A stretch of DNA of 43,464 nucleotides from Clostridiales bacterium. GTDB taxonomy: Bacteria; Bacillota_E; Sulfobacillia; Sulfobacillales; JAIMBI01. Location: assembly GCA_027318915.1 (NCBI GenBank), contig DAHVOH010000023.1:1-43464 (forward strand). Direction: 5' to 3'. Position numbers and translations under genes: made by a program. Positions within the stretch are counted from its first letter, which is position 1; every line of letters begins with the position of its first letter. The notes under the pieces were generated by a model. It had not been told where the DNA came from. It ran no database searches and saw nothing but the letters and a program-made list of their open reading frames with translations. This document shows positions 1 to 43,464 of the stretch, piece by piece.

Positions 1-108
1 GCCGGTAACGGTTGCAGCGGCGGGGTCCTAATCGGTCGAGATCGTTCCCTTGCGTAGTTGTGTCGAACCGCCCGATTTGGGTGGCATTGAGGCTTGATCC
101 GGTGCGCC

Positions 109-186
109 GGTCCTGCTATGCTGAACGAGTCGATTCGCGAAGGCGGCGACGAAAAAGTTTGAGTGGTGATCATAGCGACGAGGACC
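109..186 (+). other. Structured leader element upstream of tyrS
   Basis: Two complementary arms close a long irregular stem. GGTCCT at 109-114 pairs with AGGACC at 181-186, and CTATG at 116-120 pairs with CATAG at 171-175. Inside lies a smaller helix, GTCG 129-132 with CGAC 147-150, around a TTCGCGAA palindrome. A separate hairpin, GAGGGC 239-244 with GCCCTC 249-254, follows before the terminator-like stem at 286-311. Such a layout ahead of an aminoacyl-tRNA synthetase suggests transcription attenuation. I cannot find the conserved T-box sequence, so the class is unknown. The element could also belong to an upstream gene's 3' end. Confidence 0.3.
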
Positions 187-285
187 GACCCGTTCCCCAT
201 CGACCACGGCAGTCCCCCTCGTCAGCGCCGGAGATAGTGAGGGCCAACGCCCTCGTCAAAGACGGTCGTTGCCGCTCAATCATTC

Positions 286-316
286 GAGAACTCCCCGTCA
301 GGGGAGTTCTCTGTTT
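286..316 (+). terminator. Rho-independent terminator or attenuator before tyrS
   Basis: A perfect 11-bp stem, GAGAACTCCCC at 286-296 and GGGGAGTTCTC at 301-311, encloses the tetraloop GTCA and is followed by TGTTT. It ends about 40 bp before the tyrS start. It is either the terminator of an upstream gene outside the window or the terminator half of a tyrS attenuator. Confidence 0.7.
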
Positions 317-356
317 GGTATCCTACGGGACAGAAGCGGTCGAAAGGGGTTCGGCG

Positions 357-1634
357 GTGGGCATCTTGGAGGATCTGGAATATCGAGGGCTGCTGTTTCA
401 GGAGACGGACCGCGACGGCCTGACCCGGGCATTGGAGCAGGGGCCCCTCTGTCTGTACATTGGGTTTGATCCCACGGCGGACAGCCTGCACATCGGCAAT
501 CTCCTGGCGATTTTGATTCTGCGCCGGTTTCAGCTGGCCGGCCACAAACCCATCGCGCTGGTGGGCGGCGCCACTGGACTTATCGGCGATCCGAGCGGAA
601 AGAAGCAGGAGCGTGCGCTCAATCCGCGAGACACCGTGCACGCGTGGACGCGCAAGATCGAAAGTCAACTCGCCCGCTTCATTGACTTCGACGCTCCGAA
701 CAACCCGGCCCGTGTCGTCAACAACTACGACTGGACCGCATCCATGGGCGTGATTGACTTTCTCCGGGACGTCGGCAAGCACTTCAGCATCAACACCATG
801 CTGAACCGGGAATCGGTGGCCATGCGCCTGGAAACGGGTCTGTCCTTCACGGAGTTCAGCTACATGCTGCTCCAGGCCAACGACTTTCTGGAACTGTTCA
901 CGCAGTACGGTTGTCGCCTGCAGGTCGGAGGGTCGGACCAATGGGGCAACATCGTGGCGGGAGTGGATTTGATTCGCCGTGTCACCGGTGGAGAGGCCTA
1001 TGGATTCACGATTCCTCTGGTGGTTCAGTCAGACGGGACCAAGTTTGGAAAAAGCGAGGGCAATGCCGTCTGGCTCGATGCGGAGAAGACGTCCGTCTAC
1101 CACTTTTATCAGTTCTGGCTGAACACCGCCGACGCGGATGTGATCCGCTTTCTCAGGTACTTCACATTTCTGTCTCCGGCGGAGATTGCCGGGTTGGAAC
1201 GCGCGGTGGCCGAACAGCCGGACGCGCGGCTCGCCCAGCGGGTGTTGGCGGAGCAGGTGACCACCCTGGTGCATGGACAGGCGGCCGCCGAGCGTGCGCA
1301 GCGGCTGTCCGCGATGCTGTTTGCCGGCGACATCAAACGGTTGACACGGGAGGAGGTTCACGAGGTGTTCGCCGGGGTGCCGTCCACGACCGTGTCGGCC
1401 GGCCAGCCGCTGGACATTGTCTCGGTGTTGGTGGCGAGCGGCGCCTCTTCGTCCCGACGCCAAGCGCGGGAGGACGTGGCCGGCGGCGCCATCACCGTCA
1501 ACGGCGACAAGATTACCGATCGCGAGCGGAGGTTCTCGGCGGAGGAGCTGATAGCGGGCCGCTTCCTGGTGATACGCCGCGGTCGGCGTCATTATTTCCT
1601 CGTGCAGGTGGAGGAGGCGCAGGCGGATTCGTAG
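357..1634 (+). CDS. tyrS: Tyrosyl-tRNA synthetase
   Basis: Class I aminoacyl-tRNA synthetase that charges tRNA-Tyr in the cytoplasm. The 425-residue product has the family's usual length. It shows the HIGH-type signature SLHIGNLL near residue 46, the KMSKS-type loop KFGKSEGN near residue 225, and a C-terminal S4-like RNA-binding segment (SSSRRQAREDVAGG...). The reading frame is open further upstream, but the GTG at 357 is chosen because GAAAGGGG lies 7 bp before it and the protein then begins MGILEDLEYRGLL, as expected for the family. A terminator-like hairpin and structured leader lie just upstream and may regulate it. It stands alone; the next gene has its own -10 element. Confidence 0.97.
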   Translation: MGILEDLEYRGLLFQETDRDGLTRALEQGPLCLYIGFDPTADSLHIGNLLAILILRRFQLAGHKPIALVGGATGLIGDPSGKKQERALNPRDTVHAWTRKIESQLARFIDFDAPNNPARVVNNYDWTASMGVIDFLRDVGKHFSINTMLNRESVAMRLETGLSFTEFSYMLLQANDFLELFTQYGCRLQVGGSDQWGNIVAGVDLIRRVTGGEAYGFTIPLVVQSDGTKFGKSEGNAVWLDAEKTSVYHFYQFWLNTADADVIRFLRYFTFLSPAEIAGLERAVAEQPDARLAQRVLAEQVTTLVHGQAAAERAQRLSAMLFAGDIKRLTREEVHEVFAGVPSTTVSAGQPLDIVSVLVASGASSSRRQAREDVAGGAITVNGDKITDRERRFSAEELIAGRFLVIRRGRRHYFLVQVEEAQADS

Positions 1635-1671
1635 GCGGGCCGGAGACCGTGTTCTGGAGGGGGCCGCGTAG

Positions 1672-1677
1672 TATAAT
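1672..1677 (+). promoter_or_regulatory. -10 element for the small membrane-peptide gene
   Basis: A consensus TATAAT sits 31 bp upstream of the ATG at 1709. No good -35 is visible at the expected distance. A start site near 1684 would leave a short leader containing the ribosome binding site. Confidence 0.5.
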
Positions 1678-1708
1678 CGAGCCGTGAGATTCGAGCGGGG
1701 GGATCGCG

Positions 1709-1825
1709 ATGAAGGATCTTGACTTGAGCGGCGTGTTCACCAAAACGTACCTCTGGTCTCTGTTGTTTATGGCCATCATTGCCGTGGGCGGTTTGATCCT
1801 GGCGGTAGCCATCAGCCCCTCTTGA
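1709..1825 (+). CDS. Small single-pass membrane protein, 38 residues
   Basis: Short ORF with ATG start, TGA stop and a strong purine-rich ribosome binding site (GCGGGGGGA) 7-8 bp upstream. A TATAAT box precedes it. The product starts with a charged segment (MKDLDLSGVFTKTY) and continues as one hydrophobic helix of about 22 residues (LLFMAIIAVGGLILAVAI) before ending SPS. It lies between tyrS and the convergent thpR, ending 9 bp from the latter. I do not recognise a family. Bacillus-type small membrane peptides have a similar shape, but that is not evidence of homology. Confidence 0.6.
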   Translation: MKDLDLSGVFTKTYLWSLLFMAIIAVGGLILAVAISPS

Positions 1826-1834
1826 CGGGTGGGG

Positions 1835-2389
1835 TCAGACCCCGGCCCGCGCGAGAGGCCAAGACGCCAGAGCCTGATAGGTGGGGCCGGTGGGAGCGAG
1901 GTGGCTCCGGAACAAGATCAGCCGGTCGGGCGTAAAGCGCACGCGGTTGCGGGGGCTGTCCGGCCAGAGTCCGGCGCGGCTCACGCGCAGCAGCGTGACA
2001 TGGGGGGTCAGCGGTTGGCGCCCACGCTTTAGATGGACGGCCAGTTCCTCTTGCAGGACCCGAGCCGTTTGGTGCAGCCAGGACATCTGCCCGGCGATTT
2101 GCAGAACGACGACCCGTGGCGCCGCCCGATGGGGGAATGCGCCCAGGTCGGCCGTCATCAGTTCTCCCGCGTGCACGGCCGAGGCGTGCGTGCCGGCGGC
2201 CATAAAGTCGGGCACATGACCGGCGGCGATTTCTCCGGCGAAGAGAACGGTCAGATGCCAGGAAGATTCTGCCGTGTAACGTCCCTGAAATCCGGACAAC
2301 CGTAGGTCTTGCGTCGCACGGCGCGCCTCTGCTCGCACCGGGTCGGGCAAGGGCAGGGCGAAAAACAGGCGGTACCCCTGCGAGGCCAT
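1835..2389 (-). CDS. thpR: RNA 2',3'-cyclic phosphodiesterase (LigT/ThpR family)
   Basis: Member of the 2H phosphoesterase superfamily, which opens 2',3'-cyclic phosphate ends of RNA. The 184-residue product carries both catalytic HxTx tetrapeptides, HLTV at residues 45-48 and HVTL at 130-133. It also has the typical N-terminus YRLFFALPLPDPV. The spacing of the two motifs and the total length match the family. It converges on the small membrane-peptide gene. A short GGGGT/ACCCC stem at 1831-1843 overlaps its 3' end and may serve as a shared terminator. Its physiological substrate in bacteria is not well settled. Confidence 0.9.
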   Translation of the reverse strand: MASQGYRLFFALPLPDPVRAEARRATQDLRLSGFQGRYTAESSWHLTVLFAGEIAAGHVPDFMAAGTHASAVHAGELMTADLGAFPHRAAPRVVVLQIAGQMSWLHQTARVLQEELAVHLKRGRQPLTPHVTLLRVSRAGLWPDSPRNRVRFTPDRLILFRSHLAPTGPTYQALASWPLARAGV

Positions 2390-4020
2390 CGTTCCACCTC
2401 TCTTCGCCGCATCGCGTGCGGCAACGTCCTCTGTCTCTTTCTTGTAGCACAGGTGAGCAGGTCGTCACCGCAATCAAGCCCGTCCCGGAGACCGGGGCCG
2501 GGCGTTTGTACGCCGAGAGGATAAGCGTTGTCGGGACGGAATGATCGTCGTCTCCCGCCACGGTCGGCAGTCGTCATCCCGCACGGCGACGACGGCGGTT
2601 GTCCCGTCCGTCTGTCCCTCTCCAACCCGCCATCGCTGCCGGGATGCGCGGCCGCGTGCTCGAAATCCACCGATGGGCGTCTTGGGTCAGGCCCCGAATC
2701 TGTGCGGGCGTCGATGGTCTGGCGAGCCGCATCGTCAGACGGGCCGAAACCGGTGATGCGATGACCGCGCGGGCGTCCGTGGCCACGGCAACGGCTCTAC
2801 GGCGATGGATGCCCATGATGGTGTCCGCCGCGCCGGTGCCCACGATGACGTCGTCCACGGTTCCCCTCCGACCGCCGTGTTCCCTGAGTGTCGATGGGAA
2901 CCGAGACCGTCACGGGCTCCAAGCCTCACGCGGGGCACTCGATCGGCGCGTGGGGAGGGATGGGCCGGAGACGCTCTCGGTGCCGTGTGATAAGCACGGA
3001 GGGGCCCGTCGCTGCCGCCGCCGTGGTGGCATCTTTCCCAATCGGTCGCCGCCCGAATGGGGCCACGGCGTCGGCGTGCCCGTCCCCCCGCGCGAGACGG
3101 GACCTTGGGTCTTTCGCCAAGACACACGGGTCGGAAAAGGGATCGCGCTCGAGCGGCCCGCAGGCCCTCTGACGCCGTTGGCCCCGGATCGAGGCCCAGC
3201 GCGTTCCCGTTGGGGCGTCGGCGGACCACCGCCTCAGCTCCCCGACCTCGTGACCACCAGCATCGTCAAGGCCCGACAAGGGCATCCCGGAGACGAACCA
3301 GCCGGCGTTGCGCAAGCGGCGGAGGGTGACCGCTTCGGCCCTGGAGGCCCAATCATTGAACGCGTCAAGGCGCCCGCCGATGGCCGGCAGCCCGTCAGAC
3401 GCCGCCGGCCGGAGCGTTTGGCGCGGACTCCTCTCCCGGTCCTGCGGCAAACCCTTCGACCGCGCCCGGTCCACGAAGGGCAGACGAGACACGCCGGGGG
3501 ATCCAACGAGCCAGCAAGGGCCGGGCGCCGCAAGCGACGCGACCATCCAGCGCAGCACCCGTGCAGGGGTGGGGGCCGGCACGCAGCCGCACCAACAAGC
3601 CGGACCCGCCCCGCACCGGCAGCGGCCTCAACGTGGGCCGCTGGAGCCCGGCAAACGTCCGGGCCCTGTTCGGTGCGATGGACTGGCGGGGCACCGGTCG
3701 ATGCGCTCCCCCGTGGCACGGCGTCTCCCTCCTGTCGCGGGAGAGCCGAGACGCCCGCAGGAAGGCGACGCCGGAGAGGCCCGCCGATAAGAGAAATCTG
3801 GCCCGACTCGCCAATTAGTGCCGAGTTCTGTCATCATGGCGCCTTACATTAGAGAAAGACCGGGGGTACAACGGCTATCGGACCCCGACGCAGCAGGCGA
3901 TGCGCACCGGGGTGCGTCGTCCAAGGTTCTGTCGCAGGCAGTGGCAAGGGCAGCGCACAACCGTTGAACGAAAGGCCTTGGGCGTCTGTTTGCTGAGGAT
4001 TTTGAGAGCGGCGTTCCACC
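2390..4020. other. Gene-poor region, no supportable gene
   Basis: About 1.6 kb between thpR and the short-chain dehydrogenase. Many overlapping high-GC reading frames exist on both strands, the longest 417 codons on plus. All are rich in Arg/Pro/Gly/Ala, lack ribosome binding sites and recognisable motifs, and switch frame without continuity. At 3845-3907 two frames taken together read like the C-terminal end of an rve-type transposase (YIRERPG, then YNGYRTPTQQAM), which would make part of this block a decayed insertion sequence. The stretch 3810-3860 is AT-richer and may hold a promoter, but no clear -35/-10 pair is seen. Confidence 0.5.
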
Positions 4021-4080
4021 ATGCATGGGTCGTCGGCCTTGAGCCGCCGGCCCTGCGGAATCCACGAGAGGATGGGAGTC

Positions 4081-5031
4081 ATGCCGAAACACCGCATCGA
4101 GAGTCGTCCGCTGACCGGCAAGGTCGCGTTGGTGGCGGGAGCCACGCGCGGCGCCGGGCGCGCGATTGCCGTCGAACTGGCTCGGGCCGGAGCCTTCACG
4201 TATGCGACCGGCCGCAGCAGCCGCGTGTCGGGGCTTTCGGATATGGAACGACCGGAAACCATCGAGGAAACGGGAGACCTGTTGCAAGCGACCGGCGGGC
4301 AAGGTTTGGCCCTTCGCGTCGACCACCTGGATCCTGGGCAAGTCGCAGATTTGGTCGGCCGGATCGAGAACGAACAGGGGCACCTGGACATCCTGGTCAA
4401 CGACATCTTTGGCGGTGATCGCTATGCCCAATGGGACAAAAAACTTTGGGAGCACGATCTTGACGGGGGACTGCGCATGCTGCGGATGGGCATCGACACG
4501 CACGTCATTACGAATGCCTTGGCGCTGCCGCTGATACTCCGCCGGGAGGGCGGGCTGGTTGTGGAGATGACCGACGGCACCTCGGAGTACAACCAGGCGT
4601 TTCGACGGAATGTCGGCTTTTATTACGACCTGGTCAAGGCGGCGGTCGGGCGAATGACCCTCGGTTTGGCGGCGGAGTTGGGCGACGAGCGGTGTACGGC
4701 GGTCGCGGTAACCCCGGGCTGGCTCCGCTCGGAACGCATGCTGGCGAATTTCGGCGTGGCCGAGGAGAACTGGCGGGATGCGCTCCCAAACGAGCCGCAC
4801 TTCTGCATCTCCGAGTCTCCCACCTACGTCGGCCGAGGGGTGGCTGCCCTGGCCGCCGATCCCGAGGTCGCGCGCTACGCCGGTCGCGTCGTTTCCAGCG
4901 CGGAATTGGCCAGAACCTATGGCTTGACCGACACGGACGGTACGCAGCCCGACTGCTGGCGATATGTGGTCGAGGTGATGGACGCCGGTCGGCCGGCGAC
5001 GGAGGTCGGGTATCGCTGCGCGCGGTCGTAA
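4081..5031 (+). CDS. SDR family NAD(P)-dependent oxidoreductase
   Basis: Short-chain dehydrogenase of about 316 residues, longer than the classical 250. The N-terminal Rossmann glycine motif reads GATRGAGRA near residue 20. The active-site Tyr-Lys pair is in FYYDLVKAAV (YxxxK). The usual NNAG is replaced by NDIFGG, a trait of a subgroup of longer SDRs with the internal sequence DILVNDIFGG and the late block VTPGWLRSE. The start at 4081 has GAGAGG 9 bp upstream; in-frame ATGs at 4072 and 4021 have poorer spacing. The substrate cannot be told from sequence. It is transcribed alone toward the MFS gene, with a terminator in between. Confidence 0.88.
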   Translation: MPKHRIESRPLTGKVALVAGATRGAGRAIAVELARAGAFTYATGRSSRVSGLSDMERPETIEETGDLLQATGGQGLALRVDHLDPGQVADLVGRIENEQGHLDILVNDIFGGDRYAQWDKKLWEHDLDGGLRMLRMGIDTHVITNALALPLILRREGGLVVEMTDGTSEYNQAFRRNVGFYYDLVKAAVGRMTLGLAAELGDERCTAVAVTPGWLRSERMLANFGVAEENWRDALPNEPHFCISESPTYVGRGVAALAADPEVARYAGRVVSSAELARTYGLTDTDGTQPDCWRYVVEVMDAGRPATEVGYRCARS

Positions 5032-5060
5032 GCCGGTGTGTGGGGCGGTTACCGGCTCCG

Positions 5061-5086
5061 GGCGGGTACGGCCCCGCCGTCTCTTT
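5061..5086 (+). terminator. Terminator after the SDR gene
   Basis: GGCGGG at 5061-5066 pairs with CCCGCC at 5073-5078 and is followed by GTCTCTTTC. It sits between two convergent genes and reaches the 3' end of the MFS gene. Confidence 0.5.
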
Positions 5087-6261
5087 CAACCCGAACCGTC
5101 GGGGATGGAGCGGGCGCCGGGGGCCTGATTCGCCTGGCCATCGTGCCAGAGCACGACGGCCATGACCAAGGAGACCGCGGGCGTGATGGCCACCGTGAGG
5201 TAGGGGACCCGGGAGAAGATCTGGCCTTCGCCCCAGGGCACGAGGAGCGAAGCCAGAGCGACCGCGATATAGAGGACCGCGTAGACCGAGCCTTCCCGAT
5301 CCGGCGCGCGCTGGCTGGCCACAGCCAAAAACAGCGGGAACATCGGTCCGAAGCTGGCACCGACCAGAAACGCCGCCGCCAGCAGGGCGATGGCCCAGTG
5401 GCTCAGCACCAGCGCCAAGACGCTCATGGCGGCGCCGGCTATCGACCCTCCGATCAGAATGCCGCCAAGCGCGAGCCGGTTGCCGGGGGCACTGGCAATA
5501 ATGCGGGTGACCATCAGGCCCCCCCAGAAGACCATGGGAAAGAGGGCGGCGATGGCGGCGCTCACATGGGCCTCCCGAAAGGCAAAGGGGCTCACCCAGG
5601 TACCGAACCCCACCTCCGCCGCGATATACAGGAACGTGGCCAGACCGAGGCGCCATACCCAGGGGACATGCCAGATGGGGGCGGGCTTCGGGCCGACCGC
5701 GCCCACCGCCACCTGAAACGGAATCGTCATCAAGGTGCCCAGCATCCAGAGGCTGAGCGCCGCGAAGGCCACCAGGATCAGGAACACCGGCACCGGACTG
5801 TCGACGAGCTTGAGCGAGACCGACATGGCCAGGGGCCCCAGAATGGCGCCGAGCCCGAAAAAGACGTTGAGGCGATTGAGCGCCCGGCCCGGCTCGGGCC
5901 GATGCAGATGGGCCACGAGCCGGGCCGAGGCCACGTCGATGAGGGACACGCCCATGCCGACCAGCGCCAGCACGGCGAGCCAGATGATGAGAACGTGCGC
6001 GAAGATCAGGACCACATAGCCGGCGCCGAAGGCGAGCAGGCCGACGCGCAGGATTCTGGGACTGCCGATGCGGTCGACCAAGGCATTGGCGCCGAAGTAG
6101 CCGACCGTGTTGCCCAGCGCCCAAGCCAGCAGGAGGAATGACAAGGTGGCGTAGCCCGTGTGCAGCCATCCGCGGAGAAAGGGCAGAGCGGCGCTCAGGG
6201 CGGTGAATCCCATGGCGAAGGTGATGTAGCCCATCCAGGCCACAACCTCGATGCGACGCAA
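5086..6261 (-). CDS. MFS transporter
   Basis: Major facilitator superfamily protein of 391 residues with about 12 hydrophobic segments (for example LSAALPFLRGWL, LAVLALVGMGVSLIDVA, VFLILVAFAALSLWMLG). It lies in the cytoplasmic membrane. The first loop has GANALVDRIGSPRILRVG, a relaxed version of the MFS loop 2-3 motif. The TTG start at 6261 is supported by GAGGGGGA about 8 bp upstream. The substrate is unknown. It is divergent from the ctsR operon across a 317-bp gap. Confidence 0.88.
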   Translation of the reverse strand: MRRIEVVAWMGYITFAMGFTALSAALPFLRGWLHTGYATLSFLLLAWALGNTVGYFGANALVDRIGSPRILRVGLLAFGAGYVVLIFAHVLIIWLAVLALVGMGVSLIDVASARLVAHLHRPEPGRALNRLNVFFGLGAILGPLAMSVSLKLVDSPVPVFLILVAFAALSLWMLGTLMTIPFQVAVGAVGPKPAPIWHVPWVWRLGLATFLYIAAEVGFGTWVSPFAFREAHVSAAIAALFPMVFWGGLMVTRIIASAPGNRLALGGILIGGSIAGAAMSVLALVLSHWAIALLAAAFLVGASFGPMFPLFLAVASQRAPDREGSVYAVLYIAVALASLLVPWGEGQIFSRVPYLTVAITPAVSLVMAVVLWHDGQANQAPGARSIPDGSG

Positions 6262-6515
6262 AACCGGTCCCCCTCAAAAGCCGCCGTGCCCTCAGGCTAT
6301 CAGAGCCGGCCAGGGTGGTCCATGGGCGGACGCACCGCGCCGGGGGAACGGCATCCGGTCACCGCCATGGCCGCGCGCCTCCCCGTGACCGCCGCGGAGG
6401 CACCGCCGGTGGCTGCCCGGGCCGGGGCGGGGGCCGCGCACGAGCCCGGTGCGGGCGACCCGCGCCCCAGGCGCCGATGTCATCCGCGTCGCGCCGGTGT
6501 GGCGACAAAAATGGC

Positions 6516-6543
6516 TTGACAGGGGTCCGCTGGTGCATACAAT
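6516..6543 (+). promoter_or_regulatory. Sigma-A promoter of the ctsR operon
   Basis: A perfect -35 TTGACA at 6516-6521 and a -10 TACAAT at 6538-6543 are separated by 16 bp. Transcription would begin near 6550, inside the CtsR operator. The rest of the 6262-6515 gap is GC-rich and I see nothing else in it. Confidence 0.85.
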
Positions 6544-6546
6544 GAA

Positions 6547-6563
6547 AGTCAAAGACAGTCAAA
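6547..6563 (+). promoter_or_regulatory. CtsR operator (tandem heptad)
   Basis: AGTCAAA-GAC-AGTCAAA matches the known CtsR box (RGTCAAA NAN RGTCAAA) at every position. It lies immediately after the -10 and before the ribosome binding site AGGAGGT at 6567-6573. A bound repressor would block initiation, so the operon is predicted to be autoregulated and induced by heat or protein stress. Confidence 0.93.
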
Positions 6564-6578
6564 GTCAGGAGGTAGATT

Positions 6579-7040
6579 GTGGCCACTCTGAGTGACGCCA
6601 TCGAAGCCTATCTGCTGGCCCGCCTGGAGGCGAACGGCGGCATTCTCGACGTGCAGCGCGTGGAGTTGGCGGAGCGTTTTGGCTGTGTGCCGTCCCAGGT
6701 CACCTACGTGCTCATGACGCGGTTCACGCCGGAGCGGGGCTTTCTGGTGGAGGCCCGCCGCGGAGGCGGCGGAGGCATCCGGATCAGCCGCTTGGCGTCC
6801 GGGGCAGACGACCTGCTGGCGGCGCTGGGCGACCTGCTGGCTATCGACCAGGGCCGGGCTCAGAACGTGGTGGAGCGCTTTCTGCAAGCGGGCATCATAT
6901 CCCCCCGGGAAGCTGCCATGATTATGCGAGCGGTTGATCGGACGGTGCTGAATTTGGAACTTCCCCAGCGCGACCGTCTGCGTGCCCGATTGCTGCGGGC
7001 GATGCTGGCGAGCGTGCTGACACCGGAGGCGAGATCATGA
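6579..7040 (+). CDS. ctsR: Transcriptional repressor CtsR
   Basis: Repressor of clp genes in low-GC Gram-positive bacteria. The 153-residue product has an N-terminal winged helix-turn-helix (about residues 20-70) with the glycine-rich wing RRGGGGGIRI at residues 60-69. This is the tip that contacts DNA and senses temperature in Bacillus. A dimerisation and McsB-interaction domain follows. GTG start with AGGAGGT 5 bp upstream. Its own operator overlaps the start of its transcript. The stop overlaps the mcsA start (ATGA at 7037), indicating translational coupling. Confidence 0.97.
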   Translation: MATLSDAIEAYLLARLEANGGILDVQRVELAERFGCVPSQVTYVLMTRFTPERGFLVEARRGGGGGIRISRLASGADDLLAALGDLLAIDQGRAQNVVERFLQAGIISPREAAMIMRAVDRTVLNLELPQRDRLRARLLRAMLASVLTPEARS

Positions 7041-7564
7041 ACGGGGCGACGTGCGAACGCTGTGGAGCCGCACCCGCGGTGGTGCATTTGACCCACGTGG
7101 CCAACGGGCAGAAAACGGAGCGGCGCCTCTGCGAGGCTTGCGCCAAGGCGGAAGGCGTCATGCCCAACGTGGCCATCAATTGGCCCATGGCTTCCCTGGG
7201 CCAAATCTTGGGCGGTTTGATGCCCACCCCCCGGCCGGCTGAAACCGAGGCGGAAACGATGGCGTGCGGTCGTTGCGGCTGGACATTGGCGCGGCTGCAG
7301 CAGAGCGGCCAGGTCGGGTGCGACTCCTGCTACGGCACGTTTGGGCCGATCCTCGAGCCCACTCTGCGCCGCATCCATGGCGCGGTGGAACATCGTGGCA
7401 AGGTGCCGGCCCGGGTGGGCGGCGCCATCCGTGCCGAACGTGAGCTGTCACAGCTGCGCGCCGCCCTCAAAGAGGCGGTGGGTCGCGAGGAATTTGAGCG
7501 GGCGGCCGCGCTGCGCGATCAGATCCGGCAACTGGAGGAGCAAGGAGGCGGCAGCCATGGATGA
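7037..7564 (+). CDS. mcsA: McsA, zinc-finger activator of the arginine kinase McsB
   Basis: Adaptor that activates McsB. The 175-residue protein has two CxxC pairs near the N-terminus (CERC at residues 5-8 and CEAC near 33) and two more in the middle (CGRC near 76, CDSC near 96), predicted to bind zinc. The C-terminus is a UVR-type helical motif (REEFERAAALRDQIRQLEEQ) of the kind that mediates contacts with ClpC or McsB. It overlaps ctsR by 4 bp and mcsB by 8 bp in the operon. Confidence 0.95.
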   Translation: MNGATCERCGAAPAVVHLTHVANGQKTERRLCEACAKAEGVMPNVAINWPMASLGQILGGLMPTPRPAETEAETMACGRCGWTLARLQQSGQVGCDSCYGTFGPILEPTLRRIHGAVEHRGKVPARVGGAIRAERELSQLRAALKEAVGREEFERAAALRDQIRQLEEQGGGSHG

Positions 7565-8600
7565 GGGGCGCTGGTCGCTGTGGATGACGGGCAGCGGGCC
7601 GGAACACGACGTGGTGCTGGCCAGCCGGGTGCGTTTGGCGCGCAATGTCGCGGGCTACGCCTTTCCCAACAGTCTCGGGCCGGAACAGGGGGAGCGACTG
7701 ACGGGCGAGATTGCCCAAGCGGTCGATGAACTGGAGGGCCAGTGGCATCTCCGGCTGAAGCGCCTGCAGGACGTCACCGCCCTGGAGCGGCAGGTGCTGG
7801 TGGAAAAGCATTTGGCCAGTCCGCTGCTGGTGGCCGACCCCATTCGGTTTGAGGCGCTGGCGACCGATGATCGGGAAAGCATCAGCATCATGGTGGCCGA
7901 GGAAGACCATTTGCGCATGCAGGTGCTGCTGCCGGGCCTGCAGCTGGAGGAAGCCTGGATCGTGGCCGACCGGCTGGACGACGACCTGGAGCAGCGCCTG
8001 ACCTGGGCGTTCGATGCCAAGCTGGGCTACTTGACCACGTATCCCACCAACTTGGGCACGGGGATGCGGGCTTCGGTGATGGTGCATCTGCCCGCGCTGG
8101 TGCTGACCCGACAAGCCGGTCCGGTCTTCGGCGCCTTGGCGCAGATGGGGGTCGTGGTGCGGGGACTCTATGGCGAAGGCAGCGAGGGCGAAGGCCACAT
8201 CTTTCAGATTTCCAACCAGGTGTCGTTGGGCCGCACCGAAGAGGAGCTGGTGCACAGCCTGATGATGGTGGCGCAGCAGGTGGTGGGACGGGAGCGGCTC
8301 GCCCGCGAGCAGCTGGAGAAAAGTGCGCCGGTGGGGTTGGCCGATCGGGTGGGGCGGGCGTTCGGCGTTCTGTCCCATGCCCGGGTGCTCTCGTCCGAAG
8401 AGGCGCTCCGCCTCCTGTCGGACGTGCAGTTGGGCATTGATCTCGGTCACGTCAAGCCGTTTCGCGACGCGACATTTGCCGAGATGGTTTCGATGACCCG
8501 GCCGGGTCTGCTGCAGGCCATGGCGGGACGCGAGCTGGATCCCGGGGCTCGAGACATGCTGCGCGCCGAGGTGATTCAGCAGCATCTGGACCGGTCCTGA
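7557..8600 (+). CDS. mcsB: Protein-arginine kinase McsB
   Basis: Phosphagen-kinase-fold enzyme that phosphorylates arginines on proteins, marking them for ClpCP and inactivating CtsR. The 347-residue product begins MDEGRWSLWMTGSGPEHDVV. It contains the nucleotide-binding segment SRVRLARN near residue 24, RASVMVHLPAL in the middle, and the C-terminal pArg-binding signature RDMLRA (RDxxRA) near residues 332-337. The ATG at 7557 has AAGGAGG 9 bp upstream and overlaps the mcsA stop. A longer upstream frame exists but is shadowed by mcsA. Confidence 0.97.
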   Translation: MDEGRWSLWMTGSGPEHDVVLASRVRLARNVAGYAFPNSLGPEQGERLTGEIAQAVDELEGQWHLRLKRLQDVTALERQVLVEKHLASPLLVADPIRFEALATDDRESISIMVAEEDHLRMQVLLPGLQLEEAWIVADRLDDDLEQRLTWAFDAKLGYLTTYPTNLGTGMRASVMVHLPALVLTRQAGPVFGALAQMGVVVRGLYGEGSEGEGHIFQISNQVSLGRTEEELVHSLMMVAQQVVGRERLAREQLEKSAPVGLADRVGRAFGVLSHARVLSSEEALRLLSDVQLGIDLGHVKPFRDATFAEMVSMTRPGLLQAMAGRELDPGARDMLRAEVIQQHLDRS

Positions 8601-8631
8601 CGGCGTTGAGGATGTGAAAGGAGGACGCGAC

Positions 8632-11082
8632 ATGTTTGGACAGTTTACCGAGAAGGCCCGCCGGGTGGTGATTTACGCCCAGGAAGAGGCGCGGCGCATG
8701 GGCCACAATTTTGTGGGCACCGAACATTTGCTGCTCGGGCTCATTCGTGAGGCCAACTCTCTGCCGTCGAAGGTTCTGCAGTCGTTGGGGCTGGACCTGG
8801 AGACCGTGCGGGGTGAGGTGCTGAAAGCCACGGGGCGCGGACCGGCCATCGGCCCCAACGAGGAAGTGGCCTTCACGCCGCGGGCGAAGAAGGTGGTGTT
8901 GGAGCTGGCGGGCGAAGAGGCGCGCGCTCTGGGCAACAGCTTCATCGGACCCGAGCACTTGCTCCTGGGCTTGATCCGGGAGGGTGAAGGCGTGGCGGCT
9001 CAGGTTCTGCTGGCGGCCGGCGCCGACTTGAACAAAGTGCGGCACCAGCTGGTGCACATGGCCGGAAGCCAGGGAGGGGGCGGCCAGGCCGGGGGCGAGG
9101 CGCAGCCGGTCAACACGCCCACCCTGGACCTCTACGGTCGCGACCTGACCCAGATGGCCCGCGAGCAGAAGCTGGACCCCGTGATCGGTCGCGACAAGGA
9201 GATCGAGCGCGTCATCCAGATTCTCTCACGGCGCACCAAGAACAATCCAGTGCTGATTGGGGAGCCCGGAGTCGGCAAGACCGCGGTGGCCGAGGGATTG
9301 GCGCAGCGCATCGTGGACGCCCGCGTCCCGGAGATCCTCAAGGATCGGCGCGTGGTGGCCCTCGATCTGGGCGCGATGTTGGCCGGATCCAAGTATCGCG
9401 GAGAGTTCGAAGATCGGTTGAAGCGGGCGATGAACGAGATTCGCGAGGCCAAGAACGTCATCCTGTTCATCGATGAAATGCACACCATCGTCGGGGCCGG
9501 CGCGGCGGAGGGCGCCATCGATGCCGCCAACATCCTCAAGCCGGCGCTGGCCCGGGGCGAGCTTCAGGCCATCGGCGCGACGACGCTCGATGAATATCGC
9601 AAGTACATTGAGCGCGACGCCGCGCTCGAGCGCCGGTTCCAACCCATCATGGTGGAAGAGCCGTCGCCTGAAGAGACGGTGCAAATCCTGGAAGGATTGC
9701 GGGATCGATACGAGGCGCACCACCGGGTTCAGATCACGCCCGAGGCCATTGCGGCGGCGGTGCGGTTGTCGGACCGGTACGTGGCCGACCGCTTCCTGCC
9801 CGACAAGGCCATCGATTTGGTGGACGAGGCCGCATCCCGGGTGCGCCTGAAGAGCTACGTGGCACCCCCCGATCTGAAGCGGTTGGAGGAGCGGTTGGAG
9901 GAGCTGCGCAAGGAGAAGGAAGCGGCCGTGCAGGCGCAGGAATTTGAAAAGGCCGCGCAGATGCGGGACGAGGAGCAGAAGCTGCGCAACCAGTTGAACG
10001 AGGAGACCCAGGCGTGGCATGCCCGACAGGGCAAGGAAGCCATCCTGGTGACGGCCGAAGACGTGGCGCACATCGTCTCCAGTTGGACCGGGATTCCCGT
10101 GGAGCGTCTGGCCGGCGAGGAGTCGGATCGCCTGCTGAACTTGGAGGATGAACTGCATCGCCGGGTGGTGGGCCAGGAAGAAGCGGTGCAGGCCTTGGCC
10201 CAGGCCATCCGCCGGGCCCGCGCCGGCTTGAAGAATCCGCACCGTCCCATCGGCTCGTTCTTCTTCCTGGGGCCGACCGGCGTGGGCAAGTCCGAGCTGG
10301 CCAAGGCGCTGGCGGTGTCGCTGTTCGGGGATGAAGACGCCATGGTCACCATCGACATGTCCGAATACATGGAGCGGCACGCGGTGTCACGACTGGTGGG
10401 GGCGCCTCCGGGATACGTCGGCTATGAAGAGGGCGGCCAATTGACAGAGGCGGTGCGTCGGCACCCCTACTCGGTGGTCCTGCTGGACGAGGTGGAAAAG
10501 GCCCATCCGGAGGTGTTCAACATTCTCCTGCAGGTTCTCGAGGAGGGACGGCTCACGGAGGCGAAAGGCCGCACGGTCGACTTTCGCAACACCGTCATCA
10601 TCATGACGTCCAATGTGGGCGCCGAGACCATCAAGAAAAACGGCGCCATCGGCTTCCTGCGCGACTCCGAGGCCGTGCGGTACGAGGACATGAAGGATCG
10701 CTTGATGGAAGAGGTCAAGCGCACATTCCGTCCGGAGTTCATCAACCGGGTGGACGAGATCATCGTGTTCCACAGTCTGGAGCCGCAACACCTTCAGCAG
10801 ATTGTCTCGTTGATGCTGCAGGAGGTGCGCGAGCGGGTGGAGGAGAGCGGGTATCACCTGGAGGTCAGCGACACCGCCAAGGCTCTGATAGCGCGGGAGG
10901 GCTACGATCCGACGTTTGGAGCGCGACCCCTGCGACGGGCCATCCAGCGCCTGATCGAAAATCCGCTGGCCGGAGAGCTGTTGGCCGGGCGCTATCAGCA
11001 AGGCGACACCATTTGGGTGGACACCGAGAACGACCACCTGACCTTCGGCAAGAATCCGGTGGTGGCCGAGGCCAAGGGCTAA
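8632..11082 (+). CDS. clpC: ATP-dependent Clp protease ATPase subunit ClpC
   Basis: Hsp100 unfoldase that feeds substrates to ClpP. The 816-residue protein has a double Clp-N domain (about residues 1-145). The first AAA+ module has Walker A GEPGVGKT near 210 and Walker B LFIDEMHT near 277. A middle UVR-type segment ([15 protein letters not shown] near 440) follows, then a second AAA+ module with GPTGVGKS near 548. Length and order match ClpC rather than ClpB, which has a longer coiled middle domain. The ATG at 8632 follows AAAGGAGG; an in-frame upstream ATG at 8614 lacks a site. Last gene of the CtsR operon, followed by a strong hairpin. Confidence 0.98.
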
Positions 11083-11103
11083 GGACCGATGGACTGTCGC
11101 ATG

Positions 11104-11139
11104 CAAGAGGCCGGCGGTGAGGCGACCGCCGGCCTCTTG
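11104..11139 (+). terminator. Hairpin after clpC
   Basis: A perfect 15-bp stem, CAAGAGGCCGGCGGT at 11104-11118 and its complement at 11125-11139, encloses a 6-nt loop. No U-tract follows. It begins 21 bp after the clpC stop and probably ends the stress operon. Confidence 0.75.
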
Positions 11140-11260
11140 GCGATCTGTGGTCCCGTCGGCGGTGCGGCAAGCAAAGCCGCGGCGGGCGCGCCATGTTGAG
11201 CACGCGGATCGGGCGGAGGGGCGGGTTTTGCCGACGGGCCGGGAGCAGGAGGCGAAGAAA

Positions 11261-11797
11261 ATGGACACGCTGTGGATCCGTCCGATTGAGATTCCGGCTG
11301 ACGGCGAGGCTTTGGAGCGTTTGGATACGGGCTTGACGACCGACAGGGTCTATGACGTTGCGGTCGACGACGATGGATTCCACCTGCGCGCTCATCAGGT
11401 GCCGCCCGTGACGAAACGCTATCCCCTCGAGGACTGGAGGGAGCCCACGCCCCCCTGGGAGGTCGGCTGGCTGGCCTGGCGGGAGGGCCGCCCGGTCGGA
11501 TTCGCAGCCGTCCGCTTCGAACGGTGGAACCGTCGGTTGGTGATTTGGCACTTGTACGTGGACCGCCCGGCACGGCGGTCGGGCGTTGCCCGCGCGCTGT
11601 TGGAGACGGCCACCGACTGGGGCCGTAGGCGGGGCGCCCACACCGCTTGGCTGGAAGTCAGCACGGTCAATTATCCCGCCGTTCAAGCCTATCGCGCGCT
11701 CGGCTACCAACTGTCCGGACTGGATCTGACCCTCTACCGGGGTACCGACGCGGCGGGGGAGGCGGCGCTGTTCATGACCAAGTCGTTGCAGCCATAA
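11261..11797 (+). CDS. GNAT family N-acetyltransferase
   Basis: Acyl-CoA-dependent acetyltransferase of 178 residues. The GNAT core is visible in the second half: a beta-strand/loop LVIWHLYVDRPARRSGVARALL holds the acetyl-CoA pyrophosphate-binding R-x-x-G-V/I-A signature. It is followed by the helix LETATDWGRRRGA and the late motif NYPAVQAYRALGY. The ATG at 11261 is preceded by CAGGAGG 8 bp upstream; the frame is open further 5' but without a site. It resembles streptothricin-type acetyltransferases in shape. The substrate is not evident. It sits between clpC and radA. Confidence 0.9.
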   Translation: MDTLWIRPIEIPADGEALERLDTGLTTDRVYDVAVDDDGFHLRAHQVPPVTKRYPLEDWREPTPPWEVGWLAWREGRPVGFAAVRFERWNRRLVIWHLYVDRPARRSGVARALLETATDWGRRRGAHTAWLEVSTVNYPAVQAYRALGYQLSGLDLTLYRGTDAAGEAALFMTKSLQP

Positions 11798-11917
11798 CCG
11801 CCGGGGACCACGGCTCTGCCCATCCGCGCCGGGGAGAGGAGGCACGCCGTCTCGGACCGAGCCACACCGGCCGGAGGATGGTCGGGGCGGCAGGAGCACG
11901 GCTCTTGGTGGCGAAAC

Positions 11918-12581
11918 GTGCAGCAGGAGGTGACGCCCCTGCGTGAGCGGGTGCAGTATGTGTGCCAGGTCTGCGGAACCTCCAGTCCGCGTTGGATGGG
12001 GCGCTGTCCCGGATGTCAGAGCTTCAACACGATGGTGGAGGAGGCTCCGGCGGCGTCGGTGCCCAGCCACCGGGCGGGATCGCCGGCCGCTCCGGTCCGA
12101 CTGGCCGAGGTGGCGGGCGGGGGGCCGGATCGGCTCTCCAGCGGCTTGGCCGCGGTGGACCGGGTGCTGGGCGGCGGAGTGGTGCCCGGTGCCCTGATCC
12201 TGCTGGGTGGGGATCCGGGCATCGGCAAATCGACGCTGATGTTGCAAGTGGCGACGTTGATGAGCCGCGACGGGCCGGTGCTGTATGCCACCGCCGAGGA
12301 ATCGGCGCAGCAGACGCGCCTTCGGGCGGAACGCCTGCCCACGGCGTCCACCGATCTGTATCTGTTGGAAGGGACGGATCTGACGGCTGTGGAAGCGGCC
12401 ATAGCCGGGCGTCGCTGGCGGCTGGTGGTCGTGGACTCGCTGCAAACCGTGAGCGATCCGGAGTTGGAGTCGGCCCCCGGGAGCGTCGGTCAAGTGCGAG
12501 CGGTGGCGGCGCGCATCATGCGGGTCGCCAAGGCGTCCGACACTCCCGTGTTTCTGATCGGGCATGTGAACAAGGAAGGGT
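11918..12581 (+). CDS. radA: DNA repair protein RadA, 5' exon
   Basis: N-terminal half of RadA, a RecA-like branch-migration ATPase. A C4 zinc finger (CQVCG at residues 16-20, CPGC at 30-33) is followed by the ATPase core with Walker A GGDPGIGKST near residue 100, and VVVDSLQT. The match runs to GHVNKEGS, then breaks. If read on without splicing, the frame ends at a TAG (12614-12616), giving a 232-residue truncated protein. The exon ends at T12581, where a group I intron begins. Start choice is uncertain: GTG 11918, GTG 11930 and CTG 11939 are in frame. AGGAGG at 11925-11930 would best serve CTG 11939 or a start nearby. Spliced RadA would be about 460 residues, the family's usual length. Confidence 0.9.
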
Positions 12582-13352
12582 CGAAGCGGCCCCGCGCGGT
12601 CGGCAACGCCGCGTAGTGACCGGGCTGTATGCATGAAACACCGAGAGCCGGGCGCGAGAGCCCCCGGCAGCGGTCAACGTGCAGGAAACGGGGGTAACCT
12701 TGGATCCTCAGAGACAATACGCCCGGCTCCCCGATATCTCCCTTTGGGCGGCCGCCGCCAAGGCGGCGCGCCGGCAGGGGCACCGTCTCGGCAGGGAGCC
12801 CCGCCTGGACTGGATCCGGTTGGCCCAAGGATGGGCAGTGCGGGACCTGGATCCCCGCTTTCTTCCGACCGAGCCCCTGAGTGTCGTGTTGGACAGCGGC
12901 GGCGGGCGCATCATGCTGACTCCAGCGCCCGTCGGCGGCACCGCGGGCGATTGGCGCTGGCCCGTCATCGGTCTTCGGTGGCAGGCGGGTCCGGCATTAT
13001 CCGGGGTGGCGGGAGCCGACGGGCCGCAGATCGAGTGCCACGTCGAGTTGGCGCGGTGCATGGGTCGGCGTGGGTGGCGGACGCTGGGACGGCTGTCCCG
13101 CCTGGCGGTGGTTCCCTCCGAATGGAGGGTGGCGCGGGTGGCTCAGGCGGTGGACGTGGTGGCGATGCTGGCCCGTATGCCGGATGACATGGTCCCGGAT
13201 GCGCGCGACTGGCCGACGCTCGCCCGTCTGTACCGCCACCGGGGCCAAGCCCTGCCGGGCCCGGCACTTCAACGGCCGTATGCGTTCTTGGAGCGGCGAG
13301 AGGGTCGCTGGGCATGGCCGGAGCCTATCGGGGATGAAGACAGTGTCCATGG
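12582..13352 (+). ncRNA. Group I self-splicing intron in radA
   Basis: The 771-bp insert folds into a group I core. P1: 12578-12583 with 12587-12592, with a U.G pair at the splice site. P10: 3' exon CGCT 13353-13356 with AGCG 12585-12588, the same guide strand. P2: CGCGG 12595-12599 with CCGCG 12609-12613. P3: GCCGGGCG 12647-12654 with CGCCCGGC 12720-12727. P4: 12660-12666 with 12689-12695. P5: 12667-12672 with 12678-12682. P7: G12711, bulged A12712, GACA 12713-12716 with TGTCC 13344-13348. P8: CCCCGATA 12729-12736 with TATCGGGG 13326-13333. P9.0 is 2 bp and P9 is absent. The 5' exon ends in U and the intron ends in G13352. The R-like (CAGAGACAATACG) and S-like (AAGACAGTGTCC) segments resemble small bacterial introns such as that of Azoarcus. 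P6 is unresolved. Splicing joins GGG-T and CG-CTC in frame. Confidence 0.9.
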
Positions 13353-13473
13353 CGCTCGCCGGTCCCCGGGTGGTGGAACATCTGGTGGATGTGGTGCTGA
13401 TGTTCGAGGGGGACCGGCAGCACTTGTTTCGCATGCTGCGGGGAATCAAGAACCGCTACGGGCCGACCAGTGA
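12700..13473 (+). CDS. Intron-encoded ORF of unknown family
   Basis: An ORF fills the loop of intron helix P8. The proposed TTG start at 12700 has GGGGG 5 bp upstream; GTG 12679 is also in frame. No stop occurs before 13473, so the frame crosses P8', P7', the 3' splice site and 121 bp of the radA exon out of phase with RadA. The sequence looks like real protein (LPDISLWAAAAKAARRQG..., LDWIRLAQGWAVRDLDPRF...). Position suggests a homing endonuclease, but I see no LAGLIDADG, GIY-YIG, HNH or His-Cys motif and no convincing PD-(D/E)XK. It may be a divergent, degenerate or novel endonuclease, or unrelated cargo. The true C-terminus probably lies before about 13325. Confidence 0.55.
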   Translation: MDPQRQYARLPDISLWAAAAKAARRQGHRLGREPRLDWIRLAQGWAVRDLDPRFLPTEPLSVVLDSGGGRIMLTPAPVGGTAGDWRWPVIGLRWQAGPALSGVAGADGPQIECHVELARCMGRRGWRTLGRLSRLAVVPSEWRVARVAQAVDVVAMLARMPDDMVPDARDWPTLARLYRHRGQALPGPALQRPYAFLERREGRWAWPEPIGDEDSVHGARRSPGGGTSGGCGADVRGGPAALVSHAAGNQEPLRADQ

Positions 13474-14071
13474 GTTGGGACTGTTCCACATGGCCCAGGC
13501 GGGGCTGGTGGCGGTTCCGGATCCGAGTCGCGCGTTGCTGGCCGAGCGCCCCCAAGGCGCTCCCGGATCCGTCGTGGCGGCCGTGCTGGAAGGCAGCCGG
13601 CCCATGCTGGTGGAGGTGCAGGCGTTGGTGGCCCGTGCGGTCGGTCTGCCGCGCCGGGTGGTGACGGGCATCGACGCGCACCAAGCAGCGCTGGTTCTGG
13701 CGGTGCTGGAGCGCTACGGGCGCCAGCGGCTCTATGACCGGGACGTATACATCAAGGTCACGGGCGGAGTCACCGTCGAGGACCCGGCCGTCGACTTGGC
13801 GGTCGCCGCCGCGGTCGTCTCGAGCCTCACCGGTCGACCTGTGGCGGATGACTGGGTCATTGTCGGCGAGGTGGGGCTCAGCGGGGAGATTCGGACGGCT
13901 CCGCGGATGGAAGACCGCCTGCGCGAAGCCGCGCAATTGGGCCTGCAGCGCGCGCTCACCCCGCCGGTGGAAGGCGGTGGGCGCATTCAGGTGCACGGCG
14001 TGCGGCGCATCGAAGCGGCGCTGCAAGCCCTGGGTCTGCCGTCCAAGCCCGCGGCGGACAATACTCTCTGA
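13353..14071 (+). CDS. radA: DNA repair protein RadA, 3' exon
   Basis: C-terminal half of RadA in the same frame as the 5' exon. Codons at the junction read G-S-LAGPRVVEHLVD. It holds the RadA-specific motif KNRYG (family KNRFG) and the C-terminal Lon-like domain with VKVTGGVTV-type strands (YIKVTGGVTVEDPAVDLAVA) and GEVGLSGEIR. Without splicing no good start precedes it. The Met in TCC-ATG-GCG at 13349 is intron-derived. The strong conservation of both halves argues against decay. A terminator follows at 14137. Confidence 0.92.
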
Positions 14072-14136
14072 GACTCCCATCCGCAGGATGGCGGTGGGGG
14101 TTCGCCACACGGCCGACCCCGGCGGATGTCTTCGCG

Positions 14137-14174
14137 AAGAGACCGATTCCGGACGCCGGAATCGGTCTCTTCTT
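14137..14174 (+). terminator. Rho-independent terminator after radA
   Basis: A perfect 16-bp stem, AAGAGACCGATTCCGG at 14137-14152 and its complement at 14156-14171, encloses the loop ACG. TCTTCTT overlaps and follows its 3' arm. It ends radA, 66 bp after the stop. Confidence 0.88.
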
Positions 14175-14369
14175 GGGGGGACGGGGGGAACGGCGCCGCC
14201 GAGCGGGCTCAAGACGCGGCGGTCGGGTTTCGGCCCGACCCGACCGAGGGGCGCTTGCAGTCGTTGGGGCGGGTCCTCAAATTCGATGCGGCATGATACT
14301 CTGGACCGCGGGGCGCATGCACAGCGCCCCGCCATGTCTCGTTCCCACACGTATTCGAGGAGGCTTGTG

Positions 14370-14957
14370 ATGTCGACGGCTTCGGTATTTGGGCCCCGCA
14401 CGCTCGCCGAGCGCTGGTTTCCGGCGCGGACGGCCTGGCGCGATCTCCTGCTGGTGATGGGTGGCGCGGCTCTGACGGCTCTGTTCGCCCAGCTGTCCCT
14501 GCGGCTTCCGTTTACCCCCGTGCCGCTGACCGGTCAAACGTTCGCCGTGCTGGTGACCGGCGCTGTGCTGGGCACGCGGCGGGGCGTTTCGGCCCAAATC
14601 GTGTACATCCTGGCGGGCCTGGTCGGGCTGCCCGTCTTTGCCGGGGCTTCCGGCGGGCTCCATCAATTGGTGGGTCCCAGCGGCGGCTATCTACTTGGCT
14701 TCATCGCCGCGTCGGGCGTCTTGGGCTACTTGGCCGAGCGCGGTTGGGACCGCGGTCGCCGTGTCGTTCTCGCCATGATCGGCGGGGAGCTGGTTCTCTA
14801 TGGATTTGGCGTCGGATGGCTGACCCTGTACACAGGCAGTTTCGCCCATGCGCTGCTACTGGGATTTGTGCCCTTCATCATCGGCGATGCGGTCAAACTG
14901 GCTGCGGCGGCCGGCGTCCTGCCCATGGCTTGGCGACTTACCGGGACCCGCCGGTAG
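14370..14957 (+). CDS. bioY: Biotin ECF transporter S component BioY
   Basis: Substrate-binding membrane subunit of an energy-coupling-factor biotin transporter, 195 residues with about six membrane helices. It carries the family landmarks LRLPFTPVPLTGQTFAVLVTGAVLG, where residues PVPxTxQ line the biotin site, and GPSGGYLLGF. The ATG at 14370 has GAGGAGG 7 bp upstream. No ecfA/ecfT genes are nearby; solitary BioY uses a shared module or acts alone. A BirA operator was not recognised upstream. Confidence 0.93.
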   Translation: MSTASVFGPRTLAERWFPARTAWRDLLLVMGGAALTALFAQLSLRLPFTPVPLTGQTFAVLVTGAVLGTRRGVSAQIVYILAGLVGLPVFAGASGGLHQLVGPSGGYLLGFIAASGVLGYLAERGWDRGRRVVLAMIGGELVLYGFGVGWLTLYTGSFAHALLLGFVPFIIGDAVKLAAAAGVLPMAWRLTGTRR

Positions 14958-15122
14958 GGCCAGCCTGCGCCACGGAGGCGCCTTGGGGGGACCGTGGGGC
15001 GCTGGGGCGACAGCGACCCAACCCGCCGTCCCCCCGCAGCACGCCGGCCCGCCCAACGGGCCGAGCGGCGCACCCGATACGCGCCTGGCCCAGAGGCGCC
15101 TTCGTCATCAGGGAGGCTTCGG

Positions 15123-15650
15123 ATGCAACGCGTGGCGATCGTGGGCTCGCCGGGCGCCGGGAAATCGACATTGGCCCGGCGACTGGGGACCATCACCGGC
15201 CTTCCGGTCCACCATCTGGATCAACTGTTCTGGCGGCCGGGCTGGGTGGAGACGCCGCGGTCGGAATGGGTGGCCGTCCAGGAGGCTTTGGTCGGCCGTC
15301 CTGCCTGGATTATCGACGGCAACTACGGAGCCACTCTGGACATCCGCCTGCCGGTGGCCGACACGATTGTGTTCTTGGATTTTCCTCGGGCCCTGTGCCT
15401 TTTCCGTGCGGTCAAGCGGGCGCTCGGCGCCTTCGGCCGCACGCGCCCCGACATGGCTCCGGGATGCCCGGAGCGACTGGACGGCCAGTTCTTTGCCTAC
15501 ATCTGGCATTTCCCGGAACATAATAGGCCCCAGCTCCTGACCCACCTGCAAGCGGCCCAAGCCCGGGGACAAGAGGTGGTGCGCCTGACCGGCCGCGCCG
15601 ATGTCGCGCGCTATTGCGCGGGCCTGGAGCAGCGAGGGGCGCGCCTCTGA
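15123..15650 (+). CDS. P-loop NTPase, adenylate-kinase/topology-modulation (FlaR-like)
   Basis: A 175-residue protein with Walker A GSPGAGKST at residues 8-16 and the sequence HHLDQLFWRPGW, typical of the group annotated as DNA topology modulation protein FlaR or adenylate-kinase-like. The middle has IIDGNYGATLDIRLPVADTIVFLDFPR, where the NMP-like site and Walker B (VFLDFP) sit. The ATG at 15123 has AGGGAGG about 8 bp upstream. The name is historical and the true substrate is unknown. It follows bioY after 165 bp and may be its own unit. Confidence 0.82.
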   Translation: MQRVAIVGSPGAGKSTLARRLGTITGLPVHHLDQLFWRPGWVETPRSEWVAVQEALVGRPAWIIDGNYGATLDIRLPVADTIVFLDFPRALCLFRAVKRALGAFGRTRPDMAPGCPERLDGQFFAYIWHFPEHNRPQLLTHLQAAQARGQEVVRLTGRADVARYCAGLEQRGARL

Positions 15651-15713
15651 CCGTGGATGCGGGGGCGTGAGCCTCCGTAGACTCCTCAGCCCGCTCGGGA
15701 ACGGCTTGACGGC

Positions 15714-16124
15714 TCAGGACAGGTTGAAAACCCCCAACGTCTTCAGTCGCGCCAAATCGCGGGTGACGATGTCTTCCAGCGAGATGTCGAACAGGGTTGC
15801 CAGCGCCGTTTGATAAAAAAGCAACTGCCCCAGTTCACTCTCCACTTCTTCACGGCAGCGCGAGCATAACGCGCCCTGGATATGCGAGTGGACGTACTCA
15901 TGCAGATCCGCGAGCTCAGCGTCGGCGGGAATTCGCTGCCGCTGGGCCTCGACGGTGATGCAGCCACAGACGGTGACGGCGATGGCGGTGGCTCGGGCCA
16001 GGCGGGCCTGAGACTCCTGGAGTTTGCTCATCACGTCCAGAAGGCTGCGGTGACGGATGAGCGCGTCATCCGCAACGGCCTGGAATTCTTGCAAAAGACC
16101 GGAACGTTCAGCCGACGATTCCAT
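15714..16124 (-). CDS. Conserved clostridial-type protein with cysteine motifs
   Basis: A 136-residue soluble protein. An N-terminal helical part (DALIRHRSLLDVMSKLQESQARLARATAIAV) leads to a Cys-Gly-Cys (CGCI) near residue 61. CSRCREEVESELG follows near residue 94, so four cysteines may bind a metal. The end reads DISLEDIVTRDLARLKTLGVFN. I recognise the layout as that of a small protein common in Clostridia, often annotated only as a domain of unknown function. The ATG at 16124 is preferred to one 33 bp upstream because GGGAGG lies 6 bp before it. It has a clear promoter and is divergent from yacL. Confidence 0.78.
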   Translation of the reverse strand: MESSAERSGLLQEFQAVADDALIRHRSLLDVMSKLQESQARLARATAIAVTVCGCITVEAQRQRIPADAELADLHEYVHSHIQGALCSRCREEVESELGQLLFYQTALATLFDISLEDIVTRDLARLKTLGVFNLS

Positions 16125-16155
16125 GACAACCCTCCCGCCGATTGGAAGTGCTCCC

Positions 16156-16185
16156 ATTATAGGGACCCCCCGTTTGCAGTGTCAA
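16156..16185 (-). promoter_or_regulatory. Sigma-A promoter for the minus-strand gene at 15714-16124
   Basis: Read on the minus strand, a perfect TTGACA (16185-16180) and a perfect TATAAT (16161-16156) are separated by 18 bp. The -10 lies about 31 bp upstream of the chosen ATG. Confidence 0.85.
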
Positions 16186-16342
16186 TTTGCTATTGTGGCG
16201 CGATTTCCAGGGCTTCCAGGAAGTCCCGGGACCCATGGCGGAAAATCAGGAGCTTCTCAGCAGGAGGGGTAGCGCGCCGTGCCTAAAAGCTGAGATGATA
16301 GGGAAGCCCGAGGGCGGGACGCGCATTGGCAATAGTAAATTG
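16183..16342. repeat. Inverted repeat in the yacL upstream region
   Basis: CAATTTGCTATTG at 16183-16195 and CAATAGTAAATTG at 16330-16342 are inverted copies with 12 of 13 matches, 134 bp apart. They are AT-rich in a GC-rich region. The left copy overlaps the minus-strand -35; the right lies 55 bp before yacL. They could be paired operator sites or the ends of a small element. Confidence 0.4.
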
Positions 16343-16397
16343 TGGGTATTTTTCCGCCGCCCGAAGGGAAAGCCACATCTGGAGGAGGTGACCCGGG

Positions 16398-17501
16398 TTG
16401 GACAGAACCTGGCGACGCATCTTAACCGGACTCGGTGCACTTTTGGGGCTGGGCATCGTCCTCAACAACCGGGCGGTTTGGCAGTCCTGGCCGGTGTTGG
16501 CCGGATTGGGGGCGACCCGGGTCGGGGCTTACGCGGTGGTGGGATTGTTGCTCGGCGGTCTCATTGCGTTTTTGATCACCCCGTGGCTGGTGCAGCGCGG
16601 ACAGCGCGTGCTCATTTGGTCGGAGCAGCGGTTGGGGCGCACGCCCCCGGCCGATTTGATGGCCGGGGCCATCGGCCTGATCGTTGGCTTGCTGGTGGCC
16701 TTTCTGGTGGGCCAGCCATTCGGTACGCTGGGGACCGTCGGCGCCGTGATCCGGATTGCGATTGACGTGGGCTGCGGGTACGTGGGATTGAGGGTCGGCT
16801 CGCGGAAGAAAGAGGAGTTGCTGCGGCCGAGCGCCTGGCTGCCCAAGCTGAGCCCGCCGCGCGGCCGGCCCGAAGGCGTCAAGCCGAAAATCCTCGACAC
16901 CTCGGTCATCATCGATGGCCGCATCGCCGACATCTGCGCCAGTGGGTTTCTGGAGGGCCCTCTGGTGATCCCCAACTTCGTCTTGGAAGAGCTGAGACAC
17001 ATCGCCGATTCCGCCGACGTCTTGAAGCGCAACCGGGGCCGGCGCGGTCTCGATGTGTTGAACCGCATCCAGAAGGAACTGAAGATGCCGGTGCAAATCT
17101 ACGAGCGGGATCCGGATCCGGCCAGCGAGGTGGACATCAAACTGCTCAAGCTGGCCAAGGTGATGGATGGGAAAGTCGTGACCAACGACTTCAATCTCAA
17201 CAAGGTGGCCGACTTGCAGGGCGTTCCGGTGCTCAACATCAACGAGTTGGCCAACGCGGTCAAGCCGGTGGTGCTGCCCGGGGAAGAGATGGTGGTCCAC
17301 GTCATCAAGGACGGCAAGGAAGTGGGTCAAGGGGTGGCCTATCTCGACGACGGCACCATGATCGTGGTGGATGGAGGGCGCAAGTACGTGGGTCAGACGG
17401 TGAGCGTCCTGGTGACCTCGGTGCTGCAAACGGCCGCGGGCCGCATGATTTTCGCCAAGCTGAAGCCATCGTTGTCCGCCGCCGTCAACGACGGCCAGTA
17501 G
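16398..17501 (+). CDS. yacL: PIN/TRAM domain membrane protein (YacL family)
   Basis: A 367-residue protein with four N-terminal membrane helices (about residues 8-125). A PIN nuclease domain starts at KILDTSVIIDGRIADI near 165 and includes the acidic residues of VVTNDFNLNKVA. A C-terminal TRAM domain (HVIKDGKEVGQGVAYLDDGTMIVVDGG) should bind RNA. PIN domains are usually metal-dependent RNases; the target here is unknown. The TTG at 16398 has GGAGGAGGTG about 8 bp upstream. In Firmicutes the gene usually follows radA-disA and precedes ispD-ispF. Here ispD-ispF do follow, but disA is absent and four-fifths of a kilobase of other genes intervene upstream. Confidence 0.93.
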   Translation: MDRTWRRILTGLGALLGLGIVLNNRAVWQSWPVLAGLGATRVGAYAVVGLLLGGLIAFLITPWLVQRGQRVLIWSEQRLGRTPPADLMAGAIGLIVGLLVAFLVGQPFGTLGTVGAVIRIAIDVGCGYVGLRVGSRKKEELLRPSAWLPKLSPPRGRPEGVKPKILDTSVIIDGRIADICASGFLEGPLVIPNFVLEELRHIADSADVLKRNRGRRGLDVLNRIQKELKMPVQIYERDPDPASEVDIKLLKLAKVMDGKVVTNDFNLNKVADLQGVPVLNINELANAVKPVVLPGEEMVVHVIKDGKEVGQGVAYLDDGTMIVVDGGRKYVGQTVSVLVTSVLQTAAGRMIFAKLKPSLSAAVNDGQ

Positions 17502-17512
17502 GCGGGTCGGAG

Positions 17513-17550
17513 CGCCAAGAGCCCGGGGGCTGGCCTCCGGGCTCTTGGCG
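17513..17550 (+). terminator. Hairpin between yacL and ispD
   Basis: A perfect 14-bp stem, CGCCAAGAGCCCGG at 17513-17526 and its complement at 17537-17550, with a 10-nt loop, begins 12 bp after the yacL stop. A weak U-tract follows. Confidence 0.72.
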
Positions 17551-17662
17551 TTGGCGTCCGGTTGCCAGTTGGCCGATACATGGCTAGTCTCAAGGCGAGG
17601 GCGGCGAACCGGTTTGCAGGACAGTTCCGGGCCCGGGGATGACGACGCGGAGGGTGAAGTGC

Positions 17663-18304
17663 TTGGTGACGGCCATGGTGCTGGCGGCGGGAGCGGGACG
17701 CCGCCTCGGCGGCGAGAGCAAAGTCTGGCGGCTGTTTCGCGGGCGGCCGCTCTGGTGGCATGCCGCCTCGGCGTTCTCCGGCGCCGTGGACGCCGTGGTG
17801 CTGGTGCTGGCACCGGACCGGATGACCGAGGCGCGTTCCTGGCTGGAGGACTTTCCGGTGCCGTGGGAATTGGCGGCAGGAGGCGAGGAGCGGTGGCAGT
17901 CGACGGCCGCCGGGATGGCCAAGGTGACGGGGGAGTTCGTCGCCATTCATGACGGGGCCCGCCCCTTGGTGCCGCCGGAACTCATCCGGCGCACACTCAA
18001 GGCCGCTCATACCACCGGAGCCGCCATCCCGGCCATTCCGGTCTCCGACACCGTCAAACTGGTTCGCGACGGCATGGTGGAGCGGACCCTGCCCCGTTCT
18101 CGCACCATGTTGGCCCAAACGCCCCAAGTCTTTCGCAGTGACTGGATCCGCCGAGCCTTGGTGGAGCAGGGGGGGCCGGTGACGGACGACGCCAGCTGGG
18201 TGGAGGCACTCGGCTATCCGGTGGCGGTGGTGGCCGGTGATCCGCAAAATCGCAAGATCACCACGCCCGATGACTGGGAGTGGCTGGAGCGGCAGGAGCG
18301 GTGA
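17663..18304 (+). CDS. ispD: 2-C-methyl-D-erythritol 4-phosphate cytidylyltransferase
   Basis: Third step of the MEP isoprenoid pathway, transferring CMP from CTP to MEP. The N-terminal nucleotide-binding loop is MVLAAGAGRRLGGESKVW. HDGARPLVPPELI carries the conserved DGARP, and TPQVFR and the late ITTPDDW block are also family landmarks. The usual PK(Q) after the loop is reduced to SK. About 213 residues from the TTG at 17663, which has GGAGG 9 bp upstream; GTG 17666 and ATG 17639 are alternatives. The stop overlaps the first possible ispF start, so the pair is probably translationally coupled. Confidence 0.92.
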   Translation: MVTAMVLAAGAGRRLGGESKVWRLFRGRPLWWHAASAFSGAVDAVVLVLAPDRMTEARSWLEDFPVPWELAAGGEERWQSTAAGMAKVTGEFVAIHDGARPLVPPELIRRTLKAAHTTGAAIPAIPVSDTVKLVRDGMVERTLPRSRTMLAQTPQVFRSDWIRRALVEQGGPVTDDASWVEALGYPVAVVAGDPQNRKITTPDDWEWLERQER

Positions 18305-18309
18305 GCGCC

Positions 18310-18804
18310 ATGCTGCGCATCGGACAAGGATTCGATCTGCATCCGCTGCGGCCGGGCCAGCCGTTGATCCTGGCCGGTGTCGCCATCCCTTATGACCGCG
18401 GCCTGGAGGGCGACTCTGATGCCGATGTGGCCCTGCATGCGCTGATGGACGCGGAACTGGGAGCGCTGGGCCTCGGCGACCTGGGCGCCTGGTTCCCTCC
18501 GGCGCGGGTGCCGCCGGGTCAGTCCAGTCTCATGCTGGCCCAAACAGTGCAGCAGACGGTCTGGGCGCGGGGATGGCGCGTGGTCAACGCCGACCTGACG
18601 ATTGTGGCGGAAAAGCCGCGCCTGGCCGAGTTTCGCGCGTCCATGACGGCCGTTGTCGCGGACTTGTTGGGCACGGATGCCGTGTCGATCAAGTTCAAGA
18701 CGGCAGATTCCCTGGGCGTCGTCGGACGGGAGCAGGCGATGGCCGCATTGGCCGTGGTGCTGCTGGAACTGCGACCCGGAAGTCCGGTGAACGCCCGGGA
18801 GTAA
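18310..18804 (+). CDS. ispF: 2-C-methyl-D-erythritol 2,4-cyclodiphosphate synthase
   Basis: Fifth step of the MEP pathway; homotrimeric, zinc-dependent. The 164-residue protein shows RIGQGFDLHPL, in which Asp and His are metal ligands, and DSDADVALHALMDAELGALGLGDLGAWFP, which includes the third ligand His. VNADLTIVAEKPRLAEF and KFKTADSLGVVGR follow. ATG 18310 gives the expected N-terminus MLRIGQGFD; GTG 18301, overlapping the ispD stop, is also possible. It is cotranscribed with ispD. Confidence 0.95.
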   Translation: MLRIGQGFDLHPLRPGQPLILAGVAIPYDRGLEGDSDADVALHALMDAELGALGLGDLGAWFPPARVPPGQSSLMLAQTVQQTVWARGWRVVNADLTIVAEKPRLAEFRASMTAVVADLLGTDAVSIKFKTADSLGVVGREQAMAALAVVLLELRPGSPVNARE

Positions 18805-19557
18805 ACCGGGATGGTCGGGGCCGTCCAACCCCGTGGGTCACACAGCCGATGACCGCCAATGGGCGGCGTCCTGCCTGTCGCCCATTCCCCTCCGGCGCGG
18901 ACCTAATCATCGGATGGTTAACGAGTCGGTGAGTTCCTCGACCCCGAGCACCCCGTCGTCGCAAAACCCCGGCGTCGGATAGAATCGTCGGGCTTATGGA
19001 TGGTGCAAAGGGACGATAAGCCGCAGGCGCGGTACGCGGGATGGCCGCCGCGGACAGGCCAAACCCGTCGCTTGACCGGCGCCGATCCCAAATCGCGACG
19101 GGAATACCGTTCGTCGATGAAGACGTGGCACAGCCAACGGTCGTCCGGAATTGTGGTTCTGTCTTGTCGGTCGAAGCGCCCGACCATCCTACCCTGGTGA
19201 TGGATGCCGAACGGTTCGACCGTCTTGCCGCCGGATCGGATAGACCTTTGGGCTCCTGCGATGGCCGCAACGGGTCTCCCCCGGGACACCACGTTCCGCT
19301 GACCGGGATGGACCGTCGGCGTCAGAGCTGCCTTCCGTTTTCCTCCGTGATCGGCTTCAATGCCCCCGGAGACAGCGGGCTCCCTCCGGGCTCGCCCGGG
19401 CTCGTCGTGTGAGGGCGGCCAAGCCCGACGGCGCCGCGACGTCCCGTCTCCCCGGCCTCGTGGATGGATGGGATACAGGCGCAGCACCCCGTAGCGCGGA
19501 TGGGGAGGCGACGCCGGACCCGCAGGCTCCCGCACGACCGGCTTGGCCGATTGGGAA
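18805..19557. other. Gene-poor region, no supportable gene
   Basis: About 750 bp between ispF and the convergent cwlD. Reading frames on both strands (up to 250 codons, minus) are low-quality, with no ribosome binding sites, no motifs and odd composition. Composition and frame pattern resemble the 2.4-4.0 kb block. No tRNA, clear terminator or repeat was found. In Firmicutes, gltX and cysE usually sit here between ispF and cysS; neither is recognisable, even as remnants. Confidence 0.5.
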
Positions 19558-20208
19558 TCAACCGGGACCGGTGGCGGCCAGATAGGCGAGTACGGCGCGA
19601 CTGATGGCCAGGGCGAGGGTGCGCTGATAGACGGGGCTGGACAGCCGGGCCGCGTCCACGGGTTCACTCAAAAATCCCAGCTCCACCAGCGCGGCGGGTG
19701 CCCGGGTGCTGCTCAGCACCAGGAGGTGGGCCGAGCGGGGTGGGTGCAGGATTCCGCTCGCCACGGCCAGCTGCTGTTCGAGAGTGGTCGCCAAGGCAAG
19801 GGCGTCGCGACGGCCGGCCTGGTAATAGACAATGGGTCCGCGAGCGCGGCCGGTACCCTCGATGTTGGTGTGGATGGACAAGAGCAGGCGTGCGCCGGAT
19901 GCATTGGCCAAGGCCGCGCGCGCCAAGATGTCGGCCCGGACGGAAAACGGGTGAATGAGGGCCTGATCCGCGCTTCGGGTCATGACCACGGAAATGCCGG
20001 CCGCACGAAGATCGCGGGCGATGTCGTCCGCCACGGCCAGGTTGATGTGCTTTTCTCGCTGTCCGTCGACGCCCACGGCGCCCGGATCGGGACCGCCATG
20101 GCCGGCATCCACCACCACCAGCGCCACGGGAGCCGATACCGCGGGACCTGCGCGCGGTCCCAGCTTCAGACTGGCCCAGACCATGACCGCCGTCAATGCG
20201 AGCCCCAC
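19558..20208 (-). CDS. cwlD: N-acetylmuramoyl-L-alanine amidase (CwlD-like)
   Basis: Amidase_3 zinc enzyme that cleaves the lactam-precursor stem peptide from muramic acid. CwlD acts in spore cortex formation. The 216-residue product has one N-terminal membrane or signal segment (LALTAVMVWASL), then VVVDAGHGGPDPGA (His ligand), REKHINLAVA (Glu ligand), LLSIHTN (His ligand) and VELGFLSE (catalytic Glu). GTG start at 20208; no good ribosome binding site at the usual distance, though GGGAGG lies 25 bp upstream. It would be exported or membrane-anchored. It supports a spore-former but could also be a vegetative amidase. Confidence 0.9.
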   Translation of the reverse strand: MGLALTAVMVWASLKLGPRAGPAVSAPVALVVVDAGHGGPDPGAVGVDGQREKHINLAVADDIARDLRAAGISVVMTRSADQALIHPFSVRADILARAALANASGARLLLSIHTNIEGTGRARGPIVYYQAGRRDALALATTLEQQLAVASGILHPPRSAHLLVLSSTRAPAALVELGFLSEPVDAARLSSPVYQRTLALAISRAVLAYLAATGPG

Positions 20209-20318
20209 CGCCGTCGCGCGCCGCGCCCGACTCGCCTCCCGGCAGAACCTATGCGCCTGGGCGCCCGGTCAGCACCGACTCTGCGGGCACTCCGCGCCGG
20301 GCCGCGCAGGGGATGGAC

Positions 20319-20636
20319 TCAGCCGGGAGAAGCTGACGGACCGAGGGTCGCAATGAGGTCCCGTGCTTCCGCCAATTCGAGCCGCGCCATCTCCCAGGCT
20401 GCGGCGGCGTCCTGACCGCGACCCGGGGTTTCCTCCAAACGGGTTTCAATGTTGCCCAGGAGGATCACTTCCAATCGGTCCAAGAAACCGTGCAGCACAG
20501 GCGTGTCGACGGGCCCGTACGCCCCGCGCAGAGCGTCCGATATAAAGCGGACCACATCGGGGCCGTCGAGGGCCGCTTCTTCGTAATAGCGGTCCAGCAA
20601 CGCTTCGACCCGCTCGGCGTGATTCGGGATGTCCAT
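20319..20636 (-). CDS. Hypothetical protein, 105 residues
   Basis: Small acidic, largely helical protein (MDIPNHAERVEALLDRYYEEAALDGPDVVRFISDALRGAYG...). No membrane segment, cysteine or motif is recognised. The ATG at 20636 has GGGCGGTGAG just upstream. It lies 110 bp before cwlD on the same strand and may be cotranscribed with it. The amino-acid composition is ordinary and it looks like a genuine gene, but no function can be assigned. Confidence 0.6.
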   Translation of the reverse strand: MDIPNHAERVEALLDRYYEEAALDGPDVVRFISDALRGAYGPVDTPVLHGFLDRLEVILLGNIETRLEETPGRGQDAAAAWEMARLELAEARDLIATLGPSASPG

Positions 20637-20768
20637 CGCTCACCGCCCGTCCCCATTATAGCCGGAGGGGCGTCCGGCGCGGAGTCTGCCACCGACGCCA
20701 CGGGTCCGGCGGGAGAGTTCTGCCGGAATGTGGTACGCTGGGAGCGGAACGCTTGGGAGGTGTATCCG

Positions 20769-21095
20769 TTGGCTAGCGCGTCTCTCTGGGAAGAGAGCAT
20801 TCAGTTGCCCTCCGGGTTTCTCTCCGATTTGGAGACCTTCATCACGCGTCAGGAGACCCGGAAGGCAGACGTGTTCTGGCAGCACGAGTTGATGGTCGGA
20901 CCCGGCCTGACCCTCCAGATCATCGTCAAGCACGACTTGTTCGAAGGGGTTGTCCTGCATTTGACTCTGCTGGACACGGAGGCCTACCGCTTTGTGGCGG
21001 GTCATGACGTGTCCATCAAAAACGCCGAGCAAGCCCTCGGCTCGTTCGAAGTGGTGCACCAAGGCGCCACCTACCGCATTCACCTCCACACCTGA
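20769..21095 (+). CDS. Hypothetical protein, 108 residues
   Basis: Soluble alpha/beta-like protein (ASASLWEESIQLPSGFLSDLETFITRQETRKADVFWQHELMVGPGLTLQIIVKHD...). The TTG start at 20769 is chosen because GGGAGG lies 8 bp upstream; the frame is open for 280 bp further 5' but that part overlaps the divergent gene. No motif is recognised. It is divergent from the 105-residue gene, with a 132-bp intergenic region. Confidence 0.65.
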   Translation: MASASLWEESIQLPSGFLSDLETFITRQETRKADVFWQHELMVGPGLTLQIIVKHDLFEGVVLHLTLLDTEAYRFVAGHDVSIKNAEQALGSFEVVHQGATYRIHLHT

Positions 21096-21285
21096 CGACC
21101 TCGGCGTCCCCATGCTTCATCGCGCCGCGCAGGACGGCGGCCTCTGAGGTTTCCTCAACGCGAGCCCGCATCACCGGCGGTGGCCGTGAGGCCCCTCTCC
21201 GCGTCAGCAGCCGATGGCCAGATGGCAGGGCTCGCAGGCCTCCGCATGATGCGGCTTCGACCCCTGAGAACAAAGGCAGGTGGAT

Positions 21286-22545
21286 ATGCAACCGGGCAAG
21301 GGCCCCGGAGAGCCCCGCGGCGGCAGGCCCAGCGGATGGAGCACGCTGGCCGATAGTCCGACCGCGCTCCGCGGGTTTTTGTTGGGCAATGCGGTGGGGG
21401 ACTTGGGCAACGGATTCTTCCGTCTCGCCCTGCCCTGGCTCGTCTATGACCTGACCGGATCGGCGGCGGCGTTGGGGGTTCTGGCTGCGGTGGCCTATGC
21501 CCCCACCCTGCTGATGCCGTGGATGGGGCGCCTCGTGGACCGCACCGCGGTGCGGTCCGTCTTGTTTGTGTCACTGGCCGTGCAGGGCATGAGTTTGGCC
21601 ACATTGGGCGTGCTGTTGAACCTGCATCGTCTCTCGCTGCCCATGGTGGACGTGGGCGCAATCTTGGCCACCGGCGGCGGGTTGATGTCGTGGACGGCAA
21701 CCCAAGTGGTGGTGCAGCGTCTGACGCCCGCTCACGCCCGCGTGGCCGTCAATGGGTTCACGTCCATGTTGTTCAACCTATCGTGGTATGTGTCGCCGGC
21801 GGTGGCCGGTTTGGTCATCGGACATTGGGGCGTGGCCTGGGCGCTCTTCGTGAATGCCTTGGCGATGCTGACCGTGATGGTGCCGTTGTTTTGGCTGCCG
21901 GCGCTGAACCCCGTGCAGGACCGGCCGACATCGCTGGGAGCGCCCTGGCGCACCTTCACGCGGGCCACCTCGGTGCTGGTGGGCACCCTGGTCTCGGGAT
22001 TTTGGAACTTCACCTGGGGCGCCGTGTACGCGCTGCAGGTCTTCTTCTTTCGCCATCAACTCCATCTGGACGCGGAGACCGTGGGGCTGGTGGGCATGCT
22101 GGCCGGCGTCGGCCCCATGGTGCTGGCCGTGCTGGGACCCTACCTCGTGCAGCGCCTGCGCACCATCGTGCTGCTGAGCGGAACCCTGGTGCTTTCGGGG
22201 CTGGGCATGCTGGGGCTGGCGCTGACCCACAACTGGTGGGAAGCTACCCTGGCCGTCGGCGCCATCGACGGGGCGGCGGCTCCCGTGGGCATCGTGGTGT
22301 CGACACTCACCCAGAGGACCATCCCCAGTGAGCTTTACGGCCAAGTCACCGCATGGCAAACCTTGGTGGAGGGCGTGGGGGTGCCGTTGGCCGGCCTGCT
22401 GGCCGGGGCCGTGGCGGTGGTGCTGGGCGCACCGGTGACGATTGCCGCGGCGGGCGTGGTCACCCTGTCGGGCGGCATGCTGCTGCCGGCCACCGGAGCC
22501 CGTCGCGTGAGCCTGGGCGAGACGAATCCGCACGGCGGACCATGA
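21286..22545 (+). CDS. MFS transporter
   Basis: A 419-residue membrane protein with about 12 helices. The N-terminal part FLLGNAVGDLGNGFFRLALPWLVYDLTGSAAALGVL and the loop MGRLVDRTAVRSVL (GRxxDR-like) match MFS drug-efflux-type transporters of the macrolide/enterobactin exporter group. The ATG at 21286 has AAGG 9 bp upstream; GTG 21280 is also in frame. The substrate is unknown. It precedes pepA by 218 bp, in which I see nothing definite. Confidence 0.88.
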   Translation: MQPGKGPGEPRGGRPSGWSTLADSPTALRGFLLGNAVGDLGNGFFRLALPWLVYDLTGSAAALGVLAAVAYAPTLLMPWMGRLVDRTAVRSVLFVSLAVQGMSLATLGVLLNLHRLSLPMVDVGAILATGGGLMSWTATQVVVQRLTPAHARVAVNGFTSMLFNLSWYVSPAVAGLVIGHWGVAWALFVNALAMLTVMVPLFWLPALNPVQDRPTSLGAPWRTFTRATSVLVGTLVSGFWNFTWGAVYALQVFFFRHQLHLDAETVGLVGMLAGVGPMVLAVLGPYLVQRLRTIVLLSGTLVLSGLGMLGLALTHNWWEATLAVGAIDGAAAPVGIVVSTLTQRTIPSELYGQVTAWQTLVEGVGVPLAGLLAGAVAVVLGAPVTIAAAGVVTLSGGMLLPATGARRVSLGETNPHGGP

Positions 22546-22763
22546 GGCCAAGCGCCACCGGCCCCCGGAGGAGCGCCGGGGGGATGGCGGCAGGAGGCGG
22601 TCCCTTCCATCGGGAATGGTGAAGAGGGACATCCTGCATCAGGAAGACGCCTGCGGCGGCGATGTGCGCCGGCCGCTTCGGTCCGCGCCGGGCCGAGCGA
22701 GCGAGAAGATGCGGTGCCCGATGGCGGAACAAGGATGAAGGACGGGTGGAAGGAAGCGATAGC

Positions 22764-24179
22764 ATGGCCACCATAACCGTTACCTCAAGCCGGCCCGACG
22801 CCGAGGCGCTCGTGCTGGGCGTTTATGAGGAAGAGGAATTGGCGAGGGGAGACTGGCCGGGTTTGGCTCACGCCGTGGAGCAGGGATTTCGTGCCCGGGT
22901 GGGAGAGAAAGTGGTGCTCTTTCCGGGGACGCCACGGCGGCTGGTGGTGGTGGGTCTCGGCAAACGTGAGCGGATAGATGCCCGGGCGGCTCGGCGCGCG
23001 GCGGCCGTGGGCGTGCGGAGTGCCGCGGCCAAGAACGTGTCCGGTGTCGCGTTGGACGTTCCCGTTCCGGCGGAGTTTGTCCCCGCCGTCATTCAGGGAG
23101 CGGCGGACGGCGCGTATCGGTTCACGGCCTACAAGGGCGGGGACGATGCCCACGGCGTCGAGACGGTGCAGGTGGTCGTTCCCGACGGCGCCGACAACCT
23201 GGATGTGGAAACGGCGCTGGCCTCTCAGCTGGTGCGTGACTGGGTCAACCTGGGCGCTAATGACAAGCCGCCGGAAGTCTTGGCCGGTCTCATGACCGAG
23301 GCACTGGCCGGCTCGGGTGTGACGGTGGAAGTCCTGCACCAGGATCAGTTGAAGGAGATGGGGGCGGGCGGCATCCTGGCCGTCGGCCAAGGCAGTGACT
23401 CGCCCCCGGCCATGCTCTTGGCGTCGTGGCGCGGCGCCCCGCACGATGAGCGGACCTTGGCGCTGGTGGGCAAGGGCATCACCTTCGACAGCGGGGGTCT
23501 TTCGCTCAAGAACGGCGAAGGCATGATGCGGATGAAGGGCGATATGGCCGGGGCCGCCGCGGTCATGGGCGCGGTGCGGTCGCTGGCGAAAAGCGGGGCG
23601 CCGGTGAACGTCATCGGCATTGCCTGCATCGCGGAAAACATGCCGGGCGGCCATGCGCAGCGGCCGGGCGATGTGATTCGGATGCTGGACGGCAAGACCG
23701 TGGAGGTTCTGAACACGGACGCCGAGGGTCGTTTGGTGCTCGCCGACGGGGTGGCCCTGGCCCATCAGCGGCACGTGAACGCCATCGTCGACATCGCCAC
23801 GTTGACCGGAGCCAATGCCATGGCGCTGGGGGGCGTGTATGCGGGGTATCTGACCGAAGCCGAGGACTTGCGCACCGCCGTGGAGCACGCCGCCCGGGTG
23901 ACGGGCGAGGCGGTCTGGCCGCTGCCCATTGACGATGCCTATCGCCACATGATCAAAAGCCCCATCGCCGATCTGAAAAACGTGGGAGGGCGCGGGGGCG
24001 GCATGCAGACCGGGGGTCTCTTTGTCGGTGCCTTCGCCGGGGACACGCCGTGGATGCATGTGGACATCGCGGGGATGTCCTACAACAATGAAGCCCAAGA
24101 GGGGCTGGCCCAGGGCGCCACCGCCTACGGAACGGCCTTGCTGGCGCGATTGGCGCTTGGGTACTTCGCCTCGCGATGA
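22764..24179 (+). CDS. pepA: Leucyl aminopeptidase (M17 family)
   Basis: Cytosolic two-metal aminopeptidase, 471 residues. The catalytic C-terminal domain shows VGKGITFDSGGLSLK (metal-binding Lys and Asp), MKGDMAGAAAV, and the M17 signature NTDAEGRLVLADG with catalytic Arg. The N-terminal domain is the usual variable one. The ATG at 22764 has GGAAGGA about 9 bp upstream. It overlaps the CoA-transferase by 4 bp (ATGA at 24176), so the three genes pepA, CoA-transferase and acyl-CoA dehydrogenase form one operon. Confidence 0.95.
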   Translation: MATITVTSSRPDAEALVLGVYEEEELARGDWPGLAHAVEQGFRARVGEKVVLFPGTPRRLVVVGLGKRERIDARAARRAAAVGVRSAAAKNVSGVALDVPVPAEFVPAVIQGAADGAYRFTAYKGGDDAHGVETVQVVVPDGADNLDVETALASQLVRDWVNLGANDKPPEVLAGLMTEALAGSGVTVEVLHQDQLKEMGAGGILAVGQGSDSPPAMLLASWRGAPHDERTLALVGKGITFDSGGLSLKNGEGMMRMKGDMAGAAAVMGAVRSLAKSGAPVNVIGIACIAENMPGGHAQRPGDVIRMLDGKTVEVLNTDAEGRLVLADGVALAHQRHVNAIVDIATLTGANAMALGGVYAGYLTEAEDLRTAVEHAARVTGEAVWPLPIDDAYRHMIKSPIADLKNVGGRGGGMQTGGLFVGAFAGDTPWMHVDIAGMSYNNEAQEGLAQGATAYGTALLARLALGYFASR

Positions 24180-25375
24180 CCACCTCCGGGCAATCGGGTC
24201 AAGGGCTCCTGGCCGGCACGCGCGTGCTGGATTTGTCGCGCGTGCTGGCCGGCCCTTTGGCCACCATGCTGTTGGCCGATCTCGGCGCGCAGGTCATCAA
24301 AGTGGAACGACCGGGGGGCGGCGACGAGACACGCACCTGGGGTCCACCCTTCGTCGCGGGGGAGTCGGCTTACTACTTGGCGGTGAACCGCGGCAAGCGC
24401 GGTGTCGCCATCGATTGGCAGCAGCCGGCCGGGCGTGCGCTGATTCGCGAGTTGGTCCTGGGGTGGGCCGATGTCGTGGTGGACAATGCTCGGCCCGGTT
24501 CCTTGGAGCGCCACGGGTTGGATCCCTTGGCCCTGCGGGAGGAAAAGCCCGCACTGGTTTGGGCGCGGATTCGCGGGTATCCGCCGGGTGACGACCGTCC
24601 GGGCTATGACTTCATCATTCAGGCGCAGAGCGGCCTGATGTCCATCACCGGGCCGGCCGACGGCGATCCGGCCAAGGTGGGGGTGGCGGTCACGGACATC
24701 GTCACCGGGCTCTACCTGGCCAACGCCATTCAAGCCGCCCTGTTGCATCGCGGCGCCACCGGGCAAGGGGCGTTGGTGACGGTGTCTCTGCTGGAGGCGC
24801 AGTGGGCGGCTCTCATCAATGTGGCCGAGAGCCACCTCCTGACCGGGGAGCCCGCGCGGCGCTGGGGCAATGCCCATGCCCAACTGGTTCCCTATGACGT
24901 GTTTGACGCGGCCGATGGTCCTTTGGCCATCGGCGTCGGCAACAATCGTCAATTCCGGCATCTGGTCGAGGTGCTGGGCGTTCCGGAGCTTGCCGACGAC
25001 GCCCGCTTTCGCGACAATCGTGACCGAGTCCTGCATCGGCATGCACTGACGTCGCTCATCAATGACCGCCTGGGAACCGCACCGCGGGCGGCATGGCAGC
25101 GGCGCCTGGATGCGGTGGGGGTGCCGGCCGGTTCGTTGCGCACGGTGGCGGAGGCGATGGCGTCCGCGGCGGCGTCCGGCGCGGTGGTCACTCTGACCCA
25201 TCCCCGGCTGGGCGCATTGCCGATGGTGGGATCACCCATCTGGGCCGGTGATGGCCGGGTGGGTTCGACGGTCCCGCCGCCGGGCTTGGGACAGCATACG
25301 GAAGAGATTGTGGGCCAGCTGGGTCACACGGCGGCGGAAATGGCCGCTTGGCGCCGGGACGGCGTCATCCAATGA
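24176..25375 (+). CDS. Class III (CaiB/BaiF) CoA-transferase
   Basis: Transfers CoA between carboxylic acids through an aspartyl-CoA intermediate. The 399-residue protein begins LLAGTRVLDLSRVLAGPLATMLLADLGAQVIKVERPGGGDETR, the family hallmark. It carries the catalytic Asp in GYDFIIQAQSGLMSITG near residue 145. It overlaps pepA upstream. Its stop overlaps a possible start of the next gene. Next to a glutaryl-CoA-dehydrogenase-like enzyme, it could be a succinyl-CoA:glutarate CoA-transferase, as SUGCT is in mitochondria. That substrate is an inference from context. Confidence 0.92.
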   Translation: MTTSGQSGQGLLAGTRVLDLSRVLAGPLATMLLADLGAQVIKVERPGGGDETRTWGPPFVAGESAYYLAVNRGKRGVAIDWQQPAGRALIRELVLGWADVVVDNARPGSLERHGLDPLALREEKPALVWARIRGYPPGDDRPGYDFIIQAQSGLMSITGPADGDPAKVGVAVTDIVTGLYLANAIQAALLHRGATGQGALVTVSLLEAQWAALINVAESHLLTGEPARRWGNAHAQLVPYDVFDAADGPLAIGVGNNRQFRHLVEVLGVPELADDARFRDNRDRVLHRHALTSLINDRLGTAPRAAWQRRLDAVGVPAGSLRTVAEAMASAAASGAVVTLTHPRLGALPMVGSPIWAGDGRVGSTVPPPGLGQHTEEIVGQLGHTAAEMAAWRRDGVIQ

Positions 25376-25392
25376 GAGAGCGGGGGCAAGCG

Positions 25393-26556
25393 GTGAGTCA
25401 GGCCACAGATTTTTACGAGTTGGATGTTGAGGCGACGCCCGACGAACTGCAGGTGCGCGACGTCGTGCGGCGCTTTGTGGAAGACAATGTTCTGCCGCGC
25501 GTGGGGGCCCTGTGGCAGGCGGGCGAATTTCCGCGGGAATTGATCGGGGAGATGGCGGCGCTGGGTCTCTTCGGCCCCTCCTTGCCCGAGCGCTACGGCG
25601 GCGCCGGGCTTTCCGGAACCGCCTATGGCCTGATGATGCGTGAGCTGGAGTACGGGGACTCGGGGCTTAGGTCGTTTGCCTCCGTGCAAAGCGGCCTGTC
25701 GATGTACGCCATCTACCGATGGGGTTCGGAGGAGCAGCGGCGCCGTTATCTGCCGGAGATGGCGGCGGGGCGCGTCATCGGGTGTTTCGGCCTGACCGAA
25801 CCGGATGCCGGGTCTGATCCCGGCGCCATGCGCACCCGGGCTCGGCGCACGGACCGCGGCTTTGTGCTGTCGGGCGCCAAACGCTGGATCACCAACGGCT
25901 CCCTGGCTCAGCTGGCCGTGGTGTGGGCCAAGGACGAGGACGACGTCATCCGGGGCTTTCTGGTGCCGACGGACACACCGGGCTTTGCGGCGCGGGACAT
26001 CAAGACCAAAGCCTCCATGCGCATGTCGGTCACGTCGGAGTTGTTTTTGGACGACGTGGAGATTCCCGCGGATCACCGGCTTCCCGACGCAGCGGGGTTG
26101 TCCGGCCCCTTGTCCTGCCTGACGCAAGCGCGCTACGGCATTGCGTGGGGCACCGTCGGCGCCGCGGCCGCGTGCCTGGACGAAGCGCTGGCGTATACGG
26201 GTTCGCGGGTGGCCTTTGGACGGCCGATCGCGGCGACCCAGCTGGTCCAGGAGCGCTTGGTGGATATGACCAGCCTGGTGGCGGGAAGCCACCTGGCGGC
26301 CGTCCGGCTGGGCCAGCTGTACCAAAGCGGTCGCCTGCGCTATCAACAGGTCTCGTTGGCCAAACGGGACAACACCCGGGCCGCGCTGACGGTGGCCCGC
26401 ATGGCGCGGGAACTCCTCGGCGGCAACGGCATCACCACCGACTACGGGCCCATCCGACACGCCGCCAATCTGGAGACGGTCGACACCTATGAGGGGACGT
26501 ACGAGGTGCATACGTTGATTGTGGGCCGCGACATCACGGGCCAGGACGCGTTCTAG
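25393..26556 (+). CDS. Acyl-CoA dehydrogenase, glutaryl-CoA dehydrogenase-like
   Basis: FAD-dependent dehydrogenase, 387 residues. It shows CFGLTEPDAGSDPGAMRT and KRWITNGS (FAD-binding loops), and the catalytic base in DTYEGTYEVHTLIVGR. The segment GDSGLRSFASVQSGL has the Arg that glutaryl-CoA dehydrogenases use to hold the substrate gamma-carboxylate, which supports oxidative decarboxylation of glutaryl-CoA to crotonyl-CoA. The GTG at 25393 has AGCGGGGG upstream; ATG 25372 (ATGA overlap) is also in frame. Last gene of the pepA operon. A lysine or tryptophan degradation role is inferred. Confidence 0.88.
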   Translation: MSQATDFYELDVEATPDELQVRDVVRRFVEDNVLPRVGALWQAGEFPRELIGEMAALGLFGPSLPERYGGAGLSGTAYGLMMRELEYGDSGLRSFASVQSGLSMYAIYRWGSEEQRRRYLPEMAAGRVIGCFGLTEPDAGSDPGAMRTRARRTDRGFVLSGAKRWITNGSLAQLAVVWAKDEDDVIRGFLVPTDTPGFAARDIKTKASMRMSVTSELFLDDVEIPADHRLPDAAGLSGPLSCLTQARYGIAWGTVGAAAACLDEALAYTGSRVAFGRPIAATQLVQERLVDMTSLVAGSHLAAVRLGQLYQSGRLRYQQVSLAKRDNTRAALTVARMARELLGGNGITTDYGPIRHAANLETVDTYEGTYEVHTLIVGRDITGQDAF

Positions 26557-26923
26557 CGGGTGGATCGGAGACGCCGGAGAGCCGCTCTCGCCGCGATGGT
26601 CTCCCCGGTCGGGGGAGCGGCGCGTGTCCTTGGGGGTCGGCGACGCCGAACTGGCCGCCGGTCTCCCCCGGGGGGACGCGCCGCGGGACAGCCTGCACGC
26701 ATGCACCCGCCGGGCGGCGGACACGCGGCCGGGAGCGCCCTGACGAGGCCTTGCGCCCGGGCGGATGGCTTCGTGCGCGCCAGGCGCTGGGGTGCTGTCT
26801 CGGGGGTCGGGTGCTGCTGCAGGCGGTGAGGGCAGCTCGCTTCCCACCGCGTCCGATCGGCGCGCCACCCAGCGACGCGCCGGTGGCGGGGTGGGCACGC
26901 CCTGGCATGAGGCGGCGGGTGGA
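26557..26923. other. Convergent intergenic region
   Basis: A 367-bp GC-rich gap between two convergent genes. CTCCCC at 26601-26606 can pair with GGGGAG at 26612-26617 as a weak hairpin. Short frames on both strands are Arg/Pro/Gly-rich and unsupported. Nothing else is visible. Confidence 0.45.
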
Positions 26924-28135
26924 TCAATAGGGGAGGCCGGCGCTGTCAAGAATGTCGGTGGCGAGAGCCTTCTCCCGGTTCGGAAGGGACACCTCCAGCT
27001 CCATGGTCCCGGCTGTGGGACTGGGGTACAGCACTCCGTTGACGGTGGTGCGGCGGCCGGAGGCGGGAGCGGAAAACGCGAGCGCCACATCGGAGATCCA
27101 GGCGATGCGCGTCCCCGTCGACGCGGGCAGTCCCATCGCGGCGGACGCTCCCTGACCTTCGATGGCGGCGGTCAATGTGAGCGTGCTGTCTTCGCGCAAC
27201 TCCACCCACTGTCCGGCGTGTCGGGGATTGACCAGCTTGACGATGGTCAGAGGGCCGACCGACTTGGGCGGCACCATCATCCATCCGCGCGGCGCCTCGA
27301 AAGGCAGCACCCAGGTGCCCAACGTATAGTGCACCAAATGCGGTCCGCTCGGCGGTTGGTGACGGAGCCCGGGCACATCGACCCCGGCAGCGTCAAAGCC
27401 TTGGACCAGGCTCTGGGCGGCCGCCGCCGCTTGGCTGATGGGCAGAATGGCCAGCGACGGCTGCTGGCGGGCGGCGACGGGAAGGCGGTAGACGCGCAGA
27501 ATGAAGCCGTCATCCACCAGCACCCGATGGCTGCCGACCGTCACCGACTTCAGGCGACCCGCCGGCAGCGTCAGCAAAACGTGGGACGCGCCGTCCACCA
27601 AGCTGACGGTTTCAATCCCCACGGTCCGGTGCCGCGGCCCATAGGCCAGAACCACCAGCCAGGGACCCGTGGCGCGCAGCAACTGCACCTGCGCCGCCGG
27701 TTTGGCACCGGCGGCATGGGGCACGAACAGGGCGGCGAGGCGACTCGGCGTCGTCCCCACGGACCGCCACTCGTTCGGATAGACCGGCATCTGCCACAAC
27801 AGACCCGAGGCGGATGATCCGGTGGCGTTGACCGCGGCCATCCCGGCAAAAACCGGGGTGGGCGTCGGCATAGGCCCGACGCCGACGGTGCCGTACGGCG
27901 TGATGAGACACGAGGAAGCCGCGGTCGGGTCGGGGCAAGCCAGCGTCATGACCGGGGGACGCACCGCCCCGGTGGCCCCCAGCCACGCCACGGCTCTGAC
28001 CGTCGGGACCGGCCGGGCGCGATGTGGGGCCGTGCGGGTGGCGGCCGGGCTGCTCCACAGGCCGGCACCGGTCCAAGCCAAAGCCAAGCCCAGGACGGCC
28101 GCATAGATTCCCTGTCCCACGCTTCGCCGCGACAC
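26924..28135 (-). CDS. Exported or membrane-anchored protein of unknown function
   Basis: A 403-residue product with one N-terminal hydrophobic helix (IYAAVLGLALAWTGAGLW) preceded by MSRRSVGQG, a signal peptide or anchor. The rest is Ala/Pro/Val-rich, predicted to lie outside the cell, with repeated beta-type segments (HRVLVDDGFILRVYRLPV, GTMELEVSLPNREKALATDILDSAG). The start is GTG. No catalytic motif or known domain is recognised. It is followed downstream only by the convergent gap and lies 52 bp after the methyltransferase gene on the same strand, so the two may be cotranscribed. Confidence 0.75.
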   Translation of the reverse strand: MSRRSVGQGIYAAVLGLALAWTGAGLWSSPAATRTAPHRARPVPTVRAVAWLGATGAVRPPVMTLACPDPTAASSCLITPYGTVGVGPMPTPTPVFAGMAAVNATGSSASGLLWQMPVYPNEWRSVGTTPSRLAALFVPHAAGAKPAAQVQLLRATGPWLVVLAYGPRHRTVGIETVSLVDGASHVLLTLPAGRLKSVTVGSHRVLVDDGFILRVYRLPVAARQQPSLAILPISQAAAAAQSLVQGFDAAGVDVPGLRHQPPSGPHLVHYTLGTWVLPFEAPRGWMMVPPKSVGPLTIVKLVNPRHAGQWVELREDSTLTLTAAIEGQGASAAMGLPASTGTRIAWISDVALAFSAPASGRRTTVNGVLYPSPTAGTMELEVSLPNREKALATDILDSAGLPY

Positions 28136-28187
28136 GTTCAGTGCTCTCGCTCCCCTGGACTACAACGCCTGGGGTGTGGAGCCGGTT

Positions 28188-28943
28188 TCAATCCGGTCGG
28201 ACGGCGACCAAGAGCAGCCGGTATTTCAAGAACACGCCACCCGGTTCCAGAGCCTGCCGCACCGCCGGGGACCAGCTGGCCATGGCCGTGAAGGCAGCCT
28301 GGCCGGCCGCCTCCGTCGGTTGGACGGGGGAGAGCCACTGCTCCGGCGTCATCGGTTCCACCGTGACCTCCAGCCACTGCAGGCGAAACCCGGCGCCCAG
28401 GATGAGGTCCATCCATTCATCCGGGGTTCGGGCCTGACGATGCGAGGGATCGCGCGCTTGCTCCAAGTGGTTCAAGGCGGCCATGGAGAGCGCCGGGGCG
28501 GTCATGTCGGAGACGCCAAGAAGACCCTCGGGCTTCAGCACCCGGTGCGCTTCGGCCAGAGCCTGCGGCAGATCCGCGAAGTGGTGGGCGGCACGCCGGC
28601 AGACCACCCGGTCAAACTGACCGTCGGCATAGGGCAAATGCTCGGCGGCGGTTTGATCCCAGCCGATGGCGACACCGGCCTCGCGGGCCAGCGTCCGAGC
28701 CTGCTCCAGCATCGCCGCCGTGGGATCGGCCGCACGCACGGCCAGACCTTGACGGGCGAGGCGGACCGCGACGTGACCGGCGCCGGTGGCCAGGTCCAGC
28801 GCTGTTTGTTCCGGCGCCAGATCCAGGCGATCCAACAGACGGTCCAGGTCGGCTCCTTGGGCGTGACGGGTGCTCAGGCGGTAGCTGGCGGCATGGGTTC
28901 CAAAGAATGCCTCGCGGGCCGCATCGTCGGTGGGAAAGTTCAT
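28188..28943 (-). CDS. Class I SAM-dependent methyltransferase
   Basis: A 251-residue methyltransferase with the SAM-binding motif I LDLATGAGHVAVRLA near residue 48. It also has motif II (VRAADPTAAML), the post-II DQTAAEHLPYADGQFDRVVCRRAAHHF, and ALAEAHRVLKPEGLLGVSD, the arrangement seen in UbiE/COQ5-like small-molecule methyltransferases. The ATG at 28943 has AAAGGACGGAG upstream. The substrate is unknown. It is divergent from the DUF1002-like gene. Confidence 0.88.
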   Translation of the reverse strand: MNFPTDDAAREAFFGTHAASYRLSTRHAQGADLDRLLDRLDLAPEQTALDLATGAGHVAVRLARQGLAVRAADPTAAMLEQARTLAREAGVAIGWDQTAAEHLPYADGQFDRVVCRRAAHHFADLPQALAEAHRVLKPEGLLGVSDMTAPALSMAALNHLEQARDPSHRQARTPDEWMDLILGAGFRLQWLEVTVEPMTPEQWLSPVQPTEAAGQAAFTAMASWSPAVRQALEPGGVFLKYRLLLVAVRPD

Positions 28944-29055
28944 CGTCTCCGTCCTTTCGCATCAAGCGGTGTGTCGCCGGGTGGGCGTATAGGCGCGGCA
29001 GGCTTTAGCCGACGCTGTTTGCGACGGCGGCACCAGCCGTCGGGGGAGGGTGCCC

Positions 29056-29970
29056 ATGGGAAGACGGTGGGGGGTGCGGACCGGCATCACGGTCCTGGCG
29101 CTCGGAGTCTCTTTCGTGACCGGCTCCGCGGCTTGGGCCGCCAATCCCGTCGTGGCCCTGGGCGCGGACCTGACGGCCCGTCAGCGCGAGCTGATGCTCG
29201 CGCAGTTTGACATCCGACCGACAGTCGCCACACGCATCGCCCTGATCTCCCGCCATCAGGAACAGATCCTCCTCGACGGCATTGCTCCGCCGGCGATGGT
29301 CGTCCACCCCGCCGTCACGGCGGTCTATATCGTACCCCAAAGATTGGGCTATGGTCTCAGGGTCTGGACGCGCCACACGACCCAGGTGACGCCGGCCATG
29401 TATGTCAACGCGCTGGCGACGGCGGGGATGACCGACACCGCCGTTCGCATCAACGCGCCGGAGCCCGTCTCCGGCGTGGAGGCGCTGGCGGGCATCCTTT
29501 GGGCGTATCAAGCGTCCACGGGACGATTCATCTCCTCCTACCAAAAACGGACGGCGGCGCGGGAACTGGTCCTCACCGTCTCCCTGGCGCATGCCACCCA
29601 TGCCCCGGCGCGGGTGGTGGACATGCTGCGACGGGTCCAGGAAGAGGTGGCCCAAGACCATCTTCAGCAGGCGACGATCATCCGGTCGCGCGTGATGGCC
29701 GCGGCGAAAGACCAGCGCTTGGCCCTGACGCCGGGCCAGGTGCGCCGGGTGACGGCGCTCGCGGTACGGATGGGACGCCTTCGGCTGTCGGCCAGCCAGC
29801 TCCACGCACAGGTGTCGGGGCGACGGCACGAAGGGTTCTGGCATCGCCTTCGCGGATGGTTTTCGTGGTTCTGGCGGCATTTGGAGCCTCGCGTCGCCGC
29901 TTGGGCGCGGTCCATTGACGAGCGGCGGCTTCACTCTATAGACTCTAAACACTTTCTGGTTCGACCGTGA
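29056..29970 (+). CDS. DUF1002-like exported protein
   Basis: A 304-residue protein with a signal peptide (MGRRWGVRTGITVLALGVSFVTGSAAWA, cleavage likely after AWA) and the DUF1002/YpuA-type beginning NPVVALGADLTARQRELMLAQF. The helical middle fits the family (TPAMYVNALATAGMTDTAVRINAPEPVSGVEALAGILWAYQ). The C-terminus has a Trp-rich amphipathic stretch (FWHRLRGWFSWFWRHL), unusual and possibly membrane-contacting. The ATG at 29056 has GGGGGAGG 5 bp upstream. The function of the family is unknown. It ends 40 bp before cysS. Confidence 0.82.
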   Translation: MGRRWGVRTGITVLALGVSFVTGSAAWAANPVVALGADLTARQRELMLAQFDIRPTVATRIALISRHQEQILLDGIAPPAMVVHPAVTAVYIVPQRLGYGLRVWTRHTTQVTPAMYVNALATAGMTDTAVRINAPEPVSGVEALAGILWAYQASTGRFISSYQKRTAARELVLTVSLAHATHAPARVVDMLRRVQEEVAQDHLQQATIIRSRVMAAAKDQRLALTPGQVRRVTALAVRMGRLRLSASQLHAQVSGRRHEGFWHRLRGWFSWFWRHLEPRVAAWARSIDERRLHSIDSKHFLVRP

Positions 29971-30009
29971 TGGGGCGTGCGGCGCGGCGGGGGAGTCGAA
30001 GGAGGAGCG

Positions 30010-31440
30010 GTGGAAAGAGCGTCGGGGGAGATTTGGGTCTACGACACCTTCCGCGGCCGGGAGCGGCGGTTCGAGCCGGTGCACGCGGGGCGGGTCGGCA
30101 TTTATGTGTGCGGTGTCACTCCCTATGCGGCGCCGCACATCGGGCATGCGCGGCCCTCGGTGGTGTGGGATGTGATTCGCACCCATTTGGAGCGCCGTGG
30201 CTACGTGGTCACCCTGGTCCAGAACTTTACCGATGTGGATGACCGGTTGATTGAACGGGCGACGGACGAGGGCGTCTCGGTCGCCGCCTTGGCCGCCCAA
30301 CATATGGCGGAGTATTTCCAGGCCATGAACGCGCTGGGCGTCCGCCCTCCTGACGTGATGCCGCGCGCCACCGAACATATTGAGGCCATCAACGAGCTGA
30401 TTGGCCGCCTGCTAGGCCAGGGGGTCGCTTATGCCCGTCGCGGCGACGTGTACTTTCGCGTGGCGTCCCGGCCGGATTATGGCGCTTTGGCGCGCCGGCA
30501 TCCCGAGGCGATGCGGGCGGGCGCGCGGCTCGACATCAACCCGGACAAGGACGACCCGCGCGACTTTGCTCTTTGGAAGCGAGAACAGCCGGGAGAACCG
30601 GCTTGGGCATCCCCTTTTGGCCGGGGACGCCCGGGCTGGCACGTGGAATGCTCAGCCATGGCGCATCAATATCTGGGCGATGTGCTGGATATGCACGGCG
30701 GCGGGGTCGACCTGGTGTTTCCGCATCATGAGAATGAACGCGTGCAGTCTGAGGCCGGCTATCATGTCCCGTCCCATGTTCGCTTCTGGGTTCACAACGG
30801 GCTGGTCACCACCGACGGGGTCAAGATGTCAAAATCGCTGGACAACGGGCAGGATCTCGCCGGCCTTATCAACCGCTACGGAGCCCGCAACGTGCGCGGC
30901 TATCTGCTCTCCGTGCATTACCGGTCGCCGCTGGAATTCTCGGTGAACGCCCTGGAAGAATTCGGCCGGGCCCGCGAGCGGATCGTGCGTCTTTGGTCCC
31001 AGGTCCACGACGCCGAGCCGCCCCGGCGCCGCGTCGGCGGCGAGGCGGGCCAGGTGCTGGATGACTTTCCCGCCCGGCTGCTCGATGCCCTGGACGGCGA
31101 CTTCAATACGGCGCGTGCCTGGGCCGAGGTGTTTGAGATGGTGCGGGCGGCCAACAGCATGGTCCAGGCGCCGGGACCGGATCGCGAAGCGGCCCGCGGC
31201 TTCGCCCGCCGCAATCTGGCGGTGGCGGATCAGGCGCTGGGTCTGCTGGATCCGCCGTCCCCGCCGGCGGCTTCCTTGCCGGCAGCCGTGGCGTCGTTGG
31301 TCAGCCGGCGGGCCCAGGCGCGAATGGCTCGCGACTGGGCGACCGCGGATCAGTTGCGGGACGCCATCTGGGCCCAAGGCTACGTGGTGGAGGACAGGGT
31401 CGAGGGGACGGTGGTTCATCCCCGGGACCGCATCTCGTGA
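30010..31440 (+). CDS. cysS: Cysteinyl-tRNA synthetase
   Basis: Class I synthetase charging tRNA-Cys, 476 residues. It has YVCGVTPYAAPHIGHARPSV (zinc Cys plus HIGH motif), the further zinc ligands in GWHVECSAM and FPHHENE, and KMSKSLDNG for the KMSKS loop, followed by the DALR anticodon-binding part. The GTG at 30010 has AAGGAGGAG just upstream; an earlier in-frame start at 29977 overlaps the preceding gene's end and is unlikely. The stop overlaps the rlmB GTG, as in the conserved cysS-rlmB pair of Firmicutes. No mrnC lies between them. Confidence 0.97.
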   Translation: MERASGEIWVYDTFRGRERRFEPVHAGRVGIYVCGVTPYAAPHIGHARPSVVWDVIRTHLERRGYVVTLVQNFTDVDDRLIERATDEGVSVAALAAQHMAEYFQAMNALGVRPPDVMPRATEHIEAINELIGRLLGQGVAYARRGDVYFRVASRPDYGALARRHPEAMRAGARLDINPDKDDPRDFALWKREQPGEPAWASPFGRGRPGWHVECSAMAHQYLGDVLDMHGGGVDLVFPHHENERVQSEAGYHVPSHVRFWVHNGLVTTDGVKMSKSLDNGQDLAGLINRYGARNVRGYLLSVHYRSPLEFSVNALEEFGRARERIVRLWSQVHDAEPPRRRVGGEAGQVLDDFPARLLDALDGDFNTARAWAEVFEMVRAANSMVQAPGPDREAARGFARRNLAVADQALGLLDPPSPPAASLPAAVASLVSRRAQARMARDWATADQLRDAIWAQGYVVEDRVEGTVVHPRDRIS

Positions 31441-32198
31441 ATGAGAGCGAGGGGTCGGCCGGGGACCGCGACCCCTACATATACGGCCGCCATCCGGTCC
31501 TGGAGGCGCTCCGCGCCGGCCAGCCGCTCGCACGACTTTATGTCCAGGACACGCTGGCCGCCCGTATGCCGCTCAGCGGCTTGGCGGCCCGGGCGGCGAG
31601 CCTCGGGGTGCCCGTCCACCGGGTGCCGCGGCGCCGGTTGGATGAATGGACGGCCGGCGCCGTGCATCAGGGCGTGGTAGCCGTCGTGGCGGCGGTGGGA
31701 CTCCATCCGGAGGAGGAATTGGAGCGTCTGGTGCAGAGCGGACCGGATCCTCTGGTGCTGGTGCTGGATGGGGTGCAGGACCCGCACAATCTGGGCGCGG
31801 TCGCTCGTATCGCCGACGTCGTCGGCGCCGGCGCCGTCGTTATTCCCAAGCACGGCAGCGCCCCTTTGTCGGCGGCCGCCATGAAGGCGTCGGCGGGCGC
31901 GCTGGCGTGGGTGCCGGTGGTCGCGGCGACCAATCTGTCTCGAACCTTGGAAGATCTGAAGGCTTGGGGATTGTTCATCTGGGCTGCGGTGCCCGACGGT
32001 CAGGTCCTGTACACCGAGGTGGATTGGCGCGGCGGGGTCGCACTGGTGGTGGGCGGCGAGGGCCGCGGCATCCGCCCGCTGGTGGTGCGCCACGCGGACG
32101 GGACGGTGCGTCTGCCCATGCGGGGACGGGTGGGATCTCTGAATGTCGCGGCGGCGACGGCCGTGCTGGCTTACGAAGTCTTGAGGCAGCGAAGCTAG
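31437..32198 (+). CDS. rlmB: 23S rRNA (guanosine-2'-O-)-methyltransferase RlmB
   Basis: SpoU/TrmH-family 2'-O-methyltransferase, 253 residues, presumed to act on G2251 of 23S rRNA. It has an N-terminal L30e-like substrate-binding domain (YIYGRHPVLEALRAGQPLARLYV). The knotted SPOUT domain has motif 1 DPHNLGAVARIAD, motif 2 VVGGEGRGIRPLV and motif 3 GSLNVAAATAVLAYE. The GTG start overlaps the cysS stop by 4 bp. YacL-group TrmH paralogues are similar, but gene order favours RlmB. Confidence 0.93.
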   Translation: MNESEGSAGDRDPYIYGRHPVLEALRAGQPLARLYVQDTLAARMPLSGLAARAASLGVPVHRVPRRRLDEWTAGAVHQGVVAVVAAVGLHPEEELERLVQSGPDPLVLVLDGVQDPHNLGAVARIADVVGAGAVVIPKHGSAPLSAAAMKASAGALAWVPVVAATNLSRTLEDLKAWGLFIWAAVPDGQVLYTEVDWRGGVALVVGGEGRGIRPLVVRHADGTVRLPMRGRVGSLNVAAATAVLAYEVLRQRS

Positions 32199-32214
32199 GC
32201 GCCCAAACTTGGTC

Positions 32215-32249
32215 TTGCCACATAGCCACGGAAGGCCACATAATATAAT
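32215..32249 (+). promoter_or_regulatory. Promoter of sigH
   Basis: TTGCCA at 32215-32220 and CATAAT at 32239-32244 are 18 bp apart. A perfect TATAAT overlaps at 32244-32249 but would be 23 bp from that -35. Transcription would start 10-15 bp later, giving sigH its own transcript separate from cysS-rlmB. Confidence 0.6.
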
Positions 32250-32311
32250 CCACTTTGATCGGTTGGCCTGCCAGGCCGGTTTTGGAGCATATGGAATGGA
32301 GGGGGATCGCG

Positions 32312-32968
32312 GTGAGCGTCAGTCCCCGGAGATTCCAGGACTATGACGAAATGGTTGACGAAGGCATTGTGCTGGAAGCTCGCGACGGAAACATCGAAGC
32401 GTTGGAGTACCTGATCAACAAATACCGCAACTTCGTCCGGGCCAAAGCCCGCTCCTATTTCTTGATTGGCGCCGACCGCGAGGACATCATCCAAGAGGGC
32501 ATGATCGGCCTGTACAAAGCCGTTCGCGATTTTCGGAGCGACAAGCTGTCGTCATTCCGGGCCTTCGCGGAACTGTGCGTGACGCGGCAAATCATCACCG
32601 CCATCAAGACCGCCACCCGTCAGAAGCATATTCCCCTCAACTCTTACGTGTCGCTGAACAAACCGATTTACGAGGAGGATTCGGACCGGACGCTCATGGA
32701 CGTGCTGTCCGGAGTCAAGGTGACCGATCCGGAAGACCTGATTATCGACCGCGAAGAGTTTGGCGATATCGAGGAGAAGATGGGAGAGATCCTGTCGGAT
32801 CTGGAGTGGAAAGTGTTGATGTTTTATTTGGATGGACGTTCCTATCAAGAGATTGCGGGCGATCTGAATCGGCACGTGAAGTCCATCGACAACGCCCTGC
32901 AGCGCGTGAAGCGGAAATTGGAGCGCTACCTGGAATCGCGCGGGCACCGGGTGCCTCAGGAATCATAA
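32312..32968 (+). CDS. sigH: RNA polymerase sigma factor SigH
   Basis: Sigma-70-family factor that directs early stationary-phase and sporulation-entry genes. The chosen GTG at 32312 gives a 218-residue protein and has GGAGGGGGA 5 bp upstream. ATG 32291 is in frame but lacks a site. Region 2 reads ALEYLINKYRNFVRAKARSYF...DREDIIQEGMIGLYKAVRDF with the core-binding and -10 recognition helices. Region 4 reads LSDLEWKVLMFYLDGRSYQEIAGDLNRHVKSIDNALQRVKRKL with the helix-turn-helix. It follows rlmB as in other Firmicutes and is ended by a terminator. Confidence 0.95.
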   Translation: MSVSPRRFQDYDEMVDEGIVLEARDGNIEALEYLINKYRNFVRAKARSYFLIGADREDIIQEGMIGLYKAVRDFRSDKLSSFRAFAELCVTRQIITAIKTATRQKHIPLNSYVSLNKPIYEEDSDRTLMDVLSGVKVTDPEDLIIDREEFGDIEEKMGEILSDLEWKVLMFYLDGRSYQEIAGDLNRHVKSIDNALQRVKRKLERYLESRGHRVPQES

Positions 32969-32972
32969 TCAG

Positions 32973-32998
32973 CCGGAGCCGCGCTCCGGTTTTTCTTC
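32973..32998 (+). terminator. Rho-independent terminator after sigH
   Basis: CCGGAGC at 32973-32979 and GCTCCGG at 32983-32989 enclose a 3-nt loop and are followed by TTTTTCTTCT. It begins 4 bp after the sigH stop. Confidence 0.92.
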
Positions 32999-33226
32999 TG
33001 CCGAAACGTGCCCCACGGGAGCGCAGCGGCCTGTCGCACATGCGGCCGGGCGCGCGCCATGCGGCGCCCCGCCGATTTCGGCCCGGGCTCGCGCAGCAAT
33101 GGCGGATCGGCACCGCCGCGGTCCGCGTCCGGCCCCGACCAGACGGTTCCGAAAGGTGGCCCGGCGGCGGCTGGCGGGCAACAGCCCGGTGCCGGCGCGT
33201 GTCAAACGGATCCGGCACGGAGCCCG

Positions 33227-33478
33227 TCACGGGGGCGCGGGCCGCTTGGCCAGCAGCACCCGCCAGGTTCCGGGCGCCTCGGGATCCTCGGCCCATTGCA
33301 GATAGGCATGGCCGGTGGTGTGGGCATACGCCTGCAGATCCCGAACCACTGACCACTTGTCGGTCCATATCCGGAGCCGCTGGCCGGCCGACAGGTGCCG
33401 GAATGCGTCAGTCACGCTGACGATGGGGCCGAGTCAGCACTGCCCCCGCACATCGAGATCGGTCACCGTCTCATTCAC
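33227..33478 (-). CDS. TusA/SirA-like protein with in-frame TGA (candidate selenoprotein)
   Basis: Read from the GTG at 33478 (AGGAGG 10 bp upstream), the frame runs DLDVRGQC, then TGA (33436-33434), then LGPIVSVTDAFRHLSAGQRLRIW and on to a normal stop, 83 residues if the TGA is read. The whole aligns to TusA/SirA, a small sulfur-carrier fold: D-x-R-G-x-x-C-P-x-P at the N-terminus, L-x-x-G-x-x-L in the middle, and TTGH near the end. The TGA falls exactly on the catalytic Cys and follows another Cys. Both sides of the TGA are conserved in one frame, so either it is recoded as selenocysteine or a single base change has just inactivated the gene. A SECIS-like hairpin follows. It is the last gene of the MoxR-DUF58-transglutaminase operon, 35 bp after it. 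Confidence 0.7.
33406..33422 (-). promoter_or_regulatory. SECIS-like hairpin downstream of the TGA
   Basis: On the minus strand CGTCAG (33422-33417) and CTGACG (33411-33406) form a perfect 6-bp stem with the loop CGTGA. The loop has G as its second nucleotide, about 18 nt after the TGA, within the 16-37 nt window known for bacterial SECIS elements. The stem lies in coding sequence (VSVTDA), as bacterial SECIS must. Short palindromes can arise by chance, so this is supporting evidence only. Confidence 0.5.
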
Positions 33479-33513
33479 CGGACGCTCACCTCCTCGCGTC
33501 AGCCCGCGCGACG

Positions 33514-35598
33514 TCACCCCGCCCGCCGACGGATCCACAAGCCCAGCGCTTGGCGACGGGCCTGCTGAAGTTTGGTGAGGGCCTCCGTCCACTCGGCGTC
33601 GGCCGGCATTTGCCCGGCGTACCACGCGCGCTCCAGGACGACGAGCGCCGGCAGCGCCAACGGCCGCAGCTCCGACGGCAGTCTGAGAACCCGATCGCGG
33701 AGGGTGGCGGCTTGGGCGTCGGCGCCCGTCCGCTGCGTGAGCCAGCTCAACTGACGCAGCAGCGACCACAATTGCTCGTGGCGAGCCCGGCGGCGTCGTC
33801 CACGCCGCAACAGGACGGCGGCCAGGCCCAGCATGAGGACGGCCGCCACCCAGGGCCAGGGGTTGAATCCCCCCGTGTCCACCGTCGTCACGGAGGGCAG
33901 CCGGGTGCGGGGAAGGCGGTGCGACAGCGACGGGGGAATCGGCGGACGGATGCCGAAATGGGTGTGGACAAGCGGGGTGGAAGACCCTTGGATGCCAGGG
34001 ATGGTGAAACCGGGGGTGGGATCAATGGGAATCCAGCCGTACGGCGCCACATAGATTTGCGCCCATGAGTGGGCGTCGACGGCGCGAATCAGGTAGTCGT
34101 GGTACCGCGGCTGCCAGGTGCCCGGTGCGTAGCCCACCACCCACCGCGCCGGCACGCCGAGACTCCGCATCATCATGATGAATGCGGTCGAGAATTGGTC
34201 GCAGTAGCCGGCGTGGGTCACGAAGAGAAATTGGTTGACCGCGTCGACGGAAGGCGCCGCTTTGAAATCGTAGCTGTAGTGCTCATGCTGGTCCAGGTAG
34301 GTTTTGATGTCCTCGGCTTGCTGCCAGGGGGAGCGGGCGCCCTGGGTCGCGCTGCGCGCCAACGCCGCCACTTTGGGCGACAGGGACGCCGGCAGCTGCA
34401 GGTCGGGGGCCAACACGGCCGGCGCCGGTGCGCTGGTCGCGGCCGCGACGGCCAGCCAGTTGATATCCGGCACTTGCATGGTGAGGTTGTAGTAGCTGTA
34501 GCCCGGGCTGTTGACCTGATCGCGGTCGGGATAGACCGTTCCCGGCGTCAGACTGGACGCACTGTCCATTTCCACCGGCGTGCCGGTATAGACGACGATG
34601 CGGCTTTTGCCGCCGCCCTGCAGGATGGTGAACGACCCCGTCCAGGTGGTGGTGGGAAAGCCGCCGACATCGGGCGGGAAAAATTGATGAGCGAATTCGC
34701 CCACGTCGTAGGGATAGGCGGGGCCGTGGGCGGCGGACCACGTGGTGCCGCTGAACGTGGTGTACACGGCCTCTTGCCAATAAGCCGGCTGCGGCACCCC
34801 GGTCACGGACAGCACGGGCTGCAGCGACGGCTTGACCGCATGATTGATGTAGGCGTCACCGATGCCAAGCCCGGTGGTGGCGTCGCCGAGACCGCCCCCG
34901 CCCAAATGGTGAGAGGCTCCCACGGCACCCAGGCCGCCGGCCCCGATCCCGGTGGGATGCAGCACGTGACTTGGGCCGGCCGGCGTATTCCAGCCGATCA
35001 GAAACGGCAGCCCCATCATCACCGCAGCCAGCCCATACCACGGAGGACGCGGCGTTCGTGGCGTGCGGCCGGCCATTTCACTGAGATGGGCTTCGGCCAA
35101 CAGCCAGAGACCGATAAATAAGTAGGCGGCCAGCGGCGCCTCGGCCGAGAGCTGCCAGTAGACATGGTTGACCGCCAGCACCAGGATCCCCAGCACGAAC
35201 AGCAGGAGAATGCGCTGGCGCGTCTCGGCTTGCCGAAAGACCAGCCAGCCCAGGACCGTCGCCAGCAGGATGAGGACCAAGCCCAGCAACGGAGACATGT
35301 GAACCCACGCGGCCGGATTCTCGAGTCCCAATTGGCGCGTCAGGGCGGCGAGGCGCGCCAGGGTGGCTCCGGACAGCGGCCCCGGCTGCTGGATGATGAC
35401 CTCCAGCAGCACCGCCGCGGCTCCGGCCCCGATGGCCACGAGGCGCTGCGGAATCCATTCGGTCAACGCCAGCATCACCGGCAGCATGCTGAGCCAAAAC
35501 GGGTGCGGAAACCCCCCCGAATGCGTGTACGGCCAGATGAGGGCCGTCAGCCACACGGCCAGCGCCAATGTTTGTGCGCGGTCCATCTCTCTGGTCAT
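33514..35598 (-). CDS. Transglutaminase-like membrane protein (TgpA type)
   Basis: A 694-residue protein with about seven N-terminal membrane helices, a long external region, and a transglutaminase-core domain. The triad is visible: Cys in HAGYCDQFSTAFIMMMRSLGVPARWVVGY, His in DAHSWAQIYV, Asp in PIDPTPG. One more membrane helix (WVAAVLMLGLAAVLL) precedes an Arg-rich cytoplasmic tail like DUF4129. The ATG at 35598 has GGAGGGCGG 5 bp upstream and overlaps the DUF58 stop (TGATG); the frame is open upstream but is a shadow of DUF58. With MoxR and DUF58 partners it forms a widespread envelope-associated module of uncertain biochemical role. Confidence 0.9.
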   Translation of the reverse strand: MTREMDRAQTLALAVWLTALIWPYTHSGGFPHPFWLSMLPVMLALTEWIPQRLVAIGAGAAAVLLEVIIQQPGPLSGATLARLAALTRQLGLENPAAWVHMSPLLGLVLILLATVLGWLVFRQAETRQRILLLFVLGILVLAVNHVYWQLSAEAPLAAYLFIGLWLLAEAHLSEMAGRTPRTPRPPWYGLAAVMMGLPFLIGWNTPAGPSHVLHPTGIGAGGLGAVGASHHLGGGGLGDATTGLGIGDAYINHAVKPSLQPVLSVTGVPQPAYWQEAVYTTFSGTTWSAAHGPAYPYDVGEFAHQFFPPDVGGFPTTTWTGSFTILQGGGKSRIVVYTGTPVEMDSASSLTPGTVYPDRDQVNSPGYSYYNLTMQVPDINWLAVAAATSAPAPAVLAPDLQLPASLSPKVAALARSATQGARSPWQQAEDIKTYLDQHEHYSYDFKAAPSVDAVNQFLFVTHAGYCDQFSTAFIMMMRSLGVPARWVVGYAPGTWQPRYHDYLIRAVDAHSWAQIYVAPYGWIPIDPTPGFTIPGIQGSSTPLVHTHFGIRPPIPPSLSHRLPRTRLPSVTTVDTGGFNPWPWVAAVLMLGLAAVLLRRGRRRRARHEQLWSLLRQLSWLTQRTGADAQAATLRDRVLRLPSELRPLALPALVVLERAWYAGQMPADAEWTEALTKLQQARRQALGLWIRRRAG

Positions 35599-36734
35599 CA
35601 AAGCCGCCCTCCGTAGCTCAAAACGCGGGGCAAGTCCTGCAAGGTTTCCAAGGAGACCGGAGTCTCGCGTCGACCCACGTGCAGCACCAGAGCGATGTGC
35701 GTCTGCCTGAGGCGCACGGCGTTGGGGGCGCGTCCGGTAATGAGGACGGTGGCCGCCACAGCGCGCTGGCCAGCGAAGCTCAAGACCGGTTCCACGGCGT
35801 CGGGGCGCCACCGGGCCGCGGCCAATTCATGCATGAGCAGCGCCCGCTGCATTTGGCCGGCGCCGGGCTCGACCACCAGATCGCGTCCCATCAAAACCAG
35901 CCCGACGTCCTGCCCCCGTTCCAGGCTGTATTCGACCAGCGACGCCGCCGCCTGCAGCGCCACCTCAAACTGGTGCGGCGTGAAGGTTCCCGGATGGTCC
36001 ACCACCACACTCAGCGAGGGCGTCGTCAACGGCTCAAATTGCTTGACCTTGAAGGATCCGGTGCGGGCGGTGGTTTGCCAATGGATGCGGCTCAGGCGGT
36101 CGCCCGGGACAAAGTCGCGGATGCTGCGCAGTTCACTGGACTCGTTGATTTGCAAAGCGGCCAGACGCAAATCTCCCTGCCATTCCCGGGGCAGCGCGTG
36201 AACAGCCGACAGCCCGATGCGCGCGGGCCAAACCTCCACCTCTTGGACCCACTCGAAGGACCGGCGCCGGACGAAGAATCCGAACAAGTCCCCCGACGCC
36301 ACCGTCAGGTGCTGAAAGCGATACACGCCGCGGGTGACGGCGGGGATGCTGTAGTCCAAGGAGAGATGGCGGTCCAGCCAGGGGAAAACCAGGAAGTGAG
36401 CCAGGGCAACGGATCCCAACCCTTCCGGAACGCCGTCGTAGATGGCCAGATAGGTCCATGGCCACCAGCGCGGGATGTCCACCTGCAGGCGAATGGTCAA
36501 CGCGTCGTCTTGCGCCAAGGGATGGTTCGGCAGCTGCCGTTCGACCCGCACCCCGCGCAGAGGTGCCAGGCCGGCGAGGATGGCCAGCACCACCAGCACC
36601 ACGGTGAACCCCAGGACATGGTAGGCCAACACCCCGCCTTGCACCCAGGCGTACAACCCGGCCGCTAAAAGAGCGTAGACGGGAAAGGCCCGACCCAGCG
36701 GCTGCCACCAAGCGGTGGGCTCTTCGCCAATCAT
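35598..36734 (-). CDS. DUF58 domain protein
   Basis: A 378-residue protein with two N-terminal membrane helices (FPVYALLAAGLYAWVQGGVLAY and LGFTVVLVVLAILAGL) and the DUF58 signature RDFVPGDRLSRIHWQTTARTG near residue 210. A von Willebrand-A-like C-terminal part follows (PSLSVVVDHPG, with a partial MIDAS). DUF58 proteins pair with MoxR ATPases. It overlaps the MoxR stop by 4 bp and the transglutaminase start by 1 bp. Confidence 0.92.
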   Translation of the reverse strand: MIGEEPTAWWQPLGRAFPVYALLAAGLYAWVQGGVLAYHVLGFTVVLVVLAILAGLAPLRGVRVERQLPNHPLAQDDALTIRLQVDIPRWWPWTYLAIYDGVPEGLGSVALAHFLVFPWLDRHLSLDYSIPAVTRGVYRFQHLTVASGDLFGFFVRRRSFEWVQEVEVWPARIGLSAVHALPREWQGDLRLAALQINESSELRSIRDFVPGDRLSRIHWQTTARTGSFKVKQFEPLTTPSLSVVVDHPGTFTPHQFEVALQAAASLVEYSLERGQDVGLVLMGRDLVVEPGAGQMQRALLMHELAAARWRPDAVEPVLSFAGQRAVAATVLITGRAPNAVRLRQTHIALVLHVGRRETPVSLETLQDLPRVLSYGGRL

Positions 36735-37711
36735 CCGCGGACTTCGCTGGTGGGTGCGGGCACCCGCTGCAGGATGTCCTGGACCACTTCACTGACAACC
36801 ACGCCGGAGTCGCGCCGGCTCCCGCCGCGGGGGATGAGGCGGTGCACAAACGCGTCGGGGGCCAGCAGCCGGATGTCGTCCGGGATGACATAGCGGCGCC
36901 CCTGCATCAGGGCCCAGGCCTGTGCGGCGTGCAGAAGCGCCAGCGCCGCGCGGGGGCTTGCGCCCAGGTAAATGCGCTGGTGGTCCCGCGTCCGCTCCAC
37001 AATGTGGCCCAGGTACCGCAGGACGGAATCTTGCACGTCGACTTGGCGGGCCGCCTGGCGCAGTTCCAGTAGTTGGGCGCGCGTCATGACCGGACCCACT
37101 GTCGTAAAGGGATCGTCGTGCCGCATCGTCTGCAGGAGGCGAAACTCCGACTCGGCATCGGGATAGCCCATTTTGAGCCGAAACAAAAATCGGTCCAGCT
37201 GCGCTTCCGGCAGCGGGAAGGTGCCTTCATATTCGATGGGGTTTTCTGTGGCCACCACGCAAAACGGCTGTTCCATCGGATAGGTGCGCCCATCCACCGT
37301 GACCTGCTCTTCTTCCATCACTTCCAGCAGAGCGGACTGCGTCCGAGGCGAGGTGCGGTTGATTTCGTCGGCCAAGAGCAGGTGGGCGAACACCGGACCC
37401 GGACGGAAGGTGAACTGCCGTTCCCCCGGGTCGTACACGCTGACGCCCAGGATGTCCGACGGCAGGAGATCCGGCGTGAACTGCACGCGCGAGAAATTCA
37501 GCTGGACGCTTTGGGCCAGCGTTTTGGCCAGCATGGTTTTGCCGACGCCGGGCACGTCTTCGAGCAAGACGTGTCCGCCGGCTATGAGTGCGCAGAGCAA
37601 TCGCTCGGCCACGTCGCGCTTGCCCACGATCACCCGGTCGATGTTGTCGAGCGCCGCACTGACGAGCGGATGGCCGGGGTCCAGTCGCTCAAGGCGTATG
37701 TCGCTGTTCAT
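36731..37711 (-). CDS. MoxR family AAA+ ATPase
   Basis: A 326-residue AAA+ protein of the MoxR/RavA clade. Walker A is EDVPGVGKT near residue 50, Walker B is LLADEINRTSP near 113, sensor 1 is VVATENPIEYEGTFPLPEAQLDRF, and the lid has GASPRAALAL (sensor 2 Arg). MoxR ATPases are thought to act as chaperones for partner proteins with VWA-like domains, here DUF58 next door. The ATG at 37711 has AAGGAG 5 bp upstream, better than GTG 37717. First gene of the four-gene minus-strand operon. Confidence 0.94.
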   Translation of the reverse strand: MNSDIRLERLDPGHPLVSAALDNIDRVIVGKRDVAERLLCALIAGGHVLLEDVPGVGKTMLAKTLAQSVQLNFSRVQFTPDLLPSDILGVSVYDPGERQFTFRPGPVFAHLLLADEINRTSPRTQSALLEVMEEEQVTVDGRTYPMEQPFCVVATENPIEYEGTFPLPEAQLDRFLFRLKMGYPDAESEFRLLQTMRHDDPFTTVGPVMTRAQLLELRQAARQVDVQDSVLRYLGHIVERTRDHQRIYLGASPRAALALLHAAQAWALMQGRRYVIPDDIRLLAPDAFVHRLIPRGGSRRDSGVVVSEVVQDILQRVPAPTSEVRG

Positions 37712-37730
37712 GTCCACTCCTTACACAACG

Positions 37731-37744
37731 GCGCACCTGTGCGC
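37731..37744. promoter_or_regulatory. Palindrome upstream of the MoxR operon
   Basis: GCGCAC-CT-GTGCGC, a perfect 6+6 inverted repeat with a 2-bp centre, lies 19 bp upstream of the MoxR start. It could be an operator of a dimeric regulator or a short hairpin in the leader. No known operator is matched. Confidence 0.35.
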
Positions 37745-37788
37745 AGGGTTTCGCGACCGTGCCGGGCATTTCCTGTCGTGGTGTCCTT

Positions 37789-37852
37789 TGACATCCTCCC
37801 CACGGCTGAAGCCGGGGGATTCCGGCCCTCACGGGCCGGGGTTCCTGCTTCC
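37789..37852 (-). mobile_element. Solo IS200/IS605-type end, omega-RNA-like
   Basis: TGACATCCTCCCC, then GGCTGAAGCC and GGGGGATTCC, and later GTTCCTGCTTCC, match the end sequence common beside IS200/IS605 and TnpB genes. On the minus strand this reads as two hairpins (GGCCGG...CCGGCC-type at 37839-37822, then CCCC...GGGG at 37818-37798) ending GGGGAGGATGTCA, like the 3' scaffold of a TnpB omega-RNA with a guide beyond 37789. No tnpA or tnpB occurs in the window, so this is a remnant or a non-autonomous copy. The rest of 37712-38044 has no gene; TTGACA at 37965 lacks a good -10. Confidence 0.6.
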
Positions 37853-38044
37853 TCATCGGACGCGTCTCCGCCGCGGGCGGTGGGAACGGACGTGGTGTCA
37901 TTGTCCGTCTTCGCCCGTCCCAGGGCAATGACGAAGATGCGTCGACGCGGCGGGCGGCACATTGTTGACAACTCGGTGACGTAAAGAGACGCTTGAGGTG
38001 ACGTGCACGCGATGAAAATCTTTGCATCCCCTAGGAGTGGTATC

Positions 38045-39214
38045 GTGGACATTTTCACCAAAGCGGCCGAGGCCATCAAAACGGCCACCCCGGCCAATTC
38101 CGTGGCCCCGCCGCTCTACCAGACCTCGGTTTACGCCTTTGATGACATCGCGGAGGTGGATGCGCTGCTGGGGGGAACCAAGAGCGGGTACTCCTACACG
38201 CGGGGCGGCAACCCCAATTTCGACGCCCTGACCACCTGGCTGGCGCAGCTGGAAGGGGTCGAGGCGGCGGTGGCCACCGGATCGGGCACGGCGGCTCTGT
38301 TAGCGGGCATTTTGACCTTGCTGCCCAAGCCCGGTCGCATCATCCTGTCGCGCGAGATTTACGGGGGCACGGTGGGCATCAGCCGGCAGATCCTGGGCGG
38401 ACTGGGCTATCGGATGGAGTGGGTGGACACCCACGATCTGAGTGAGGTGGAGCGCGCCTTGACGGGAGACCGGGCCGTGCTGGTGGCGGAGAGCATCTCC
38501 AACCCCTTGGGGCGCGTCAGCCCGTTGGACGAGATCATCCGGATGGCGCATGCCCACGATGTGCCCGTGCTCATCGACAACACATTCGCCACACCGTTTC
38601 ACGCCCAGCCCGCCGCGTGGGGGGCCGACCTGGTGGCGCACTCCCTGACCAAGTTCATCGGGGGGCATAGTGACCTCATCCTCGGGGTCTTGGCGGGATC
38701 GGCGGAGCGGATCCGGACGGCCAGCGGCCTCATCGACAGCGGGGGATTCACACCCGACCCCTTTGCCGCCTGGCTGGCCCTGCGAGGTGGGCGCACCCTG
38801 GCGATTCGCATGGAGAAAGCCAGCGGCAACGCGCTCCAATTGGCTCAGAGTCTGGAGGAGCTGCCGGCCGTCCGCCGCGTCTATTATCCCGGACTGGCGT
38901 CGCATCCCGATCATGAGGTGGCTCGATGCCTGCTCGCCCGCGGATACGGCGCCATCGTGTCCATGTCGCTGGAGGGCGGCTACGATGCGGTGCAGCGCAT
39001 GATCCGGCGACTGCGGATGGTGCGTTTCGTGCCGAGCTTAGGCGACATCTCCACCACGCTCTCGCATCCGGTGGTGGCATCCCATCGCGAACTGTCCGAC
39101 GAAGAGAAGCGCGCCGTGCAAATTGATCCGAGCATCGTGCGCATTTCCGTCGGCATCGAGGGCGCCGCCGACATCATCGCCGACTTTGGGCAGGCATTGG
39201 CGGCGGAAGCCTAG
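38045..39214 (+). CDS. Cys/Met metabolism PLP-dependent enzyme
   Basis: Trans-sulfuration-family enzyme (cystathionine gamma-synthase/lyase, methionine gamma-lyase, O-acylhomoserine sulfhydrylase), 389 residues. The PLP lysine is in AHSLTKFIGGHSD. SGYSYTRGGNPNFDALTTWLAQLEG has the phosphate-binding Tyr and Arg of the neighbouring subunit, and ATGSGTAALLAGIL and DNTFATPF are also family landmarks. The GTG at 38045 has AGGAG 7 bp upstream; starts at 38003 and 38012 are less good. Sequence does not settle which reaction it performs. A methionine-gamma-lyase or sulfhydrylase role would fit the methylthioribose genes downstream. No SAM riboswitch is seen. Confidence 0.9.
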   Translation: MDIFTKAAEAIKTATPANSVAPPLYQTSVYAFDDIAEVDALLGGTKSGYSYTRGGNPNFDALTTWLAQLEGVEAAVATGSGTAALLAGILTLLPKPGRIILSREIYGGTVGISRQILGGLGYRMEWVDTHDLSEVERALTGDRAVLVAESISNPLGRVSPLDEIIRMAHAHDVPVLIDNTFATPFHAQPAAWGADLVAHSLTKFIGGHSDLILGVLAGSAERIRTASGLIDSGGFTPDPFAAWLALRGGRTLAIRMEKASGNALQLAQSLEELPAVRRVYYPGLASHPDHEVARCLLARGYGAIVSMSLEGGYDAVQRMIRRLRMVRFVPSLGDISTTLSHPVVASHRELSDEEKRAVQIDPSIVRISVGIEGAADIIADFGQALAAEA

Positions 39215-39258
39215 ACGGGCGGCGACGGCGCCGCACGGGGAACCGCGGCGATACTCGG

Positions 39259-39294
39259 GCAGCCGGCCGGCGGGGCTCTCGTCCGGTCGGCTGC
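39259..39294 (+). terminator. Hairpin after the PLP enzyme gene
   Basis: GCAGCCGGCCGG at 39259-39270 pairs with CCGGTCGGCTGC at 39283-39294 (12 bp, one G.U) with a 12-nt loop. No U-tract. It begins 44 bp after the stop and separates the gene from the SorC operon. Confidence 0.6.
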
Positions 39295-39421
39295 GATCCG
39301 GTTCGTGACCGGTCTGGATCCCGGTGGGAGATTTCAACGAAGACGCCAGAGAGCGTGAAACCATGGGCAAGGAGGAAGGGCCATTCCTAGCCGAAGTGGG
39401 CAGACCCCAGCGGATGAGCAT

Positions 39422-40366
39422 TTGCTGGCGCAGGTGGCCTGGGACTACTACATCAATGAAACCGGGCAGCGCGCCATCGCCGAGCGGCTGGGAGTCTCCA
39501 ATGCGACGGTGAGCCGCCTGCTCAAGCGCGCTCGTCAACGCGGGGTCGTGCAGGTGTCGATTCACTCGCCGTGGGGACTATCGGTGGGGTTGGAACAGGC
39601 GCTCCGAGAACGCTTCGGGTTGGCCTGGGCGCAGGTGGTGCCCAACTGGCTGGTCAGACGGTCGGTTCCCGAGGCGTTGGGGCAGGCGGCCGCGTTTTAC
39701 CTCAATGGCGAGATCGGGGCGATCCGTCGGCTCGCCGTGGGCTGGGGACGCACGATCGCTCAAATGGGGCCGTATGCCGCCGGTCAAAGCCACGGCGAAG
39801 TGGTCGAGATGGTGGGTACGTTCGCCGCCTCCACGGAGCATTTGAAGTCTCTGCGCTTGTCGACCAGCCTGGCGCACGCCTACGGGATGGAGGCCGTGGT
39901 GCTGAGCGCGCCGGCTGTGGCCGAGGATGCCGAGGCCTGTCGCCGCTTGACGGCCCACCCCCAGATTCACGACGTGTTGGAGCGAGCCCGTCATGCCGAG
40001 ATGGCCATCGCCAGCCTCGGACCGGCCAGCGACAGTTCGACCCTGGTGGGACTCGGGCTGGTGACCCCTTGGGAAATGCGGGATCTGCGGCGGTCCGGCG
40101 CCGTGGGCGAGATTCTGGGCCGGTTTTTTGATGCAACAGGCGCGCCGGTGGACAGCGCCCTCGACGCGCGCCTGGTCGGCCTCGGCCTGGAAGACCTGCG
40201 GCGCATGCCGCGCACGATGGTGGTGGCGGCCGGCGCCGACAAGGCCGAGGCGCTCAGGGGGGCGCTTGCGGGTCGGCTGATGACCCACCTGGTCACGGAT
40301 GAGGCGACGGCGGAGGCGTTGCTGGAACGGTCCGTCACGGCGGACGCCCCCGACCGGAACCGATAG
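39422..40366 (+). CDS. SorC/DeoR-type sugar-binding transcriptional regulator
   Basis: A 314-residue regulator with an N-terminal helix-turn-helix (QRAIAERLGVSNATVSRLLKRARQRGVV) and the SorC sugar-phosphate-binding domain (LAVGWGRTIAQM, GTFAASTEHLKS, MAIASLGPASDSSTLVGLGLVTPWEM, ALRGALAGRLMTHLVTDEATAEALL). TTG 39422 is the first ordinary start in frame but has no ribosome binding site and removes part of helix 1. An ATT at 39383 has AAGGAGG 7 bp upstream and would add MPSRSGQTPADEH, a better family N-terminus. It heads the mtnK-like/transketolase genes and probably controls them in response to a phosphorylated sugar. Confidence 0.88.
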   Translation: MLAQVAWDYYINETGQRAIAERLGVSNATVSRLLKRARQRGVVQVSIHSPWGLSVGLEQALRERFGLAWAQVVPNWLVRRSVPEALGQAAAFYLNGEIGAIRRLAVGWGRTIAQMGPYAAGQSHGEVVEMVGTFAASTEHLKSLRLSTSLAHAYGMEAVVLSAPAVAEDAEACRRLTAHPQIHDVLERARHAEMAIASLGPASDSSTLVGLGLVTPWEMRDLRRSGAVGEILGRFFDATGAPVDSALDARLVGLGLEDLRRMPRTMVVAAGADKAEALRGALAGRLMTHLVTDEATAEALLERSVTADAPDRNR

Positions 40367-40391
40367 AGCGTTTCGTAAAGGAGTGGAGGCG

Positions 40392-41624
40392 ATGGCATAC
40401 CATCCACTGTCCGTCGACCTGGTGGCCGGCTACCTGCGGTCGACGCCGGTGTGGCGACGGCCGCTGGGCGAGTCGTCGGATCTGGAAGTCTCTGACCTTG
40501 CCGACGGCAACGTGAATCTTGTCTACCGGGTCCGAGCGCCGGCCGTGGGAACCTCGGTGATTGTCAAGCAGGCGCTGCCCTATGCGAGGTCCGTGGGCGA
40601 ATCGTTCCCCATGCCGCTCAGCCGCTCTCGTCTTGAGTTTCGGATCCTGCAGGTGGAACGGCGACTGACCCGTGCGCATGTCCCCCGCGTCTACCACTAT
40701 GACGGCGGCATGCATGTGCTCGTGATGGAGGACCTTCGCCACCATCGCGTCCTGCGCGGGGAGCTGCTGCGGCAGGCCGATCTGCCGGCTCTGGGTCGAC
40801 ACATGGGCCGATTTCTGGCCTCCACGCTCTTTTTCACGTCCGACTTGGCGATGGATCCGGGGGAGAAGAAGCGCTGGGTGAAAAGGTTTCTGAACCCGCA
40901 TTTGTGCCGGGTGACGGAGGATTTGGTGTTTACCGAACCCTTTGTTGACCATCCCCATAATCACTGGAACCCGTTGATTGATGACGTGGTGGCGGCAATC
41001 CGCCGCGACCGGCGCCTGCAGGCGGAGATTGCCGACCTCAAGTGGCGGTTTATGACCCGGGCGGAGGCGCTCATCCACGGGGACTTGCACACCGGATCCA
41101 TTATGGTCACCGCCGATGATACACGCGTCATCGATCCGGAATTCGGTTTCTACGGCCCGATGGGGTTTGACGTCGGCGCGTTGTTGGGCAATCTGGCCCT
41201 TGCGTATCTGGCGCAGCCGGGGCATGCGCCGAGCGCAGAGAGCGCGAGGGAGTACCGGGCCTGGATTGCCGAGACCATGTGCGTCATTTGGCAAGAATTT
41301 GCGGAGCGGTTCACGGCCTATTGGCAGGACGCGGGCGGCGTGTGGCCGGACCCGTTTTGTGCGCTGCTTCTCCGCCGCGTTTTTGAAGATGCGCTGGGCT
41401 TTGCCGGGGTCAAGATGATGCGGCGGATCATCGGGCTCGCCCACGTGGCCGATCTGGACACCATAGCCGACCTGACGATCCGGGCCGGGGTGGAGCGTGC
41501 CGCGTTGCACCTGGCGCGCGAATGGGTTTTGGGCCGGCGAGAGGTCGACGGGATGGACCAGGTTCTGGCGACGCTCCGGCAAGCAGGACGTGCCGTCACG
41601 GCAGATGCCATCGGGCGGGGCTGA
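40392..41624 (+). CDS. mtnK: S-methyl-5-thioribose kinase-like protein
   Basis: Aminoglycoside-phosphotransferase-fold kinase of 410 residues, close to MtnK length (about 400). It has ADGNVNLVYRVR (glycine-type nucleotide loop), VIVKQALPYARSVGE with ATP-binding Lys, and VLVMEDL at the hinge. The MtnK-specific catalytic block ALIHGDLHTGSIMVT has Asp as base; VIDPEFGFYGPMGFDVG is the metal-binding segment. MtnK phosphorylates methylthioribose to its 1-phosphate in methionine salvage. The ATG at 40392 has GGAGGC just upstream. It follows the SorC regulator by 25 bp. A related 5-deoxypentose substrate is possible, given the transketolase neighbours. Confidence 0.85.
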   Translation: MAYHPLSVDLVAGYLRSTPVWRRPLGESSDLEVSDLADGNVNLVYRVRAPAVGTSVIVKQALPYARSVGESFPMPLSRSRLEFRILQVERRLTRAHVPRVYHYDGGMHVLVMEDLRHHRVLRGELLRQADLPALGRHMGRFLASTLFFTSDLAMDPGEKKRWVKRFLNPHLCRVTEDLVFTEPFVDHPHNHWNPLIDDVVAAIRRDRRLQAEIADLKWRFMTRAEALIHGDLHTGSIMVTADDTRVIDPEFGFYGPMGFDVGALLGNLALAYLAQPGHAPSAESAREYRAWIAETMCVIWQEFAERFTAYWQDAGGVWPDPFCALLLRRVFEDALGFAGVKMMRRIIGLAHVADLDTIADLTIRAGVERAALHLAREWVLGRREVDGMDQVLATLRQAGRAVTADAIGRG

Positions 41625-41688
41625 GTGCGATCTCCGATCGCGGGCGGGCGGCAAGCAGTTTTGGAGTGTGGAGAGAGGAGCGGATGAT

Positions 41689-42600
41689 ATGACGGAGTCG
41701 ACAACAAGCGTTTCCTGGGAGTCAGCCACCAAGAGGGTCGCGGCCGGCATCCGCCGGCGCGTGCTGGACCACACGGTGCGGAACAACGGCGGGTATCTGA
41801 GCCAGGCCTGCTCTTCGGCCGAGGTGCTGGCCACCCTGTACACGCGTCTCATGCGTTTGGGCCCTAGTCTGGCACCACCCGTGCCCACGCCTTTCACCGG
41901 GGTGCCCGGCGCCGCCCCGTACCGCACGGGCGCCGCCTACAACGGAGCGCATGCGCCCGACCTGGACCGCTTCTTTCTGTCGCCGGCCCATTATGCCTTG
42001 GTGCTGTACGCGGCTTTGGTGGAGGTGGGTCGCATGGCGGAGGAGGGACTTCAGCAATTCAATCAGGACGGCAGCACCGTGGAAATGATCGGCGCCGAAC
42101 ATTCTCCCGGCATGGAGCTGACCACCGGCTCATTGGCGCAGGGCATGGCGCAGGCGGTCGGGGTGGCGATGGCGCGGCGGTTTCACGGGGAGAGCGGCCT
42201 GAACTGGGTATTTTTGTCGGACGGGGAATGGCAGGAGGGACAGACCTGGGAAACACTGGAGATCATGGCCCACTACCATCTGGACAATGTGCGGGTCTAT
42301 GTGGACGTCAACGGTCAGCAGTGCGACGGCCGGATGTCGGACGTGATGGATGTGGGGGATTTGGCTGCCAAGGTGGCCGCATTCGGAGCGACCGTGCGCG
42401 AGGTGGACGCTCACGACGTCCGGGCGCTGGCCGCGGCGGCCGACAACCCGGAGCCGGGTTGTCCCCTGGTGGTTCTGGCTCGCAGCTGCCCATGGCAAGG
42501 GCTTCCCCTGCTGGAGGCCCGCGCGCCGAAGCTGCATTACGTCCGTTTTCGCGATGAGGCGGAGCGATCCCGCTACGCCGCGCAGTTGGCGTCCTGGTGA
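41689..42600 (+). CDS. Transketolase, N-terminal (TPP-binding) subunit
   Basis: A 303-residue protein equal to the N-terminal third of a transketolase. It has RRRVLDHTVRNNGGYLSQACSSAEVLATLY and FFLSPAHYALVLYAAL. The thiamine-diphosphate/Mg motif reads FLSDGEWQEGQTWETLEIMAHYHLDNVRVYVDVNGQQ (GDG...N type). The ATG at 41689 has GAGAGGAGCGG about 8 bp upstream; an upstream in-frame start lies inside mtnK. The family's C-terminal half is supplied by the next gene, an arrangement common in Archaea and Clostridia. The sugar specificity of such split enzymes is uncertain. Confidence 0.9.
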   Translation: MTESTTSVSWESATKRVAAGIRRRVLDHTVRNNGGYLSQACSSAEVLATLYTRLMRLGPSLAPPVPTPFTGVPGAAPYRTGAAYNGAHAPDLDRFFLSPAHYALVLYAALVEVGRMAEEGLQQFNQDGSTVEMIGAEHSPGMELTTGSLAQGMAQAVGVAMARRFHGESGLNWVFLSDGEWQEGQTWETLEIMAHYHLDNVRVYVDVNGQQCDGRMSDVMDVGDLAAKVAAFGATVREVDAHDVRALAAAADNPEPGCPLVVLARSCPWQGLPLLEARAPKLHYVRFRDEAERSRYAAQLASW

Positions 42601-42646
42601 CCGTGAGGTTCCATGCGTCCGGGACACGAGAAGGGAGTTGAACGCG

Positions 42647-43464
42647 GTGGAACTGTTGACCCGCGTGCATGCACGCAACCTGGTGGAATGGGCGCGAAGC
42701 CGGCCCGACGTGCTGGTCCTGTCCGCCGACCTGACCAGCTCGACGGAGATTGACCTGTTTCGCGACACCTATCCCGACCGATTTCTGTCCATGGGCATGA
42801 CGGAGCAGGCGATGATGAGCGTGGCGGGGGGACTGGCCCGGGAAGGCTTTCGCCCCTTCGTGCACACGTTTGCCGTATTCATGTACCGGCGTGCCTTGGA
42901 TCAGATCGCCATGTCCATTGCGTACCCCAATCTGCCGGTGCGCATGTTCGGCTTTCTGCCCGGGATTCTGACGCCGGGCGGGGTGACCCACCAGGCCATT
43001 GAGGATGTGGCGGTCATGCGGGCGTTGCCGAACCTCACCGTGGTGGAATGCGGCGACGCCACCGACGTGGAGTCGGTGTTGGACGCCGTCGATCCGGTCC
43101 CGGGGCCGGTGTATGTGCGCATGTTGCGGGGGGAGATACCGCGGCTCTTTCCGGCCGGGGACCGCTTGCGGCTGAACCGGGCCCGCGTGGTCTCGGAAGG
43201 GGACGACGTGGCCCTCCTGACCACCGGCATCTGCACCGAAGAGGCGATGCGAGCCACGGCCGTCCTGCGCGAGAGGGGTGTGTCGGCCGCGCACCTGCAC
43301 GTGTCGACCCTTAAGCCGTTTTCCGACCCCACGGTCGTGACGACATTGGGCCGGGTCCGTCGCGGTGTGGTCACCATGGAGAACCACACGGTGATGGGTG
43401 GCCTCGGCACGGCCGTTGCGGAGGTGATGGCCGAACGGGGGATGGCGGTGCCGCTTCGTCGCCT
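42647..43464 (+). CDS. Transketolase, C-terminal subunit (partial, runs off the window)
   Basis: Pyrimidine-binding domain and start of the C-terminal domain of a split transketolase, 272 codons visible with no stop. It reads LVLSADLTSSTEIDLFRDTYPDRFLSMGMTEQAMMSVAGGLAREGFRPFVHTFAVFMYRRALDQI. The activating Glu is in GMTEQAM and the phosphate/TPP contacts in TPGGVTHQAIEDVAVMRALPN. The GTG at 42647 has AAGGGAG 9 bp upstream. It is 46 bp after the N-terminal subunit and surely cotranscribed. About 35-40 residues are probably missing at the right edge. Confidence 0.92.
   Translation, partial: MELLTRVHARNLVEWARSRPDVLVLSADLTSSTEIDLFRDTYPDRFLSMGMTEQAMMSVAGGLAREGFRPFVHTFAVFMYRRALDQIAMSIAYPNLPVRMFGFLPGILTPGGVTHQAIEDVAVMRALPNLTVVECGDATDVESVLDAVDPVPGPVYVRMLRGEIPRLFPAGDRLRLNRARVVSEGDDVALLTTGICTEEAMRATAVLRERGVSAAHLHVSTLKPFSDPTVVTTLGRVRRGVVTMENHTVMGGLGTAVAEVMAERGMAVPLRR

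Follow-up and report, generated by a model that had tools for sequence, protein, structure and literature searches.

The td intron of phage T4 is a group I intron whose open reading frame (ORF) overlaps the ribozyme core and encodes a GIY-YIG endonuclease, and I-Ssp6803I and I-Bth0305I are homing endonucleases of the PD-(D/E)XK class. Archaeal RadA is a RecA/Rad51 protein and is distinct from bacterial RadA/Sms. The bacterial protein genes that one account names as hosts of group I introns are those for flagellin, RecA, NrdE and NrdF (PMC3984707). The same source describes bacterial group I introns as limited in distribution, largely selfish and located mostly in RNA genes, and it mentions in-frame stop codons after the first exon as a possible aid to intron folding. 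The RadA of Pyrococcus horikoshii is stated to contain an intein (PMC8987985). In archaea, one survey text reports that no significant match to the Rfam model RF00028 was retained and that two subtype models gave 95 (PMC6125680).

Here we describe a 771-nt insert in the radA gene of the window, by which we mean the whole stretch of 43,464 nucleotides analysed. On the evidence given below, it is very probable that this insert is a group I intron, predicted to excise itself so that the exons rejoin and RadA is made. Like the introns in recA, nrdE and nrdF of Bacillus, in cyanobacterial nrdE and in flagellin genes, it has a group I core within a conserved protein gene and, following exon 1, an in-frame stop codon, a feature that the account cited above describes for many such introns (PMC3984707). 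It differs from them in its host (radA, and in related introns cheY), in the lack of P9, in an ORF of unknown family and in its apparent inheritance with the host gene. The P. horikoshii intein is likewise a splicing element in a gene named radA, but an intein acts by protein splicing. No report of a group I intron in radA or cheY, or of this intron in Sulfobacillus, was found among titles and abstract openings of the open-access literature. The kind of element is known, and what is new is the host gene, the missing P9, the ORF family and the seemingly steady inheritance.

An interrupted radA gene

By sequence and ORF list, the radA gene (RadA/Sms) of the window lies in two pieces on the plus strand, exon 1 at 11918..12581 (listed start GTG 11918) and exon 2 at 13353..14071, with 771 bp between them (12582..13352). 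Exon 1 matches the NCBIfam model TIGR00416 with an E-value of 9e-69 over model positions 4-226 and exon 2 with 2.5e-74 over positions 227-446, so that the model is split at 226/227. This confirms the original prediction that RadA is interrupted between KEGS and LAGPR by an insert of this length. The interrupted codon is that of the serine in RadA GHVNKEG-S-LAGPR.

Genome contigs were scanned with exon 2, and the best 80 of 543 loci were evaluated. In the eight closest of these (L001-L008, from Bacillota MAGs), the same codon is split by 678-805 bp; in the other 72, a single residue links the exons and there is no insert. We examined 25 further places, two of which (L128 and L135) are incomplete, and with the window this gave 32 complete introns of 678-817 nt. 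The same-site inserts in the eight closest of the best 80 RadA loci, together with the covarying pairs described below, exclude chance as the origin of the pairings, as had been supposed from the window alone.

The insert was also expected to carry stop codons in the radA frame, and it has a TAG at 12614..12616, directly after P2. Such a stop is present in all 32 introns, at intron nucleotide 18 in 27 (TAA in 12, TAG in 9, TGA in 6) and at nucleotide 33 in the remaining 5. The length of the insert in the window, 771 = 3 x 257, preserves the reading frame. This is a coincidence, because the 32 intron lengths are spread over all three residues modulo 3 (0 in 8, 1 in 14 and 2 in 10).

The ribozyme core

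The assignment of 12582..13352 as a group I intron, with C as its first base and G as its last (omega-G 13352), is based on the same-site inserts in relatives, on covariation and on a covariance model from which the window was left out. P1 (12578..12592) is formed by exon nucleotides GGGU (12578-12581) and GCCC (12589-12592), with a U.G pair at the splice site; it pairs in all 30 introns aligned, and the U.G pair is present in 30/30. The neighboring guide strand AGCG (12585..12588) forms P10 with CGCU of exon 2 (13353-13356), three of the four pairs holding in 29 or 30 of the 30 introns and the fourth in 9. This sharing of one guide by P1 and P10 is as originally described, as are P4, P7 with its bulged A and G-C pair, and P8, which has 9 bp here. 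Exon 1 ends in U and the intron in G, again as predicted, and the full GGGT and the terminal G are found in all 32 introns. At the corresponding position in intronless genes, GGG-T was found in none of 30 examined in the class and in 1 of 102 overall.

The P2 hairpin (12595..12613) has a GCAA loop (12603-12606) and a bulged U at 12600, and seven of its nine pairs change on both sides; the L2 tetraloop is GCAA in 13, GTAA in 11 and GAAA in 8 of the 32 introns. P3 was predicted with 8 bp. The helix is present but consists of 6 bp, CCGGGC (12620..12625) with GCCCGG (12721..12726), paired in 100% of cells by the pair count in 30 introns, with two of the six pairs changing on both sides (UA/CG and GC/AU). 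The 5' strand of P4, TGCATG (12630..12635), pairs with CGTGCA (12678-12683) in 100% of the 30 rows. The top of P5 (12652..12663) bears a GAGA tetraloop, which is GAGA in 28, GCAA in 3 and GTAA in 1 of the 32 introns, and has one covarying pair. P6 (12684-12686 with 12705-12707) and P6a (12689-12693 with 12698-12702) show changes on both sides in four of eight pairs, and the stretch they occupy, 12684..12707, holds the likely ORF start TTG. By alignment and pair count, the 5' strand of P7 is G-A(bulge)-GACAA (12711..12717), and its 3' strand GTGTCC (13343..13348) lies 4 nt before the intron end; in the window the fifth P7 pair is mismatched (A12717 with G13343). P8 consists of TCCCCGATA (12728..12736) and TATCGGGGA (13326-13334), and five of its eight counted pairs change on both sides.

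For pair counts, 30 of the 32 complete introns were aligned without the ORF, L122 and L133 being omitted as near-copies, and P1, P2, P3, P4, P5 top, P6/P6a, P7, P8 and P10 were scored. Of 1615 cells, 93.1% pair, compared with 85.8% for shuffled partners and 24-45% when strands were slid by 1-3 columns. Changes on both sides occur in 22 of 54 pairs. The covariation score is 0.255 versus 0.116 shuffled, and none of 500 shuffles reached the observed values, although kinship alone can yield part of such a signal. The P3-P7 pseudoknot encloses P4-P6 in fixed order, with 100% of cells paired in P3, 100% in P4, 97.5% in P6 and 90% in P7. Double changes are seen in P3, P4, P6a and P7, and pairs of P2, P6a and P8 swap freely. 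The bulged A flanked by G-C pairs in P7 is present in 30/30, the double changes in P7 being confined to one row, L134. This is a distant radA copy (genome G050) with two P7 pairs swapped, in which the usual start codon position is empty. Three pairs hold poorly: of the 30 introns, 18 lack the outer P7 pair, 21 the fourth P10 pair and 18 the innermost counted P8 pair.

From P7 to the end of the intron there are 4-7 nt in all 32 introns. With only these nucleotides remaining, a P9 stem is absent, and all 32 radA introns lack the P9 that the canonical subgroups IA-IE call for, so that we place them in none of these subgroups.

The Rfam group I model, proposed originally as a check, gave no match to the insert. 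RF00028 (gathering score 50 bits) was unmatched in the window at E-values up to 1 and in L001-L008 at E-values up to 10, and the sole Rfam match at gathering in the window is 5S rRNA. A score better than chance was obtained with a model of our own, R2, built from 25 introns and omitting the window, L001, L002 and L111, plus the near-copies L116, L122 and L133. With the window and its three nearest kin untrained, the window scored 121.8 bits (E 8.6e-28, such E-values being rough), which supports the group I reading; R2 matched nothing in ten intronless radA loci.

A second model, R1, was built from 32 introns over P2 to P3, with the 3' part excluded. Within the class it matched 34 of 154 genomes, at one place each, 33 in radA and one elsewhere (L144 in genome G092). 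Six of 398 genomes of the phylum were matched, three of them new (G215, G253 and G474). The phylum of G537, a mostly overlapping genome set, gave 5 of 398 and nothing new, and a Pseudomonadota sample gave 0 of 299, a count that carries little weight because that sample has no known positive. A weak match (E 1.1e-4) was observed in a Lactobacillales genome at G541:C42:20177-20342. Among 199 genomes of the Acidobacteriota phylum, R1 found three places blind (L156, L157 and L158), one inside 23S rRNA with an ORF and two adjoining a tRNA gene. RF00028 matches the same three with 64.2, 36.2 and 29.3 bits, the first of which exceeds its gathering score of 50. The radA-trained model finds all of these introns; those of the Acidobacteriota, in RNA-gene or tRNA-adjacent sites, are RF00028-positive, whereas the radA introns are RF00028-negative. 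Since RF00028 matches all three of the introns that R1 detected blind, its failure with the radA introns looks like a limit of that Rfam model. An Rfam group I match is likewise absent for L144 and L151-L154.

Distribution and inheritance

The intron is present in radA of 33 of the 154 genomes of the class that includes Sulfobacillus (in two of the 33, one exon was read). A RadA match at 1e-30 was obtained in 106 of these 154 genomes, with many further split genes. Outside the class, the same radA site is split in a second class, in G215, G253 and G474 (3 of 15 genomes), with a related ORF. The second-class radA loci with an intron are L151, L152 (in both of which the intron protein has an ATG start behind a perfect Shine-Dalgarno sequence) and L153, which is masked on its 3' side; by reading, P7 in this group is GACCAT/ATGGTC. 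Matches to the ORF profile include proteins of Sulfobacillus acidophilus, Sulfobacillus harzensis and Thermaerobacter sp.

The closest RadA relatives, from G095 and G096 (76 and 74% identical to that of the window), are uninterrupted. In a quick RadA tree, to which a long-branch warning is attached, these two genes, at the empty-site loci L081 and L082, are the sister of the window (SH-aLRT 99). Given this position, G095 and G096 have most simply lost the intron. Across the 32 introns, the RadA and intron-protein trees share 23 of 29 splits and have no strong conflict. At the level of sequence comparison, vertical inheritance of intron and protein together with radA is supported, and it seems that a housekeeping gene has become the permanent home of an element that once invaded it.

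A DNA search of the insert against plasmids and phages gave no match. In viral contigs, a 17-base core motif occurred in four stretches, none with an R1 match and all judged to be chance, and a longer core pattern did not occur.

Two related introns were observed in cheY, at L155 1507-1668 (162 nt) and L154 1483-1656 (174 nt), both without an ORF and without P9. The gene order is fliY, cheY, fliO-like, and both genomes also carry the radA intron. P1, P10 and P7 can be identified by eye, and the covariance models match. Exon 2 of L155 encodes a response regulator; at L154, FliY is upstream and exon 2 has an in-frame stop. A further related group I intron, L144 in G092 (2417-2545, minus strand), has an apparent P9 stem after P7. 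Its host gene has a weak match to a PHROG tail fibre (E 0.0055) and may be a phage tail gene, and an intron of the L144 type is a possible phage source.

The intron protein and the fate of the element

The conserved part of the intron protein is encoded at 12700..13350 on the plus strand, with TTG 12700 as the likely start and GTG 12679 as the alternative. The ORF sits in loop L8 and is open in all 32 introns. In the window it runs past the intron end (12679-13473) and, in a frame other than that of radA, terminates within exon 2 at a TGA (13471-13473). The protein is under purifying selection, dN/dS being 0.09-0.46 in 10 of 12 pairs of relatives, with the other two pairs saturated. A Shine-Dalgarno-like word lies in or beside P6a, near the ORF start, in 21 of the 32 introns; none is clear in the window.

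No Pfam nuclease family was found among the scanned ORF proteins, with nothing below an E-value of 0.015 and all such matches to single members. LAGLIDADG, HNH and GIY-YIG domains were absent from the scanned proteins in Pfam, where one scan covered ten members, and in NCBIfam (five proteins in the case of NCBIfam). A ten-row protein profile reached a best E-value of 0.21 against PDB sequences, and Foldseek reached 0.38 against PDB and viral models. The AF2 model of the protein has a pLDDT of 87 and a pTM of 0.83, and nine of the ten best rows in a second look at the predicted fold are proteins that we take, by title and recall, to have the PD-(D/E)XK fold. The modeled fold may weakly resemble PD-(D/E)XK nucleases. 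Any resemblance to I-Ssp6803I and I-Bth0305I would be weak and at the level of the class, with no sequence match; conserved D...(D/E)xK columns are absent from the 33 sequences, and no column between residues 48 and 169 of the intron protein alignment is at least half acidic.

Splicing would begin with U12581, paired with the guide in P1 and adjoining the guanosine pocket of P7. An exogenous G would attack after U12581, and the freed GGGU would attack after G13352 while P10 keeps exon 2. A ribosome arriving from exon 1 would probably halt within 35 nt, sparing the core, and translation of the ORF would start at TTG 12700 inside P6a. With this start in P6a, translation of the ORF and folding of the core would compete and be mutually exclusive. 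The T4 td intron differs in its GIY-YIG protein, the protein here being of unknown family and starting in P6a. An ORF start within the ribozyme core, with translation checked by folding, would be shared with other introns whose ORF overlaps the core, the principle being one outlined in PMC3984707. Passed on with the intron and devoid of a conserved nuclease motif, the protein is likely now a splicing helper, a putative maturase. Its origin may lie in a PD-(D/E)XK homing endonuclease that has since decayed, and the protein may substitute for the absent P9.

A broader reading, which we put forward tentatively as a possibility that falls short of an even chance, is that of a lineage-wide domestication. 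The P9-less intron would depend on its own dead PD-(D/E)XK endonuclease turned maturase, with the start codon locked in the core, a folding-or-translation switch would govern RadA output, and intron and protein would have been co-inherited from a time before the Sulfobacillus-like genomes diverged.

The observed pattern could also be caused by a homing endonuclease that still works and belongs to a family not yet recognised, in an intron that is still mobile. Such ORFs are described as usual in group I introns (PMC3984707), intronless sister alleles are present, and in the RadA tree the G050 intron and those of the G215 class sit on separate branches, a pattern that transfer could explain. The concordance of the RadA and protein trees over 32 introns argues against this, as does the failure to find a half-acidic column in residues 48-169 or a Pfam nuclease family in the scanned proteins, and we regard a working endonuclease as rather unlikely. 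It is much less likely, and indeed very improbable, that the intron is a fossil that has lost splicing, with radA a pseudogene or its halves made separately. The absence of P9 and the fact that splicing is a prediction would fit a fossil, but core pairing has been kept through double changes, GGG-T is present in all 32 hosts, and both halves match TIGR00416 strongly. Removal by another route (an intein, a group II intron or ribosome bypassing) would suit the in-frame length in the window but is almost certainly wrong, given radA-frame stops in 32/32, lengths that are not multiples of 3 in 24/32, no Rfam group II match in the window or in L001-L008, and a covarying group I core. An intein was rejected because the insert is not translatable in frame with both exons, having stops in 32/32, and a group II intron because there is no Rfam match (domain V) and the ORF has no Pfam match (reverse transcriptase).

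Under the reading of a group I intron with a putative maturase, an intron and its intact protein have persisted at one site of a housekeeping gene while the lineages diverged deeply, and two sister genomes have seemingly lost the intron. The standard Rfam model misses introns of the radA kind, and the split suggests that radA in such genomes is misread as two genes. The element raises testable questions about the permanent retention of introns, the path from endonuclease to maturase and the minimum size of a natural P9-less ribozyme.
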